Shown: positions 1 through 62,365 of the stretch, in pieces
How positions within the stretch are numbered: the first letter of the stretch is position 1
Layout of the letters: every line of letters starts with the position of its first letter
Source of the DNA: Ignavibacteriales bacterium
Lineage (GTDB): Bacteria; Bacteroidota; Ignavibacteria; Ignavibacteriales; SURF-24
Assembly (NCBI GenBank): GCA_026390815.1
Contig: JAPLFH010000005.1
Location: 1 to 62,365 of the forward strand
Direction of reading: 5' to 3'
Length of the DNA: 62,365 nt
Made by a program: the position numbers and the translations under genes
The notes under the pieces: generated by a model
What the model saw: the letters and a program-made list of their open reading frames with translations, nothing else
Databases searched by the model: none
What the model was told of the DNA's origin: nothing

Positions 1-1
1 T

Positions 2-205
2 TTGCATTTAGCTGAATCAAAATTAAAATATCATCAACAACAGGCAAAATTACCTTATGAAGAAAAATTTAAAATAATTTTAGCATTACAGAAGATAGAT
101 TCTGAGATGAGGAATAATAATAAATTGAGAAATAAAAATAATATTAAAAATAGAGCCTGGTACCCACAGGATTATGAACCGGAAGAAAATAAAGATGATA
201 TATAA
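2..205 (+). CDS. small hypothetical protein, possibly 5'-truncated by the window edge
   Basis: The reading frame is open to the left edge, so the apparent TTG start at base 2 may be internal. The 67 visible residues are charged and helical, with a motif of the form KLKYHQQ-KLPYEEKFKI-LQKI followed by a low-complexity Asn/Lys tail and an acidic end. From memory, short proteins of this type (alpha-helical, with a KLPFEEKxxI motif) sit beside nucleotidyltransferase or other toxin genes. The match is not strong enough to name a family. The stop codon overlaps an ATG (TAATG), which suggests a coupled downstream gene that is now destroyed. All neighbours to the right are toxin-antitoxin genes, so an antitoxin-like role is a guess from context. 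Confidence 0.45.
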   Translation: MHLAESKLKYHQQQAKLPYEEKFKIILALQKIDSEMRNNNKLRNKNNIKNRAWYPQDYEPEENKDDI

Positions 206-345
206 TGAACAATTGTAATGCGCAAGCAGGAATGGCAGCTTTAAAAAATAATTTTGTCTCATTTCTATTGCCAAGTTCCGATCCCGAGAATCGGGACGCG
301 AAACTAAATTTAGTTGTTAGTCTTAAATTCTTAACTCAAGACTAA
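205..345 (+). pseudogene. possible remnant of a gene coupled to the preceding one
   Basis: An ATG overlaps the stop of the preceding frame by one base (TAATG), a usual arrangement for coupled two-gene operons. The frame runs about 46 codons. Only the first 17 or so (MNNCNAQAGMAALKN...) lie in ordinary sequence. After about base 270 it runs into a GATCCCG...CGGGAC hairpin and the degenerate spacer repeat that fills the rest of this region. The simplest reading is a partner gene cut off by spacer sequence. It is too short to identify, and it could equally be a chance frame. Confidence 0.2.
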
Positions 346-592
346 ACACTAAAAACTTAAAACTCGGTAACTAGGTTATTCTTCCTTCTGTTTTCTGAAT
401 TCTGTTTTCTGATTTCTATTTCTCGACTTTTTCTAACTAAACACTAAAAATTCAAAACTTAATTTGTTATTCCTCCTTCTGTTTTCTGATTTCTATCTTT
501 TGACTTTTTTAACTAAAAACCAAACACTAAATTAATTGTTAGCACAATAGATTCTATAAAAAATAGCATTTTACTTTGGTTCACAAATAGGT
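206..592. repeat. degenerate spacer repeat, block 1
   Basis: Non-coding stretch. It contains a short hairpin (GATCCCG-AGAA-TCGGGAC, about 279-298; a near copy is at 6238-6256). The rest is G-poor degenerate text built from modules such as AACTAAACACTAAAAA and CTTCCTTCTGTTTTCTGA. The second module appears twice here (about 371 and 474) and again near 3145 and 3246. No tRNA, conserved ORF or terminator was seen. Confidence 0.7.
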
Positions 593-600
593 TAACTTTG
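575..600 (+). promoter_or_regulatory. candidate Bacteroidota-type promoter for the HigBA-like pair
   Basis: TAACTTTG at 593-600 fits the Bacteroidota -7 consensus TAnnTTTG. A TTTG lies at 575-578, but the 14-base gap is shorter than the usual 19-21, so the -33 assignment is weak. A start site 6-7 bases beyond the box would fall on the GTG start at 606, giving an almost leaderless message. Confidence 0.3.
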
Positions 601-605
601 TCTGC

Positions 606-950
606 GTGAGAGAAATAATATTTTATAAAACCGCTAATAATAAAATTCCGATTGAGGAGTTTTTTGAATCGCTTTCTGATAAGCAAGCAGAAAAGATTTT
701 ATGGGTTTTACGTTTAATAAAGCAACTAGAAAGAATTCCTGTTGAATATTTTAAGAAATTGGAAAGCACTAATGATATTTGGGAAGTAAGAGCTAGTTCG
801 GGAAATAATGAATTTCGATTGCTGGGTTTTTGGCATAAATCCAACTTTATTGTTTTAACTAATGGATTTAGAAAGAAATCTCAAAAAACACCTAAAACAG
901 AAATAGAACTGGCTGAAAGCAGAAAAAAAGGTTTTTTAGAAAGGAGCTAA
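606..950 (+). CDS. HigB-like toxin (phage Gp49-like / DUF891, RelE superfamily)
   Basis: The 114-residue protein has the usual length and layout of the Gp49-like HigB family: an N-terminal strand, two helices (about residues 18-45), then strands with the conserved pattern [18 protein letters not shown] basic stretch follows ([15 protein letters not shown], about residues 80-97), the usual end of the RelE-type fold. Family members are mRNA interferases acting on translated mRNA. It starts with GTG and is followed after one base by an HTH antitoxin, so toxin comes first and antitoxin second, as in higBA. No reading-frame damage is visible. Confidence 0.85.
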
Positions 951-951
951 A

Positions 952-1227
952 ATGGATGATTTAGAAAAATATATAGTAAAGAGAAAAAGTAAGAGTAAAA
1001 AATTTGCTATGAGTTTTGAAAAAGGTTACGAAAGTTTCAAGATTGGGATATTGCTTCGTCAAGCAAGAGAAGAAGTTGGGGTAACTCAAAAAGAGCTTGC
1101 AGAAAAACTCAGCACCAAAAAGTCTGCAATCTCTCGAATTGAAAATCACGCTGAAGATATTCGTCTCTCCACACTGAAGAGTTACTTAGAAGCATTAGGT
1201 AAAAAATTACAAATAAACATACAATAA
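952..1227 (+). CDS. HigA-like antitoxin, XRE-family HTH
   Basis: 91 residues. An N-terminal lysine-rich tail is followed by a canonical Cro/C1 helix-turn-helix at about residues 33-88 ([19 protein letters not shown], then [19 protein letters not shown]). It begins one base after the toxin stop and is certainly co-transcribed. By family knowledge it neutralises the HigB-like toxin and represses the shared promoter through its HTH. No partner other than the upstream toxin is visible. Confidence 0.88.
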
Positions 1228-1270
1228 ATTAAATACTATAGTATTGACATTTAAGTTTTTGTTTTTTGTG

Positions 1271-1365
1271 CCTACCTGCCGGCAGGCAGGCCTGCTTGCT
1301 TCGGGCAAGTCAAGATATTTTAAATAATTTTTACATCATCCACCTGCCTTTGCCGGCAGGCAGGT
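1271..1365. repeat. GC-rich palindromic inserts
   Basis: Two near-identical palindromes, CCTGCCGGCAGG (about 1275-1286) and ACCTGCC...GGCAGGT (1342-1365), lie within 100 bp, with a smaller CTTGC...GCAAG hairpin between them. They are much richer in GC than their surroundings and belong to a family seen at about 10 other places in the window (for example 6071, 7173, 7449, 27391, 44243). The ORF that can be drawn through them is not a gene. Confidence 0.75.
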
Positions 1366-1474
1366 CATCCATCAACCATTGCGGCTTGCCGCACTATGTG
1401 TCAACAAGCCGCTCAACCGGGCAGCGCTTTTCAAGGTGGCTTTTTTTCATTTGTAAGTTTTGTTTTTAAAATCG

Positions 1475-1959
1475 AATTGCTTATTCAAGAAACTCGAGAT
1501 ATCAATGAAGCAGTTAAAAATAATCCCGATAAGTTTCCTGAAGGATATGTTTTAGAACTTACCAAAGATGATTGGGATTTTTTGAAGTCGAAATTTTCGA
1601 CTATAGATAAAAGGAAAAAAGTTGAATCATCAAATGTGGTCGAAAATTTCGACCACCTCGAAAAACTAAAATATTCGCCATATTTACCAAAAGCCTTTAC
1701 TGAAAAAGGTTTGTATATGCTGGCAACAATATTAAAAAGTAATATCGCTACTCAAACAACCTTAGCTATTATTGAAACGTTTGCTAGAATAAGAGAATTA
1801 TCAAAGAATATTAAAGATTTGTCAGAAATAAAAGATGATAGTAAAAAAAATAGGATGTTAAAAAAAAGTGGGCAAATAATTGCTGAAATACTTGATGATA
1901 ATATGAAAGTTACCGATACAGAGACATCAATTGAAATTAATCCTGCCTACCGCATTTAG
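1475..1959 (+). pseudogene. ORF6N-domain protein lacking its N-terminus
   Basis: From about base 1480 the translation matches the middle and end of ORF6N-domain proteins: an ETRDINEAVKNNPDKFPEGY block, LTKDDWDFLKSKF, a YLPKAFTEKGLYMLATIL motif, then TQTTLAIIETFARIREL and a helical tail. Family members begin about 25-30 residues earlier with the segment ending in LDRDLAxLYGVETR. That segment is absent here. The open frame instead continues upstream through GC-rich palindromes and an unrelated 1370-1450 segment. ORF6N domains are DNA-binding modules common in phages and mobile islands. The gene is probably inactive, or uses an improvised start. Confidence 0.7.
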
Positions 1960-2401
1960 CAACCTCTGGCTGAGGCAGGTTTGCCGTATTAAAATTTAAG
2001 CACTTAATAAAGAAGAAAAAAGATGATTAAATTTTGCATTTTTCTAGGCAAGCAAAAACTTAATTAGTTTTTAGTTCTTAGTTTTAAGTCTTTAGTTATC
2101 TTCTTTTAACTCAATACTCGATTAGTCTTCTGTCTTAACTTAAAACTAATAACTCAACACTAAACACTGAATAAGGCTCAAAACTAAAAACTCTAGCATT
2201 TTTGTCTTTTGTCGTCTTTCGTTTATCGTTTCTCAATTTTTAACTAAAAACTAAGAACTAAAAACTCAAAACTGAATAGGACTAAGCACTAAAAACTTAA
2301 AACTGAATAAGGCTCAAAACTTAAAACTAAATAAGACTCAACACTGAATAAGGCTCAACACTAAAACCTATGTTGCTTAGTTTTTCTGCATCGATATAAT
2401 A
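1944..2401. repeat. palindrome plus degenerate spacer repeat, block 2
   Basis: The ORF6N remnant ends inside a CCTGCCT...AGGCAGG palindrome (1944-1982). From about 2060 the sequence is the spacer family. The module AGTTTTAAGTCTTTAGTTATC is at 2080-2100, CTCGATTAGTCTTCTGTCTTA near 2113, then runs of AACTAAAAACT / CAACACTAAACACTGAATAAGG. G is rare on the plus strand. No gene was seen. Confidence 0.75.
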
Positions 2402-2430
2402 TTGACATACCGAAAACTTATCGATATATT
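2390..2430 (+). promoter_or_regulatory. promoter with paired ATCGATAT boxes (AbrB/VapC operon)
   Basis: TTGACA (2402-2407), a 17-base spacer and TATATT (2425-2430) form a near-ideal sigma70-like promoter 26 bases before the antitoxin ATG. The self-complementary octamer ATCGATAT occurs at 2390-2397 and 2420-2427, exactly 30 bp apart and flanking the -35. It overlaps the -10. This is a good candidate operator for autorepression by the AbrB-type antitoxin. Confidence 0.55.
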
Positions 2431-2456
2431 TATTGTAAAACAATAAATAAAATAAT

Positions 2457-2663
2457 ATGACTACTGTAACAGTTTCACCAAAATATCAGGTAGTAATCCC
2501 AAAAGAGATCCGGGAGAAACTAAAATTAAAACCTGGTCAAAAATTACAAATAATACAGTTTGAAGATAGGATTGAATTTCTTCAAATAAAAAATATCAGG
2601 GACGCCCGTGGTTTTTTAAAGGGGATGAATACCGATATTGAAAGAGAAGGAGATAGGCTTTGA
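2457..2663 (+). CDS. AbrB/MazE-family antitoxin (SpoVT-AbrB domain)
   Basis: 68 residues. The swapped-hairpin beta-barrel signature is clear: TTVTVSPKYQVVIPKEIREKLKLKPGQKLQII at residues 2-33. The C-terminal tail (NIRDARGFLKGMNTDIER) is the part that usually contacts a PIN toxin. Its stop overlaps the TTG start of the vapC-like gene by 3 bases. A promoter with two ATCGATAT boxes lies immediately upstream and suggests autoregulation. Confidence 0.88.
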   Translation: MTTVTVSPKYQVVIPKEIREKLKLKPGQKLQIIQFEDRIEFLQIKNIRDARGFLKGMNTDIEREGDRL

Positions 2664-3034
2664 ACCTGGTCGATTCATCTGGTTGGCTGGAATACTTTGT
2701 CGATGGAAAAAACGCAAAATTCTTTGCACCTGTTATCGAAGATACTGAGAACCTGATAGTATCAGTAATAAATATTTATGAAATTTATAAGAAAATACTG
2801 ATCGAAAAAGATGAAAATAAAGCACTTCAATCGGTTAGTTTAATGCAGCAGGCTAAAATTGTTGAGGTAAATTCATCTATTGCAATCCAGGCAGCAAAAC
2901 TAAGCAGTTTATTAAAATTACCAATGGCTGATAGCTTAATATATACAACCGCACAAATATTTAATGCTGTTTTATGGACGCAGGACGTAGATTTTAAAAA
3001 CCTTGAGAATGTTAAATATTTTAAAAAGAGTTAA
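2660..3034 (+). CDS. VapC-like PIN-domain ribonuclease toxin
   Basis: 124 residues, a full PIN domain. The metal-binding acidic residues are in place: D5 (LVDSSGW), E41 (NIYEIYK), D91 (PMADSLIYTTA) and D109/D111 (TQDVDF). PIN toxins are Mg-dependent RNases that cut tRNA or rRNA. The start is a TTG in the sequence TTGA, which overlaps the antitoxin stop, so translation is probably coupled and weak. The AbrB-type partner upstream makes this a VapBC module. Confidence 0.88.
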   Translation: MNLVDSSGWLEYFVDGKNAKFFAPVIEDTENLIVSVINIYEIYKKILIEKDENKALQSVSLMQQAKIVEVNSSIAIQAAKLSSLLKLPMADSLIYTTAQIFNAVLWTQDVDFKNLENVKYFKKS

Positions 3035-3394
3035 GACATTTTCAAACAGGATCTCTATTTATTAAAAATCCTTTCTTTAAACATTTACCTTTTGATATTT
3101 GACCTTTGAAGTTTCATAACTATAAACTCAACACTTAATTAGTCATTCTTCCTTCTGAGTTCTGTTTTCTGAGTTCTATTGACATGTTCCGACTAAAAAC
3201 TATTTCCTTCATCTTTTAACTTTCGGCTTGTAACTTGCAACTAATTTCTTCCTTCTGTTTTCTGATTTCTATCTTTTGACTTTTTTTAACTCAAAACTCG
3301 ATTAGTCTTGTGTCTTAACTCAAAACTAATAACTCAAAACTAAAAACTGAATAGTGCTCAACACTAAAAACTAAATTAGTGCTCAAAACTAACT
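3035..3394. repeat. degenerate spacer repeat, block 3
   Basis: About 360 bp with no gene. After a short T-rich start it repeats the spacer modules: CTTCCTTCTGAGTTCTGTTTTCTGA (about 3145), CTTCCTTCTGTTTTCTGATTTC (about 3246), CTCGATTAGTCTTGTGTCTTAACTC (about 3297), then AACTAAAAACTGAATAGTGCTCAA runs leading straight into the next ATG. Confidence 0.75.
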
Positions 3395-3742
3395 ATGAAG
3401 AGTATTGTAAAAGAAAAATCTTTTCAATTCGCATTAAGTATAGTGGCTTTGTATAAAAAATTGATAAATGATAATGAATATGTAATCTCTAAGCAATTAT
3501 TAAGAAGCGGAACAAGTATTGGTGCAAATGTAGAAGAAGCGCAAGCTGCTCAATCTGGCAAGGAATTTATTTCTAAAATGTCCATCGCTTCAAAAGAAGC
3601 TCGTGAAAGTAACTACTGGCTTAGACTTTTAAATGAATCACAATTAACTAAAATAAATTTAGAAAACTATATCAAAGACTCAGAAGAAATTATCAAGTTG
3701 TTAACTTCAATAGTAAAAACAACGCAACAAAAACTCAATTAA
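3395..3742 (+). CDS. four-helix-bundle protein (S23 / 23S rRNA intervening-sequence family)
   Basis: 115 residues, all helical, matching the TIGR02436-type four helix bundle family. The signature blocks are FQFALSIVALYKKL, then LLRSGTSIGANVEEAQAAQSGKEFISKMSIASKEARESNYWLRLL. The family was first found inside 23S rRNA intervening sequences, but many members sit alone in repeat-rich accessory DNA, as here. The biochemical role is not established. The ATG directly follows spacer repeat, so the promoter must lie in the repeat. Confidence 0.88.
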   Translation: MKSIVKEKSFQFALSIVALYKKLINDNEYVISKQLLRSGTSIGANVEEAQAAQSGKEFISKMSIASKEARESNYWLRLLNESQLTKINLENYIKDSEEIIKLLTSIVKTTQQKLN

Positions 3743-4147
3743 TTCTTAGTTTTTAGTTTTAAGTCTTTAGTTATCTTCTTTCAACTCAAAACTAAACACT
3801 AAAAACTCAGCACTAAACACTGAATAAGACTAAACACTAAGAACTCAAAACTAAAAACTGAATAGTGCTCAACACTAAAAACTCTAGCAGTTTTGTCTTT
3901 TTACATTTGACGTTTCACTTGTGCCTTTTTCTAACTAAAGACTAAACACTGCACACTCAAAACTTAATTAGTTGTTAGATCTTAGTTTTAAGTCTTTAGT
4001 TAAGCTCTCTTAACTAAAAACTCGATTAGTCCTGTGTCTTTTAACTAAAAACTAAACACTCACAACTCAAAACTGAATAAGACTAAACACTCAAAACTTA
4101 AAACTAAATAGCGCGCAACTTTATTGAAAAATTAAAACTGAAAAATA
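3743..4147. repeat. degenerate spacer repeat, block 4
   Basis: About 400 bp containing two copies of AGTTTTAAGTCTTTAGTTA (3755-3775 and 3984-4003), CTCGATTAGTCCTGTGTC (about 4020) and many ACTAAACACTAAAAACTC runs. The order of modules in this block resembles blocks 2 and 5, so these are diverged copies of a longer unit and not simple microsatellite noise. No ORF or RNA gene was recognised. Confidence 0.75.
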
Positions 4148-4438
4148 ATGAATAGAAAAACAATTATAGAAAAATTAAAAGTTTATAAAAGTAAATCGGA
4201 TTATAGTCATAAAATTAAAGAGTTGGGTCTGTTTGGTTCTTACGCAACAGGAAAAAACGCTACTAAAAGTGATATTGATGTTTTTGTAAAACTTGAGCCT
4301 GCTAAAATGTTTGATTTAATCAGTATAAAAAATGATTTAGAAAAGTTGTTTGGTAAAAAAGTAGATATTATCGCTTTAAGAAAATCTATGAATGAATATC
4401 TTAAAAATCAAATTAAGCAAAATGGAATTTATGTTTAA
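4148..4438 (+). CDS. mntA: MntA-like minimal nucleotidyltransferase antitoxin
   Basis: 96 residues. The minimal nucleotidyltransferase motif GSx10DxD is exact: G30-S31, then D42 and D44 in SDIDVFV, with a third acidic residue at D73 (KKVDIIAL). In studied MntA/HepT pairs the MntA enzyme AMPylates the HepT toxin at the tyrosine of its RX4HXY motif. The partner gene overlaps the end of this one, and that tyrosine is present in it. Confidence 0.9.
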   Translation: MNRKTIIEKLKVYKSKSDYSHKIKELGLFGSYATGKNATKSDIDVFVKLEPAKMFDLISIKNDLEKLFGKKVDIIALRKSMNEYLKNQIKQNGIYV

Positions 4439-4799
4439 TCTTGGTCTTGTAAAAGAAGTATTGAGTCAAATTCTTACCGCCACAAACACAATACAAAAAA
4501 GAGTCAGATCGATTAAATCACCAGATGATTTTCTAAAAAACGATAGGAATTTAGAGAAACTTGACTCATTATGTATGCTGTTGATTGCTATTGGAGAAAG
4601 TATTAAAAATCTTGATAAAATAACACAAAGGACTCTGCTTAAAAAATATCCTGAATTTGAATGGAAAAAGGCTATGGGTATGAGGGACATTATTTCTCAT
4701 CATTATTTTGACTTGAATAGCGAAGTGGTTTACCAGGTCTGTAAAGAGGAAATTCCTAAACTCAACAAAGTCATAAAAAATATCTACTCCGCAATTTAA
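4422..4799 (+). CDS. hepT: HepT-like toxin (HEPN ribonuclease, DUF86)
   Basis: 125 residues from the ATG at 4422. An ATG at 4392 is in frame but would overlap mntA by 47 bases, so the later start is preferred (the ATG at 4431 is another option). The HEPN catalytic motif RX4HXY is intact (RDIISHHY: R88, H93, Y95 in this numbering), which makes it a likely metal-independent RNase. The family-typical GES-KN segment and KYPEFEWKKAMGMRD block precede it. The pair order and overlap with mntA are standard. Confidence 0.9.
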   Translation: MEFMFNLGLVKEVLSQILTATNTIQKRVRSIKSPDDFLKNDRNLEKLDSLCMLLIAIGESIKNLDKITQRTLLKKYPEFEWKKAMGMRDIISHHYFDLNSEVVYQVCKEEIPKLNKVIKNIYSAI

Positions 4800-5269
4800 T
4801 AAGTTACGATTGTAATATTATTTTTATTATTAAAAACTCGATTAGTCTTGTGTCTTTTAACTAAAGACTAAACACTCACAACTCAAAACTGAATAAGACT
4901 CAACACTAAACACTATAATAGTTGTTAGTTCTTAGTTTTAAGTCTTTAGTTATTCTCTTTTAACTCAATACTCGATTAGTCTTCTGTCTTAACTCAAAAC
5001 TAATAACTCAACATTAAAAACTGAATAAGGCTCAAAACTCGATTAGTCTTGCGTCTTAACTAAAAACTAATAACTCAACACTAAACACTCTAATTGTTCT
5101 TTCGTTTGTCGTTTCTCAATTTTTAACTAAAAACTAAGAACTCAACACTAAAAACTATGGTAGTTCTATTTTTTGACCTCTGACGTTTGACTTTTAATAA
5201 CTCGTACTTGGTTTAAATGAGAATTTCATTTGTTATAAATCGAAAAAAAATGCTTTTATTTTAAAAAGG
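4800..5269. repeat. degenerate spacer repeat, block 5
   Basis: About 470 bp without a gene. Spacer modules: CTCGATTAGTCTTGTGTC (about 4837), AGTTTTAAGTCTTTAGTTA (4934-4953), CTCGATTAGTCTTCTGTC (about 4971), CTCGATTAGTCTTGCGTC (about 5038), and TCTTTCGTTTGTCGTTTCTCAA (about 5099, a close copy of the one near 2215). The last 60 bp are ordinary AT-rich sequence, probably carrying the hicBA promoter. Confidence 0.75.
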
Positions 5270-5281
5270 GTGTGGAGCAAA

Positions 5282-5515
5282 ATGGAAAAAATTATAAATG
5301 TACATATTGAAAAGTTACCCGAAGGATATTACCTTGCAACTTCTGAAGATATTCAGGGATTAGTTGCACAAGGCAGAACTATTTCAGAAACCTTAGAGAT
5401 TGCGCGAGATGTTGCAAAAAAGATTATGGAAGCTCAAAAAGATACTTCTGGCATTTTAATAGAATTAACTGAAGCCGGAACCAAATTTGACTATCCTCTT
5501 GTTGTTGGGTTATAA
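5282..5515 (+). CDS. HicB-like antitoxin
   Basis: 77 residues from the ATG at 5282. A GTG at 5270 is in frame, but the GGAG 5-8 bases before 5282 favours the ATG. The sequence follows the partial RNase H-like HicB/DUF1902 pattern: VHIEKLPEGYYLATSEDIQGLVAQGRTISETLEIARDVAKKIMEA. There is no C-terminal DNA-binding domain, as in short HicB forms. Its stop and the toxin ATG share one base (TAATG). It lies before hicA, the reverse of the classical hicA-hicB order but common for this subfamily. Confidence 0.82.
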   Translation: MEKIINVHIEKLPEGYYLATSEDIQGLVAQGRTISETLEIARDVAKKIMEAQKDTSGILIELTEAGTKFDYPLVVGL

Positions 5516-5748
5516 TGGGCAGATTAAGTGGTTATAAGTATCGAGACGTTATTAAAGGTATTAAAAAATTTGGATTTGAGTTTTATAGGCAAGCAGCCGG
5601 CAGTCACGAAATCTGGTTCAATCCTTCGACTAAAAGGTTTACTACAATTCCAAATCATTCAGGCGATATACCCGAGGGTACTTTAAGAGCGATACTAAAA
5701 CAAGCGGATATTACTACAGAGCAATTTCTATCACTTAAAATGAATTAA
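5515..5748 (+). CDS. HicA-like mRNA interferase toxin (YcfA family)
   Basis: 77 residues with the double-stranded-RNA-binding-like HicA fold: KYRDVIKGIKKFGFEFYRQAAGSHEIW, then TTIPNHSGDIPEGTLRAILKQADIT. The catalytic histidine is H31 in the GSH motif. Family members cleave mRNA independently of the ribosome until bound by HicB. It is coupled to the preceding antitoxin through a TAATG overlap. Length and motifs are complete, so it is probably functional. Confidence 0.9.
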   Translation: MGRLSGYKYRDVIKGIKKFGFEFYRQAAGSHEIWFNPSTKRFTTIPNHSGDIPEGTLRAILKQADITTEQFLSLKMN

Positions 5749-6380
5749 ACTAAAATAGTAGTTAATTTTTAGTTCTTAGCGTCTTAACTCAAAACTAAAA
5801 ATTCAAAACTAAAAACTAATAACTCAAAACTAAACACTAAATAAGACTAAACACTCACAACTCAAAACTGAATAAGACTAAACACTCAAAACTCTACCTG
5901 TTCTATCTTTTGACTATTTTTTAACTAAAAACTAATAACTCAACACTCAAAACTAAAATAGTTGTTAGTTCTTAGTTCTAAGTCTTTAGTTAAGCTCTTT
6001 TAACTCAAAACTAAAAATTCAACACTAAAAACTCAATTTGTCTTTCGTCTTAACTAAAAACTTAGAACTTGCCTACCCTGCCTACCCTGCCTACCGCAGG
6101 CAGGCGTCAGGCAGGCGCCAGGCAGGCTCAAAACTAAATTGGTTGTTAGTTTTAAGTCTTTAGTTATCCTCTTTCAACTCAAAACTAATAACTCAAATCT
6201 AAACACTTGAATAGTGCTCAAAATCGCAGCAAAGCGTAGATCCCGTGAATCGGGACTAAAAACTCTATTAGTTTTGTCTTTTCGTTTATCATCTGTCGTT
6301 TTACGTTTCATAAATTCATAACTTACCTGCTTAATTTATCTGCTTTTTATAAAGGCAGGAATGAAGTAGGAATAAAAAAG
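5749..6380. repeat. degenerate spacer repeat, block 6, with GC-rich palindromes
   Basis: The longest spacer (about 630 bp). It holds AGTTCTAAGTCTTTAGTTA (5974-5993) and AGTTTTAAGTCTTTAGTTATC (6148-6168) among ACTCAAAACTAAACACT runs. A GC-rich cluster of CCTACCCTGCCTACCGCAGG and GGCAGGC units sits at about 6071-6127, and a GATCCCG-TGAA-TCGGGAC hairpin at about 6238-6256. The repeat family stops at about 6310 and does not recur downstream. Confidence 0.75.
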
Positions 6381-6854
6381 ATGAGACAAAAAATATATAT
6401 TGATACTTCAGTTATTGGGGGTTATTTTGATGAAGAATTCAAAGCGGTATCAAGAAAATTTTTTAAACGGTTGGAACAAAAAGAAATTATTTTTGTCCTG
6501 TCGGATTTATTAAATCTTGAGTTAATAAATGCACCAAGAAGGGTAAGGGAACTTCTTAATAAATTTCCTAAAAACTGTTTTGAGTATGTTATATTTACTG
6601 AAGAAGCAGCAGATTTAGCCGACAAATATGTAACTGAAGGTGTTGTTGGTAAAACTAGTATCGAAGATTGTCGTCATATTGCTTTAGCATCCATTAACAG
6701 GGTAAATGTTTTAGCGAGTTGGAATTTTAAACACATTGTAAATTTGGAAAAAATTAATGGTTATAACTCCGTAAACATAAAATCAGGCTACGGCATTTTA
6801 GAAATCAGGAGTCCAAAGGAATTGATTCATTATGGAAACAAAGAGCAAGATTAA
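6381..6854 (+). CDS. PIN-domain protein, probable toxin nuclease
   Basis: 157 residues. A PIN fold is indicated by D8 (IYIDTSVIGGYFD), E47 (LNLELINAP) and D96 (SIEDCRHIALA). The fourth acidic position is replaced by the ASWNFKHIVN motif, which is typical of this PIN subfamily and probably not a defect. No antitoxin lies upstream; a 63-residue protein overlaps its 3' end by 23 bases. It is presumably a Mg-dependent nuclease, with an unidentified target. Confidence 0.8.
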   Translation: MRQKIYIDTSVIGGYFDEEFKAVSRKFFKRLEQKEIIFVLSDLLNLELINAPRRVRELLNKFPKNCFEYVIFTEEAADLADKYVTEGVVGKTSIEDCRHIALASINRVNVLASWNFKHIVNLEKINGYNSVNIKSGYGILEIRSPKELIHYGNKEQD

Positions 6855-7023
6855 AAGAAAACATAATTTTGATAAAAATTTTGATGCAGTGCAAATGATG
6901 TGTGATATCCGTGATAAAATAAGTTTCGAAACGCAGAATATGTCTTTTGAACAATTGAAACAATATATACAAAACAAATTAAAAACAGACTCAGTTATTA
7001 ACCTGCAAATAAAAGATAACTAA
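6832..7023 (+). CDS. small partner of the PIN protein, putative antitoxin
   Basis: 63 residues, overlapping the PIN gene by 23 bases and certainly co-transcribed. The N-terminus is basic (METKSKIKRKHNFDKNFDAVQMM). The pattern NFDAVQMMCDIRDKIS...TQNMSFEQLKQYIQNKL is shared, from memory, by small proteins accompanying this PIN subfamily. No HTH or AbrB fold is visible, so DNA binding cannot be claimed. Antitoxin function is inferred from position and size. Confidence 0.65.
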   Translation: METKSKIKRKHNFDKNFDAVQMMCDIRDKISFETQNMSFEQLKQYIQNKLKTDSVINLQIKDN

Positions 7024-7281
7024 AACATACTCTGGTAAAGTTGAAAAAAAGTGTAAATATAAATTTGTGTTAAAGTTTATAATGCTGCATTGTTTAGAAA
7101 GTAAATTTATTAATTTTTAATCATAAATGAGTCCGGTCTAAAAAGCTAATATTGCCCAATTGTCATTCCCACGAACCTGCCTGCAGTAGGCAAGCCTGCC
7201 AGCGGTAGGCGGGAGTGGGAATCTATTGCAGTTATAAATGTTGTTGGATTCCCGCTTGCCTGCTGCAAGCAGGTTTTCACG
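7024..7281. repeat. intergenic region with GTCATTCCC-type hairpin
   Basis: No gene. At 7160-7225 a GTCATTCCCAC...GTGGGAATC hairpin, a type widespread in bacterial genomes, carries two GC-rich palindromes in its loop (CCTGCCTGCAGTAGGCAAG and CCTGCCAGCGGTAGGCGGG). A second GGATTCCCGC stem beginning near 7243 is interrupted by CTTGCCTGCTGCAAGCAGG (7256-7274) just before the MITE-like element. Confidence 0.6.
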
Positions 7282-7636
7282 CATAGGCGTCAACTTAAGG
7301 ATATCAATTACTGATTAATTAATTGCTAATTATTTTATTTTTCGGTTTAATAAGCATTTTTTATTATATCATGCCTACGGCATTTTGCTCTATTTATTCT
7401 TTCTGTTTCTACAATTATATCATCCCTCTGGGATGAAGAAATATACATCCCGATAGGCTTGCCTGCTGCAAGCAGGAATGAAATATTTATAGGAAAATGA
7501 ATAAAAAAGCAAATAAAATCCCTTTAGGCTTGCCTGCTGCAAGCAGGGATGATATATAAAAACCTTATTTATTCTGAAATCAAAACAATTGTACCAATTT
7601 TGATTGAAAAACATAATCGTTAAGTTGACGCCTATG
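7282..7636. mobile_element. MITE-like element, copy 1 (355 bp)
   Basis: Perfect 17-bp terminal inverted repeats: CATAGGCGTCAACTTAA at 7282-7298 and TTAAGTTGACGCCTATG at 7620-7636. There is no ORF of its own. Internal hairpins include ATGCCTACGGCAT and CATCCCTCTGGGATG. Two copies of CTTGCCTGCTGCAAGCAGG lie inside ATCCC...GGGAT stems. A second copy with the same core lies at 44275-44558, lacking a 71-bp segment found here between the two internal palindromes. The mobilising enzyme is not in this window, unless it is the Y1 transposase at 40.9 kb. Confidence 0.75.
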
Positions 7637-7661
7637 AGATAAGATCGGGATTTCATTTTAT

Positions 7662-7736
7662 TTAACATTTTTGTTTTTGTTCTTTACGTATTAGAATTTC
7701 TAAAATGTCCATAGTTGTTAATCTGTTATATGCCAT
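7662..7736 (-). pseudogene. short remnant resembling the start of an IS21-type transposase
   Basis: On the minus strand a GAGGAG ribosome binding site, 4 bases before an ATG at 7736, opens a 24-codon frame (MAYNRLTTMDILEILIR...). It resembles the opening of IstA-type IS21 transposases, where a short N-terminal helix of the form RLxMxxIxEVLRL precedes the HTH. The similarity ends after about 17 residues, a short way before the MITE-like element. The length makes this tentative. Confidence 0.25.
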
Positions 7737-7971
7737 TATCTCCTCAATAACTGATAATAATTTGAGGGACAATGTTAGTCAATTTATTAAAAACTATGGG
7801 TGGAGAATACTTTTGGACTTTGACAATTGGTCTATCAGAAGGCAAACCGCTTTCAAGATCATATTGAAAACAGATAGGTACACTTCTCAATTCTATTATA
7901 AGCAGACTTCGGTTTATAAATCTGGTTCACAATGGATAATATACAAGGATAATTTACGGACGGTGGAATAA
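7705..7971 (+). CDS. hypothetical 88-residue ORF, doubtful
   Basis: An open frame with ordinary composition (RILLDFDNWSIRRQTAFKIILK..., YKQTSVYKSGSQWIIYKDN) between the MITE-like element and the restriction-modification gene. I recognise no family, no convincing ribosome binding site precedes the ATG, and the frame overlaps the putative IS21-like remnant on the other strand. It may be a fragment or chance. Confidence 0.25.
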   Translation: MSIVVNLLYAIISSITDNNLRDNVSQFIKNYGWRILLDFDNWSIRRQTAFKIILKTDRYTSQFYYKQTSVYKSGSQWIIYKDNLRTVE

Positions 7972-8112
7972 GTGAGAGTGTTTAATAAAAATAGTGTTAG
8001 CCTTTATTGCATTTGCATTGATTGTTGTGGAACTAAGGAGGATTGAACGCTTAAAAATTTTTTAGAGAAAGTAATATTTGGAAAACGACTTTTATACTTT
8101 GTTGGATGCCAC

Positions 8113-11100
8113 TTATTTCTGTTCAACTATTTTAATTTCTTCTTCTGTTAAGCCGTAAAGTTTATAAACTAATTCGTCAATTTTCTTTTCAAGTTCATTG
8201 GTGTCGGTTTGTTGGTCCTTGCTTTTTACAGCTATTATTTTTTCAACGATTTTTACAAAGTCATTTTGATTTTTAGCTTTCTTAATTCGCAATTGTCCAA
8301 CAGGTCCAGGATAATACTCAAATCGATAATCCATTAGTTTACCGTAACTCTTAAAATAAAAATCAAGCAATTTTGAGTTTACTAATGCAAGTATAAATTT
8401 CAAGTCATACTCTTTTGCATACTCTTTTTTCAAAGCAACTATTGTAGTGTCTGCACTTGAATAAAATTTCTTTTCGTCTAAAGCAAATGTGTTTTTAGAA
8501 GCTTTAAAACGGCAGACTAATTTATGGCTGTTAAATGTGTCAGGGTCTCGTCCCCATTGCAAATCATACCACCTAAGTTTACCAGATTTTGCCTCTCTGC
8601 GTTCTGAAAGTTTTTCTTTGAATTGCGTTAATCTCTTAAGTAATTCAGGATATTCAGCAATATCTTCAATTTCGTTTGTGTAAATTAATTGTCGATCTTC
8701 AACTGGATTAATTGAATACCTTGTAATGTCGCCAACCTTAATCCAAGTTTTTACAAATTTTTTGGGAATGCTTTTAAATTCTTTTGTTGTTGTAATAAAC
8801 GCTTTATCAAGTCCTGTAACAATGCCTTGTGTACAATTTGCAATGGTTTCTAAGAGCACTGTTTCGATCTCAATTTTCTTATAAATATTTAATTCGCTTT
8901 CCTCTCCGAATACCCATTTTGATTTATTTTTTATATCGTCATTAAAAATTGAAATTGTTGTGAAGTTTTCTATTTCAACGGACTTTATTTTTTTGCTGTC
9001 AATATATTTGTAGTTGAAAGTATCTCCTTTTTTCGCCTCTCTTTTTTGAAATGTTGCTATTGAAGTCTTTATTCCAATACCGTCGAAAATGGTTACATTT
9101 TTAAAGTCGATAATTTCTTTAATGGAGAACGTATTGGCTAATGACTTTCTTAGTTTTTCGGCAAACTCCGCTTCAAGCCAGTAGCGTGAGGTGATATAAC
9201 TGATAATACCGTTTGATTTAATTGCTCTTAAACCTTGTAAAAAGAAATAATAATAAATGTCGGCTTTGCCGTCAAATATTTCTTTGAAGTTGTTTTTAAA
9301 AACTTCTCTTTCTGCTTGGGAATACATTTTAAAATTTACGTAAGGTGGATTACCAATAACCACATCAAATCCATCAAATTCTCCTGCATTATTCAACACT
9401 TCTGGAAATTCAAAACGCCACTCAAAAGAATTCTTATAAATGGCATTGCTTTTTATTTCTTCAATTTCTTTAAAGAGTTTATTGATATCAAATTCTAACT
9501 TTTGTTGCTTTTCCTTTTGTGATTTTTTCTGTTTGCTGTCCAGTTCGAACAACTTGCCTTGGGTTAACAAAGTGTCAAGATCACCGCTTAGGTTTTTCAA
9601 TTTTATTTGTTTGGAATCATTTTTGCCTATTTCAGTTCTAAAATCGCTTTTAATACTATCAATAATTTTTTGCAAATCTCTTTTTACATCACGATTTTTT
9701 TCATTTTTATAATCGTTCACAAAACCTCTGTATGCCTCCATATCATACTTAATACTTTTAAGAGCTTTGCTCAAATCTGCATCTAATGCAAAACGGCTTA
9801 ACAAACTGTTTCCACATTTTATGTTGATGTCAATATTTGGAAGTGTTTCTAATTCCTCAAACACTTCGCCTCCGCTTTGTGTAACGGTTGGCTTGTAGTA
9901 AGCATTTTTCAAGAGCTCTATCCACAAACGCAAACGACAAATTTTTACAGAGTTAGGATTGATATCAACTCCAAATAAACAGTTTTCAATAATGGTTTGC
10001 TTTTCGTGAAAAAGAGTTTTTTGAAGCCGCTGAATTTCCTTACTTATTGGTTTACCGCCTTGTAGTTTATATTCTAAAATATTGCCTTTCGGATCGGTAA
10101 TTATTAGTTCATCATTTACAATTTCAATTTCGTAACCGCTGATGCTGTTGCCTTTTTGGTCTGCAAGTATTCCTAATTCTGCTTTTATACTTATTATTTC
10201 ATTGAGTGATGAAACCAGGAAATGACCTGAACCTACGGCTGGATCGCAAATGCGAAGTGAATTGACTATTACATTGGCTTTTAAAATGTCCTGCGTTTTA
10301 AAAAGTTGTGAAGTGTAATTTTTTACATCTTCAAATTTGTCGAACAAAGATTTTCCATTTGGAGATAATGCTGCATTAAATTTTTCTACCACAGCCAAGC
10401 GGATTGACTGTTTGCACATATACATTGTTATAAATCCAGGAGTAAAAATTGAACCATCTTTGTAGCCGTTTATTTTCTCAAACACTTTACCAAGCACCGA
10501 TGCATTGATAAGGGTTTTGTTGTCTTCCTGAACATCTTCTGTCCCTTCACTGGCAAAGTCATAAGCATCTAAAAACTGAAAAAGATAATCCAGGGTAGGC
10601 AGCTTGTTTGCCTTCTTCTTTATATCTTTTAAAATGGTTGTATTGATTAATTCAAGTTGTCCTTCATTATCAAGCGAATTGATTTTGATTGTTCGGTCTT
10701 CCAATTCACTGATTTCAAAAAGCGAACTGTTTAAGTATGGAATACGGTTGTATTTTCTTTTTATTGCCTCCGTTCTATCATTTAGGTTTACTGCTAAAAC
10801 TTTGTGAAAGAGTTTAAATAATTCGTCAAAGTCGTTTATAGTTTCGGTGTTTAAAAAACGATAATCTTTGTTGCCTTGATGATAAGTTATTAATTGTCCT
10901 TCCAGTAATTTGAGAAATAAAATCCTGTTTATCCAGGTAATGCAAAGCTCTAAGGAAACATTGAAAATTCTTTCGTCTTTGGTTTCTCCGTAACTAGTTT
11001 GGTCGGGTAGGCGATGAAATGGATCGTCTGTAATTAACGCTTCAATGGTCGCTTCGATAATGGAAGCTGTGTTGCGGTTTACATTTTTTCTTCTGATGAT

Positions 11101-11913
11101 GTTTTTGCCATTTTCTTTCGCTTCTTCCAGTCCAATGATGTGAAGCAGTTCCTTGTAAAACTTTTCGTCAAGTGAATTGCTGTCATTTGGCGTTGCAATT
11201 TTTAATAAATGCTGTGGAGAAAGTATTTTGAGCAATGCACTTAATTCTCTATCATCTTCTTTTTTATTGTTTCTTAAAATAGTGTCGTACTCTCTGATGT
11301 CGAAGTAAACGCAAGGAATGTCAACATCCATTTTGGGAACTATTTTAGCAATTTCCTCATAAAACCAAGGATTGTCTTTTTTGTCGTTGAGTTTAGTTTC
11401 GTAAAGTTTTTTGATTTGTGTATTGCGGTAAATATGCTTGTCAAAATAGTTAGCGTCTATGATATACCACTCGTTTACATTGGTCATCACAAGCTGTTTC
11501 AATTGGTTGTTACCAGCCTGGATTCTCTCGTCTAAATAATAAAGTATAAGTTCGTGAAGTGCTTTTTTGTTGGGATTGTCAGCCGAAACCATTTCGTTAA
11601 TGTTGGTCGGTCGTTTGGCTTCAATGATTACTCCAACTTCGCTGTCGGTGGTTTTGCCTAAATGAATTACTAAATCCTTTCTGTCTTTGGTATTGATGGC
11701 GTTGGTGTCTTTGTAGAAGGTGTCTCGCAAAAAATCACGCAGATCGTTTTTTAAGTGTTCTTCACTTTCATCTTTAGGTCGGCTTTCAATAGCACTAATC
11801 CTGGCAAGCAAAGCGATCAGGTTTGTTTTGAAAAGATCTATTTCACTTCGCAAAGGTTTTTGCTTTAAGAATGCTTTGAGTGCTTTTTTCGGTGTATGCG
11901 TTGCTAATTTCAT
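8113..11913 (-). CDS. single-chain type IIG restriction-modification enzyme (Eco57I-like)
   Basis: 1266 residues, the right size for fused nuclease, N6-adenine methyltransferase and specificity domains. The N-terminal part has a PD-(D/E)xK-like nuclease signature with E98-x-K100 (GVIIEAKRP) preceded by D in DLVIHLG. The methyltransferase has SAM motif I DPAVGSGHF from D557 and catalytic motif IV NPPY at 855-858, confirming adenine methylation. The last 250 or so residues (from ANCTQGIVTG) are a TaqI/Eco57I-type target-recognition region ending in a coiled coil. One chain therefore probably both cuts and protects. The frame is intact. It stands alone on the minus strand, downstream of cassette-like genes. 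Confidence 0.9.
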   Translation of the reverse strand: MKLATHTPKKALKAFLKQKPLRSEIDLFKTNLIALLARISAIESRPKDESEEHLKNDLRDFLRDTFYKDTNAINTKDRKDLVIHLGKTTDSEVGVIIEAKRPTNINEMVSADNPNKKALHELILYYLDERIQAGNNQLKQLVMTNVNEWYIIDANYFDKHIYRNTQIKKLYETKLNDKKDNPWFYEEIAKIVPKMDVDIPCVYFDIREYDTILRNNKKEDDRELSALLKILSPQHLLKIATPNDSNSLDEKFYKELLHIIGLEEAKENGKNIIRRKNVNRNTASIIEATIEALITDDPFHRLPDQTSYGETKDERIFNVSLELCITWINRILFLKLLEGQLITYHQGNKDYRFLNTETINDFDELFKLFHKVLAVNLNDRTEAIKRKYNRIPYLNSSLFEISELEDRTIKINSLDNEGQLELINTTILKDIKKKANKLPTLDYLFQFLDAYDFASEGTEDVQEDNKTLINASVLGKVFEKINGYKDGSIFTPGFITMYMCKQSIRLAVVEKFNAALSPNGKSLFDKFEDVKNYTSQLFKTQDILKANVIVNSLRICDPAVGSGHFLVSSLNEIISIKAELGILADQKGNSISGYEIEIVNDELIITDPKGNILEYKLQGGKPISKEIQRLQKTLFHEKQTIIENCLFGVDINPNSVKICRLRLWIELLKNAYYKPTVTQSGGEVFEELETLPNIDINIKCGNSLLSRFALDADLSKALKSIKYDMEAYRGFVNDYKNEKNRDVKRDLQKIIDSIKSDFRTEIGKNDSKQIKLKNLSGDLDTLLTQGKLFELDSKQKKSQKEKQQKLEFDINKLFKEIEEIKSNAIYKNSFEWRFEFPEVLNNAGEFDGFDVVIGNPPYVNFKMYSQAEREVFKNNFKEIFDGKADIYYYFFLQGLRAIKSNGIISYITSRYWLEAEFAEKLRKSLANTFSIKEIIDFKNVTIFDGIGIKTSIATFQKREAKKGDTFNYKYIDSKKIKSVEIENFTTISIFNDDIKNKSKWVFGEESELNIYKKIEIETVLLETIANCTQGIVTGLDKAFITTTKEFKSIPKKFVKTWIKVGDITRYSINPVEDRQLIYTNEIEDIAEYPELLKRLTQFKEKLSERREAKSGKLRWYDLQWGRDPDTFNSHKLVCRFKASKNTFALDEKKFYSSADTTIVALKKEYAKEYDLKFILALVNSKLLDFYFKSYGKLMDYRFEYYPGPVGQLRIKKAKNQNDFVKIVEKIIAVKSKDQQTDTNELEKKIDELVYKLYGLTEEEIKIVEQK

Positions 11914-11933
11914 AAAACAATCACTGTAAATTA

Positions 11934-12144
11934 ATTAGGTTGTAGAGTTAAGTTTAAAAACAATGTTTATTTTAAATGTGCAATCAAACAGTTGTCTTTA
12001 GTAATTCCAGTAAAATATTTTTACACTCAAACTTAACAGCCTGGTTTTATTATTCAAAACTTTTTTATTTCAGTTTTGAGAAATGATCTATACAAATGCT
12101 GAATGCGAAAACGGCGTCCGCCTTGATTGGCGGGTTAGGTTGTT
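11934..12144 (-). repeat. cassette-type spacer 3 (attC-like, incomplete)
   Basis: Read in gene direction, this 211-bp spacer begins two bases after the lipoprotein stop with AACAACCTAAC, then CCGCC-AATCAA-GGCGG and ACGCCGTTTTCGCATTCAGCATTTG. The same order of motifs begins spacer 1. It lacks the second half (ATTATTGGCG...GCAACG) found in spacers 1 and 2, and ends just before the restriction gene. It is the likely downstream recombination site of the lipoprotein cassette. Confidence 0.45.
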
Positions 12145-12146
12145 TT

Positions 12147-12683
12147 TTACCTTTTATAAATGATAAAAGTATTTGACGTATCACTTAATGTATCAACTGA
12201 AGTTTGAGAAACAGTTTTGTAGTAATTTATTCTCAATCTAAATTTCCCAATACTGTTTGAATCCAGATATGCTGTTGCGTGAAGATTATATTTTCTCGAT
12301 GGAAGTATTCTTATAATTTTACTCCCTTCGAATAATATTCCACGATTCAATTGCTTCCAATTGTTATCACCAATATTTTTTTCAAAATAACCGTCAGTCC
12401 CTTCTGCAATCAGCAATTTATCGTGGTCAATACCAGCAGCATAACCATCACCTAAATTTGTGTAAAATGTATCTGAAGATGAATTAATAACTGTAGCTAA
12501 AACTAAAGCAAAACTATTAGAAAAATCATCGCCAATATAAAACTCAGATTTCTCTGTTTTTATTTCTAAATTTCCATAGAAATCTTTTTCGTTTGGTATC
12601 AGTGGATTGTTATCATTTGAACAATTCCAAGAAAATAAAATAGCTAATGCTATTAAAGTTGTTTGAATAAATATTTTCTTCAT
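12147..12683 (-). CDS. predicted lipoprotein of unknown function
   Basis: 178 residues. A lipoprotein signal peptide is clear: MKK, a hydrophobic stretch, then a lipobox-like FSWNC with the cysteine at residue 21, followed by Ser/Asp/Asn (SNDNNP), as in Bacteroidota surface lipoproteins. The rest is beta-rich (EFYIGDDFSNSFALVLATVINSSSDTF...), with an immunoglobulin-like look and no identifiable motif. The gene is bracketed by an exact 11-bp inverted repeat (12134-12144 and 12712-12722), so it probably arrived as a mobile cassette. Confidence 0.75.
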   Translation of the reverse strand: MKKIFIQTTLIALAILFSWNCSNDNNPLIPNEKDFYGNLEIKTEKSEFYIGDDFSNSFALVLATVINSSSDTFYTNLGDGYAAGIDHDKLLIAEGTDGYFEKNIGDNNWKQLNRGILFEGSKIIRILPSRKYNLHATAYLDSNSIGKFRLRINYYKTVSQTSVDTLSDTSNTFIIYKR

Positions 12684-12711
12684 AACTTCTTATCCATTAT
12701 TATTTTTGTAG

Positions 12712-12909
12712 AACAACCTAACGACGTTGCGCCTAACCCGCAGCCCATAACAACAATGCAACTTTGAAAAACAAACGCCAATAATTTTATAATTACTTTT
12801 TTATTGCGACCTACTTTAAAGAGCAACTACCTTTTACAACGCTACTTTATAACAACACAAATGTCGCAATGTTTAAAGCAGTCGGCCTTGAAGAACAGGT
12901 TATACAACT
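12712..12909 (-). repeat. cassette-type spacer 2 (attC-like)
   Basis: 198 bp between the 187-residue gene and the lipoprotein gene. In gene direction it starts with AGTTGTATAAC, which overlaps the stop codon of the first gene. It continues with CATTGCGACATTTGTG and ATTATTGGCGTTTGTTTTTCA, and ends with GCGCAACGTC-GTTAGGTTGTT just before the next gene. Its two ends are not complementary to each other. Each is instead complementary to the far end of the neighbouring gene (see findings), as for integron R''/R' core sites. Confidence 0.55.
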
Positions 12910-13463
12910 TTTACTTGTTGAAATAGTTTATCCCATTCCTTTTCAGCAATTCTAATTAGTTCAAATGAATCAATAATTTCATTTTCATTACAATCATAAA
13001 CGGGCAAAGATAATTCAGCGTCATTTGCCTCTTTAGGATCAATCTCGACTTCATCTTTATAAAAAGTAATCTTAGCAATATTATTTTGAGAAATAGTCAC
13101 TTTCAGTTTACCCAATTTGGGGAACAATCCAGATCTACTTTCACGTAAGGTAGAATGCTTCAATCGATTCGCAATATCGCCAGACACTTTTAGATTGATG
13201 TCATTGTTCACAAAATCTTCTATCATCTGCTTGTTTTTAGATATTGATTTTAAATAGTCTTTCAAATTCCACAGCCAAAGGAAATAATTTTCAACATCGT
13301 CTTGGATGCTTTCAAAATCACGAAATTTATGAATTGTATATTTGGTTGTTGTTCCATCATCAAAAGTATAACTCCAACCAGTTCCTTTACCACCAAAATC
13401 ACTCAATTTTTTATTAAGTCTGCTAAGTTTTGAAAACAATATTAATATTTCACTGTATTTCAT
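12900..13463 (-). CDS. hypothetical protein in a cassette-like unit
   Basis: 187 residues from the ATG at 13463. A longer frame reaches 13535, but its extra 24 codons translate the repeat element, so it is rejected. The sequence (KLSRLNKKLSDFGGKGTGWSYTFDDGTTTKYTIHKF, then NYFLWLWNLKDYLK, NRLKHSTLRESRSG) matches no family I can name. A helical N-half and a beta C-half are likely. There is no signal peptide or membrane segment. AGTTGTATAAC at 13465-13475 abuts the start, and its exact complement lies over the stop (12899-12909). Confidence 0.7.
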   Translation of the reverse strand: MKYSEILILFSKLSRLNKKLSDFGGKGTGWSYTFDDGTTTKYTIHKFRDFESIQDDVENYFLWLWNLKDYLKSISKNKQMIEDFVNNDINLKVSGDIANRLKHSTLRESRSGLFPKLGKLKVTISQNNIAKITFYKDEVEIDPKEANDAELSLPVYDCNENEIIDSFELIRIAEKEWDKLFQQVKVV

Positions 13464-13657
13464 TAGTTGTATAACGGCGTTGCTTTTCACCCGTCCGCCA
13501 CAAACAGCAATACTGGGATGAAAAACTACCGCCAATAATATTTAACAATTTTATTTATTAGAACAATGTTGCAAGTTATGCTTACCTTTTTCACCTAACC
13601 CGATAATTAGAAAAATGTCACAATGAAAAACGGCGTTTATTTTATTAGCGGATTAGA
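13464..13657 (-). repeat. cassette-type spacer 1 (attC-like)
   Basis: In gene direction it begins in the last codons of the 359-residue gene (TTCTAATCCGCTAATAAAA), passes ACGCCGTTTTTCATTGTGACATTT and CGGGTTAGGTGAAAA. A second, similar half follows: ATTATTGGCGGTAGTTTTTCAT, ACGGGTGAAAAGCAACGCC, GTTATACAACT. The two halves look like diverged direct copies of about 95 bp each, within the size range of integron attC sites. Confidence 0.5.
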
Positions 13658-14716
13658 ATTTTTTTTACGCAATTTCTCCATATAGAATTTTTCTAAATCA
13701 TCCAGATTAATATTTGACAATTTTGTATGTGCGTTTTGAAACCAATCTTTTATTTTCTTCAAATTATTGATGTCCTCTTCTTTTTCTAAATTATCAATAA
13801 TATTTTGCAAATAATTTAGTATGCCTTCTGAATGATATTTTAAACGAGAAAAAATATATTCCTTATTCTCGATGAAAAATCTCTGATAATCTTTTTGAGA
13901 ATTAAATAGATTAAAGAATTTATATTTAATCTTACGAAAGTATTTTTGAAATCTCCCTTTAAGAGATAACTGATTTTTATTTTTAATCGTGTCTTTTAAA
14001 TTGGGAAAGACAGTTATTAAACCTTCACCATATTCTTTTAGGAAATCTAAATTCTTTTTGGCTTTCATAAAAAATGCATAGCTTGCCAAAACGCCATATT
14101 TAGGAATGAATAAAAACTGAAGTGTAATAAAGGTAAGCCACCAAGAAGAAAACAGTTCTAACTTTTTATAAATATCTTCAATTCTGACAAATGATATTTC
14201 TGTTTCTTTATTATCGCATATCGCAACTATAGTTGAACTCTTAACAGTAAACCTATGGTTTTTCCCATTTCTAATTATTCTCATTTCTTCAATTGTTTTG
14301 GAATCTAATCCAAATGCCCTTAAATGACTAAATACAGCTGTCTTCTCATTTAGACTAATTAATGGTGCTTGAAAATCTGACAATAAATATGAGGCAAATT
14401 TATAAAGTGATGCTATTTCCCAATGCATTGAGATAATAGAAATTTTCTTGTAAATACATTCTTCTTGCTTATTAACACTAGCAAGTATAGTTGTATAAAT
14501 ATCACTGGTAAATGTTTCATTTAAAATATCAATAACAATTTGTGGTTTTTGTAATACAATATTTTCCAGATTATCAAAAGCCCTTGATGAAATAGCATTA
14601 TAATTTTTAAAATGCTTTTCTAAATATTTTAAGGTATCAGTTTTTCTTGATGAAAGAATTTCTTCTTTCCCAAGGAATTCAAATATTGTTTGTTCAAAAT
14701 CAAATTTTACTTTCAT
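13637..14716 (-). CDS. hypothetical 359-residue protein
   Basis: No family recognised. The protein is helical and Lys/Phe-rich. A stretch at about residues 187-218 (LELFSSWWLTFITLQFLFIPKYGVLASYAF) is hydrophobic enough for one membrane segment or a buried helix. The KRKK-rich region before NLFNSQKDYQRFFIENKEYIFSRLKYHSEGIL suggests a cytosolic helical tail. No catalytic motif is visible. Its 3' end overlaps the start of cassette-type spacer 1. A matching inverted repeat at its 5' end could not be confirmed. Confidence 0.65.
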   Translation of the reverse strand: MKVKFDFEQTIFEFLGKEEILSSRKTDTLKYLEKHFKNYNAISSRAFDNLENIVLQKPQIVIDILNETFTSDIYTTILASVNKQEECIYKKISIISMHWEIASLYKFASYLLSDFQAPLISLNEKTAVFSHLRAFGLDSKTIEEMRIIRNGKNHRFTVKSSTIVAICDNKETEISFVRIEDIYKKLELFSSWWLTFITLQFLFIPKYGVLASYAFFMKAKKNLDFLKEYGEGLITVFPNLKDTIKNKNQLSLKGRFQKYFRKIKYKFFNLFNSQKDYQRFFIENKEYIFSRLKYHSEGILNYLQNIIDNLEKEEDINNLKKIKDWFQNAHTKLSNINLDDLEKFYMEKLRKKNSNPLIK

Positions 14717-15092
14717 ATATAATACTGACCATAATGCCTAATTATTACATGTTCTGCATTCAATTATTATTTAAGGAAGATAGATATGCATGCATTTGCA
14801 TATCAACGTTCCAATAATAAGAACTATAAAACAGTATTTGTTTTTATTCAATACTTTTAAAATTTTAAAAAATCTATATTAAAATTTCTCTGGAATTACT
14901 TCGTTAATTTTGTAATTGGTCTTGCCTGCTGCAAACAGGTTTGGTGTTCTATCGTTTACCCCCGTTTTTTGTTCTCAACTTAAAACTTTAACTAAGCATT
15001 GTCAATCAATTTTTTGTCTTTTAATTGCGCGCATTGCAAAAAAAGATAAAGCAATAGCAACAGTTTTAATTATCTGCATGAAAGCTAACAGA
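14717..15092. other. AT-rich intergenic region
   Basis: No convincing gene. It contains an interrupted palindrome, GATATGCA at 14783-14790 and TGCATATC at 14797-14804, which could be an operator for the 359-residue gene. It also has one CTTGCCTGCTGCAAACAGG palindrome (about 14923-14941). The 72-residue plus-strand frame at 14916 starts inside that palindrome and is not credible. Confidence 0.5.
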
Positions 15093-15345
15093 TCATTTAT
15101 ATTCTTGAAATCCAAGTTTTTTAAGCTTCATTAAAAGTTCATCTGCGCTTCTTTTAATATTATAATCTTTTGATTCTTTAGTAAACGCAATTTGTATTGC
15201 CTTGTACGGTTTATCAAACATATTATTTTCAAAATACAAATATGCCAGCCTTTCATAAAACAATCCTCTCTGCGGTTGGTCCTTTATGGCAGCTTCCCAA
15301 AAGTTTAGTCCATTTTTGTATTTAGCTGATTGTAAAACATTTAAT
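15093..15345 (-). pseudogene. C-terminal fragment of a TPR-like protein
   Basis: A minus-strand frame without a credible start reads NGLNFWEAAIKDQPQRGLFY, then a YERLAYLYFEN repeat helix, KAIQIAFTKESKDY and ADELLMKLKKLGFQEYK before a TGA at 15093-15095. The periodic helix pattern with A/Y/L positions is that of a tetratricopeptide repeat tail. Going upstream, the frame runs into the GC-rich terminator of the oxidoreductase operon, with no ATG and no ribosome site. The gene body has been lost, probably by deletion. Confidence 0.55.
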
Positions 15346-15350
15346 GGAAT

Positions 15351-15373
15351 AAAAAACCCCGGTAATTCCGGGG
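15351..15373 (-). terminator. rho-independent terminator of the vor operon
   Basis: CCCCGG-AATTA-CCGGGG on the minus strand (15357-15373) followed by TTTTTT (15351-15356), 37 bases after the gamma-subunit stop. It also forms the truncated edge of the TPR fragment. Confidence 0.9.
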
Positions 15374-15409
15374 ATTAAAATAGAATTTAATTTTTTCTTA
15401 TTACTTTTT

Positions 15410-15967
15410 CTAACTCTGCATTAAAATTCCTTCAGCTAATTCCATCCCTCGTTTTAGTGCTTGCTCATTCAGTGGTAATAAATGATGATATCTTTCGGGA
15501 AGAACTTTCTTCAATCCTTTTAAAATGTTTTCGAACTCAATGATTGGCTTTTTCTTTAAAAAAGCACCAAGCATAATCATATTTAGAATTTTAGTATTCT
15601 TCATTTTAGCTGCTTCGTTAGCTGCATCAATACCCACTATATCAATGTCAGTTCTGGTTGGAGGATTAACTGAAGTGGAGGTATCATACAAAAACAGCCC
15701 ACCTGGTTTTACAGCTTTTTCAAATTTATCTATCGATGGTTGATTTAAAGCTATCACAGTATCGAATTTTGTAAGTATTGGTGAACTGATCATCTCTTCA
15801 CTGATAATTACAATACAGTTAGCTGTTCCGCCGCGCATCTCTGGTCCGTAGGAAGGCATCCAGCTTACTTCTTTATTTTCCATTACTCCAGAGTAACAAA
15901 GTATTTGTCCCATTGAAAGAACACCTTGTCCGCCAAACCCTGCAATTACAATTTCTTCGTTCATCAT
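15410..15967 (-). CDS. 2-oxoacid:ferredoxin oxidoreductase, gamma subunit
   Basis: 185-186 residues from an ATG at 15967 preceded by GGAGG; the in-frame ATG at 16000 lies inside the upstream gene and is rejected. The gamma (catalytic-domain) signature is present: EIVIAGFGGQGVLSMGQIL, SWMPSYGPEMRGGTANCIVIIS, and FDTVIALNQPSIDKF. It is the last gene of a delta-alpha-beta-gamma operon. The enzyme decarboxylates 2-oxoacids oxidatively to acyl-CoA and reduces ferredoxin, under low-oxygen conditions in most known cases. The gene set is most like VOR/KOR-type enzymes; the exact substrate is inferred. Confidence 0.9.
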   Translation of the reverse strand: MMNEEIVIAGFGGQGVLSMGQILCYSGVMENKEVSWMPSYGPEMRGGTANCIVIISEEMISSPILTKFDTVIALNQPSIDKFEKAVKPGGLFLYDTSTSVNPPTRTDIDIVGIDAANEAAKMKNTKILNMIMLGAFLKKKPIIEFENILKGLKKVLPERYHHLLPLNEQALKRGMELAEGILMQS

Positions 15968-15968
15968 A

Positions 15969-16790
15969 TTATTTTTCCTCCTTTGGAACTTTAAGATCAC
16001 CTAATGGATAATATGGAATCATATTTTCTTCCATCCATTTATTTGCTTCAACAGGAGTCATCTTCCAGTTGGAAGGACAATTAGAAACAATCTCAACAAA
16101 GGATAATCCTTTTTTAAGTTTCTGATATTCAAATCCTTTTTGAATTGCTTTCTTTGCTTTGCGTACATTACCCGGAGTGTTTACGGCTTGCCTGGTGCAA
16201 TAATATACTCCCGGAAGATTAGCAACAAGGTCGGTAATCTTTAATGGATTTCCCATCGTAACAACATCTCTTCCAAATGGTGATGTTGTCGATTTCATTC
16301 CTGGTAAAGTTGTTGGAGCCATTTGTCCACCGGTCATTCCATAAATTCCATTATTGATAAAAACAATTAGAATATTTTCCCCACGGTTGCAGGTATGGAT
16401 AGTTTCACCTGTTCCAATTGCAGCTAGATCTCCATCACCCTGATAAGAGAAAACATATTTATCAGGTAGAACTCTTTTAATTCCAGTAGCAACTGCAGAG
16501 GCTCTTCCATGCGGAGCTTCCTGCATATCAATATTAAAATAATGGTATGCGAAGACAGAGCAGCCAACCGGAGCAACACCAACTGTTTCGGATTGGATTC
16601 CAAGTTCATCAATCACTTCTGCAATAATTCTGTGTGCAACACCATGTCCGCAGCCCGGGCAATAATGGAATGGAGTATCGGTAAGTGTGGTTGGTCTTTC
16701 ATAAACCAGATTTTCGTTTATACAAACACTCTCTTCGGAAAGAACTTCTTCAAAGTGTTTTTCTTCTTCTAAAAGTATTTTCTCGTTCAT
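15969..16790 (-). CDS. 2-oxoacid:ferredoxin oxidoreductase, beta (TPP-binding) subunit
   Basis: 273 residues. YCPGCGHG at 43-50 supplies C44 and C47. The thiamine diphosphate motif is GDGDLAAIG at 118-126 followed by NNGIYGMTGGQ from 146. The beta subunit carries the cofactor that attacks the 2-oxoacid carbonyl. It overlaps the alpha-subunit gene by 4 bases (ATGA) and ends 1 base before the gamma start. Length and motifs are complete. The closest naming by overall look is VorA/KorB. Confidence 0.92.
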   Translation of the reverse strand: MNEKILLEEEKHFEEVLSEESVCINENLVYERPTTLTDTPFHYCPGCGHGVAHRIIAEVIDELGIQSETVGVAPVGCSVFAYHYFNIDMQEAPHGRASAVATGIKRVLPDKYVFSYQGDGDLAAIGTGETIHTCNRGENILIVFINNGIYGMTGGQMAPTTLPGMKSTTSPFGRDVVTMGNPLKITDLVANLPGVYYCTRQAVNTPGNVRKAKKAIQKGFEYQKLKKGLSFVEIVSNCPSNWKMTPVEANKWMEENMIPYYPLGDLKVPKEEK

Positions 16791-17857
16791 ACCAATTCTC
16801 CTACAAATTTTTCTTCAAGTTTTGCAAGAATTTCTTCAGGCGAAGGAATAACTCCCCCCATTCTTCCAAGGAATTCAACCCGGACTTTTCCATTAACTGA
16901 CAATCTAACATCTTCTACCATCTGACCAGCATTCATTTCAACATCTAAAAATCCTTTTACACTATCCGCTAAATTGTTTATCTCTTCATAAGGAAATGGG
17001 AATAAGGAAATCGGTCTCATTACACCAACTTTAATTCCCTTTTCCCGTGCAAGAATAGCAGCTTTATGGCAGATTCTTGCAACTAATCCAAACGCTACTA
17101 AAATAAATTCTGCATCATCGCATAACATTTTTTCAAAACGAAGTTCTTCTTTTTCAATTTCTTTATACTTCTTTTGTAAATGAATATTTATCTCTTCCAT
17201 TTTATCAGATTCCATATGCAGTGAAGTATGTATGTTGCGTTCTCTGTCTTTTGGTTTACCAACAGTAGCCCATGATTCAATTGAAGTAATGCGTGGTTGC
17301 TGTTCAAACAGTTCAACCTTTTCCATCATTTGTCCAATTGCACCATCTGCTAAAATCATTACAGGATTGCGCCATTTGAATGCAAGTTCAAATCCAAGTT
17401 TAACAAAATCAACCATTTCCTGAACGGTAGATGGAGCAAGAACAATCATTTTATAATCGCCGTGTCCGCCTCCTTTAACAGCCTGAAAGTAATCTCCTTG
17501 TGAAGGTTGAATTGTTCCTAATCCTGGACCTCCGCGTACAACATTTACAAGCAAACAAGGAATTTCAGCACATGCGATGTATGAAATACCTTCCTGCATT
17601 AAACTTATTCCTGGACTTGAAGATGAAGTCATAACTCTTTTACCGCAACCACCAGCACCATAAATCATGTTTATTGCTGCAATTTCGCTTTCAGCCTGAA
17701 GCACAATCATTCCTGTTCGCCTGTTTGCTTCAAGGCTTAAATACTCCAGCACTTCCGATTGTGGGGTAATGGGATAACCAAAATAAGCATCGCATCCGCT
17801 GCGTATAGCTGCTTCTGCCATTGCTTCGTTACCTTTCATTAATTTTAGTTCTTTCAT
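16787..17857 (-). CDS. vorB: 2-oxoacid:ferredoxin oxidoreductase, alpha subunit (VorB-like)
   Basis: 356 residues, typical of the short VorB-type alpha chain. The N-terminal pyrimidine-binding motif reads AYFGYPITPQSEVLEYL at about 24-40. Next come the ESEIAAINMIYGAGGCGKRVMTSSSSPG block and the C-terminal transketolase-like domain (GLVARICHKAAILAREKGIKVGVMRPISLFPFP). It overlaps the ferredoxin subunit gene by 4 bases. The name reflects similarity to 3-methyl-2-oxobutanoate oxidoreductase; 2-oxoglutarate as substrate cannot be excluded. Confidence 0.88.
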   Translation of the reverse strand: MKELKLMKGNEAMAEAAIRSGCDAYFGYPITPQSEVLEYLSLEANRRTGMIVLQAESEIAAINMIYGAGGCGKRVMTSSSSPGISLMQEGISYIACAEIPCLLVNVVRGGPGLGTIQPSQGDYFQAVKGGGHGDYKMIVLAPSTVQEMVDFVKLGFELAFKWRNPVMILADGAIGQMMEKVELFEQQPRITSIESWATVGKPKDRERNIHTSLHMESDKMEEINIHLQKKYKEIEKEELRFEKMLCDDAEFILVAFGLVARICHKAAILAREKGIKVGVMRPISLFPFPYEEINNLADSVKGFLDVEMNAGQMVEDVRLSVNGKVRVEFLGRMGGVIPSPEEILAKLEEKFVGELV

Positions 17858-18141
17858 GATGCCACCGTTAATGTCATATCTTTAGAAACATTTGAAATGG
17901 TAGCAACGTGTTCTTTTTTGTTAAGCGTTTTTCGATATACTTTGATGATGCCCTCCGGGCAGACCAATGCGCAGTTAGTACAACCAGTGCAGTTATCTTC
18001 TATCCTTACGATATAATGATAACCTTTCGAATTTATTTTTTTCGAAAGTTGCAGCGAGTCTTGTGGACAAGCAACAGCACAGAGTTCGCATCCTTTGCAT
18101 TTTTCAATATCAACAAAGATATCTCCTTTCACTTTAGCCAT
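17854..18141 (-). CDS. ferredoxin-type delta subunit, two [4Fe-4S] clusters
   Basis: 95 residues. Two complete CxxCxxCxxxCP motifs: C15-C18-C21-C25 and C51-C54-C57-C61. This subunit passes electrons from the TPP site to external ferredoxin. It is the first gene of the operon, with AGGTG before the ATG, and overlaps the alpha subunit by 4 bases. The tail after residue 75 is short and variable. Confidence 0.92.
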   Translation of the reverse strand: MAKVKGDIFVDIEKCKGCELCAVACPQDSLQLSKKINSKGYHYIVRIEDNCTGCTNCALVCPEGIIKVYRKTLNKKEHVATISNVSKDMTLTVAS

Positions 18142-18162
18142 TTTACACCTGCTTTTTGTTTA

Positions 18163-18195
18163 AAAATAAAAAGGTTACTAATTGTGTTAGTAACC
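18163..18195 (-). terminator. rho-independent terminator after lipA
   Basis: GGTTACTA-ACACAAT-TAGTAACC on the minus strand (18173-18195) followed by TTTTTATTTT. It separates the lipA unit from the vor operon, whose start lies 22 bases further on. Confidence 0.85.
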
Positions 18196-18301
18196 TGTTA
18201 AATGGTTAAAAAATTTATAACTAGAATGTCTAGAATTTCACAGTACACTAATATTGTATTATTTCTTAAAAGCATTTACCTTTCTATCAAGTAAAAATAA
18301 A

Positions 18302-19204
18302 TTAAAAATCACGGGCATGCTTATCAGCATGGTAAGAACTTCTAACAAGTGGCGATGATTCAACCGCCTTAAATCCAAATCCCATTCCATTTTCTTTAAA
18401 CATTTTAAAATCTTCCAGTGTAACATATCTATCAACCGGAAGATGCTGTTTTGTTGGTTGCAAGTACTGACCAATTGTTAAAATGTCGCAACCATGTTCA
18501 ACTAAATTTTTCATTAGCGCTAAAACCTCAAAATTTTCTTCGCCTATTCCAACCATAATTCCGCTTTTTGTTTTTAAGCCTTTATTCTTAAACCAAGAAA
18601 GTAATTCCAAACTTCTTTCATATTTTGCCTGCGGACGAACTGCATGATATAATCGTTCAACCGTTTCTAAATTATGGTTTAGAATATCAGGTGGATTTTG
18701 CATAATAATTTCGAAGGCTTCTTCTAATCCTTTAAAATCAGGAATTAGAATTTCGATTGTGCACTCAGGCATTCTTTCACGGATCAATCTAACCGTTTCA
18801 GAAAATATTAATGCTCCGCCGTCTTTTAATTCATCCCGATTTACAGAAGTAATTACAACATGACGCAATTGCAATTCTTCAACTGCTTCTGCAACTCTTC
18901 TTGGTTCATCCAGATCAAGTTCGTTCGGTAAACCAACTTTAATATTACAGAATCCGCAACTTCTTGTACAGGTATCACCAAGAATCATAAATGTTGCGGT
19001 TCTGCTGTTCCAGCATTCACCCATATTAGGGCATTTAGCTTCTTCGCAAACTGTATGAAGCTTAGATTTTCTCATTAAAGAAAGAACATCTTTATAATTT
19101 TCTCCTGAAGGTAATCTTACTTTTAACCATTCAGGTCTTTTACCTAAATTTTCTTTTTCCTTCTCTGCAATATCCTTAAATGCACGCTGATGTTTATTAA
19201 TCAA
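18302..19204 (-). CDS. lipA: lipoyl synthase
   Basis: 300 residues, the usual length. The auxiliary cluster motif is C53-C58-C64 (CEEAKCPNMGEC) and the radical SAM cluster C79-C83-C86 (CTRSCGFC). The C-terminal serine ligand motif RSSYHAD is present. It inserts two sulfurs into protein-bound octanoyl groups, completing the lipoate that the E2 protein encoded next door requires. It lies 80 bases downstream of the E2 gene in the same direction. Confidence 0.97.
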   Translation of the reverse strand: MINKHQRAFKDIAEKEKENLGKRPEWLKVRLPSGENYKDVLSLMRKSKLHTVCEEAKCPNMGECWNSRTATFMILGDTCTRSCGFCNIKVGLPNELDLDEPRRVAEAVEELQLRHVVITSVNRDELKDGGALIFSETVRLIRERMPECTIEILIPDFKGLEEAFEIIMQNPPDILNHNLETVERLYHAVRPQAKYERSLELLSWFKNKGLKTKSGIMVGIGEENFEVLALMKNLVEHGCDILTIGQYLQPTKQHLPVDRYVTLEDFKMFKENGMGFGFKAVESSPLVRSSYHADKHARDF

Positions 19205-19284
19205 AAAAAATCCTTTCGTTCAGTCAAATTCTTCTTTTTCAAATTTCTCGGTTCAAATTTAATAAAAACTATAACACAAAAAAA

Positions 19285-20934
19285 TTATATTTGCGTTGCC
19301 TCAAAATTTTCTAAAGAATCCTTAATTGTCTTTAAAAATCTTCCACCAAGCATGCCATCCACTAATCGATGATCGTGGCTAAGTGATAGATACATCATTG
19401 GTCTAACGGAGATAGTATCTGTCCCATCAACTTCCATTACAATTGGTTTTTTAGTAACTGTTCCAACACCCAAAACTGCAACTTCAGGTTGGTTGATGAT
19501 AGGAGTTCCAAACAATGTTCCAAATACACCATAGTTAGTTATTGTAAAAGTACCTCCAGAAATATCGTCTACAGTAAGTTTTTTAGATCTCGCTTTTTCT
19601 GATGTTTCTGCAATCGAACGAGCCAAGCCTTTTACATTCTTATCATCAGCATTTTTTATATTAGGAACAATTAAACCATTAGGCTCCATAGCCACAGCAA
19701 AGCCAAGGTTTATATGTTTCTTTAGGATAATATTGGTGCCATCTACCGATGCATTCATGAATGGGTATTCTTTTAACGCTTTAATACACGCATAAGCAAT
19801 AAAGGGTAGGTAAGTTAGTTTAAGATTTTCTCTTTTAAGGAAATCCTCTTTATTGTTTTTGATAAAATTATGGATTCGATTCATATCAACTTCAATTACT
19901 GCTGTAACATGAACAGATGTATCTTTACTGTTTACCATATGCTTCATAATTTTCTGCCGGATATTATCCATTGGAATTGTTACTATATCTTGACCTTCTT
20001 TCCATTGAATACTGGTAGCGACAGGTTTTAGTACTTTCGGCTGTTCATCAATTTTAGAAACTGGTTTTTCACTCTTTTTGATTTTCAAATTTTCTAAATA
20101 TTTCAAAATATCTTTCTTAGTAATTCTACCTTCAATTCCACTTCCCGGAATATTTTCCAATTCTTCGAAACTAATATTTTCTTTTTGTGCAATGCTTAAT
20201 ACTAACGGAGAATAAAATTTCCTTCCTGGTTTATTTTTATAAGAGCTTGGAGATGACATCTCAAAAGATTCAATTACCATTGCGTTGGATTCTGATAATG
20301 CCGGTGATTCAACAAAATCCGTTTTAGTTGATTCAGTCTTTTGCTCATTCGTTTTATTCAGCCCACTTCTGGAAGACAATCTTGCTACGATTGTACCAAC
20401 CAAAACAGTTTGCTGCTCTGCAACCAAAATTTCTGAAAGAGTTCCATCTTCTGGTGAGGGAACTTCAGTATCAACTTTATCAGTACTTATTTCAAATAAT
20501 ATTTCATCCTTCTTTACAGTTTCCCCAACTTTTTTATTCCATTTTATAATTGTTCCTTCCATAACCGATTCACCCATTTTTGGCATAGGGATATCAATCA
20601 AATTTCCGCCAACTTGTTTGGTTGATGGCATTTCATCAAGTTCTGCTTTCGGATTTCCACTCACTTTTACTTCCTGAATCTTTACTGGTATGTTTATATC
20701 CGTTTCAATTATTGCAACAACAGTATCAACAACAACTGTTTCCTGCTCAAATACTTTTATCTCAAATAAAACTCCTTCTGCAGGTGAAGGAATTTCAGTA
20801 TCCACTTTGTCTGTGGATATTTCAAAAATTATTTCATCTTTCTTTACAATCTCTCCAACTTTTTTATTCCACTTGATAATTGTTCCTTCGTTTATGCTTT
20901 CACCCATTTTGGGCATAATTACATTAACTTGCAT
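19285..20934 (-). CDS. 2-oxoacid dehydrogenase E2 (dihydrolipoamide acyltransferase), two lipoyl domains
   Basis: 549 residues. Two nearly identical lipoyl domains carry lipoylation lysines K43 and K153 in DKVDTE. A peripheral subunit-binding domain is at about 240-282 (FYSPLVLSIAQKE...SGIEGRITKKDILKYL), and the catalytic core has the HxxxD motif (H522, D526). The core passes the acyl group from lipoyl to CoA. The specificity (pyruvate or branched-chain) cannot be read from the sequence; the fused E1 next door suggests branched-chain 2-oxoacids. AAGGAA precedes the ATG. Confidence 0.93.
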   Translation of the reverse strand: MQVNVIMPKMGESINEGTIIKWNKKVGEIVKKDEIIFEISTDKVDTEIPSPAEGVLFEIKVFEQETVVVDTVVAIIETDINIPVKIQEVKVSGNPKAELDEMPSTKQVGGNLIDIPMPKMGESVMEGTIIKWNKKVGETVKKDEILFEISTDKVDTEVPSPEDGTLSEILVAEQQTVLVGTIVARLSSRSGLNKTNEQKTESTKTDFVESPALSESNAMVIESFEMSSPSSYKNKPGRKFYSPLVLSIAQKENISFEELENIPGSGIEGRITKKDILKYLENLKIKKSEKPVSKIDEQPKVLKPVATSIQWKEGQDIVTIPMDNIRQKIMKHMVNSKDTSVHVTAVIEVDMNRIHNFIKNNKEDFLKRENLKLTYLPFIAYACIKALKEYPFMNASVDGTNIILKKHINLGFAVAMEPNGLIVPNIKNADDKNVKGLARSIAETSEKARSKKLTVDDISGGTFTITNYGVFGTLFGTPIINQPEVAVLGVGTVTKKPIVMEVDGTDTISVRPMMYLSLSHDHRLVDGMLGGRFLKTIKDSLENFEATQI

Positions 20935-21038
20935 TTGCTAATTCCTTGTGTTAAACAAATTTTATTTTAGAATAACCGGTTGCATGATTTAAACGATAAA
21001 TTGTTGAAACAGTTCATAGTCCCGGTCTTTCTTTAGTC

Positions 21039-21102
21039 AACCCACGAATTAATTCGTGGGTTACTTAATAATCCAAACAAATAAAAACCGTTTCAACGGT
21101 TT
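21039..21102. repeat. two intergenic hairpins between E1 and E2
   Basis: A perfect 24-bp palindrome at 21039-21062 (half site AACCCACGAATT) and AAACCGTTTCAACGGTTT at 21085-21102. On the minus strand the latter is followed by TTATTT and could act as a weak terminator or RNA-stability element between the E1 and E2 genes. Both look like members of short palindromic repeat families. Confidence 0.65.
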
Positions 21103-21129
21103 ACTACCTAATCCACAAAACAAGTTAGA

Positions 21130-23226
21130 TTAATAATCAAGTAAGTTTTTAATCGCTTTTATGATTTTTTCTTTTGTTGGAAGAATTGCCATTTCCAATT
21201 TTGGATGATAAGGAATAGGTGTATCTTCCGCCGCAACTCTTCTAACCGGTCCATCTAAGAATTGAAAACATGTATCCGATATTCTTGCAGCGATCTCGGC
21301 GCCAAATCCTGCGGTTAAAGTATCTTCATGAATGACAATTGCCTTACCAGTTTTCTTAACTGATTTATAAATCGTTTCTTCATCCAATGGATTTATTGTT
21401 CGAATATCAATCACTTCAACTGAATAGCCATCGGCAGCAAGTTTATGTGTGGCAAATTTGGAATCGTGAACAGTTGCACCATAAGTTACAACTGTTAAAT
21501 CGTTTCCTTCATTAATAATTTTAGCTTTGCCAAAAGGAAGAAGATAATCCGCATCTGGTTCCGGTGATGTTGCATAACTTTGTCTATAAAGTCCTTTATG
21601 CTCTAGAAACAAAACCGGGTCGTTCAATCTGATTGCAGTTTTTAATAGTCCCTTTGCATCAGAAGCGTTTGAAGGATAAGCAATATAAATTCCCGGCATG
21701 TGTGCAAAAAATCCTTCAATGTTCTGACTATGGTATAACCCACCGTGAATATATCCTCCAACAGCTACACGTGTTACTACTGGTGTTTCCCAAAAATTAT
21801 TTGAACGATAACGGAACATAACCATTTCATCACGGAATTGCATAAACGCTGGCCAAATGTAATCACCAAATTGAATTTCTATTACCGGTTTCAATCCTGC
21901 TAAAGACATACCAATTGCAACACCAACAATGCTGGCTTCAGCAAGAGGTGAATTGAATACTCTTTCATTTCCGAATTGGGTAGAGAGTCCCTTTGTTGAT
22001 GTAAACACTCCGCCCTTTTTATCAGCAACATCTTCACCAAAAATATACATCTTTTCATTTCTTTCCATCTCTTCGCGAAGGGCATGATTAACAGCATCAA
22101 CCAGTACAACCGGTTTGCCGGTAGGAGCTGATTTTTCATATTCAAGTTTTTCTTTTTTTCCGCTTTCATCAAAGACAAAGAGCTTTGCTGTCTCAATTTT
22201 AGGATCTGATTGAGTGAGCGCCCAACTTGCTGCTTCATCAAGATGATGATTTATTTCTTTTTTCAATTCCTCATAAGCAAGTTCGGTAAGCACACCTTTT
22301 TTCATTAGAAGTTGAGCAAAATTATTTATCGGGCATCTTTTAAATTCTTCGTCAAGTTCTTTTTGATTTCTATATTTTCTTTGATCATCAGAAGATGAAT
22401 GTGGAAAAAGTCTAACTACTTCAGCTTCAATTAAAGCTGGTCCTTTCCCCTGCCTTGAATATTTAAATGCTGATTGTGCCGCTGCGTGCATTAGAAGAAA
22501 TTGTGTACCATCAATTCTTTGACGAAATAAATTTTCATAGCCTTTCATCATCTCTGCAATTGAATAATTCTTTCCACCAGTTTGATTTTCTACTGGAACT
22601 GATATGGCGTATTTATTATTCTGGATTAAAAAAATAACGCTAAGTTTATCGCGGCTTGCCCAGTTAACAGCTTCGTGGAATTCACCTTCACTTGTGGTTC
22701 CTTCGCCGCTGCTTACATAAACAACAGCATCGTTTCCCTTTTTTTTATTTGCCAATGCAACGCCAACGGCTTGTAGAAATTGCGTTCCTGTTGGACTTGA
22801 TTGTGTTGGAATATTCAATTCTTTTGAACCCCAATGATTGGGCATTTGTCTTCCGCCAGTCATTAAATCATTTGCTTTTGCAAGATGTTGTAGAAACAGA
22901 TCCTGTGGCTTAGTTCCTAGTGCAAGTACAAATGCCAAATCTCTGTAATATGGAAATGCCCAATCAATTCCTGGACGCATAGCTAACGCGCAGGCAACTT
23001 GCGCGGCTTCATGACCTGCTGCTGCAATGTGAAAAAATGATTTCCCTTGTTTAAGCAGATTCATCGCTTTGGTATCAAACTGGCGGGAAGTGTACATCAA
23101 TCGAAGTGCATTCATCAGTTCATTTTTTGTTAGTCCGCCAAATGAATCTATTTTACCTGTTGGTGCATCATCCACTTTTTCTATTACATTAAGATTTTCA
23201 TTTTGGGAATTGTTTATTCTATTCAT
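21130..23226 (-). CDS. fused alpha-beta E1 component of a 2-oxoacid dehydrogenase
   Basis: 698 residues. The N-terminal half is an E1-alpha domain: TPP motif GEGTTSEGEFHEAVNW, then NNKYAIS, and the loop HSSSDDQRKYR. The C-terminal half, from about residue 370, is an E1-beta domain (VDAVNHALREEM, FGEDVADKKGGVF, SPLAEASIVGVAIG). Fusions of this type are annotated as 2-oxoisovalerate or pyruvate dehydrogenase E1. It lies between lipB and the E2 gene in one direction, so the complex (E1, E2, lpd) and its lipoylation enzymes are clustered. Confidence 0.92.
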   Translation of the reverse strand: MNRINNSQNENLNVIEKVDDAPTGKIDSFGGLTKNELMNALRLMYTSRQFDTKAMNLLKQGKSFFHIAAAGHEAAQVACALAMRPGIDWAFPYYRDLAFVLALGTKPQDLFLQHLAKANDLMTGGRQMPNHWGSKELNIPTQSSPTGTQFLQAVGVALANKKKGNDAVVYVSSGEGTTSEGEFHEAVNWASRDKLSVIFLIQNNKYAISVPVENQTGGKNYSIAEMMKGYENLFRQRIDGTQFLLMHAAAQSAFKYSRQGKGPALIEAEVVRLFPHSSSDDQRKYRNQKELDEEFKRCPINNFAQLLMKKGVLTELAYEELKKEINHHLDEAASWALTQSDPKIETAKLFVFDESGKKEKLEYEKSAPTGKPVVLVDAVNHALREEMERNEKMYIFGEDVADKKGGVFTSTKGLSTQFGNERVFNSPLAEASIVGVAIGMSLAGLKPVIEIQFGDYIWPAFMQFRDEMVMFRYRSNNFWETPVVTRVAVGGYIHGGLYHSQNIEGFFAHMPGIYIAYPSNASDAKGLLKTAIRLNDPVLFLEHKGLYRQSYATSPEPDADYLLPFGKAKIINEGNDLTVVTYGATVHDSKFATHKLAADGYSVEVIDIRTINPLDEETIYKSVKKTGKAIVIHEDTLTAGFGAEIAARISDTCFQFLDGPVRRVAAEDTPIPYHPKLEMAILPTKEKIIKAIKNLLDY

Positions 23227-23341
23227 CTTTTAATTGATACTTTCATTTTTATTTGGTTAACAAATTTTGCAATCTTTACCAAAGAAATTGTCTAATTGTT
23301 TCATTGTTAAATTGTTTTTACCAGGAAATATTTGTTGTGAT

Positions 23342-24064
23342 CTAATCTTTCATTCCATCTAAATGAATTACCTGATTTTCTTCTTTTAAAATAGTATTTA
23401 CAAAATCATAATTGAAAACAGTTTTGAAATTGCTTAACAATTTTTCCTTTACTTCATCTAAGAAAATTATTTTCGCCAATTCTTTTTCCAATGAAGTAAC
23501 AGCTTTATCTGAAATACCACAGGGAATTATTCCGTTAAACAAAGAAAGATCAGTATTAACATTGAACGCAAAACCGTGCATCGTAATCCATCGGCTAACT
23601 TTAATTCCTATTGCCGCAATCTTTCTGTTTTCGATCCAAACGCCAGTTAAACCTTCAACTCTGCCAGTTTGTAATCCAAAATCTTTGCAGGTAATAATGA
23701 TCACTTCTTCTAATCCTCTTAAATACTTATGAGTATCTTCGTACCAATCGCCAAGATTAATAATCGGGTAACCAACTATTTGACCTGGACCATGATAGGT
23801 GATATCACCGCCCCGATCAATATCATAAATCGAGATCTGATTTTCATGCAAATATTCCTTTGAACTGATCAAATTTTTCTTGTCCGCAACTTTACCTAAA
23901 GTATATGTATGTGGATGTTCGAGCAAAAATAAAGTATCGTTAATTTTATTCAACCTTCTTTGCTCGAATGTTTCAAGCTGCAAATCCCAGGTTTGTTTAT
24001 AATCAACCAGACCGAGATCGCAGTAATCTAATTCTCTATATATGAATTGCTTCGCCGTATGCAT
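23342..24064 (-). CDS. lipB: octanoyl transferase
   Basis: 240 residues. The substrate-binding motif RGGDITYHGPGQIVGYP spans 84-100. The catalytic lysine is K155 (AIGIKVSRW) and the acyl-carrying cysteine C182 (IIPCGIS). LipB transfers octanoate from acyl carrier protein to E2 lysines, the substrate for LipA. The start overlaps the lpd gene by 29 bases; no later in-frame ATG precedes the active-site region, so the overlap seems real. Confidence 0.95.
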   Translation of the reverse strand: MHTAKQFIYRELDYCDLGLVDYKQTWDLQLETFEQRRLNKINDTLFLLEHPHTYTLGKVADKKNLISSKEYLHENQISIYDIDRGGDITYHGPGQIVGYPIINLGDWYEDTHKYLRGLEEVIIITCKDFGLQTGRVEGLTGVWIENRKIAAIGIKVSRWITMHGFAFNVNTDLSLFNGIIPCGISDKAVTSLEKELAKIIFLDEVKEKLLSNFKTVFNYDFVNTILKEENQVIHLDGMKD

Positions 24065-25436
24065 TTGCTGCTGCTTCCATAACTGATTCTGATAATGTTG
24101 GGTGTGCGTGAACAGTTTTAATTATTGATTCATAAGTTGCTTCCAGGGATTTTGCCAAAGTGAATTCAGCTATCAATTCAGTTGCTTCAGCTCCAATGAT
24201 ATGTGCACCGAGAAGTTCGCCATACTTTGCATCAAAAATACATTTAACAAATCCTTCTCTTTCACCAGCTGCAAATGCTTTTCCGCTTGCACTAAAAGGA
24301 AACTTACCAACTTTAATTTCATATCCTTCTTCTATTGCGCGTTTTTCTGTTAAACCAACACTGGCAACCTGTGGCTGGCAATAGGTACAGCCAGGGATTG
24401 TTTCATAATCAACTTCGGGTGGATTCAAACCTTTAATAGTTTCCACACAATGAATTCCTTCCGCCGATGCAACATGAGCAAGCCACGGTGGACCAATCAC
24501 ATCACCAATTGCAAAAACATTTTTTAGGTTGGTTTGATAAGAATGCTTATCAATTTTAATATGATTTTTGAATAACTCAACTCCAAGTTCTTCAAGACCA
24601 AATCCTTCCACATTTCCAACAATTCCAATTGCATTTACAACTACATCTGCAGTAAGAGTTTTGGATTCACCATCTTTTAAAATTTTAACTTCAACTTTAT
24701 CGCCTTTCACTTCAGCATTTTCAACTGTGGTTTTCGTAAGAATAGTAATCCCCTTTTTCCTGAACTCCTTTTCGAGCAATTCACTTACTTCTTTATCTTC
24801 AATCGGAAGAATGTTGTCCATCATTTCTATAAGTGTGATTTTAGTTCCAAATACATTGTAGAAATAAGCAAACTCTACTCCGATTGCACCCGCCCCGATT
24901 ATTATCATTTCTTTTGGTAACTCTGGTAGGTTCATTGCCTCTGTACTTGTAATAATTTTCTTTCTATCAATTGGGATTTGGGGGATTGTTCTTGTTCGTG
25001 CTCCAGTAGCTATAATAATTTTACCTGCTTCAACAGTTTCAATTATTTTATCTTCGTTGGCATAAACATCAATCCTGGAATTGCTGATAAGTTTTCCAAA
25101 ACCTTTTATTCTTTCAATTTTGTTTTTCTTCATCAGGAATTCAACGTTTTTAGAAATCCTATCGGCAATATCTCTGCTTCTTTTAATAATTTTCTGAAAG
25201 TCGAAAGAAATGTTTTCAACTTTGATTCCGTAATTTGGAGCATATTTTAACTTTTCGAAAAATTCAGCACTTTTAAGAAGAGATTTAGTCGGAATGCAAC
25301 CCCAGTTTAAGCAAATACCACCAAGATTGTCTTTTTCAATTATTGCTGTTTTTAATCCTAACTGCACCGCTCTTATGCCAGCAACGTAACCACCAGGACC
25401 TCCGCCAAGAATTGCAATATCAAACGATTTGGACAT
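24036..25436 (-). CDS. lpdA: dihydrolipoyl dehydrogenase (E3)
   Basis: 466 residues. The FAD-binding motif GGGPGG is at 11-16 and the redox-active disulfide is C42-C47 (GGICLNWGCIPTKSLL). The second Rossmann motif is GAGAIGVEFAYF, and the C-terminal active-site histidine is in HAHPTLSESV. It regenerates oxidised lipoamide with NAD+. It heads the lpd-lipB-E1-E2-lipA series, with GAGGG before the ATG. Confidence 0.96.
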   Translation of the reverse strand: MSKSFDIAILGGGPGGYVAGIRAVQLGLKTAIIEKDNLGGICLNWGCIPTKSLLKSAEFFEKLKYAPNYGIKVENISFDFQKIIKRSRDIADRISKNVEFLMKKNKIERIKGFGKLISNSRIDVYANEDKIIETVEAGKIIIATGARTRTIPQIPIDRKKIITSTEAMNLPELPKEMIIIGAGAIGVEFAYFYNVFGTKITLIEMMDNILPIEDKEVSELLEKEFRKKGITILTKTTVENAEVKGDKVEVKILKDGESKTLTADVVVNAIGIVGNVEGFGLEELGVELFKNHIKIDKHSYQTNLKNVFAIGDVIGPPWLAHVASAEGIHCVETIKGLNPPEVDYETIPGCTYCQPQVASVGLTEKRAIEEGYEIKVGKFPFSASGKAFAAGEREGFVKCIFDAKYGELLGAHIIGAEATELIAEFTLAKSLEATYESIIKTVHAHPTLSESVMEAAANAYGEAIHI

Positions 25437-25578
25437 TGAACCCTCTTTATTATATCTGTAATAGATTTAAGATATTAAATATTAAGTACAAATTCTATAA
25501 CACAATCTGGCTAAAATTAGTTTATAATTTTTATTGTTTGCTGATTTAATATTAATCTACAGAAAGAATTGTTCGATT

Positions 25579-25626
25579 GTTTAATTGCTAAATTGTTTTT
25601 AACAATTGAACAATTAGCAATTAAAC
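25579..25626. terminator. long imperfect inverted repeat, possible terminator
   Basis: GTTTAATTGCTAAATTGTT at 25579-25597 and AACAATTAGCAATTAAAC at 25609-25626 form an AT-only stem of about 17 bp downstream of the DMT transporter gene. It lacks a GC clamp and a T-tract, so termination is uncertain. Confidence 0.4.
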
Positions 25627-25662
25627 CGATTTAAACTTTTTTCTAATTCCAATTGCTTGGTT

Positions 25663-26523
25663 TTAAGATAGTACTATAAAAATTACTCCACAAAACATCA
25701 GAAAAGCTCCCAGCAATCTTTCCTGCAAATGAGGTTCATCCAGAATGTAGTGGCCAAGAAATACAGAAATCATTCCTGACACTCTTTTAAGTGAAATTAC
25801 ATAAGCAACTAATGTTAGTGAAAGTGCGGTCATTTGAAAAATATATGTTGTAGTTGTGAACAGACTCATAATAACCAAATTTTTTCTATCGTGATTAATT
25901 TGAGAAAAATCCAACTTCCCTCTAAAGTAAACCACAATTGTAATCCCGATAAAAACAAAAATATTAACAAAAAGAATATGCTGGATTACCGAAGAGTTGT
26001 TGATAGATATTTTATCGAAGTTAGCCGAGACCGCCCAGATAACTGCGACAATTAGCATATACCGCGTTCCTTTGTTAACTATCAAAGATTTTAATGGAGC
26101 TAAAATATTTCTGGATTTAAGATTAACATTCAGAAGATAAGAACCAATAACTATTAACACCATTCCAACTACACCCCAGAATTTAGGAAACTCACCAACA
26201 AGTATTGGCGAAGTTAATAGAAGAAACAGTGGTGTAAAACTAAGCATCGGAACAACTTCAGAAATATCACCTTCAGAAATTGCACGCATATAAAGCAGAG
26301 AAGCAAAAACATTTATTGTTCCGGTCATCGTCAAAGCAAAAAAGAATTTTGAATTAAGTTTAAGTTCGATGAAAAAAAACGCTGGCAAAAAAATAAGTAT
26401 TGGCAAAATGTTGTTGCACCACGAAATCATATATGGATTGACACCATTTAGCGATGCTTTCTTTGAGAAAAGATTTCTGAATGCTTCTGAAAAAGGATTG
26501 AGTCCGGCAAAGATTAACCACAT
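25663..26523 (-). CDS. EamA/DMT-superfamily membrane transporter
   Basis: 286 residues with about ten predicted membrane segments in two repeats of five, the architecture of 10-TMS drug/metabolite exporters. Typical segments are GTINVFASLLYMRAISEGDISEVVPML in the first half and LVAYVISLKRVSGMISVFLGHYIL in the second. Substrate unknown. A single gene, not obviously linked to its neighbours. Confidence 0.85.
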   Translation of the reverse strand: MWLIFAGLNPFSEAFRNLFSKKASLNGVNPYMISWCNNILPILIFLPAFFFIELKLNSKFFFALTMTGTINVFASLLYMRAISEGDISEVVPMLSFTPLFLLLTSPILVGEFPKFWGVVGMVLIVIGSYLLNVNLKSRNILAPLKSLIVNKGTRYMLIVAVIWAVSANFDKISINNSSVIQHILFVNIFVFIGITIVVYFRGKLDFSQINHDRKNLVIMSLFTTTTYIFQMTALSLTLVAYVISLKRVSGMISVFLGHYILDEPHLQERLLGAFLMFCGVIFIVLS

Positions 26524-26587
26524 AAATAATATTTAGGATTTTAGATTAAAAATTGTTTTGGGAAATATAAGAATTTTAAATTGGAAA

Positions 26588-27298
26588 TCAGGAAACGTTG
26601 TCCAGCAGCATAAACTCATTTGATTTGGATTGTATTGCTTCAGTAAGGTTTTTGTCCTGGTATTTACAAATCTTTATTAATGGGCAAATTGAGCATTTAG
26701 GATTTTGTGGGCGGCAGATTTCCCTTCCCAACCTTATAAGGTTTGTGTGGAATGAATGGGCAATCTTTTCTGGGAAATCCTTGTTGACTGCAAAAAAAGT
26801 TTTATCAGGTGTCTTTGTTTTTACTAGACCAATTCTGTTTAAAGTACGATGAACATGAGTATCAATCGGGCATATATTTCTATCAAGAGAAAACAATAAA
26901 ACGCAGCTTGCCGTTTTTACTCCAACTCCATCAAATTTTGTTAATTCTTCAATGGCAGAATTATTTTCTAAACTGAGAATAAAATCCAAAGATATTTTGG
27001 CGTTTTTTTTCTGTAAGAAAGATAAAACGTTTTTAATCGCTTTCGATTTTTGATTTCCTAATCCTGCAACTTTTATTTCCTTTTCAATTTGCGATCTGGT
27101 TGCTTCAGCGGCATCAGTCCATGCTGGAAATTTCGTCTTTAACTTTTTATACGCCTGGTACGAGTTTCTATCATTTGTATTTTGGGAAAGGATTGTTGCA
27201 ATCAGCATATCTAAAGGATTAGGTAGATTAGAATTTCTTGAAGGAACACCAAATCTTTTTACAAGTAATTGATTGATTTTAATTATTTCATTTTCCAT
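26588..27298 (-). CDS. nth: endonuclease III-type DNA glycosylase/AP lyase
   Basis: 236 residues. The helix-hairpin-helix with catalytic K128 (FDGVGVKTAS) is followed by D146 (PIDTHVHR). A C-terminal [4Fe-4S] motif C-x6-C-x2-C-x5-C (CRPQNPKCSICPLIKIC) is present. It excises oxidised pyrimidines and nicks the strand in base excision repair. The IDTHV variant of the usual VDTHV motif is within family range. Confidence 0.92.
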   Translation of the reverse strand: MENEIIKINQLLVKRFGVPSRNSNLPNPLDMLIATILSQNTNDRNSYQAYKKLKTKFPAWTDAAEATRSQIEKEIKVAGLGNQKSKAIKNVLSFLQKKNAKISLDFILSLENNSAIEELTKFDGVGVKTASCVLLFSLDRNICPIDTHVHRTLNRIGLVKTKTPDKTFFAVNKDFPEKIAHSFHTNLIRLGREICRPQNPKCSICPLIKICKYQDKNLTEAIQSKSNEFMLLDNVS

Positions 27299-27528
27299 TG
27301 ATGAGATTAATCCAAAAAGTCGAATGATGTTATTATTGTCGAATCCATTAGTAACTCACCTTACGCAAAACATTTAATGGTATAACCACGTCCCTGCCTT
27401 TGCCGGCAGGCAGGCTTCAGGACGTGGACGAATCAACACGATGTATACTACCGGCTTTAGCCGCAAAAACAAACTTGTTTTATGGCTAAAGCCTGAATTA
27501 TTTGGGCTTGTTTAATCCCCTCCATGAA
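27299..27528. repeat. intergenic palindromes beside the insertion sequence
   Basis: No gene. CCACGTCC (27386-27393) and GGACGTGG (27420-27427) form a stem whose loop contains the GC-rich insert CTGCCTTTGCCGGCAGGCAGG. GGCTTTAGCC (about 27453) and GGCTAAAGCC (about 27483) form further repeats. The left half of a TAATCCCCTCCAT palindrome abuts the insertion sequence. Confidence 0.6.
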
Positions 27529-29230
27529 GAGGCTGTGTTAAAATCTACTTGCCAGAGCAGTTATTTTTCCGTTGTCTTGTATTCCGAAGTTAATTATCCA
27601 TAAATTTAATTTGCCTCTTTTTTCACAGCCTTATAATTTGGATAAAAAAACGGCGTTTTATACCGTTTTCCATTTATAGTTTTCTATTTTCATCAATAAG
27701 TTCTCAAATACTTCTATGTTGACCAATCGCTTTAAATTATACACCGTTGCGTAAATGTTTATCTCTGTCATTACTTTCTTCAATCCACGCAGCAACAGCG
27801 GTATCTTTCCCATCAGGTATTTTATTGTTCCGAATGGATGCTCTACTATCGTCTTCCTAATTGCTGTCTTTGTCTTTCCTATTTTGCTCATCATCTTTTT
27901 CTTATACTCATCACGCCACTTCTGATTTAAATATCGTTGAACCATTCGTCCTTTCTTTGACTCTGTGCAATGACTCCTCATTGGACATCCTGCACATTCA
28001 ATTCCCCTATATATGTTTGCCAGTGACTTCCTTTTCAATTTATGCTTTTGTACTAATACTAAGCTTTTCCCCTCCGAACATTTATATTCATCTTTCTCTG
28101 AATCATACCCGAATTTGATTTCTTCTTTATCTCGGCTTGTCTTTTCTTGCGATATATATATCTTGATTCCTTTGCCTCCGGCGGATTCTTTCTTTTCTAC
28201 TGCTTCTATTAAATCGAGATTGTTGTATCCTCTGTCGGCTATTACTTCTTCCGGTAATTCTCCTAATTCTTCTTTTATTGATTCCACCATTCGGGGAAGC
28301 ATTCCCAAATCAGTTTCATCTGTTACTACTTCGCTGTCTGCTATCATCTTGTTTGCTTCATCTACGACTATCTGTACATTGTATGCCGGTATCTTTCCAT
28401 CTCTGCTTTTCATAAGACGCGCTTCCGGGTCTGAGGCACTTATATATTTTCGATGCTCTTTTTCTAATGTCTCTTTCTGCTCCCGCAGCTCTTCTACTTG
28501 CTTTTGTAGCTCTACTATCTTTTCTAAATATTTACGGCTCGCAGTTTCACCTTCATTTCCTTCATCTTCATCCAACTCATCATCACGTCTGTCGCTCTCG
28601 GCTATCTTGCTTAAGTATTCCTCTATCTTCTTGTCTATTCCTTTTAGCTTTGTTTCTATCTTTTCTACTGAAAGCATATCTCGGTTTGTATTTGCCTTTA
28701 CTTTACTTCCATCTATTGCTACTGTCTTCAGCTTGATATAACCGTTATCCTTTAGAAATTCTCTGAACTTCTTTGTTACAAACTTTATATTCTCTCCGTT
28801 TTCTTTTCTGTAATTTGATATCGTCCAGTGATCTGGCGTTAAGTTTCCTAATAGCCACATTACTTCTTTATTCCTATATGTCTCAACTTCTAATTTCCTT
28901 GAACTGCTTATCCCGTTAAAGTATCCATACAAATACAGCTTCAACATTATTGAGTCATGATATTTCGGTCTACCGGCTTCCGTTTCCCTTGCTTTTTTAA
29001 ATTTCTCTTGGTTACCTAAAACTATTGAATCTACTATCTTATCTATTATTCTTACCGGATTGTCTGCCTCTACTAAGTCATCAAGGCTGCTCATAAGTTG
29101 GTATTGATATCTATCAGCCGATTGTATGTATTTCATTTTATGACCAAAACTTTTCCCGTAAAATTATTAATTTATTTTGAGCTTTCATATTAATTTTGTA
29201 TAACTTGACTAATAATTTTCACACAGCCTC
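27529..29230 (-). mobile_element. complete insertion sequence (IS1182-like), 1702 bp
   Basis: Ends are GAGGCTGTGTTAAAAT on the left and its near complement on the right (ATTTTCACACAGCCTC), with one mismatch over 16 bp. It is flanked by TGAA on both sides (27525-27528 and 29231-29234), a 4-bp target duplication. One transposase gene fills it. The joined flanks rebuild an imperfect palindrome, TTAATCCCCTCCAT-GA-ATGGCGGGGTTAA, with the target at its tip. Confidence 0.88.
27658..29136 (-). CDS. IS1182-like DDE transposase
   Basis: 492 residues. N-terminal DUF772-type domain (GRPKYHDSIMLKLYLYGYFNGISSSRKLE) and a DDE catalytic triad at D142 (VAIDGSKVKA), D301 (IADRGYNNLD) and E432 (VEHPFGTIKYLMG). 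A coiled-coil insertion of about 80 residues (170-235) lies between the first two acidic residues. A cysteine-containing segment, CAGCPMRSHCTESKKG, precedes the last motif. The frame is intact, so the element may still be active. Confidence 0.93.
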   Translation of the reverse strand: MKYIQSADRYQYQLMSSLDDLVEADNPVRIIDKIVDSIVLGNQEKFKKARETEAGRPKYHDSIMLKLYLYGYFNGISSSRKLEVETYRNKEVMWLLGNLTPDHWTISNYRKENGENIKFVTKKFREFLKDNGYIKLKTVAIDGSKVKANTNRDMLSVEKIETKLKGIDKKIEEYLSKIAESDRRDDELDEDEGNEGETASRKYLEKIVELQKQVEELREQKETLEKEHRKYISASDPEARLMKSRDGKIPAYNVQIVVDEANKMIADSEVVTDETDLGMLPRMVESIKEELGELPEEVIADRGYNNLDLIEAVEKKESAGGKGIKIYISQEKTSRDKEEIKFGYDSEKDEYKCSEGKSLVLVQKHKLKRKSLANIYRGIECAGCPMRSHCTESKKGRMVQRYLNQKWRDEYKKKMMSKIGKTKTAIRKTIVEHPFGTIKYLMGKIPLLLRGLKKVMTEINIYATVYNLKRLVNIEVFENLLMKIENYKWKTV

Positions 29231-29326
29231 TGAATGGCGGGGTTAATAAGTAAAAGTCTGCGAGAGGAGAGTTATTAATTATCCTCAGTAAAAAAAGGGC
29301 GAAACAATGTTCCGAGCTAAAGTTTT

Positions 29327-30259
29327 TTACATCACTAAAGCCATTATTGCTTTTTGAACATGCAGACGATTCTCTGCTTCATCGAATACAACCGAGTTGG
29401 AAGAATCAATCACTTCGTTTACAACTTCATCTCCGCGATGAGCCGGCAGACAATGAAGGAATAAATAATCATCTTTAGCATTCTTTACTAATTCCGGATT
29501 AACCTGGTACTTCTGGAATTTTTTCTTCCGTTCAGTAGCTTCTGCTTCTTGCCCCATACTTGCCCAAACATCTGTATAGATTATGTCAGCATCTTTAACC
29601 GCAGCAATGGGATCATCAATAATTTCAACTTTGCTTCCCATATACTTAGCATTTTCTACAGATTCATTAACTACAAAATCGGCAGGTTTATAACCGGATG
29701 GAGATGCAATTGCTATATCCATTCCTACTTTTGAGCAGCCGTGCAAAAGACTATGAGCCATATTGTTTCCATCGCCGATGTATGCAAGTTTTAACCCTCT
29801 CAGTGTTCTTTTCTTTTCAAGGATTGTAAACAGGTCGGATAGTACCTGGCAAGGATGATGCAAGTCCGTCAATCCGTTAATAACTGGAATTGAACCATTC
29901 TTCGCAAGATCGATTACATCCTGATGATCGAAAGTACGGATCATTATTCCATCCAGGTAACGTGAAAGTACCTTTGCAGTATCCGATACACTTTCACTTT
30001 TTTTCAATTGCATATCATTCTGATTGAAATACAAACCAGTTCCACCAAGCTCGTAAATTCCAACCTCAAAAGAAACTCTTGTTCTTGTAGAAGGTTTGGA
30101 GAATATCATTCCCAATTTTTTTCCTTCAAGCACTTTATGCTGTTCACCAATTAATCGTTTCTTTTTTAATAATTCGCTCAGCTCAAAGATTTGATAAATT
30201 TCTTCAAGTGATAAATGGTTAATTTCAATAAGGCTTTTGCCTTTCATATTGATTGCCAT
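29327..30259 (-). CDS. argF: ornithine carbamoyltransferase
   Basis: 310 residues from an ATG with AGGAGA 8 bases upstream. The carbamoyl phosphate motif STRTR is at 57-61, the ornithine-binding HCLPAHRG motif is near residue 267, and HPCQVLSDL is present. It makes citrulline from ornithine and carbamoyl phosphate, or the reverse. No other arg gene lies beside it, but arcC does, so it may serve catabolic carbamoyl phosphate release or an anabolic route; sequence alone does not decide. Confidence 0.94.
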   Translation of the reverse strand: MAINMKGKSLIEINHLSLEEIYQIFELSELLKKKRLIGEQHKVLEGKKLGMIFSKPSTRTRVSFEVGIYELGGTGLYFNQNDMQLKKSESVSDTAKVLSRYLDGIMIRTFDHQDVIDLAKNGSIPVINGLTDLHHPCQVLSDLFTILEKKRTLRGLKLAYIGDGNNMAHSLLHGCSKVGMDIAIASPSGYKPADFVVNESVENAKYMGSKVEIIDDPIAAVKDADIIYTDVWASMGQEAEATERKKKFQKYQVNPELVKNAKDDYLFLHCLPAHRGDEVVNEVIDSSNSVVFDEAENRLHVQKAIMALVM

Positions 30260-30284
30260 AATTTTCTCCTATTTAGTTTTAAGG

Positions 30285-30408
30285 TTCATCAAGTTTGAAA
30301 GTTAAAAAGTTCATCAAGTTTGAAAGTTAAAAAGTTTATCAAGTTTGAAAGTTAAAAAGTTTATCAAGGTTGAAAGTTAAAAAGTTTATCAAGCTGAAAG
30401 TTACAAAG
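30285..30408. repeat. 25-bp tandem repeat, five units
   Basis: Units starting at 30285, 30310, 30335, 30360 and 30385 read TT(C/T)ATCAAGTTTGAAAG followed by TTAAAAAG, with few substitutions in the last two. The next 100 bp contain partial copies in the opposite orientation (CTTGATGAACTTTCC near 30463, AACTTGACGAACCTTC near 30441). The array lies between arcC and argF, so transcripts could fold into long stems. Confidence 0.85.
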
Positions 30409-30519
30409 TTTATAAACCTTCCGAACATGACGAGCTTTCCAACTTGACGAACCTTCACTCTTGATGAACTTTCCGAAACTGATGAAGTTTTTTAACTTGC
30501 TAACTTTTTACTTGATGAA

Positions 30520-31464
30520 CTATTTAATTATTCTCGTTCCACTGTTTGGAATTCCAAGTTGCGTTGCTTCTGTAATTACAGTTTCTCTTCCAGAATTCTC
30601 TACAAATTTAATTGCTGCTAAAATCTTTGGACCCATACTTCCAGCCGGAAACTGACCCTGTTTAAAATACTCTTTTGCTTCCTCAAGATTCAAGACATCA
30701 ATTTCTTTTTGCGTTGGTTTATTGAAATTTATGCAAACCTTTGCAACATCGGTTAAAATATAATAAGTATCTGCTCCAATTTCGCTCGCAAGTAAAGCAG
30801 AAGCCAGATCTTTATCTATCACTGCATCTTCAATTGGTCTGTATGTTTTTTTTTCGTCCAGATAAACCGGAATACCACCGCCACCGCTTGCAATAACAAT
30901 ATGCCCGGCTTTAGCAAGATTGCCAATAATTTCCGCATTAATTATATCTAAAGGAATTGGAGAAGCAACTACTCTTCTCCAGCCGCGTTTTCTTGGATCT
31001 TCTTTAAAAATCCAATTATTCGCTTTAGACATTAATTCCGCTTCTTCTTTAAGATAATATGGTCCAACTGGTTTAGAGGGATCTTTGAATGAATCATCAT
31101 TTCTATCAACAAGCACCTGAGTTAAAATCGTAATGATTTTTTTGTTAATACCATATTCAATTAACAAATTACGCATCTGACGTTCTATCATATATCCAAT
31201 TTCACCTTGAGAATCGGCTACTGCAATATCGAGTGGCATTTTGGGAATATTGTAAACCGAATAACCGGCATCGCTTCTTAAATAAATATTTCCAACCTGC
31301 GGTCCATTACCATGAGTAATTACCAGGTTAAAACCCTGTTCTAAAAGCGGAATTAATTTCTTACACGTGTCGTAACTATTTTGCTCCTGTTCATCGGCTG
31401 TACCGGATTGCCCGGCACGAAGTAAGGCGTTGCCGCCAAAGGCAACAACGGCTAACTTAATCAT
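30520..31464 (-). CDS. arcC: carbamate kinase
   Basis: 314 residues. The N-terminal AFGGNALL and the THGNGPQVGN motif are those of carbamate kinases, as is the ASGGGGIPVYLDE segment. It interconverts ATP plus carbamate and ADP plus carbamoyl phosphate. Its start overlaps the stop of the upstream GTPase gene (ATGA), so the two are co-expressed. argF follows 261 bases downstream. Confidence 0.94.
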   Translation of the reverse strand: MIKLAVVAFGGNALLRAGQSGTADEQEQNSYDTCKKLIPLLEQGFNLVITHGNGPQVGNIYLRSDAGYSVYNIPKMPLDIAVADSQGEIGYMIERQMRNLLIEYGINKKIITILTQVLVDRNDDSFKDPSKPVGPYYLKEEAELMSKANNWIFKEDPRKRGWRRVVASPIPLDIINAEIIGNLAKAGHIVIASGGGGIPVYLDEKKTYRPIEDAVIDKDLASALLASEIGADTYYILTDVAKVCINFNKPTQKEIDVLNLEEAKEYFKQGQFPAGSMGPKILAAIKFVENSGRETVITEATQLGIPNSGTRIIK

Positions 31465-32780
31465 ATAATACCTTTTTCCCTAAGAACGCTTTCCACAGTT
31501 ATTGCACCAATTTCCTGCAATTCATACATAACGCGTGTTGATGGTTTATTCAATTTTAGAATTCTCCCTAAATCGATTGGTGTACCAATTATGACGGAAT
31601 CGCAATCAGTGTTATTAATGGTTGTTTCAAGATCATTAATTTGATCTTCTCCATAACCCATTGCAGGAAGAAGAATTCCAATCTTTGGATATTTTTCATA
31701 AGTGGAAGTTATTGATTTAACGGTATAAGGTCTTGGATCAACTATTTCAGCAGCTCCATAATTCATAGCTGCAATTGTTCCAGCACCATATTCCATTTCA
31801 CCGTGTGTAAGTGTTGGTCCATCTTCTACAACAAGTACTCTTTTACCTCTTATTAATTCAGGTTTTTCAACAAAGATAGGTGAGGCTGCTTCGATAATTT
31901 CTGCATGTGGATTTATAGCACGAATATTATTTCTAACCGTTAATATATTTTTAGCGTCTGCTGAATCAATTTTATTTATAATTGCGGCATCAGCCATTCT
32001 TAAAGAGGTATTACCGGGATAATATGTTAATTCGTGCCCAGGACGATGTGGATCTACTACTGTAAATGTAACATCAGCATTATAGAATGAGCAATCATTA
32101 TTGCCACCATCCCAAAGAATTACATCAGCTTCTTTTTCCGCTTCGGCTAAAATAGCACCGTAATCCACACCTGAATATATAACTCCGCCTCTTGCAATGT
32201 GTGGTTCGTATTCTTCAATTTCCTCAATTGTGCAATCGTGAATTTTTAAATCTTCCAATGATCCAAATCTTTGAACTTTTTGTTTTACCAAATCGCCATA
32301 AGGCATTGGATGACGAATTGCCACCACTTTCTTTCCAGCTTTTTTAAGAACATCTACAACTTTTCTTGAAGTTTGAGATTTACCTGATCCGGTACGAACT
32401 GCGAGAACAGCAATAACAGGTTTATTACTTTTGATCATCGTTTGTTGTGCGCCAAGCAATTTAAATGATACCCCGGCAGCATTAACAATTGAAGCTTTGG
32501 TCATTACATAATTGAAAGGAACATCTGAATAAGAGAAAACTACTTCCTCGACTTTAAATTTTTTGATCAAATCGATTAATTCCTTCTCTTCATAAATCTT
32601 AATTCCATTTGGATATAATTTGCCTGCAAGTTCTGCCGGATAACTTCTTCCATGAATATTAGGAATTTGAGTAGCAGTAAAAGCTACAACATTGTAATCT
32701 TCATTATCTCTGTAGTAAACATTAAAGTTATGAAAATCGCGCCCTGCAGCGCCCATAATTAATACATTTTTACGAGACAT
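31461..32780 (-). CDS. cyclic 2,3-diphosphoglycerate synthetase-like P-loop protein
   Basis: 439 residues from an ATG preceded by GGAGG. An N-terminal Rossmann-like segment (VLIMGAAGRDFHNFN) is followed by a Walker A motif, GSGKS at 131-135 (AVRTGSGKSQTSRKV), and a DGGNNDCSF block. The whole matches proteins named cyclic 2,3-diphosphoglycerate synthetase after the methanogen enzyme. Mesophilic bacteria with this gene are not known to make that compound, so the name is only a family label. Operon overlap with arcC suggests a role in carbamoyl phosphate or nucleotide-linked metabolism. Confidence 0.75.
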   Translation of the reverse strand: MSRKNVLIMGAAGRDFHNFNVYYRDNEDYNVVAFTATQIPNIHGRSYPAELAGKLYPNGIKIYEEKELIDLIKKFKVEEVVFSYSDVPFNYVMTKASIVNAAGVSFKLLGAQQTMIKSNKPVIAVLAVRTGSGKSQTSRKVVDVLKKAGKKVVAIRHPMPYGDLVKQKVQRFGSLEDLKIHDCTIEEIEEYEPHIARGGVIYSGVDYGAILAEAEKEADVILWDGGNNDCSFYNADVTFTVVDPHRPGHELTYYPGNTSLRMADAAIINKIDSADAKNILTVRNNIRAINPHAEIIEAASPIFVEKPELIRGKRVLVVEDGPTLTHGEMEYGAGTIAAMNYGAAEIVDPRPYTVKSITSTYEKYPKIGILLPAMGYGEDQINDLETTINNTDCDSVIIGTPIDLGRILKLNKPSTRVMYELQEIGAITVESVLREKGII

Positions 32781-32909
32781 AAAATTAACCTCCGGGTTTG
32801 GGATCCATTATTAAATTTTTATTTATCAGTTCATCAGTTCTCTGTCTTCATTTTACATTTTTAATTATACATTCTACATTTTAATTCTGCATTCTTATAT
32901 CTTCGTTCT

Positions 32910-34742
32910 TCACTCAACAGTAACGCTTTTTGCCAAGTTTCTTGGTTGATCCACATTCAATCCTTTCTTTACAGCAATATGATAGGCAAGCAACTGTAAC
33001 GGTATAACTGTTAAAATGGGCATTAACATTCTTATTGTATCAGGAATTTTAATTGTATAATCCACCATTCTATCAATCTTATCATCGCACTCGCTTGCAA
33101 CAGCAATTATTTTTCCGTGTCGTGCTTTCACTTCCTGAATATTGCTAAGGATTTTATCATAAACAGAATCTTTTGGTGCAATTACAACAACCGGCATATT
33201 TTCATCTATTAAGGCAATAGGACCGTGTTTCATTTCTGCTGCAGGATAACCTTCTGCATGTATATAAGAAATTTCTTTTAACTTAAGCGCCCCTTCCAGT
33301 GCTACAGGAAAATTATAACCACGACCGAGATACAGGAAATTTTTTGCGTTAACAAAGTCTTCTGCAATTTTTTCTATTTCATCATTTAGCTTAAGAATTT
33401 TTTCAATCTTAGCTGGGAGTAATTCAATTTCATTTGCAATACTTCTTCCATCAACCTGGCTTAAATGTTTTTTACGAGCAATTAACAAAGTAATTAATGC
33501 CAAAACTGTAAGCTGAGAAGTGAATGCTTTTGTAGATGCCACACCAATTTCTGGTCCAGCATGTATATAAACACCGGTATTGCTTTCTCTTGCAATAGAA
33601 CTTCCGACAACATTGCAGATACCAACCGTTAAAGCACCACGTAATTTTGTTTCTTTAAGTGAAGCTAAAGTATCTGCGGTTTCTCCACTTTGTGAAATGA
33701 AAATTACAGTATCATCAGGATTTATAATTGGATTCCGATACCTGAATTCTGAAGCATATTCAACTTCGGTGGGCATTCCTGCAAACTGCTCGAACATATA
33801 TTCCCCCACTAAACCAGCATGCCAGGAAGTACCACATGCAGAAATTATTATTCTTTTTGAAGAAGCAATTCTATCAGTAAAACCATCTAAACCGCCAAGT
33901 TTGGAAGTACCTTCTTCAAACAATAATCTTCCGCGCATAGAATTTCGGACTGATTCTGTTTGCTCCATAATTTCTTTCAGCATAAAATGGTTAAAACCAC
34001 CTTTGCTTATCTCATCAAGTTTAAGTGTTATTTCCTGAATCTCTTTCTGGATTTCTTTATCAGCAACATCTTTTGCTATAAATTTATCTTTGAATACTTC
34101 CACAATCTCCCCATCTTCCAGGTAAACTACATTACGGGTATGAGCAATTAATGCGCTTACATCAGAAGCAATAAAATTTTCATTATCGCCAACACCAATT
34201 ACTAACGGAGAACCTTTTTTTGCAACAACTATTTTGTCTGGTTCATTTTTGTAAATAACAGCAATTCCATAAGTTCCTTCAACTTCATTTAAAGCTGCCT
34301 GAACTGCTTTAAACAAATTAAATCCTTTAGTTAGGAAACTATCGATAAGTAGAGTAAGTACTTCTGTATCCGTATCACTATTAAAAATGTATCCGGATTC
34401 AATTAAAGTTAGTTTAAGTGCAGAATAGTTTTCAATTATGCCATTATGAATGAGCATTAAGGAGCCATCGGAATTTATATGAGGATGAGCATTAACTTCG
34501 TTTGGTACACCATGCGTTGCCCAACGTGTATGCCCGATTCCTAAATTAGCAGTAAGATTTAATTCCTCAAGTTTCTTTTCCAGGCAAGAAACTTTTCCAA
34601 CACTTTTAATAATTTTGCTATGATGGTTATGAATTAGACCAATTCCAGCCGAATCATAACCGCGGTATTCGAGCCGTTTTAAACCACCCAACAATATTGG
34701 AATGCAGTTTTTATCACCTATATAACCAACTATACCACACAT
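32910..34742 (-). CDS. glmS: glutamine-fructose-6-phosphate aminotransferase
   Basis: 610 residues. The N-terminal nucleophile is C2 (MCGIVGYIG). The glutaminase domain is intact (HTRWATHG, HNGIIENY), and two SIS domains follow (SACGTSWHAG; ISQSGETADT; LKEISYIHAEGY). The C-terminus LAKSVTVE is canonical. It makes glucosamine-6-phosphate for peptidoglycan and lipid A. AGGAGA precedes the ATG. The 260-bp upstream region was searched by eye for a glmS ribozyme and none was recognised. Confidence 0.97.
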   Translation of the reverse strand: MCGIVGYIGDKNCIPILLGGLKRLEYRGYDSAGIGLIHNHHSKIIKSVGKVSCLEKKLEELNLTANLGIGHTRWATHGVPNEVNAHPHINSDGSLMLIHNGIIENYSALKLTLIESGYIFNSDTDTEVLTLLIDSFLTKGFNLFKAVQAALNEVEGTYGIAVIYKNEPDKIVVAKKGSPLVIGVGDNENFIASDVSALIAHTRNVVYLEDGEIVEVFKDKFIAKDVADKEIQKEIQEITLKLDEISKGGFNHFMLKEIMEQTESVRNSMRGRLLFEEGTSKLGGLDGFTDRIASSKRIIISACGTSWHAGLVGEYMFEQFAGMPTEVEYASEFRYRNPIINPDDTVIFISQSGETADTLASLKETKLRGALTVGICNVVGSSIARESNTGVYIHAGPEIGVASTKAFTSQLTVLALITLLIARKKHLSQVDGRSIANEIELLPAKIEKILKLNDEIEKIAEDFVNAKNFLYLGRGYNFPVALEGALKLKEISYIHAEGYPAAEMKHGPIALIDENMPVVVIAPKDSVYDKILSNIQEVKARHGKIIAVASECDDKIDRMVDYTIKIPDTIRMLMPILTVIPLQLLAYHIAVKKGLNVDQPRNLAKSVTVE

Positions 34743-35001
34743 ATTTTATCTCCTATTTGTTGTCTAAATAATCTTAGGAGAGACGGATGACAGATTTCTA
34801 AGATTGAATATTTGAACTCACCCCGTTCCGCTTTAGTACAAGATAAAAAATTTCCTATTAAATAATATTAGGTAAATCACTTGCGGGAACTTGACAGTTC
34901 AACAAGAAAGTTAGAAAAGGTGATTTATAAGTCCGGGCAATGCCGCAACAATAGTGGATTCGTTTTTTGAAAATAGAATATGTTTACCTTTACGGTAATC
35001 A

Positions 35002-38000
35002 TTATTTCACTTTTGCTAGTTTTTGAATGATTGTTTTAGAAACATTTTTATTTCTGGATATAATCTTATAAAAATATACACCATTTGCAAGTATATTTTC
35101 ATCCTGATCCTTTCCATTCCAATAAATTTTATTAAAACCAAAACGAAGTTCAGATGATGGAACTGATATATCTCTGATTAATCTTCCGGCAACTGTAAAA
35201 ACTTTTATCCGGAAATCGTCCGGAAGCTCGCGCCCGGTTACATTAAAAGTAAAATAAGTATCATCTTTAAATGGATTAGGAAAATTGTAGACATCAAAAA
35301 TATCATTCTTACTGTTTACTAAGAATGAAATTGAGTATGCTGTTGTATCAAAAAAATTTCCTGATGCATCTTTAGCCAATACTTCAATAATATGCTTACC
35401 GTTGTTAAATCGAGGTTTCCAGATTATGGTTGCCTGGTTATTTGGATATTCGCTGAATGAAAAATTTAAAGAATCTTGTTTAAAAGATAACGGTTCATTA
35501 TTGTGGAAAATAAAAAACCTGGAAGTATCACTTAACGGTAACGGACTGTTATCCTTTAGTGTTATCATTATCTCTGGATTTGATGAAACAATATCTCCAT
35601 CAAGAATCTCCTGGTTATCAAATTTTATAGAAAAAACTGGTTTAATAGAATCCCGTACTATGTAGAAATCTTTTTCGGCAATATTATTGAATGTAAACAA
35701 CTCCTGCTTTGGTAACACAGCAGTTGCCTTAACCTGGTGCTTCAGAACGATATTAGTGGTTTGAATTACATGCGAGAATTCGCGAATGGAATCAACCGGA
35801 ACAGTAACCGTTTGTGAATAAAATGAAGAATCTGCAGCATCCAAATAAAAGTTTAATTTAAGATTTTCAGCAACAGAATAACCATAATTTTTAACTTTGA
35901 ATTTCATTGTTATTGGAAATCCCTGTAGACTAGAATCCGGGTTGAAAACCAAATTTTTATTAATTAAAGCTATCTCTGGAAAATTTGTATACTGAATATT
36001 CAGATTCTTCAGCTTCATCCGTTCTGTTGCACCAAGGGATGAATCAACCATATTAAAATGTACACGAAGTTTCGGATAGGTATTGCTATTTATAGAATCC
36101 AATTTTACATCACTTGCTAATTTTGCGGAAAGCGTATCCCATAATTTAGTCTTAGAGTTAAGTCCTTGAAGTATTGCATTAAAAATACCAGAAGTTCCAT
36201 TCGATTCGAGTGAATAAGTCAATTTTTTCCAATTGACTGCAGGACCAACTTCCTGCGATGTAATTGAGCCGTTGGCTTGTTTATAAGTGCCGGCAAATTT
36301 GGAAATCTTTGGAGCAAATCCATTTCTAAAAACTGAACCGTAAACTACATCATTAATCCAATCGTAGCACCAGGCATAGTAACCTTGAAAAGGTTTATAA
36401 CTAACCCATTCGTCTATGAATTCTCCATTGTTAATTTGAATTTTCCGCATCCATCCGCTAAGAAAATTTTCATAGGTATAAATATAATCTGGTGTAACAA
36501 AGAAACTGGAAAAGCCTACAAAACTTTCTCCAGAAGGTTTAAAGTCGCGTACCTTTTTCCAACCTGTAGATGGTTCCAGTACTCTTACAGTATACTTTAA
36601 GTTACCAAGACTATCCCGATAAGCCAGGTTATAAACATAATGTCCATCGGAAGCCAAATAGAAAGCTCCGTTATGTATTCTGGCATCAGTGGAATTTAAA
36701 AGACCATCTGGAATTTTGACTCTTGATGTATCGCCCGTTAACGGATCCATTTGAACTAAACTATAAGCGTCTCCATCAGGAATATAAATATATCCATCAC
36801 TATGGTAAAAAATCTGGTCCCAGATATTCACTAATTTATCAGAAACTTCGCCATAGAATTTTCCTTTTTCAGTATTGTTATATCCAGTTCCAATTTTATA
36901 TATTTTTGAAGCTCCACCATAATATGCCATTGATCCAAAGTAGATATAATTTCCATCTGTTGTAATTGAACTTATCCCTTTACTGCTGATAGGTAAAACA
37001 ATTTCTAAATCCTCAATAAACTTTTGATTTGAAGGTTTTGGTGGTAAAAGTGAAGTATTTAATGAAAGGCTTTTATCTCCATCAGAGAATACAACATTGT
37101 TTAGATCAAACAGTTTAAATTGGCTGCCAGAAATGGCATAACCGTTAACAGGTTCAGATGAAATTGAGAATGTTTGAACAGTTGTCCATTTACTGTATTG
37201 CTGGTTATCGAGCATCTTTGCCCGCCAAAAATAGTTACCATTTTGTAAGCTTGGGGAAGTCCAATCTACCATTCCATCTGTTGGAATTATTCCAGTAGAA
37301 GTTAATACTGGTTTTGTAAAAGCTAAAGTTGTATCAATCTCAATAAAATAAACCAATGGTTTGGAAATGTAATATCCGATATCAGCAAAGGAAAATTTTA
37401 TTGTATGTTCTGATGTGTTATATCCATTGAAAGGTTTGAGGATATTTGGTTCGCTCATATTAAAAACAACAAATGAATTTGATGCTGAGTTATCTGAAAA
37501 ATCAATTTCCTCAATTTTATTTTCTAAGTTAACATCAACTTTAAGATTTACTAAACCAGCCCTGGTAGGTATCCAGCTAAAAATAACAGAATCCTGCTCT
37601 CCAAAACTTCCAAGCTTTTTACTACCAATGTTAAATGTTGAATCCGGATATAATGCAAATAATTGAACGGTTACACTATCATTTGGAAAAATTCTGCCAA
37701 CATTATCTATCCTAACTTTTACCATAACGGTATCTTTTGTAATTGGATAAGTTGGATTGATAGAAATGGAAGATGCATTAATTATAAAATCCGGTTTGTC
37801 GGGCAATGCTAATTCAAGTGCAGGATCAGCGAGCAGCTCTGAAAGTGCAATTTGATCCTGAGAAAAAACTGATAAGTTCGTGTAGTTTGATTTTGCAAAA
37901 AGCAGCGCATCACCAATTATATATTTCTGCTTGTTAAAGATTTGATTAAATAGTTTGTTGTTCATTTCAACACCATAAAGCCAATAAGTAATGCCGGTGT

Positions 38001-40695
38001 TTCCAATAAATCCAATACTCCCCTTCCCAGGAACTTTATTAAATTGTTCTCCAAATACATTTTGATTGTCAAAGTGAGCCGTGTAGCAGGTTACACTAAA
38101 AATCATTGGCAATCTATTTTCATTTTGAAGCAAATAAATATCATCATTTAAAAAAACAAAATCCCATTGGTAGCCGCCTCCATGACCGTAAAAGTTTGCC
38201 ATTACACAACCTTTATTAAATACATCTCTTATTTCTGGTCTTTCACCAAAAAATTGATTATCACCTGGGGCTGGGTATCTGAAAACCTTTTGTCCATAAA
38301 ATCCATTTGTCTTAAGAAATTTATTTTCTAAATATTTGCTTTCAGTGTTAAAACCAAAATCATTTTCATCACTAACACTTTCTCCAGCACCTATTAGAAG
38401 TACTTTCTGTTTCCAGGCTTTTGAATTATCCGCGGGATAATTAAGTATTTTATCCACAAGAATATTTGCTTCACCAACAGTTTCGCAGGAAAGTCTTCCA
38501 ATTGCAAGATCAGGAATAACATCATCACCACTAACAGCGGCAAACATATTATCACTTACTGCCTGCCCGTATTTATATGAATGATATGGGATTGAAGGAA
38601 TATAATTTTTTCTACTGTCAGCAAGCAAACCCCGATAATCCCAGCTCATATCACCCATCAATGCAATATAAACCGGTGCTGGCTTAGTATAATTTTCATA
38701 TGCATATTTTATATAGTCGCGAACTGCATATGGATCGAGCATTCCAAAGGAAAACTCATTATAGATTTCTGCAATATCAACAATTTTTATTCTTGGAGAA
38801 GAAAAACCTTTTAAATGATTACTACGGAAACTGGCTAATCTTTCTGCTGCACTACGGAATTTGGAATGTATAATAATTATATAATCAGCACCAATTGATC
38901 TATCATGAAGATTTGAATTAATATTTGAGGTAATTGAATCAGGGCTCATGAAGAAATCGTTTGAATAACAGAAATATTCTGTTTGTTCTTTTACGCTGTC
39001 TGTAAAAAGAACTTCCTGGTATTTATCGTTTGTAATCTGTGGATTTTTAATTGCAAATCCTTTTTGAGGAATGAAAACATTCATGTTATTTCTTTTCCAA
39101 CCAAAAACATTGAAACGAATATTTCCATTTATTCCTGGAGAACTTATAAAATCAAAATAATTGCTATCAGCCCGATGTTCTCGCAAATATTCTAGTTCAA
39201 ACCAGTTAACACGTATTTCATCATACGCCGTAACAAATGGATCAGCAGATATATCACCCTTAGCCACTATCTGAAGATTATTGGTAGCAAAGAATCCAAC
39301 TTCATTCAGAGGAACAGTTTTTTCGAACTCCGCAATATTTTGTCCGTCCCAGCTTATATCACCCACTGGTTGCGAAGATAAAAGTATCTTTACTTTATGA
39401 TCAGGATAAATTGATGCATTGTCAGTCATACCGTGCATATTTACACGAAGGATAAATTTATCCATATTAAATGTGAATCTTTTAGGATGAGGAAAGGAAT
39501 AAACAAACACTTCATTTTCAACACCGTTTTGTCCGGAAGATCTACCCCAAAACCAATAATCGCGTTTATCATTTGGTGCTAAACCTAATCGCTCGTAAAT
39601 CGAATCTACTTCATAATGATTTGTGTGGTAAGATGATTGAATTGTTTGATCCCAAACTTTTGGATACCCATCAATATTTTTGTACCGGTATCCGGAAGTA
39701 TCCGCTTCATAAGAAAACCAATAAACATTTTCTCTGTTATAAATATTTAATTTGGAATTAGGTGAATGTTTGGGTTGAGAACCTACAAACTGGAAATAAC
39801 TATTGTGACCAAAATTACCGTCCTTATTACCAACAACTTCAATTGGAATTGGCTTACCATAATTGAACAATTCAATTTTTTCGCCCTGGATATTTATATC
39901 AGATGGTAAACCAGCAGCTAAAAGTTGTTCGTATGTTACCCTGTAAACTCCTTTTTCCTTTAAATATATTTTCAAATATTTTTTATTTGGATTATACCAG
40001 TTCTGACTATCGGAAATTTTAGATAAAGAATTTATGTTCTCTTTCCCTATCCAGTTTTTTGCAAAGGAAGGATTGAGAGTATTAGCTTTAATATATTCTT
40101 CAGTAAAATTATCTGCTATAGATTGTTGCTGGAAACTAAGACTTGATGTGGAATTGTAATTTATTTGCACCGTTAAATTTTTATGAAAAATCAATTCTTT
40201 AGTAACAGGATTAAACTGGAATGGATTGATTGCAATCTGCACAATCTTAGCGAATCTAAATTGGTAAGGTTTAGAAGGTTGAACCATATTGTTTGGGAAA
40301 AATTCATTTTTGTTATAAATATTTTTATTAAATACTATATTCTTAGATTTAACTCCATTTGAATCTTCCTCAATACAAGGAATAATAAATTTACTCCTGA
40401 AACTTTCTTGCAAATTATTTATAACATTAACACTTAATTTGGCATCGAATGGTATCCCCAGGTTAAAATTAAAATTCGGAAGTTCAGGTTCACCAGGCAT
40501 TCTTAGTGCAGGCAGTTTTCCCTCAATTTTCTGAAATACGATATTATTAATTAGTGTGTCTTTTAGTTTATAATCTCCATCAAAGCTAATGTAAACTTTA
40601 ATATACTCTGCATTGGATTCAAGAACTTTAATGCTTTGAGCCAGTAAGAGCTGCTGTAACAGAATGATTGAAATAAGAAGGAATAATCTTTTCAT
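35002..40695 (-). CDS. giant C25 (gingipain-type) cysteine peptidase with T9SS sorting domain
   Basis: 1897 residues. Signal peptide at 1-20 (MKRLFLLISIILLQQ...LAQS). The C25 domain spans roughly 600-960, with predicted catalytic H838 (FYGHGGGYQWDF) and C870 (SVTCYTAHFDN), 32 residues apart as in gingipains. CARDB-like adhesion domains follow (about 975-1075 and 1610-1690), with a beta-propeller-like middle (about 1240-1510). The C-terminal FPNPF...GVYFYKI segment is a type A T9SS sorting domain with FlgD-like fold. PorU sortases are C25 proteins but are shorter, near 1100-1300 residues. This is more likely a secreted surface protease or adhesin, but a PorU role is not excluded. Confidence 0.85.
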   Translation of the reverse strand: MKRLFLLISIILLQQLLLAQSIKVLESNAEYIKVYISFDGDYKLKDTLINNIVFQKIEGKLPALRMPGEPELPNFNFNLGIPFDAKLSVNVINNLQESFRSKFIIPCIEEDSNGVKSKNIVFNKNIYNKNEFFPNNMVQPSKPYQFRFAKIVQIAINPFQFNPVTKELIFHKNLTVQINYNSTSSLSFQQQSIADNFTEEYIKANTLNPSFAKNWIGKENINSLSKISDSQNWYNPNKKYLKIYLKEKGVYRVTYEQLLAAGLPSDINIQGEKIELFNYGKPIPIEVVGNKDGNFGHNSYFQFVGSQPKHSPNSKLNIYNRENVYWFSYEADTSGYRYKNIDGYPKVWDQTIQSSYHTNHYEVDSIYERLGLAPNDKRDYWFWGRSSGQNGVENEVFVYSFPHPKRFTFNMDKFILRVNMHGMTDNASIYPDHKVKILLSSQPVGDISWDGQNIAEFEKTVPLNEVGFFATNNLQIVAKGDISADPFVTAYDEIRVNWFELEYLREHRADSNYFDFISSPGINGNIRFNVFGWKRNNMNVFIPQKGFAIKNPQITNDKYQEVLFTDSVKEQTEYFCYSNDFFMSPDSITSNINSNLHDRSIGADYIIIIHSKFRSAAERLASFRSNHLKGFSSPRIKIVDIAEIYNEFSFGMLDPYAVRDYIKYAYENYTKPAPVYIALMGDMSWDYRGLLADSRKNYIPSIPYHSYKYGQAVSDNMFAAVSGDDVIPDLAIGRLSCETVGEANILVDKILNYPADNSKAWKQKVLLIGAGESVSDENDFGFNTESKYLENKFLKTNGFYGQKVFRYPAPGDNQFFGERPEIRDVFNKGCVMANFYGHGGGYQWDFVFLNDDIYLLQNENRLPMIFSVTCYTAHFDNQNVFGEQFNKVPGKGSIGFIGNTGITYWLYGVEMNNKLFNQIFNKQKYIIGDALLFAKSNYTNLSVFSQDQIALSELLADPALELALPDKPDFIINASSISINPTYPITKDTVMVKVRIDNVGRIFPNDSVTVQLFALYPDSTFNIGSKKLGSFGEQDSVIFSWIPTRAGLVNLKVDVNLENKIEEIDFSDNSASNSFVVFNMSEPNILKPFNGYNTSEHTIKFSFADIGYYISKPLVYFIEIDTTLAFTKPVLTSTGIIPTDGMVDWTSPSLQNGNYFWRAKMLDNQQYSKWTTVQTFSISSEPVNGYAISGSQFKLFDLNNVVFSDGDKSLSLNTSLLPPKPSNQKFIEDLEIVLPISSKGISSITTDGNYIYFGSMAYYGGASKIYKIGTGYNNTEKGKFYGEVSDKLVNIWDQIFYHSDGYIYIPDGDAYSLVQMDPLTGDTSRVKIPDGLLNSTDARIHNGAFYLASDGHYVYNLAYRDSLGNLKYTVRVLEPSTGWKKVRDFKPSGESFVGFSSFFVTPDYIYTYENFLSGWMRKIQINNGEFIDEWVSYKPFQGYYAWCYDWINDVVYGSVFRNGFAPKISKFAGTYKQANGSITSQEVGPAVNWKKLTYSLESNGTSGIFNAILQGLNSKTKLWDTLSAKLASDVKLDSINSNTYPKLRVHFNMVDSSLGATERMKLKNLNIQYTNFPEIALINKNLVFNPDSSLQGFPITMKFKVKNYGYSVAENLKLNFYLDAADSSFYSQTVTVPVDSIREFSHVIQTTNIVLKHQVKATAVLPKQELFTFNNIAEKDFYIVRDSIKPVFSIKFDNQEILDGDIVSSNPEIMITLKDNSPLPLSDTSRFFIFHNNEPLSFKQDSLNFSFSEYPNNQATIIWKPRFNNGKHIIEVLAKDASGNFFDTTAYSISFLVNSKNDIFDVYNFPNPFKDDTYFTFNVTGRELPDDFRIKVFTVAGRLIRDISVPSSELRFGFNKIYWNGKDQDENILANGVYFYKIISRNKNVSKTIIQKLAKVK

Positions 40696-40854
40696 AAGCT
40701 TCTGTAAAAAGTTTGTTTAACTTAAATAAGAAAGAAAATAATAACAATGATAAATTTAATCTGGTTTTACTGCAAATTGTGTGAAAAAGATTACATTCAC
40801 TAATCCCAGAGGGATTAAATAATGGTAATATTCTATCAATAGAGTATTAGCAAA

Positions 40855-41370
40855 GTCCCGTCAGGGACGAAATATTCTTATTCAGGTTCTCTTAAAATGT
40901 ATCGTTCATCAAATTCAATGTTATAGGCTTTAAGCCACGATTTATACTCTTCGGTAAAGGTTATTTTTTTATGGTGCTGTTCTTGATTCTTTATGTAATT
41001 GATTACTCTTGATAAATGTGAATGACTGTATGAGAATGCTCCATATCCTTCCTGCCACGCAAATTTCGAGCGTGTAAACTTACTTTCATTAATCCATTTT
41101 GATGAACTACCTTTTATATCCTGAAGCAAATCAGATAATGATTGATGAGGTCTATAACCGATTAGTATATGAACATGGTCTGCAACTCCATTAATTATAA
41201 CTAATTTGTGTTTTTGTGCTTGAATAATTCCAGTAATGTATTTGTACAATTCATCCTTCCATATACCATCAATAATTGCCCTTCGGTATTGCACAGCAAA
41301 AATTATTTGAATATGAATTTGTGTATACGTGTTGCTCATTGTTGTATGCAATATTTCGTCCCTATGGGAC
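40855..41370 (-). mobile_element. REP/RAYT unit framed by inverted hairpin repeats
   Basis: The Y1 transposase gene lies between GTCCCGTCAGGGACGAAATATT (40855-40876) and the inverted AATATTTCGTCCCTATGGGAC (41350-41370). Both consist of the arm AATATTTCG plus a GTCCC...GGGAC hairpin. Extra hairpins lie outside: AATCCCAGAGGGATT (40802-40816) and AGTCCCTAACGGGACT (41407-41422). This is the layout expected for REP sequences with their cognate transposase. Confidence 0.75.
40878..41339 (-). CDS. REP-associated tyrosine transposase (IS200-like, Y1_Tnp)
   Basis: 153 residues from the ATG at 41339; the upstream ATG at 41351 lies inside the terminal repeat and is less likely. The HUH metal-binding motif is DHVHILIGY and the catalytic tyrosine is in the helix VINYIKNQEQHHKK. 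Such enzymes cut and join single-stranded DNA at hairpins. The stop codon is 2 bases from the left repeat. The frame is intact. Confidence 0.92.
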   Translation of the reverse strand: MSNTYTQIHIQIIFAVQYRRAIIDGIWKDELYKYITGIIQAQKHKLVIINGVADHVHILIGYRPHQSLSDLLQDIKGSSSKWINESKFTRSKFAWQEGYGAFSYSHSHLSRVINYIKNQEQHHKKITFTEEYKSWLKAYNIEFDERYILREPE

Positions 41371-41531
41371 TACTTACTGTTGTTAAATTTATTGTCTACC
41401 TATTTTCAGTCCCTAACGGGACTATCATTCTTTACAAATTTATATGGCTTTCACACAATAAACTGTAGAATTTTTTATCTTAATGGATCTTGTAATGAAA
41501 TGTAGAATTTAGATGATAGGAATCTTCTCCT

Positions 41532-43469
41532 TTACTTAAAAACTCTTTTAACAGTTGCGGGTTTAGATGAATCACCAAGGAAAAATAATTTTTGATCTCC
41601 GGTAGATATAAAGGAAGGAACATATTTTTTAAAAAGGTCCAGCCAATCAGCTTTGCTGAAACCATTATCAACATGTGAAAATTCAGAGATCAGGTCACTC
41701 AAATTACAGACAGTACTTTTAGACATTCTTGCTTTAAAAATCTTTTCGTGCTTAGTTGAATCAACCCCCTCTTCAGCAGTTAAAATTTCTTCAAATAATT
41801 TTTCACCTTCACGTATACCGGTATAGATAATCTTTATATCTTTATCTGGTTCCAGATTATTTAATATTATCAATTCCCTTGCAAGGTCAACAATTTTAAC
41901 TGGCTCGCCCATATCAAGTACAAAAATATCTCCATTCTTTCCGGTGGCAGCAGCTTGAAGAACCAATGCAACTGATTCTGAAGTAGTCATAAAATATCTT
42001 TTCATATCAGGATGCGTAATTGTAAGCGGTCCACCTCTTTTTATCTGATCAAGGAAAATCGGGAGAACACTGCCACGGCTTCCGATAACGTTTCCAAACC
42101 TTACAGCAACAAAATGAGATTTGCTGTTAAACCCGGCGTTAGTTACAATAATCTCTGCAATTCTTTTTGTTACACCCATAATACTGGAAGGATTAACAGC
42201 TTTATCAGTAGAGATTAATACAAAATGCTGCGAACCAAATTCAACCGCCGCTTTAGCCAGGTTATAAGTACCAATAATATTTACTCTAACTGCTTCCTCA
42301 GGAAATTTTTCCATGACCGGAACGTGCTTATATGCAGCAGCATGAAAAACCACATCGGGTTTAAATTCACGGAAAATTTTATTTACTTTATCATTATTCG
42401 AAACATCACATAAAAACATTTTTACTGGTAAATCCGGAAAAGAAAATTTTAATTCTAATTCAAGTCCTGCTACATCACTTTCGTTAATATCCAAAATTCC
42501 AACACAGGAAGGATGATAGAAGTTAACCTGGCGGCTTATTTCTGAACCGATTGATCCAGCAGCACCGGTAATGAGAACTCGTTTACCTTTAATGTAGCCA
42601 CTTATTTCTTGCGTGTTTATTGATACGGCTTGTCTTCCTATTAAATCACTAACATCTAAATCTCTAACATCCTGTACGCTTACCTGTATTAAATTGGATG
42701 TATCATTAATTGTGGATACAACTTTAACATCATGAACGCCAGCTTCCCGTGCAAGCTTTAATATTTTTTTATGGAAAGCTCTATCAGCCGTTAGAACTGC
42801 AATTATAATTGATTCAATATTATATTGCCTGATAATTACCTGGAGTTCATCAGTTGTTCCAAGAACTCTTATCCCCTGCATATAAAGATTTTGTTTATTC
42901 AGATCATCATCTACAAAACCAATAGGATAAATTTTTCTATTTTGATTTCTGTTCCAATCTCTTAGCAGTTGTTCACCTGTACTACCAGCACCAACAATTA
43001 TTGCTTTCTTTAAATAAGAATTCCCGATATGTCTTCTGATTACTTCCAGGTACATTCGTTTGGATATTTTTAAGCCTGATGAAAATAAAAAACTCAACAC
43101 AAGATCAACAAGCAAAACTATTCTTGGAAATCCTTTAAATAGTTCTAAGGGAATTCCGTAAATAACTATAAATAGAATACCATTGCTGAATAAGCAGGCT
43201 TTGCCAATATTAGCTAAATCGTGTAGTGAAACAAAACGCCACGAAATATCGTACAAGCGGAAATAAAAAAACATCGAGGTTTTTACTATTAGAAAAATAA
43301 AAAGAAGCGGTAAAAAATTTGTGTTAAAAGCACCAATTGAACTGAATTCAAATCGAATCTGAACTGAAATTAAAAGAGAAGCTGTAAAAGCAGCTAAATC
43401 AAAAAAAATGAATGTTAATTTTCGCTGAAAGTTACTGTAATTTATAGAATCTTTAATCTCTTTATTCAT
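41532..43469 (-). CDS. membrane-bound NDP-sugar dehydratase/epimerase (CapD/WbpM-like)
   Basis: 645 residues. Four N-terminal membrane segments, a first Rossmann domain (AIIVGAGSTGEQLL) and a second SDR domain (RVLITGAAGSIGSEISRQ). The S-M-K catalytic region NPSSIMGVTKR is that of large C6 dehydratases. It converts UDP-GlcNAc-type sugars to 4-keto-6-deoxy intermediates for the DegT aminotransferase. It overlaps the sugar-phosphate transferase by 4 bases and is the last gene of the polysaccharide cluster. Confidence 0.9.
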   Translation of the reverse strand: MNKEIKDSINYSNFQRKLTFIFFDLAAFTASLLISVQIRFEFSSIGAFNTNFLPLLFIFLIVKTSMFFYFRLYDISWRFVSLHDLANIGKACLFSNGILFIVIYGIPLELFKGFPRIVLLVDLVLSFLFSSGLKISKRMYLEVIRRHIGNSYLKKAIIVGAGSTGEQLLRDWNRNQNRKIYPIGFVDDDLNKQNLYMQGIRVLGTTDELQVIIRQYNIESIIIAVLTADRAFHKKILKLAREAGVHDVKVVSTINDTSNLIQVSVQDVRDLDVSDLIGRQAVSINTQEISGYIKGKRVLITGAAGSIGSEISRQVNFYHPSCVGILDINESDVAGLELELKFSFPDLPVKMFLCDVSNNDKVNKIFREFKPDVVFHAAAYKHVPVMEKFPEEAVRVNIIGTYNLAKAAVEFGSQHFVLISTDKAVNPSSIMGVTKRIAEIIVTNAGFNSKSHFVAVRFGNVIGSRGSVLPIFLDQIKRGGPLTITHPDMKRYFMTTSESVALVLQAAATGKNGDIFVLDMGEPVKIVDLARELIILNNLEPDKDIKIIYTGIREGEKLFEEILTAEEGVDSTKHEKIFKARMSKSTVCNLSDLISEFSHVDNGFSKADWLDLFKKYVPSFISTGDQKLFFLGDSSKPATVKRVFK

Positions 43470-44065
43470 CTTACAAGAACTTTTACAGTTGCAAAAATAA
43501 TTTTAAAATCAGTAAGCAAACTCATCTCATTCAAATATTGCCTGTAGAGAACAATTTTTTGAGGTAAAATTTTAGTCTTATAAATTTCTTCAGCATTTTT
43601 CGTATAAGCTATCATAGAAGCCTCATCGCTAAACTTGATAGAAGCAAAGTCAGACAATCCTGGTTTTACTTTCAATATATCAGAATACTCTTTAGAAAAT
43701 AATTTAACAAATTTTGGAACCTCTGGTCTTGGACCAACGATACTCATATCACCCTTAAAGACATTTATAAGTTGCGGTAATTCATCAAATTTATACTTTC
43801 TTAAAAATTTACCGATAGGAGTTATTCTTTTATCGTTATCGCAGGAAATTTTTGGACCTATTTTTTCGGCACCATTAACCATAGTTCTGAATTTTAAGAT
43901 CTTAAAAGATTTCCAACCTCTACCAACTCGTGCTTGTTTATAAAATATTGGTCTTCCGGATTGCAGGTAAATAAAAGCTGATATTACTATAAAAAATGGT
44001 AATAGTGCCAGTAGAGCTAAAGAAGAAAACAGTAAATCGATAAATCTTTTTAGAAAATTATACAT
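43466..44065 (-). CDS. initiating sugar-phosphate transferase (PglC/WcaJ C-terminal family)
   Basis: 199 residues, the short PglC-like form. A re-entrant N-terminal helix (FIDLLFSSLALLALLPFFIVISAFI) precedes KILKFRTM, and DELPQLINVFKGDMSIVGPRPE carries the catalytic and phosphosugar-binding motif. It loads the first sugar-phosphate on undecaprenyl phosphate. It overlaps the CapD-like gene. Confidence 0.92.
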   Translation of the reverse strand: MYNFLKRFIDLLFSSLALLALLPFFIVISAFIYLQSGRPIFYKQARVGRGWKSFKILKFRTMVNGAEKIGPKISCDNDKRITPIGKFLRKYKFDELPQLINVFKGDMSIVGPRPEVPKFVKLFSKEYSDILKVKPGLSDFASIKFSDEASMIAYTKNAEEIYKTKILPQKIVLYRQYLNEMSLLTDFKIIFATVKVLVR

Positions 44066-44274
44066 ACGATAGTTATGTTTTATATTTGATTAGCAATTTA
44101 GTTAAAATTCTTGAATAATCTAAAAAAAATTTTAACTCATATATATCAAAATCTACAATAAGAAGTTAATCAAATAGTATAATTCCGTTATTGTCATTCC
44201 CACGTAAGTGGAAATCCAAATTATAAATTCAGTCTGTAGATTCCTGCCTGCTTACCAGTAGGCAAGCTTTTGCA
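44066..44274. repeat. intergenic region left of MITE copy 2
   Basis: No gene. It contains a GTCATTCCCAC-GTAA-GTGG hairpin (about 44195-44212) and a GATTCCTGC stem beginning near 44239, interrupted by CCTGCCTGCTTACCAGTAGG (44243-44262). Most of the rest is AT-rich. Confidence 0.55.
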
Positions 44275-44558
44275 CATAGGCTTCAACTTAAGAATATTAA
44301 TTTCTGATTAATTAATTGCTGATTATTTTATTTTTCGGTTTAATAAGCATTTTTTATTATATCATGCCTACGGCATTTTGCAATATTTTTTCTTTCTATT
44401 TCTACAATTATATCATCCCTACGGGATGAAGAAATATACATCCCGATAGGCTTGCCTGCTGCAAGCAGGGATGATATACAAAAACCTTATTTATTCTGAA
44501 ATCAAAACAATTGTACCAATTTTGATTGAAAAACAGAATCCTTAAGTTGACGTCTATG
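44275..44558. mobile_element. MITE-like element, copy 2 (284 bp)
   Basis: Terminal inverted repeats CATAGGCTTCAACTTAA (44275-44291) and TTAAGTTGACGTCTATG (44542-44558), with 2 mismatches between them. The inside aligns with copy 1 at 7282-7636, apart from one 71-bp gap that lies exactly between copies of CTTGCCTGCTGCAAGCAGG. The flanks GATTCCTGC... and TGCTTTCGCAGGAATGAC suggest insertion inside a GATTCCTGC/GCAGGAATGAC hairpin. Confidence 0.75.
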
Positions 44559-44591
44559 TGCTTTCGCAGGAATGACGTTATGAGAATAAGT

Positions 44592-45752
44592 TCACATAAT
44601 ATTTTGCTTTAAAATGGAAAGTACACTTTCTATTACTTTGTCTACCTGCGCATCAGTCATTGCGGGCCAAATTGGTAAAGAAACTAATCTGGGAAAAGCA
44701 TATTCAGAGTTTGGAAAATCATTTTCATTTAGATTATATGCATTTTTATAATATGGATGACGGTAAAGTGGGATAAAATGAACACTGGAACCAATTTCAT
44801 GTTTCTTTAATTCATCTATAAACTTAGATCGGGTTATTCTTAGTTTTTCTAAATTTAACTGGATTGAGTAAAGATGAAATGATGATTCACGATCTCCAAG
44901 TCTGGGTGGAATTCTTAACAGATCAGTTTCCTTAAATGCAGCATCATACTTTGCTGCTATTTTTTTCCTTAATTCAAAAAGCTGATCAATTTTTTTTAAT
45001 TGAGATAGACCTAACGCCGCTTGAATATCTGTAAAATTGTATTTGAAACCAGGTGAAATTACCTCATAAAACCAGGAGCCTTCTTCAGAATATCTTTTCC
45101 AGGGATCATGACTAATTCCATGCAGGCGCATAACAGTACATCTATCCGCAATTTCATCGTTTTCTGTGCAGATCATACCTCCTTCTCCAGTAGCAAGAGG
45201 TTTTGTAACATAGAAGCTAAAGCAAGTAACGTCCCCAATTGTTCCAATTTTTTTTCCTTTATAAATTGCTGGTAAAGAATGTGCGGCATCTTCAATTATT
45301 TTTAGATTATACTTTTTAGCAATTTCAGAAATCTCATCCATATCGCAAGGTAAACCACCATAATGTACGGGAATTATTGCTTTTGTTTTTGCAGTTACAA
45401 CCTTTTCTATTGCTTCAGGAAGAATATTTAATGTAATTTTATCAACATCAACAATAATTGGTATAGCGCCAAAATAACAAACAATTTCTGCCGTAGCCGT
45501 AAATGTAATTGAAGGAACAATCACTTCATCTCCCGCTTTTAACCCTATAGCTTCAAGTGCAAGATGGGCGGCAGCAGTCCAGGAACTTGCTGTTACGGAT
45601 CTCTTCGAACCAATATATTGGTTAAACTCGTGTTCAAATTTTTGTACTTTGGGTCCAGTTGTCCACCATCCGGATTTAATTGTATCAACAACTTCTGTTA
45701 TTTCATCATCAGTAATAAAAGGGCGATGGAAATGAATGAATTCCTGTTTCAT
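44592..45752 (-). CDS. DegT/DnrJ/EryC1/StrS-family sugar aminotransferase
   Basis: 386 residues. The PLP lysine is K184 (SFYVTKPLATGEGG) and the pyridine-nitrogen-binding aspartate is D155 (IEDAAHSLPA). The family transfers an amino group to 4-keto sugars, matching the dehydratase product from this cluster. It is separated from the downstream transferase gene by 526 bp of repeats including MITE copy 2, so the operon may be split there. Confidence 0.93.
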   Translation of the reverse strand: MKQEFIHFHRPFITDDEITEVVDTIKSGWWTTGPKVQKFEHEFNQYIGSKRSVTASSWTAAAHLALEAIGLKAGDEVIVPSITFTATAEIVCYFGAIPIIVDVDKITLNILPEAIEKVVTAKTKAIIPVHYGGLPCDMDEISEIAKKYNLKIIEDAAHSLPAIYKGKKIGTIGDVTCFSFYVTKPLATGEGGMICTENDEIADRCTVMRLHGISHDPWKRYSEEGSWFYEVISPGFKYNFTDIQAALGLSQLKKIDQLFELRKKIAAKYDAAFKETDLLRIPPRLGDRESSFHLYSIQLNLEKLRITRSKFIDELKKHEIGSSVHFIPLYRHPYYKNAYNLNENDFPNSEYAFPRLVSLPIWPAMTDAQVDKVIESVLSILKQNIM

Positions 45753-45759
45753 GATTTAT

Positions 45760-47166
45760 TTAATTCAATTTAAGTTTTGTTTTATTAACATTGATATTTT
45801 TATAAAGAAAAATTGTTATTATAAAAATGAGCCAAAAAGGCAAATCCCTTGTTATCCAACCATGAGTTAATAATCCTGTTGATTCAAAAAATGCTCTTGC
45901 TAATAAACCTAAAAATATTCCTTTGATTGTAACTCCCAAAATATACATTTCATTATCAACACTTTTGTAATGTTCAATTACTTTTTTGGAGTACTTTAGT
46001 ATAAGAGCAAACAACCAAACTGCACTTACCAATCCAAGAATACCGAGATCAGCCATACGGAATAAGAAAAAATTATGAGCAGTTCCAGATTTAGCCCACT
46101 GCATTTGATGTTCAACAAAACTACCAATTGTAACTGGTAAATACTTATAAATATATTCTTCAAAGACACCTGGACCAACCCCAAAGATTGGATTTGTTTT
46201 AATTATATTAAATGCGACTGACCAAAAATACTCTCTTGTATTAGAAAAAATTCTATCTGCTCGGAAAAGAATTGATAAAAAATCCTGAACTTGAGGAAGT
46301 ATTAAAATTAGTATGCAAATTATGACTACAGGTTTGAGTACTTTCATAAAAAGTTTCTTCCTCAAACTGTAAAAAATATATACAAAGCTGATAAAGACAG
46401 ATAACATTGATGATCTTGAATTGGTTATTATCAAAATAAAAAGCAGAAATAGAAAGGAAACAATAAATAAAAGTTTAATCGACCATTTTTTAGAAAAAGG
46501 AATGAATAGTATTGAAAATGCAAAAGGAATTGTTGAAGCATATAGCAAACCTACAGCATTTGGGTTATTATATATTCCACTCACTCTTACAATGGAATTG
46601 GATTCAACTAAAAATATTTTAAAACCTAGATATGCCAACTGATATAAAACACCCAAACCAACTACCAACGAAGCAAACAATAATGAAATAATTATTATAT
46701 AAATATCTTTCTTTTCTTTAATAAAGGAATAAAGGAAATAACACAAGAGAAAGAATATCAATTGTTGAATTAACGTCTTTAAGCTTAAAGTGAAAAAACT
46801 TGAAAGTAATGTAGAACTAAAAAGCGAAATTAAAACCACCAACAAAAATATTTTCAAATCGGTTGGCAATTCCTTAAACTTTATCAACTTAAATCCATTT
46901 TCCCTTATATATATAAATGCTAAAGTAATAACGCCAATAATGTTCAAAATATTTCTGGCAACCTCATTTAAATTACTTGTCATCACCAAGTAAGAAAAAA
47001 TAATTAGGAAGAGAATAGAATCAGTTTTGTATTTATAGATTATAAAAAAAAGGATTATAAAAGGAACTACAAATAATGAATATTGTAGAATCGAAGCATA
47101 AATTATTGCTAACGAGATAGCAATAAAGAAGATAAATTTATTATTCCACTCTAAACTAAAAACCAT
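45760..47166 (-). CDS. O-antigen ligase/polymerase-like membrane protein (Wzy/WaaL)
   Basis: 468 residues with at least ten membrane segments and a large periplasmic loop. The O-antigen ligase motif region LILIITNSRSSMLSVFISF is followed by NIIKTNPIFGVGPGVFEEYI and a HNFFLFRMADLGILG helix. It polymerises lipid-linked oligosaccharide or ligates it; the two cannot be told apart by sequence. It ends 7 bases before the DegT gene start. Confidence 0.85.
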   Translation of the reverse strand: MVFSLEWNNKFIFFIAISLAIIYASILQYSLFVVPFIILFFIIYKYKTDSILFLIIFSYLVMTSNLNEVARNILNIIGVITLAFIYIRENGFKLIKFKELPTDLKIFLLVVLISLFSSTLLSSFFTLSLKTLIQQLIFFLLCYFLYSFIKEKKDIYIIIISLLFASLVVGLGVLYQLAYLGFKIFLVESNSIVRVSGIYNNPNAVGLLYASTIPFAFSILFIPFSKKWSIKLLFIVSFLFLLFILIITNSRSSMLSVFISFVYIFYSLRKKLFMKVLKPVVIICILILILPQVQDFLSILFRADRIFSNTREYFWSVAFNIIKTNPIFGVGPGVFEEYIYKYLPVTIGSFVEHQMQWAKSGTAHNFFLFRMADLGILGLVSAVWLFALILKYSKKVIEHYKSVDNEMYILGVTIKGIFLGLLARAFFESTGLLTHGWITRDLPFWLIFIITIFLYKNINVNKTKLKLN

Positions 47167-47325
47167 AATCTAATTTGAAGGATATTTTCCAGAATTTTTT
47201 ACAAAACAAATTTAATTATCTAGTTTCTTCAATCCAATTATTATTTAATTCGATAATCCAATATTATAATTCCAATAATATTCACAATGAAAAGTTGCAA
47301 TCATCATATTTGTTGTAATTATTTT

Positions 47326-48018
47326 TTATTTGCCAATCCAGCATAAAACGTGAGTTCTTAATAAAGGAATTAGATTAAAAACTGAATATAAAGTTGGGTT
47401 AATTTTTGTTAAAAACCTTGCTAAAGGAGGATTAAGTGTTATTTTTTTTATTTTAATCTTTGCCAATGGAAATAGTTTCTTAATTTCATTTATTGGAATT
47501 CCTTTTACATCCTTATTCCAAGGATTATTATAAATGAAATCGTACCATAAAATACCACCGTTATTCTTTACCAAATTCCACATTTTACTAGCAAGTTCTA
47601 TTTTAAACTTTTCATCTAAAATTGAGGAGAATACAGTTGATTGAAAAATAATATCAAAATATTCATTAGGATAATTTAAATCGAGTGCATTACCAAAATT
47701 AAAATTAATTTCAGATGGCAAAAGAGTTTTAGCTTTTCTAAATCTATCTTCAATCAACTCATTAAAAAAAATGTTTTTCGGTGTGAATCCAAATTTTAAG
47801 AATAAAAAAACGTTTGTACCAATTCCACCACCAATTTCCAAAAATTTTTTTTCGGCATAGTTTTTTAATGGAATTTTCTTGAACAACTTGAAAATTGCTC
47901 TTTCCTTTTCTTGTTCTGAAAGATAAACATTTGGATTAAGAATATTATATTTGCTCGTTAAATTTTCTCTTTTTGCATATCGTTGTTTAATATTTTCTAT
48001 TTCATCATTCATCAACAT
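47326..48018 (-). CDS. class I SAM-dependent methyltransferase
   Basis: 230 residues. SAM-binding motif I is FLEIGGGIGTNVFLF at about 61-75, with an acidic motif II region and FDIIFQSTVFSSI as the post-I segment. Probably methylates a sugar or glycan terminus in this cluster; the target is unknown. It lies between a glycosyltransferase and the Wzy-like gene. Confidence 0.82.
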   Translation of the reverse strand: MLMNDEIENIKQRYAKRENLTSKYNILNPNVYLSEQEKERAIFKLFKKIPLKNYAEKKFLEIGGGIGTNVFLFLKFGFTPKNIFFNELIEDRFRKAKTLLPSEINFNFGNALDLNYPNEYFDIIFQSTVFSSILDEKFKIELASKMWNLVKNNGGILWYDFIYNNPWNKDVKGIPINEIKKLFPLAKIKIKKITLNPPLARFLTKINPTLYSVFNLIPLLRTHVLCWIGK

Positions 48019-48061
48019 AAAATATTCTCAATCTTTTAATTCTAATAAACACACTTATTGA

Positions 48062-49285
48062 TCAAGACAATACTTGAAGAAAGTTATTTGCAATAATTTT
48101 GTAATCATGCTTAGCCATACAATATGTCTTTCCATTTGATCCCATTTTAATTAATGATTCTTTGGATTGAGCTATTAAATGTCTAACTGCGTCAGCAATG
48201 GCATTAGGATTTTCTGGTGTTATTGCGATACCACAATTAGCTTCGGTAACTAAATTTACACCAGCACTATAACTCTGTATTATTGGTTTACTCGCCATCA
48301 TATAATCAACCATTTTGTTTGGGCAAATTCCAAACCTAAATAAAGGCTGATGTTTTAATCCGATAAAAAGAATGTCGAGTTTATCTAACGCTGAAGGAAT
48401 AAGATTTTTATTAATCGACGGATAAAAATATGTGTTCGCCAAATTTAAATCTTTAGATTTTTGAATTAGGTTTTCCTTTTCAGGACCGTTTCCAATCATA
48501 ATTAATGCAATATTTTCTCGCTCAAGTATTTTCATCGCATCAATAAGTGAATAAAGAGCATTAGCTAATCCATGACTACCAGCATAACCTAAAAGTAATT
48601 TCTTTTGATCTTTTAATTTTTGAATCAAACTACTTAAATCATCGGGAAGATCTTTCGTTGTGTCCCATTCCTCTGTAACAATACCATTTGGTATATACAC
48701 AAATTTTTCAGGTTTCATTCCGTGTTTTACCATATGTTCGAGTGCTTTTGGCCAAATTGAGACAACTGTTGAAGCATGTTTATAAGCATAATTTTCAGCA
48801 TGTTGAATAACCAAAATGAAGGGATGCCATTTAGAATAACCACCAAGTTCAATAGGAGCCAAAGGCCATAAATCATGAACCTCAAATACCAATTTTGCGC
48901 CCGAAAGAGTAGCTATTTTTTTTGCCGGATATATATCAAGCGGATATGTAGAAGATGCTATTACAACATCAGGTTTAAATTCATTTGAAATCTTATGAGA
49001 ATATTTATTAAGTTTTCGTACAAATCCAACCATGTTAAAAATGCGTCTTACACCATTTCCTTCATAAGAAGGTGTTTTAATTATTAAATAATTTATTCCT
49101 TCAACATTATGTTTTTCAAAATCATTATTTAATTTGAATTGGGTTGATCGTACATGAGCATTTGATGCTGCAACAATCATTACCTTATTTCCACTCTTTT
49201 GCCATTCCCTTGCCATATAATAAGGTCTGTATTCCATTCCAAGTGAAGGGGATCCAGCGTAATGGTTAATTAATAGAATGTTCAT
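48062..49285 (-). CDS. glycosyltransferase family 4 (WbuB-like)
   Basis: 407 residues. N-terminal Rossmann domain (LLINHYAGSPSLGMEYRPYYMA) and C-terminal nucleotide-sugar domain with GYAGSHGLANAL. The GT4 EX7E-like region lies near the end (VTEANCGIAITPENPNAIADA). The NHYAGSPS...RPYYMAREW opening is typical of the WbuB-type subfamily. Retaining transferase, cytoplasmic face of the membrane. Confidence 0.88.
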   Translation of the reverse strand: MNILLINHYAGSPSLGMEYRPYYMAREWQKSGNKVMIVAASNAHVRSTQFKLNNDFEKHNVEGINYLIIKTPSYEGNGVRRIFNMVGFVRKLNKYSHKISNEFKPDVVIASSTYPLDIYPAKKIATLSGAKLVFEVHDLWPLAPIELGGYSKWHPFILVIQHAENYAYKHASTVVSIWPKALEHMVKHGMKPEKFVYIPNGIVTEEWDTTKDLPDDLSSLIQKLKDQKKLLLGYAGSHGLANALYSLIDAMKILERENIALIMIGNGPEKENLIQKSKDLNLANTYFYPSINKNLIPSALDKLDILFIGLKHQPLFRFGICPNKMVDYMMASKPIIQSYSAGVNLVTEANCGIAITPENPNAIADAVRHLIAQSKESLIKMGSNGKTYCMAKHDYKIIANNFLQVLS

Positions 49286-49342
49286 CTTAATAGTTCTCGC
49301 ATAATTTTAGATTTAAAAAAAATCCTTTCCAAACTTATTAAA

Positions 49343-50278
49343 TCAGAATTTCTTTTGTTGTAATTTTTTTAGTAATGCTTTTGTTTTATAATAGAATTTT
49401 TCACTGTAGGTTTGCCATTTTAACGCATATTCCAAAAATATTTTATTCCCAGTTAGTATATACAAAACTTTTAACTGTTCAATATGAATCATATGATATG
49501 TATATGAAGCAGGATTATTAGGTGAATTTTTACATAAATCATAATTTGTCCAATAATTTATATCAAATGATGGGAGTAGATTCACAATCGAATTTATGCC
49601 TTGCAGAAATAATTCTTTCGCATCTGTAATGTTTAATAATGCTAAATCATATAATCCAAACAGGGAAAAGATAAATCCATTTAATACTACAATTGGTTTG
49701 GTAGAAGGATATTCTTCAAATATTTTAATCCCATTAAATTCACTTAAAACTCCATTGTTCGATGTTTCGTTGTAAAAAGGGACAAGCGCAAATTTAGCAT
49801 AATCAAGATATTTGTTATCCTGAGTTAAAATAAATGCTCTTGTTAATACTGAAATTGCTTCACCTTGTGCCATAGCAGAAATCCAAGGTTGCGTTATTTC
49901 ATATTCCTTTACTTGAATATTTAAATACCAATAGACACCCTGGTCAATTCGGACACAATTGTTTAAAAGCCAATCTGCCTGGGTTAAAAATTTCTTAAGT
50001 TCGCCATTATTTTCAGTTATTCGTTCATAAAGCCCGAGCGCATATTGAGATATTACAATGGGATGATAAATATAAGATTCTTCATATTTATACAGAGGGA
50101 TATTATGTGAATCAAACTTCCCCGGATAAATTGATTTAGATTTAAAATCCAAATAATAATTACCGATTGAAATAGGTTTAGCCACAATATTACAAGGAGT
50201 CACAGTATCCCAATAATTCGCTTTATTGGGCAAATAAAAAATTATTACTTTATTAAATAATTCTTTTAAGGATTGCAT
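49343..50278 (-). CDS. D-glucuronyl C5-epimerase-like protein
   Basis: 311 residues. The block QPWISAMAQGEAISVLTRAFILTQDNKYLDYAKFALVPF matches the C-terminal (alpha/alpha barrel) domain of D-glucuronyl C5-epimerase. GVYWYLN, VVLNGFIFSLFGLYDL and YHMIHIEQLKVLY are further family-like helices. No signal peptide is obvious, so it may act on lipid-linked glycan in the cytoplasm. The epimerase function is inferred from similarity only; a structural homologue without activity is possible. Confidence 0.7.
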   Translation of the reverse strand: MQSLKELFNKVIIFYLPNKANYWDTVTPCNIVAKPISIGNYYLDFKSKSIYPGKFDSHNIPLYKYEESYIYHPIVISQYALGLYERITENNGELKKFLTQADWLLNNCVRIDQGVYWYLNIQVKEYEITQPWISAMAQGEAISVLTRAFILTQDNKYLDYAKFALVPFYNETSNNGVLSEFNGIKIFEEYPSTKPIVVLNGFIFSLFGLYDLALLNITDAKELFLQGINSIVNLLPSFDINYWTNYDLCKNSPNNPASYTYHMIHIEQLKVLYILTGNKIFLEYALKWQTYSEKFYYKTKALLKKLQQKKF

Positions 50279-50350
50279 TTTGTCCGGTTTAATTGCTTAT
50301 ATATTACAAATATTATTGTTTACAAAATTTTATCTGTACATAAAGATAAA

Positions 50351-51430
50351 TTAATATTTAGCTTTAATTCCAAGCTCCTTGATAAACTTAATTAAATTTA
50401 CTGTCACATCTTCAACAGTCAGCAAATTCATACATTCATTTGTCGAGCAACCATTTCTACCGGCATTAGTAAAACAATACTGCTCATTATCGTTAGATGA
50501 ACACTTTAGGATTTTTTGTACATAATTGTGGTTCTTACCCTTAGGTATACTATAACTTGGATTTGTTGGTCCATAAATGGAAAACGTCGGCTTACCTAAA
50601 AAAGCAGCAATGTGAATGGGTCCGGAATCATTTGAAATTAACAAAATGGATTTATTTATTTCACAGATAAGTTCATTAATGTTTTTTGTAAAAATAATAT
50701 CAATTTTTTCCTTATAAAATTCAATTTCAAAATCTTTTAATAAAGAATTCTGAGCCATTACAAATTTGATGTTGTACTCTAATTTTAATCTTAAACCTAG
50801 TTCAAAATATTTTTTAATTCCCCATTCTTTTGCTTTCCAACCAGCAAAAGGATTAAGTAATATTGTCCCTTCGGGAATAATTACAGTCGGGAAATAATAA
50901 TCAGTACGAACAGATTCTTGATGAAGATATTTTTTAATAGGATCAGCATACATGTCTACTAAATGTGGTTCTTTTTTTTTAGTTAAAAAACAATCATAAA
51001 TACAACCAAAAATTTGAAGGTTAAATCCTATATTAATTTTTGAACTGCTTAACAATAAAATTAAAGCTGTAAAAAGTCCCGAAGTGAAATCAATTATAAA
51101 CTCCGGTTTTTGCTTCCATATTTTTTTTAAGACTTTTAGATTTACGAATATCGAGTCTAAATTAATTTCATTCTTAGCAAAAGTTTCATAACTTATATCA
51201 GTAAACGCTATATTGTAAAGTACTTTACTCTCTTCAAAACAAAAAATAGTTATATCTTTGTCGGGAAAATTATTTTTTAAATATTTTATAGCAGGAATAG
51301 TTAGAATAGTATCTCCCAATAATTTGAAGCTAATAATTAATATTTTATTGCTGTTCCTTTTTCTCTTTGCAAGTAAGAAACGAATTGATTTAAAAAATTT
51401 ATTTATTAAAAAATAATCCCTTTTAAACAT
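50351..51430 (-). CDS. glycosyltransferase family 9 (heptosyltransferase-like)
   Basis: 359 residues. The N-terminus KILIISFKLLGDTILTIPAIKYLKNNFP and the C-terminal donor-site motif ISNDSGPIHIAAFLGKPTFSIYGPTNP are the GT9 hallmarks. Family members add heptose to LPS core. In this cluster it may transfer another sugar. Five or more cysteines cluster near the C-terminus (CSSNDNEQYC, GCSTNEC), as in a subset of GT9 proteins with a Cys-rich tail. Confidence 0.88.
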   Translation of the reverse strand: MFKRDYFLINKFFKSIRFLLAKRKRNSNKILIISFKLLGDTILTIPAIKYLKNNFPDKDITIFCFEESKVLYNIAFTDISYETFAKNEINLDSIFVNLKVLKKIWKQKPEFIIDFTSGLFTALILLLSSSKINIGFNLQIFGCIYDCFLTKKKEPHLVDMYADPIKKYLHQESVRTDYYFPTVIIPEGTILLNPFAGWKAKEWGIKKYFELGLRLKLEYNIKFVMAQNSLLKDFEIEFYKEKIDIIFTKNINELICEINKSILLISNDSGPIHIAAFLGKPTFSIYGPTNPSYSIPKGKNHNYVQKILKCSSNDNEQYCFTNAGRNGCSTNECMNLLTVEDVTVNLIKFIKELGIKAKY

Positions 51431-51530
51431 TTTTTCTTTTTTTTCATTTAAAAGTATTAGTCAGTATTTGGGTTTTAATCATAGTTAAAATAATTATGAT
51501 ATTTCTCATTACAATAATCAATTTTAATTT

Positions 51531-52730
51531 TCAATTGTCATTATAACCGTTTCTCAGATCAATTTGAAATTCGGCTATTAATTTTTTATACATATTTTTC
51601 ATTAATTCAACAGTTTCATTCAAATTATATTTTGCTAACACTCTTTCCCTTCCATTTTTCCCGAGCCGTATGCTTAAATCCCTGTGTAGAATTATGCTTT
51701 GCAAAGCATAGGCAATTTTTTGAACATTGGCTGCCGGGACTATTAAACCAGTTACATTATTTTCAACTATTTCAGTTAACCCTCCAACATCAGACACCAA
51801 CACAATTTTTTCGCAGGCGGAAGCTTCTAAAATAGAAACACCAAAACTTTCCTTAAGTGATACTGCAACAAAAATATCGATCATATTATGATAAATCGGA
51901 ATATCATCTGGATTTATATAACCGGTAAACATAGTACAATTATCAAGATTTAATTTTGTAATTAATTCTCTGTACGAACTTTCCATTGATCCTTTTCCAA
52001 CAAGCAACAACTTTAATGGTAATTCAGGACATCTATCTTTCACTATTTTAAATGCCCTGATTAAATGTTCTATACCATATATTTCTTCCAATGCTTTTAT
52101 TGTCCCTACAACAATATCATTTTTATTAAAATAACTATTAACTTCCATTGGCTTGAATTTCTCAACATCAATACCAAACGGAATTACTTCAATTTCTCTT
52201 TTGCTATAATTTTTAATTTCTTTACCCATTACATGACTGGTTGAAAGTATTTTATCTGCTCTAAAAAAAATCCATTTTAATAATAGTTTATGAAGAAAAC
52301 TCTTATGAGGAAATTCATAGACGTCAGATCCCCAAACAGAAATAATATATGGATGAAAACCTGTTAATGCACCTAACAAACCGTAACTAGTAGCATAATG
52401 CGAATGTAAAATATCTGGTTTGAACTTTATTATAACTTGTTTCAGTTTTTTAAGAGATTTGAGATAAATAATTTTAGAAAACGCACCATCACTTTTTGTA
52501 AATATTTCATCATTAAATTCCATTGAAACAACATTAATATTATCAAGTCCTTCATAAATCTCTGGTTGATGTTTTGATAAGCCAAATATCAATATCTCAA
52601 AATTGAATTTTGCTAATGACTTAACCCATTTAATAGTGTGATATGATGTAGGATCTGAAATTATTAATAATCTTGTTCTTCTGTCCAAACCAATTCTCTT
52701 TGTTACGTAAGTTAAATTTTTTATCAACAA
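51531..52730 (-). CDS. glycosyltransferase family 4
   Basis: 399 residues. The GT4 features are HSHYATSYGLLGALTG in the N-domain, VIPFGIDVEKFKP at the hinge, and the EX7E motif KESFGVSILEASACEK with GGLTEIVENNVTGLIVP in the C-domain. Retaining transferase of the polysaccharide assembly pathway; donor unknown. Confidence 0.9.
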   Translation of the reverse strand: MLIKNLTYVTKRIGLDRRTRLLIISDPTSYHTIKWVKSLAKFNFEILIFGLSKHQPEIYEGLDNINVVSMEFNDEIFTKSDGAFSKIIYLKSLKKLKQVIIKFKPDILHSHYATSYGLLGALTGFHPYIISVWGSDVYEFPHKSFLHKLLLKWIFFRADKILSTSHVMGKEIKNYSKREIEVIPFGIDVEKFKPMEVNSYFNKNDIVVGTIKALEEIYGIEHLIRAFKIVKDRCPELPLKLLLVGKGSMESSYRELITKLNLDNCTMFTGYINPDDIPIYHNMIDIFVAVSLKESFGVSILEASACEKIVLVSDVGGLTEIVENNVTGLIVPAANVQKIAYALQSIILHRDLSIRLGKNGRERVLAKYNLNETVELMKNMYKKLIAEFQIDLRNGYNDN

Positions 52731-52777
52731 GAAATGTTTAGCATTTATTTCTTTAATTGTTCAATCACTTTTATTTA

Positions 52778-54331
52778 TCATTCGCTAATAATTCTCTTGG
52801 ATTGAATTCTTCTTATTAAAGAATATATCATTTTATGTAAAATAATTTGTGCGGGATGTTTAATTATAAAAATATTTACTGTATAAATGAACAAATAAAA
52901 CATAATTTCAAAAGGGATTGTTGCCATTCCTGGTGGTAAAATTATTGACAAATATTTTACAATTGTTATAGATATTGCTGCATTAGTAAGTTGAAAGAAA
53001 ACTTCTTTTATAAAAACATACTTATTCTTAAACTTAAAATATTTTATTACTAAGAAAGTGCTTACAATAAAAAAGAATAAATAACTAAATGATGTACCCA
53101 AAGCTAGTCCGTTTTGTCCATATCTGTGGACAAGAAAATAATTCAATATAAATTTAATTATTACTCCAAAAATGGTGATATACAATAATTTATGTATAAG
53201 ACCAACGCTGTAAAGAACTTTATTAATAACGCTATAAACTGAATAAAAAATTAAACTAAATGAAAAATAAAATAATACCTCTTTAACAAGCAAAGTATCG
53301 GTGGTGGTAAATTTACCTCTTTCGAATAATATTTTAACAAAATAATCGCCATAAAAAAGAAAGATAAAAGTTATGGGGACAAAAATAGCCACGTTAATCA
53401 TAATGCTTTTATTCAATATTCTTTCAAGGTCATCAGTTAATTTTTGACTAATATAATTTGCCAATTGAGGAAATATGGCTGTAGATAAAGCGATGGCTAA
53501 AATTGAAATTGGAATAAGATAAATGGTTTGTGCATAATTTAATGCAGCAATACCACCCTTCGGAATATAAGAATAAAAATATCTATCGGCGATTAAGAAA
53601 AGTTGACTTGTACTTTCAATAATTATAATTACTATCAAAGTATTTGGAATAAACTTTCTATATTCTTTAAATAAAAGATAAAATTTGGCAATTTTAAAAC
53701 TGATAGATGTTCGCTTATGAAGATATAATAATTGCAAAATGGAACCAAAAACATATCCAACCGGTATTATATAGACGCCAAAAGTATCTGTAAAAATAAT
53801 AATCAAAATAATCAGCGAAATATTTAATAGTAACTGCGAATATGCGGGATGTTTAAAATCAAAATGTAATTGTTGGTAAGCAGATAATATTGAAGAGGCA
53901 CAATTAATTGGGATCGTAATTAAAAAAATATTAAAGATAATTTTTACGGTATTTAATTTTTCATTCTGAATGCCTGGTAAATAAGCGTTAAGAATACTAT
54001 TTGAAAAAAGATAAAGTAAAACAGCTATAAAAAACCCGCCTCCAACAAATAAATAATAATTAACATTTAAAAAATTATCATCAAATGCCGTCTCATGCCT
54101 CTTTAAATTATTATAAGTTGGGATTAGATAGTTTTGAGCTAAGTATAATATTATCGTATTAATTGTTAACGGTATTACTGCACCAACAAGATAAATATCA
54201 AATTCTTCACTTAAGCCAAATAAACTTGCAAAAATCATTTCCCGGAAAAAGCCGATACCCTTGGAAATAATTCCCGTTATTGTGATAAATATTGTTGCAC
54301 CAGCAACAGTTGATGTAAATTTATTTTTCAA
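52778..54331 (-). CDS. MurJ/Wzx-like lipid-linked oligosaccharide flippase
   Basis: 517 residues with about 14 membrane segments of the MVF/MOP superfamily. The opening GIISKGIGFFREMIFASLFGLSEEFDIYLVG is MurJ-like (the GxxREM motif), and GGIAALNYAQTIYLIPISILAIALSTAIFPQLA matches the central signature. In a polysaccharide cluster it more likely exports the repeat unit than lipid II, but a second MurJ cannot be ruled out. It is the most upstream gene of the cluster. Confidence 0.82.
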   Translation of the reverse strand: MKNKFTSTVAGATIFITITGIISKGIGFFREMIFASLFGLSEEFDIYLVGAVIPLTINTIILYLAQNYLIPTYNNLKRHETAFDDNFLNVNYYLFVGGGFFIAVLLYLFSNSILNAYLPGIQNEKLNTVKIIFNIFLITIPINCASSILSAYQQLHFDFKHPAYSQLLLNISLIILIIIFTDTFGVYIIPVGYVFGSILQLLYLHKRTSISFKIAKFYLLFKEYRKFIPNTLIVIIIIESTSQLFLIADRYFYSYIPKGGIAALNYAQTIYLIPISILAIALSTAIFPQLANYISQKLTDDLERILNKSIMINVAIFVPITFIFLFYGDYFVKILFERGKFTTTDTLLVKEVLFYFSFSLIFYSVYSVINKVLYSVGLIHKLLYITIFGVIIKFILNYFLVHRYGQNGLALGTSFSYLFFFIVSTFLVIKYFKFKNKYVFIKEVFFQLTNAAISITIVKYLSIILPPGMATIPFEIMFYLFIYTVNIFIIKHPAQIILHKMIYSLIRRIQSKRIISE

Positions 54332-54650
54332 TCAGTTATATATTTTAATATTTAGATAACAATTGTAAAGCATTAACTCCTTTAATATTTTTATACCATA
54401 AATACATTTATTATTTAAGTTTTACAAAGAATAATTGGAATAAAGTATAACTATAAAGAAAATTAATTGAACCAGAGTAATGACAGTTCCTTAACTCGCT
54501 TCAGCAACTCACCAGGTTAATAATTCTTGTATTTACACAATTATAAAGATTCAAATATTTCTTTGAGATACTTTGTGGTTGGATTTTGTTAAACGGATTT
54601 CACCAAGCAGGTACAAAGTTGCTCGAAGTTGGTTGAGAGTAAAGACTTTA
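54332..54650. other. intergenic region between flippase and pheA
   Basis: About 320 bp. AT-rich, with no repeat of the families listed here and no recognised RNA gene. It should contain the flippase promoter and the end of the pheA transcript, but I cannot point to either. Confidence 0.4.
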
Positions 54651-55490
54651 TTAACTCAAATACGTTTCCCCAACATCGTAAGATCCAAATATTTTTACAC
54701 TTTTAGATATTTCCTTAAGATGATTAACTGCAAGTTTAACTTTCCTATCGCTAAGACTTCCTATCAAATCGATATAAAACATGTACTGAAATGCTTTGTG
54801 AGGAATTGGTCTGGATTCAATTTTAGCAAGATTAATATCCCGTAAAGCAAACACGCTTAGTGCTCTGAACAATGCACCTGGAATACTCTTCAATTCAAAA
54901 CAAATTGAAGTTTTGAAATCTTCACCACCTTTTCCAGAAGTTATCTTCTTTTTTGCTATCACCAGAAATCGTGTAAAATTCTCTTTATTATTTTGAATAT
55001 GTCCTTTAATTATTTTTAATCTGTATTCTTCAGCAGCAAATTTGCTCGCAACTGCGGCAGCAAAGTCTTCCTTTTGAATAGAAATTATTTTAGCTGCACC
55101 TGCAGTATCATAAACCGGAAAGATTTCAGTGGTTTTTAATGATCTAAGAAAATTTGAGCATTGTCCAAGCGCCTGCGGATGAGAATAGATTTTTTTCAAC
55201 TGATTAACTTTATATTTTTTATGACTCATCAGGAAATGATTAATTTGTAGATTTAATTCACCAACAATTTTAAAAGTATGTTGTAGTAAAAGATCATAGG
55301 TTTCAAAAACACTTCCATACAAACTGTTCTCTACAGGAACAACTCCAAAATCGGCTTCACCATTCTTTACTTTATTAAAAACAATTTCAAAAGTTAATGA
55401 TGGGGATAAATAAATTTTATCGCCGAAAAATTTCTTAGCAGCCAACTCACTATATGCCCCCGTCTCACCTTGATAAGCTATAGTTTTCAA
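54651..55490 (-). CDS. pheA: prephenate dehydratase
   Basis: 279 residues, without a chorismate mutase domain. The catalytic domain opens with AYQGETGAYSELAAKKFFG, contains GVVPVENSLYGSVFETYDLL, and has the TRF motif in ENFTRFLVI. A C-terminal ACT domain (GALFRALSVFALRDINLAKIESRP) binds phenylalanine for feedback control. It converts prephenate to phenylpyruvate. Overlaps coaE by 4 bases. Confidence 0.95.
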   Translation of the reverse strand: MKTIAYQGETGAYSELAAKKFFGDKIYLSPSLTFEIVFNKVKNGEADFGVVPVENSLYGSVFETYDLLLQHTFKIVGELNLQINHFLMSHKKYKVNQLKKIYSHPQALGQCSNFLRSLKTTEIFPVYDTAGAAKIISIQKEDFAAAVASKFAAEEYRLKIIKGHIQNNKENFTRFLVIAKKKITSGKGGEDFKTSICFELKSIPGALFRALSVFALRDINLAKIESRPIPHKAFQYMFYIDLIGSLSDRKVKLAVNHLKEISKSVKIFGSYDVGETYLS

Positions 55491-56101
55491 TTTTCTACTC
55501 CTATTGATTGCAAAAGTGTAAGAAAGAATTTTGCTTTATCTTTTAGTTCTTCAAGACTGCCATTATTTTCAAAAACAAAATCCGCCCAGTTAATTTTTTC
55601 TTCATCTGGAATTTGATTTTCCATCCGTCTTTTAATTTCATCTTCAGAAACTTTACTACGGTTTTTAATTCTTTGAATCTTCTTTTCATCTTCTGCTGTG
55701 ATTACAATAATGTAATCAAATAATTCTTCCATTTCAGCTTCATAAATAAGTGCGGCTTCAACAAACACAATTGTTGATTCCCTTAAAATCATTTTCATTT
55801 GTAATTTAATATTATCAATTACTTCTGGATGAATAATGGCATTAATTCTTTTTACTTTATTTGAATCGGAAAAAACTTCTTCTGATAAATACTTAATATT
55901 TGGTTGGGAATTTAAATATGATTTTACACCGAAGGCAGAAATTATTTTTGATCTGATTTTGGGATGTGTTGACAGAAGACTTTTTGCAATATCGTCAGCA
56001 CCAAGAACGGTAAAGCCAGCTTCTTTAAGGTAATTACAGAATTCTGATTTACCAGATCCAATGCCACCGGTTATTGCAATTTTCAATTTTCTTTTGTTCA
56101 T
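55487..56101 (-). CDS. coaE: dephospho-CoA kinase
   Basis: 204 residues from the ATG at 56101. A TTG at 56116 would add five residues (MSGFF) but translates the rny terminator, so it is rejected. P-loop GGIGSGKS at 12-19, then the DDIAKSLL motif and the lid arginines (RSKVSEDEIKRRMENQ). It performs the last step of CoA synthesis. It shares an ATGA overlap with pheA. Confidence 0.94.
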   Translation of the reverse strand: MNKRKLKIAITGGIGSGKSEFCNYLKEAGFTVLGADDIAKSLLSTHPKIRSKIISAFGVKSYLNSQPNIKYLSEEVFSDSNKVKRINAIIHPEVIDNIKLQMKMILRESTIVFVEAALIYEAEMEELFDYIIVITAEDEKKIQRIKNRSKVSEDEIKRRMENQIPDEEKINWADFVFENNGSLEELKDKAKFFLTLLQSIGVEN

Positions 56102-56127
56102 AAAAAAGCCACTCAATATTGAATGGC
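56102..56127 (-). terminator. terminator after rny
   Basis: GCCATTCAATATTGAGTGGC on the minus strand (56108-56127), a nearly perfect stem, followed by TTTTTT (56102-56107), immediately before the coaE ATG. Some read-through into coaE, or a promoter within this segment, is implied. Confidence 0.8.
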
Positions 56128-56205
56128 AAGATAATTCTTTCAGTAGTCAGAATCCAGAAAACGAAAGCCGGGATGTAAATTTTTTCCGGCTCCATTTTCT
56201 ATACA

Positions 56206-57783
56206 TTACCTGGCGTATGCAATTTTTCTTACTTCACGGATAACCGTAACCTTTATTTGTCCCGGATATTCCAAATCTTGTTGAATTTTTGTAGCAATAT
56301 CATTTGCTAATTTATCAGCATCAGTATCATCAATTCTATCCTGTTCAACAATAACTCTAATTTCTCTTCCCGCCTGGATGGCAAAAGTCTTAGCAACGCC
56401 TTCAAATGATTTAGCGAGATTTTCTAAATTCTCTAATCTCTTAACATAACTCTCAAGTGGCTCTCTCCTTGCACCTGGTCTGGCGCCGCTGATTGCATCT
56501 GCTGCTTGAACCAATGCAGCGATTGGGTGTTCCATTTCAATATCTTCGTGATGGCTGCCGATTGCATTTACAACTATATGATGTTCTTTATATTTCTTCG
56601 CTAATTCATATCCAAGCAAAGCATGCGGTCCTTCAACACTTCTATCAATCGTTTTTCCAATATCGTGTAATAATCCAGCACGCTTTGCTAAAGTTGTATC
56701 TATTCCAATCTCGGCAGCTAAAATGCCTGTAAGGTAAGCAACCTCAATACTATGCTGAAGTAAATTTTGCCCATAGCTGGAACGATATTTCATTCTACCA
56801 ACGTGCTTAATAATCTCTGCGTGTGCTCCATGCAATCCAAGCTGAATAAAAGTATTTTCACCTTCTTTTTGGATTTCCTCTTCTAGTTCCTCACGGGTTT
56901 TTTGCACAACCTCTTCGATTCTTGCGGGATGAATTCTGCCATCAGCAATTAATTTTTCCAGCGATATTCTGGCAACTTCTCTTCTAAACTGGTCGAAAGC
57001 CGAAAGGATTACTGCCTCAGGTGTATCATCAACAATTACATCTACGCCGGTAGCAGCTTCAAACGCACGGATATTTCTTCCTTCACGTCCAATGATGCGC
57101 CCTTTCATTTCTTCATTTTGTACCTGAACAACAGAAACCGTAGTTTCAACAGAATGATCAATTGCAGTCCTTTGAATAGCCTGAACTATTACTTTTTGTG
57201 CTTCTTTTTTTGCGTCCTGTTTTGCCTGGTCTCTAATTTCCTTAACATACTGTGCTGCATCTACTCTTGCCTGGTTAAGCATATTTTCTGATAACATTTT
57301 TTTCGCTTCTTCGGAAGTTAATCCCGCAGTGCGTTCAAGCCGAATATTCTGCTCGTAAATCAGCTTATCTAATTCACTAACTTTTGTATCGATAGAAAGT
57401 TTTTGAACTGTAATATCCTTTTCGAGCTGTTTAGTTTCTTTTTCTTTTTTAAGAACTATTTCATACTTTTTTTCAATGCTATCTTCTCTAATCGAAAGTT
57501 GTTTTTCATAACTCTGAACCTTTTGCTTTTTAGCATTAATTTCAGTATCGAAATCTTGCTTTTTCTTTAACCATTCATCTTTTACTTCAAGCAGTTTTTC
57601 TCTTTTAATATTATTGGCTTCTTTTTCTGCATCAACAATAATTTGTTTGGCTTTTACATCAGCCGAAAAAAGGCTTTTTTTACCTACTTTAGAATTTAAA
57701 ACCCATCCCAAGTAGAAAACAACAACAACGATTATGGCAATCATCGGTATTAAAAGCAACAAGTCCATCTTTAACAGATCCAT
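56206..57783 (-). CDS. rny: ribonuclease Y
   Basis: 525 residues. An N-terminal membrane anchor (LLLLIPMIAIIVVVVFYLGWVL) is followed by a long coiled coil (about 40-200), a KH domain (GREGRNIRAFEAATGVDVIVDD) and an HD domain with catalytic H373-D374 (LLHDIGKTIDR). The C-terminus IREVRKIAYAR is canonical. Initiates mRNA decay at the membrane. GGAGG precedes the ATG. Confidence 0.97.
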   Translation of the reverse strand: MDLLKMDLLLLIPMIAIIVVVVFYLGWVLNSKVGKKSLFSADVKAKQIIVDAEKEANNIKREKLLEVKDEWLKKKQDFDTEINAKKQKVQSYEKQLSIREDSIEKKYEIVLKKEKETKQLEKDITVQKLSIDTKVSELDKLIYEQNIRLERTAGLTSEEAKKMLSENMLNQARVDAAQYVKEIRDQAKQDAKKEAQKVIVQAIQRTAIDHSVETTVSVVQVQNEEMKGRIIGREGRNIRAFEAATGVDVIVDDTPEAVILSAFDQFRREVARISLEKLIADGRIHPARIEEVVQKTREELEEEIQKEGENTFIQLGLHGAHAEIIKHVGRMKYRSSYGQNLLQHSIEVAYLTGILAAEIGIDTTLAKRAGLLHDIGKTIDRSVEGPHALLGYELAKKYKEHHIVVNAIGSHHEDIEMEHPIAALVQAADAISGARPGARREPLESYVKRLENLENLAKSFEGVAKTFAIQAGREIRVIVEQDRIDDTDADKLANDIATKIQQDLEYPGQIKVTVIREVRKIAYAR

Positions 57784-57794
57784 AATACCTCCAT

Positions 57795-57985
57795 AAATCA
57801 GAATTTATCAAAATAAGCCGCTCTGCCAGCCCAAATTAACAGGAAGAACCCTGATAATTTAATGCGGGAAATCGCCCGAACGTTTTTCGCTTCCACTGTT
57901 TCGATAATCGAAAGTCCCGACAAAGCCGGGATTGAGGCCTGCAATACACGCCGTGAGTCAATAACCCTATAATGAAAGAGTTAGT
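57795..57985 (-). ncRNA. candidate 6S-like RNA between zapA and rny
   Basis: About 190 bases without an ORF, richer in GC than the flanks and with many stems on the minus strand: TCCCGGCTTTGTCGGGA, TTTCGATTATCGAAA, CGGG-CGATTT-CCCG and CAGGGTTCTTCCTG. GCAGGCC and GGGCTGGC near the two ends could close the structure. The location next to zapA is where 6S RNA genes often lie. I did not match a covariance model, so 6S is a hypothesis; an rny leader is the main alternative. Confidence 0.45.
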
Positions 57986-58026
57986 TCTTCATATAATTAA
58001 ACTGACAGGCGGCAATTAAATAATTA

Positions 58027-58323
58027 TTATGATGGGACTGATATATTAGATTCGTTTAGAAGAAGCTTGATCTTTTTTATCTTATCTAAAGCTAAATTAC
58101 TGAATTCCTTATTTTTACTTTTTTCAACAAATAAATCGTATGCAATATTTAATGATGCAATGATAGCTATGGTTTGAATTGACTGATCTGGTAATTCTTC
58201 CTTAGTTTCATTCATAACTCTATTTACGTAACCTGCTAATTCAGTAGCAATATCTTCGTTATCTACTAATAGTGAATACTCTCTATCAAATATCGTTAAT
58301 TTAAGCTTCTTCTTGTTGTTCAT
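58027..58323 (-). CDS. zapA: cell division protein ZapA
   Basis: 98 residues from the ATG at 58323 (MNNKKKLKLTIFDREYSLL); an earlier in-frame ATG at 58344 adds seven residues. The KLTIFDREYSLLVDNEDIATELAGYVN head and a long C-terminal helix match ZapA, which cross-links FtsZ filaments at midcell. It follows the coiled-coil gene and pheT. Confidence 0.85.
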   Translation of the reverse strand: MNNKKKLKLTIFDREYSLLVDNEDIATELAGYVNRVMNETKEELPDQSIQTIAIIASLNIAYDLFVEKSKNKEFSNLALDKIKKIKLLLNESNISVPS

Positions 58324-58353
58324 TATATCTTTTCCATCATACAAACAAAATGT

Positions 58354-58626
58354 TTAAGAGCGTAAATGATAATCAATTTTACTTACAAGCTCATTAATTT
58401 TCTGCTTTAACTCTTCTCTCTCCTTTAAGTTAAGTGAATTACTATTTACTAAAATATCATTTTCTTTATATAAGGATCGAATCTGTTCTTCCAGTTCATT
58501 TATTTTAACTGACAACCTTGAATTATCATAACTCAACTCTTTATTCTTTTGAGTAAGGCTAATAACCTGTCTCTCAAGTGAAGTGAGCTCATCTAATATA
58601 ATATCAAATTTTAATAATTCGGTCAA
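58354..58626 (-). CDS. small coiled-coil protein (ZapB-like)
   Basis: 90 residues, almost entirely a heptad coiled coil (LDELTSLERQVISLTQKNKELSYDNSRL...). Starts with TTG directly after the pheT stop and ends a few bases before zapA. Size, coiled coil and position next to zapA suggest a ZapB-like FtsZ accessory factor, but coiled coils are easily confused and no sequence signature proves it. Confidence 0.6.
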   Translation of the reverse strand: MTELLKFDIILDELTSLERQVISLTQKNKELSYDNSRLSVKINELEEQIRSLYKENDILVNSNSLNLKEREELKQKINELVSKIDYHLRS

Positions 58627-61032
58627 TCAGATTCCTCTAAATTCTGCATTAAATTCTTTTTGTACAAATTCTGTCATCTTAGAAAACTGGTTCTCAACTT
58701 CCTCATCCTTTAATGTTCTTAACTCATCAAAGTATTCCAGAGAAAAAGCCATGCTCTTTTTGTCGATACCAAAACTTTCGCTTTCAAAGATATCAAATAA
58801 TTTAACGTTTTTAAGAAGTTTAGAACTTCCTTTATAAATTGCATCGATTACTTCTTTACAGGAAATTTGTTTACCTAAAATAAATGCACAATCACGGAAT
58901 ACTTTAGGATATTTAAGTAACTCAACAAAACTTTTCTGCTTAGCCGGAATATTTTTAAGCAGATTAATATCAAACTCAAACCAATATACTTCCTGTTCGA
59001 TGTCAAATTTTTTAAGAAGTTCTTTTTTAATAGAACCGCCAGATCCAATAACCTTATTTTTATAGCTTTTGGTAAAATTGTACTCAAAAACTAAATTTTC
59101 ATCAAGATAATAGGAATCCTCCAAAACATTGTCAAGACAAATTTTATTAAGGAAGCTATTAACAATCCCTTTCAAATCGAATAAATCAACATCCCGTTCT
59201 TTCTGAAACCACGTAGTCTCAGTTTCTTTCCCGGTAATAATAAAGGAAATTTTTTCCAATTCTGCAAAATCATTAAAACTTTTTATCTCTGCACTGGATA
59301 TTTTAATAAAAATATTTCCAATTTCAAAAACTTTAAGATTACTTTCCCCAACATTAATATTCTTAGCAATGGATATTAACCCACCCTGTAGTAATGAAGT
59401 TCTTAAATTTGCCATATCCATACTATCAGGATTGAGTACTTCAACAGGATTGCCAACTATGGACGCAACTTCTATTGGCTGAAGTGAATTAGTAATTATT
59501 TCATTAAAGCCGAGAGAAATAGCGCTGTTTCTAAGAATGTCCTTGTAATCAGAAACATCTTCTTTTTGATCGAGTGTAACAGCAATTCTTTCAACTACAG
59601 GAATTTTATCGTATCCATAAATGCGGGCAACTTCTTCTATCAAATCTATTTCGCGTTCAATATCTGGTCGAAAAGTTGGGACCACTACTTTAATAGCATC
59701 TTCAGTTTCTTGAACAATGGTCAATCCTAAATTATTCAAATTCTGTTTTACATCTTCCTTAGAAATTGAAAAGCCAAGTACTTTTGTTATCCGGGAAAAC
59801 CTTAATTCAATCTCTTTTTTACTAATTTCTTCAGAGTAAACATCTAATGCGCCGGATAAAATTTCTCCTCCACCAAGTTCAGAAATTAATTGAGCTGCAC
59901 GGTTTGCGGCATACAAAGTAATATTGGGATCAGTCCCTCTTTCAAACCGGTATGATGCATCAGTTGAAAGTTGAAGTGATTTGGAAGTTTTTCTGATTGA
60001 TGATGGATTGAAATAAGCGCTTTCAATTAAAACATTTTTTGTCTCAATTGTAACTTCAGAATTTTCACCACCCATAACACCGGCTATTGCTATTGAGCGC
60101 ACTGCGTCACAAATCATGAGGTTGTTTGATTTAAGTTTGCGCTCTTTCGAATCAAGAGAAATGAATACTTCACCTTCTAAAGCATTTTTAACAACAATTT
60201 TTTTACCTGATAATTTATCCAGATCGAAAGCGTGAAGCGGTTGACCGATTTCGTGAAGAACAAAATTTGTTACATCAACAACGTTGTTTATCGGGCGGAG
60301 TCCGATGTTAGTTAATTTTTTCTTCAACCAGGTTGGAGATTCTTTTATTGTAATATTTTTAACAACTTTAGCAGTGTACCGAGGGCAATCTATTGTATTT
60401 AATATTTCGATTGAAGCAGCATCTTCAGTTTTCTCTAATGATTCTTTTATTTCAATAGTTGGAATTTTTAATTGACGGTTGAATATAGCAGCTAAATCTC
60501 TTGCAACTCCAATATGGTTTAACGCATCGGGGCGATTTGGTGTAACCCCAATTTCAAAAATCACATCATTCAATCCTAATGCTTCAGCTAAGGGCGAACC
60601 AATTTTTAAATCAGAATCAAGAACCAAAATTCCAGAATGATCATCATTTAAACCTAATTCTTTTGCAGAACAAATCATCCCAAAAGATACTTCACCACGG
60701 ATTTTAGTCTTTTCTATTTTGAATTGTCCATCCGGAACAACGGCGCCAATTTTAGCGAAAACAATTTTTTGTCCAGCTTCAATATTTGGAGCACCACACA
60801 CAACATTATATTCTTCATCACCAGTGGAAACTAAACAAACCGAAAGTTTATCTGCATTTGGATGTTTCTTTTTTTCTTTAACCAATCCGACTACAAAATT
60901 TTCAAATTGCTTTCCTTGACATTCAACGTCTTCTACTTCCAAACCCGAATTAGTTAATCGTTCAGCAATTTCATTTGCATGAATGTCATCCAAATCAATG
61001 TAATCTTTTAACCAGTTAAGTGAAATCTTCAA
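58627..61032 (-). CDS. pheT: phenylalanyl-tRNA synthetase beta subunit
   Basis: 801 residues, full bacterial length. EMAP-like tRNA-binding domain at about 40-155 (VVGLVKEKKKHPNADKLSVC), then B3/B4 editing domain, B5, the catalytic-like domain, and the C-terminal ferredoxin-fold anticodon-binding domain (LLKYPKVFRDCAFIL). Forms the alpha2beta2 enzyme with PheS, whose gene is 16 bases upstream. Confidence 0.97.
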   Translation of the reverse strand: MKISLNWLKDYIDLDDIHANEIAERLTNSGLEVEDVECQGKQFENFVVGLVKEKKKHPNADKLSVCLVSTGDEEYNVVCGAPNIEAGQKIVFAKIGAVVPDGQFKIEKTKIRGEVSFGMICSAKELGLNDDHSGILVLDSDLKIGSPLAEALGLNDVIFEIGVTPNRPDALNHIGVARDLAAIFNRQLKIPTIEIKESLEKTEDAASIEILNTIDCPRYTAKVVKNITIKESPTWLKKKLTNIGLRPINNVVDVTNFVLHEIGQPLHAFDLDKLSGKKIVVKNALEGEVFISLDSKERKLKSNNLMICDAVRSIAIAGVMGGENSEVTIETKNVLIESAYFNPSSIRKTSKSLQLSTDASYRFERGTDPNITLYAANRAAQLISELGGGEILSGALDVYSEEISKKEIELRFSRITKVLGFSISKEDVKQNLNNLGLTIVQETEDAIKVVVPTFRPDIEREIDLIEEVARIYGYDKIPVVERIAVTLDQKEDVSDYKDILRNSAISLGFNEIITNSLQPIEVASIVGNPVEVLNPDSMDMANLRTSLLQGGLISIAKNINVGESNLKVFEIGNIFIKISSAEIKSFNDFAELEKISFIITGKETETTWFQKERDVDLFDLKGIVNSFLNKICLDNVLEDSYYLDENLVFEYNFTKSYKNKVIGSGGSIKKELLKKFDIEQEVYWFEFDINLLKNIPAKQKSFVELLKYPKVFRDCAFILGKQISCKEVIDAIYKGSSKLLKNVKLFDIFESESFGIDKKSMAFSLEYFDELRTLKDEEVENQFSKMTEFVQKEFNAEFRGI

Positions 61033-61048
61033 TCTTAATTCTCCGGAT

Positions 61049-62065
61049 TTAAAATTGTTTTAAGAACCTAAGATCGTTTTCAAAATAAACACGAATGTCG
61101 TTCAATCCATATTTAAGCATTCCTGTTCTTTCTATTCCCATTCCAAATGCATAGCCGGTATATTTTTCAGAATCGTAACCAACTGCTTTAAAAACATTTG
61201 GATCAACCATACCGCAACCAAGAATTTCCAGCCAGCCAGAATTTTTACAAACTCTGCATCCTTTCCCTTTACACAAAAAACAGGTAATATCCATTTCAGC
61301 GCTTGGCTCTGTAAATGGAAAGAAACTTGGACGGAAGCGATACTTCAGTCCTGCTCCATAGAATTGATGTGCGAAAGCTACAAGTGTTCCTTTTAATTCA
61401 GCAAAAGTAACGTCCTTATCAACATAAAGTCCTTCTACCTGATGAAACAGGCAATAACTACGCGTGCTAATAGCCTCATTCCGATAACATTTTCCTGGCA
61501 TTATAGTACGTACTGGTGGCTGTTGATTATTCATCACTCTTATTTGAACGGGCGATGTATGAGTTCTTAATAAGAAATCCTTAGAAACAAAAAACGTGTC
61601 CTGCATATCTCTTGCCGGATGATCTGCAGGAAAATTTAATGCTCCAAAATTATTGTAATCAGATTCCAGTTCGGGACCTTCTGAAACGGAAAATCCTAAT
61701 CCCTTAAAGATTGATTTAATTTCTTCAAGTGTTTGAGATAGTATATGCTTTGAACCAATTTTAATTTCACGACCAGGAAGAGTTAAATCAATAGCTTGTT
61801 TTTTTTGATTAGAAAGAGATTCGACTCTGTTCTTTATTTCTTCAAATTTAGATTGGACAGAATTGCGTAGAAGATTCAGTTCTTTTCCTACCAATGGTTT
61901 TTCTTCTTTAGAAACTTTTTTAAGGTTTTCAAAAAGTGTAGAAAGGATTCCTTTGCGGCTAAGGTATTTTAGCCGGATTTCCTCCAGCTTCTTAACATCA
62001 TTTATTAAGGAAATATCAGCCAAGAAGTTTTTTTCAGTTTCACGAATTGTTTGTAGCATATCCAT
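61049..62065 (-). CDS. pheS: phenylalanyl-tRNA synthetase alpha subunit
   Basis: 338 residues. N-terminal coiled coil, then class II motifs: motif 2 region CYRNEAISTRSYCLFHQVEGLYVD and motif 3 FGMGIERTGML. An insertion with four cysteines (CFLCKGKGCRVC) is like the zinc-type insert seen in many PheS. It activates phenylalanine and charges tRNA-Phe with PheT. Confidence 0.97.
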   Translation of the reverse strand: MDMLQTIRETEKNFLADISLINDVKKLEEIRLKYLSRKGILSTLFENLKKVSKEEKPLVGKELNLLRNSVQSKFEEIKNRVESLSNQKKQAIDLTLPGREIKIGSKHILSQTLEEIKSIFKGLGFSVSEGPELESDYNNFGALNFPADHPARDMQDTFFVSKDFLLRTHTSPVQIRVMNNQQPPVRTIMPGKCYRNEAISTRSYCLFHQVEGLYVDKDVTFAELKGTLVAFAHQFYGAGLKYRFRPSFFPFTEPSAEMDITCFLCKGKGCRVCKNSGWLEILGCGMVDPNVFKAVGYDSEKYTGYAFGMGIERTGMLKYGLNDIRVYFENDLRFLKQF

Positions 62066-62083
62066 TGCTTTTACAAAAAATAA

Positions 62084-62132
62084 ATTACCCTCTTAAATCC
62101 AGCAAAATGTCAAAATTCTTTAAGAGGGTAAT
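62084..62132 (-). terminator. strong terminator or attenuator between rplT and pheST
   Basis: On the minus strand ATTACCCTCTTAAA and TTTAAGAGGGTAAT pair perfectly over 14 bp around a 21-base loop, followed by TTATTTTTTG. The loop contains TTGACATTTTGC, so a promoter element for pheS could lie inside it. It sits 5 bases after the rplT stop. Confidence 0.85.
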
Positions 62133-62137
62133 AAAAA

Positions 62138-62365
62138 TTAGTTGAGACTAAATTTTACAATTTCAGTGAATGCTGCTGGATTATCAACAGCAAGACTTGC
62201 TAAAACTTTTCTGTTAATTGCTACACCTTTATCTGCAAGTGCATGAATTAGTTTTGAATAATTAGTACCATTCAATCTTGCGGCAGCATTAATTCTAACA
62301 ATCCAAAGCTGTCTGAATGTTCTCTTTTTAGTTTTTCTATCTCTGTAAGCATGCAAAAGGGCTTT
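62138..62365 (-). CDS. rplT: ribosomal protein L20, C-terminal part (cut by window edge)
   Basis: 75 visible codons, in frame to the edge ([33 protein letters not shown]...). This is the C-terminal two-thirds of L20, with the conserved AYRDRKxKKR-LWIxRINAAxR block. The rest lies beyond the window. The order rplT-pheS-pheT is widespread in bacteria. Confidence 0.96.

Follow-up and report, generated by a model that had tools for sequence, protein, structure and literature searches.

The inverted repeat around a lipoprotein gene

Why should a small lipoprotein gene lie between two exact, inverted copies of an 11-bp sequence? The gene in question encodes a predicted lipoprotein of 178 aa at positions 12147-12683, minus strand, of the window (the whole stretch of DNA that was analysed, 62,365 nucleotides from an Ignavibacteriales bacterium); it is an ORF with no Pfam family, and its translation has a lipobox-like LFSWNC near the N-terminus. 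The initial annotation had noted the inverted repeat and attributed it to integron-cassette logic. Both arms were found where it had placed them (GTTAGGTTGTT at 12134-12144 and AACAACCTAAC at 12712-12722, in plus-strand positions), and the 4.52-Mb assembly of 59 contigs has no further exact copies beyond these two. Read on the coding (minus) strand, GTTAGGTTGTT runs from 12722 to 12712 ahead of the start of the lipoprotein gene and has the position of an R' end, while AACAACCTAAC runs from 12144 to 12134, 2 nt past the stop, and has the position of an R'' end. The further remark that GTTAGG fits the integron core consensus GTTRRRY is borne out by the core at 12722-12716 on the coding strand; it does not hold for the plus-strand copy at 12134, which is R'' read backwards.

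Taken alone, the 11-bp repeat is suggestive, not decisive, because 0.4% of draws give an exact inverted match of at least 11 bp when 60-nt flanks from this AT-rich window are paired at random, and because 2 of the 42 other genes tested have longer ones (an A-rich low-complexity 13-mer at one, a 12-mer around an IS200-like gene at the other). It is the surroundings of the repeat that decide. They make it very probable (about 0.95) that the lipoprotein gene belongs, as an integron gene cassette, to a short orphan array of the CALIN type with no fewer than two cassettes and three attC sites, the sites being oriented like the genes. The evidence, all of it drawn from sequence, consists of attC anatomy, covariation, cross-gene complementarity, arrays of the same type elsewhere in the genome and, in relatives, an integron integrase (IntI) together with the same type of attC. 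The integron-cassette proposal for the lipoprotein gene is thus upheld, its flanking spacers being recognizable as attC sites by covariance model, covarying arms and complementarity across the gene.

As to the IS200-like gene just mentioned, it encodes an IS200/RAYT-like transposase at 40878-41351 and lies inside the exact 12-bp inverted repeat AGGGACGAAATA.

Anatomy of the spacers

The spacer ahead of the lipoprotein gene is similar to its neighbour and also to the spacers on three other contigs of the same genome (C9, C15 and C17), where they separate small, same-strand, mostly accessory genes. In gene direction, the 5' end of a spacer reads TAAC-CAGC-nnn-TCAAG-cnGACnGC and its 3' end reads GGGCnGC-GGCTTA-nnn-GCAACGTC-GTTA. 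An integron attC site is built in this way: R'' and L'' are followed by a long variable middle, and this by L' and R'. The TAAC/GTTA core pairs are kept in 10 to 13 of 14 sites, and the R' boxes of the first and second window sites are GTTATAC and GTTAGGT, respectively. In L'', an unpaired C is present in 13 of the 14 sites, and so is an unpaired A. The first extrahelical base is known as the determinant of strand choice in recombination (PMC2727003).

The arms covary. In a structure-free alignment of 14 spacers, 83.6% of cells pair between the arms vs 32-42% after a shift of one arm by 1-3 columns, a control that is biased toward the structure, which was drawn by eye from the same 14 sequences; matches to held-out sites are independent of that bias. 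Changes on both sides of a pair occur in 33 cells, compared with a shuffle mean of 14.7, and none of 500 shuffles reaches 33.

The initial annotation had named an attC covariance model as the check to be made, and it comes out in favour of the proposal. The model (R1) was built from 14 spacers of the own genome with the window site at 13466-13661 left out, and it matches three window spacers, all on the strand of the genes (minus). Attachment site 1 (13466-13661), complete and held out of the model, scores 96.7 bits (E 6.6e-17 in a 141-kb search, model E-values being rough). Site 2 (12713-12908), also complete and lying between cassette 2 and cassette 1, scores 148.5 bits, its sequence being in the training set. 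Site 3 (11967-12143), at the end of the array, scores 31.7 bits (E 2.6e-4, similarly rough); it has a good 5' half (R''/L'', at about 12080-12143) and a 3' half that is degenerate or lost. Outside the array, the window has no full-length match to the model. Nor does Rfam have any family that matches in the window.

Complementarity across genes

In integron cassettes, the R'' that follows a gene is complementary to the bases ahead of the same gene, since both derive from one attC of the circular cassette. The lipoprotein gene (cassette 1) conforms: its upstream edge is the R' end of site 2 at 12712-12722 (GTTAGGTTGTT on the minus strand, fitting G^TTRRRY), and its R'' end at 12134-12144 (AACAACCTAAC on the coding strand), which begins the third site, is the exact 11-bp complement across the gene. 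A second cassette, missed in the initial annotation, has a repeat of its own. Its gene encodes 187 aa at 12900-13463 on the minus strand, an ORF with no Pfam family and with its stop codon inside R''; it is bracketed by a 10-bp repeat, GTTATACAAC at 13466-13475 (the R' end of site 1 and upstream edge of the cassette, minus strand, identified by sequence and flank complementarity) and GTTGTATAAC at 12899-12908 (its R'' end, minus strand). With the R' flank of site 1 taken in, both window cassettes match over 11 bases across their genes.

A comparison that took in all sites of the own genome and of a sister genus (G004) found flank complementarity of at least 9 bp across the gene in 9 of 24 pairs of neighbouring sites, within a site in 1 of 39 cases, and in 5 of 1458 other pairs (permutation of neighbours, p about 5e-5). 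Complementarity that is cross-gene rather than within-site is what cassette exchange would leave as its footprint. In the mechanism that we propose, IntI, which the own assembly does not encode, would have acted on attC sites in the form of their folded bottom strand, with recombination at the G^TT of R'. A cassette would thus bear TTRRRY and a few more bases upstream, matching the R'' downstream, and these edges would appear as an inverted repeat across the gene.

Other readings of the locus have to be weighed against the integron cassette. That AT-rich flanks match here by chance, in no relation to the gene, draws some support from the frequency of such matches in random flank pairs and from the two window genes with longer ones, but the repeat coincides precisely with the R'' box of one attC-model match and the R' box of another, the same arrangement is present at other cassettes of the own genome and of G004, and the permutation test across neighbouring sites refutes it; coincidence is scarcely credible here. 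It is about as hard to believe that the array is the remnant of a transposon or composite element, with the 11-bp repeat as its terminal inverted repeats and the lipoprotein gene as cargo. Inverted repeats around a single gene would suit that origin, as would the IS91-like elements in arrays of this genome; against it, there is no transposase between the repeats and no terminal sequence common to the cassettes, each of which has its own repeat.

The spacers might instead be a dispersed non-integron repeat (REP- or MITE-like, or an RNA element) that has come to lie between genes by accident. They do form a repeat family, and single copies exist elsewhere (on contigs C24, C41, C12 and C32). A plain repeat would, however, pair inside its own copy, whereas the flank complementarity joins different copies across genes; the placement of the sites on the strand of the genes, the extrahelical bases of L'', the adjoining IntI in relatives and the lack of an Rfam family also speak against it. 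We regard this origin as very unlikely, and an integron cassette array as the reading that the evidence favours.

Surroundings of the array and gene content

Upstream of site 1 lies a 359-aa gene (13637-14716, minus strand) whose end overlaps the site. It is a possible third cassette, with an unconvincing upstream edge (ATTAG only). The array is flanked on one side by an Eco57I-like restriction-modification enzyme (8113-11913, minus strand; PF07669, DUF7149, DUF7814), which is not a cassette by present evidence, and on the other by a conserved kor-type operon (of the 2-oxoacid:ferredoxin oxidoreductase type; 15410-18141, minus strand) that is syntenic in relatives. The accessory region begins directly after the kor operon, and the genes there differ in each relative, so that no clean empty site can be defined. 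Between the kor operon and the 359-aa gene there is also an 80-codon open stretch without a clear start (15096-15335, minus strand, LQSAKYKNGLNFWEAAIKDQP...); it is likely a gene remnant, and no match to it was found downstream of the kor operon in relatives.

With the cut-off at E<=1, the model matches the own genome 31 times, for the most part in gene arrays (C9, C15, C17, C5); in two relatives from the same family it matches nothing. Finding the same spacers beside different genes had been put forward as a further check, and they are so found, in three other arrays of the own genome and in G004. The attC sites follow gene orientation, with one or a few genes per site and variable gene content, and the DNA that is common to the arrays of the own genome and those of G004 is mostly the attC sites themselves. 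Model matches outside the main arrays of the own genome (G000) are located at C24:176067, C41:149031, C41:57079, C12:57220 and C32:101502, which suggests scattered insertions; one scattered C41 site sits between an NAD-kinase-like and a dGTPase-like gene.

Neither cassette gene 2 nor the 359-aa gene has a relative among the 163 other genomes of the order. The lipoprotein has two (66% and 60% identity) among the 164 genomes of the order, in two other families; a search for it in named genomes found nothing. The DNA similarity between the lipoprotein gene and these relatives breaks off a few bases or less from the start (in G128) and from the stop (in both), a point in favour of the cassette reading. 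Neither relative adjoins an attC site, which counts against the cassette reading and means that the gene also exists as an ordinary gene. Comparing it with its non-cassette relatives within the order is relevant to the question of how cassettes arise from ordinary genes.

The integrase

The initial annotation had also pointed to an IntI-type integrase elsewhere in the genome as something to look for. For the own assembly the result is negative: the best match to TIGR02249 scores 121 bits against a cut-off of 265, and there is no intI and no attI. The arrays on C9, C15 and C17 have their 5' ends at contig ends, so that an unassembled IntI is possible. The 121-bit match comes from a tyrosine recombinase inside the C9 array, beside a spacer; it was weighed as a candidate for the missing IntI but discarded, since an IS91-type transposase follows it and the IntI patch region is lacking.

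Outside the own genome, G004, a sister genus with a contig that matches the MAG Ignavibacteriales SURF_24, has a full IntI, at 418.8 bits, that aligns over its full length, patch region included, with the V. cholerae IntI (PDB 2A3V). In G004 the IntI gene is followed, on its own strand, by an attI-like junction (GTTATACGTT), then by a single gene, the first cassette, and then by a same-type attC whose R'' is complementary to that junction. IntI is above the cut-off in 57 of the 164 genomes of the order, sites that match the model at E 1e-5 or better are present in 117 of 160, and in at least 12 genomes (G022, G044, G052, G068, G076, G099, G103 and G120 among them) IntI and model sites lie within a few kb of each other, nearly always on the same strand. 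We infer that the cassettes of the window were placed by IntI. One attC type in 117 of 160 genomes and IntI in 57 of 164 imply a large, little-described cassette pool in the Ignavibacteriales; what the own genome has in the window is an orphan mini-array with no integrase near it.

The classic integron layout has the integrase divergent from the cassettes. In G004 (L075:7365-9830, on contig C3), by contrast, integrase gene and cassettes share a strand, and the same is true of most IntI/attC neighbours of the order.

Predicted folding

Folding of the spacers as single sequences yields no consistent attC hairpin; the support for the attC structure proposed here comes from covariation and not from energy. 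When energies are computed with DNA parameters, 2 of 14 sites are predicted to adopt the recombination fold, but for most, the window site included, it is not the favoured one: there, the enforced fold has a probability of 3.6e-10 on the bottom strand, and L-box pairs are seldom predicted. The poor predicted folding, the lack of IntI and attI in the own assembly and the incomplete third site are points against the cassette reading. Known long attC sites are also weak folders. The sites of the window are putatively still able to recombine.

Relation to known integrons

Integrons are best known from the Proteobacteria. Integrons in Ignavibacteriae are already published, IntegronFinder 2.0 having reported complete ones in Chlorobi and Ignavibacteriae (PMC9024848), and the array of the window is a small CALIN among them. 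A full-text literature search, in which few subscription papers were covered, found no paper centred on the integrons of Ignavibacteria. The complete chromosomal integrons of Ignavibacteriae and Chlorobi belong to the same class, and G004, with its IntI, attI-like junction and model-matched attC, resembles them; unlike these, the own genome lacks IntI. What defines a complete integron, an intI with patch domain and an attI, is absent from it. In the terms of IntegronFinder (PMC9024848), attC sites that cluster in the absence of an integron integrase are a CALIN. The array has two or more such sites, its cassettes share a strand, and IntI is lacking both in the vicinity and in the assembly as a whole; but the window has only two cassettes and one truncated site, and the larger arrays of the genome end at contig breaks.

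Comparison with the attC of aadA1, whose sequence was confirmed in plasmid records, as an example of the sites of mobile integrons, shows the same R'' ending in TAAC, the same GTTRRRY at R' and a similarly asymmetric central spacer; TCAAG vs TTAAG and GAC vs GC in the L boxes leave the same unpaired bases (C and A). In contrast, the sites described here are 170-230 bp long with a long AT-rich terminal part, like those of large chromosomal integrons, and their L stem is extended and includes three covarying pairs (alignment A1, columns 19-21).

IS91-like elements at attC sites

An IS91-like element beside attC has been reported in Shewanella (PMC9229058). In the own genome (G000), an element of this kind, encoding a Y2 transposase and an IntI-like tyrosine recombinase that lacks the patch segment, lies inside an attC on C9 (L025:13825-16136). 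The IS91-like terminus, G(T/A)TATAAAG, stands directly after TAAC in all five copies or fragments (L025 on C9, L027:2927 on C17, and C41 near 41071, 45000 and 56078). Because all five termini follow TAAC and one of these has a supported R'', IS91-like elements may use integron sites as a home. Tentatively, and with rather more doubt than confidence, we suggest that in this lineage IS91-like elements with a patch-less IntI-related tyrosine recombinase insert specifically behind the R'' of attC, perhaps as a dedicated home, and so enlarge cassettes. The supported case is the terminus on C17, where the preceding R'' box is backed by cross-gene complementarity.
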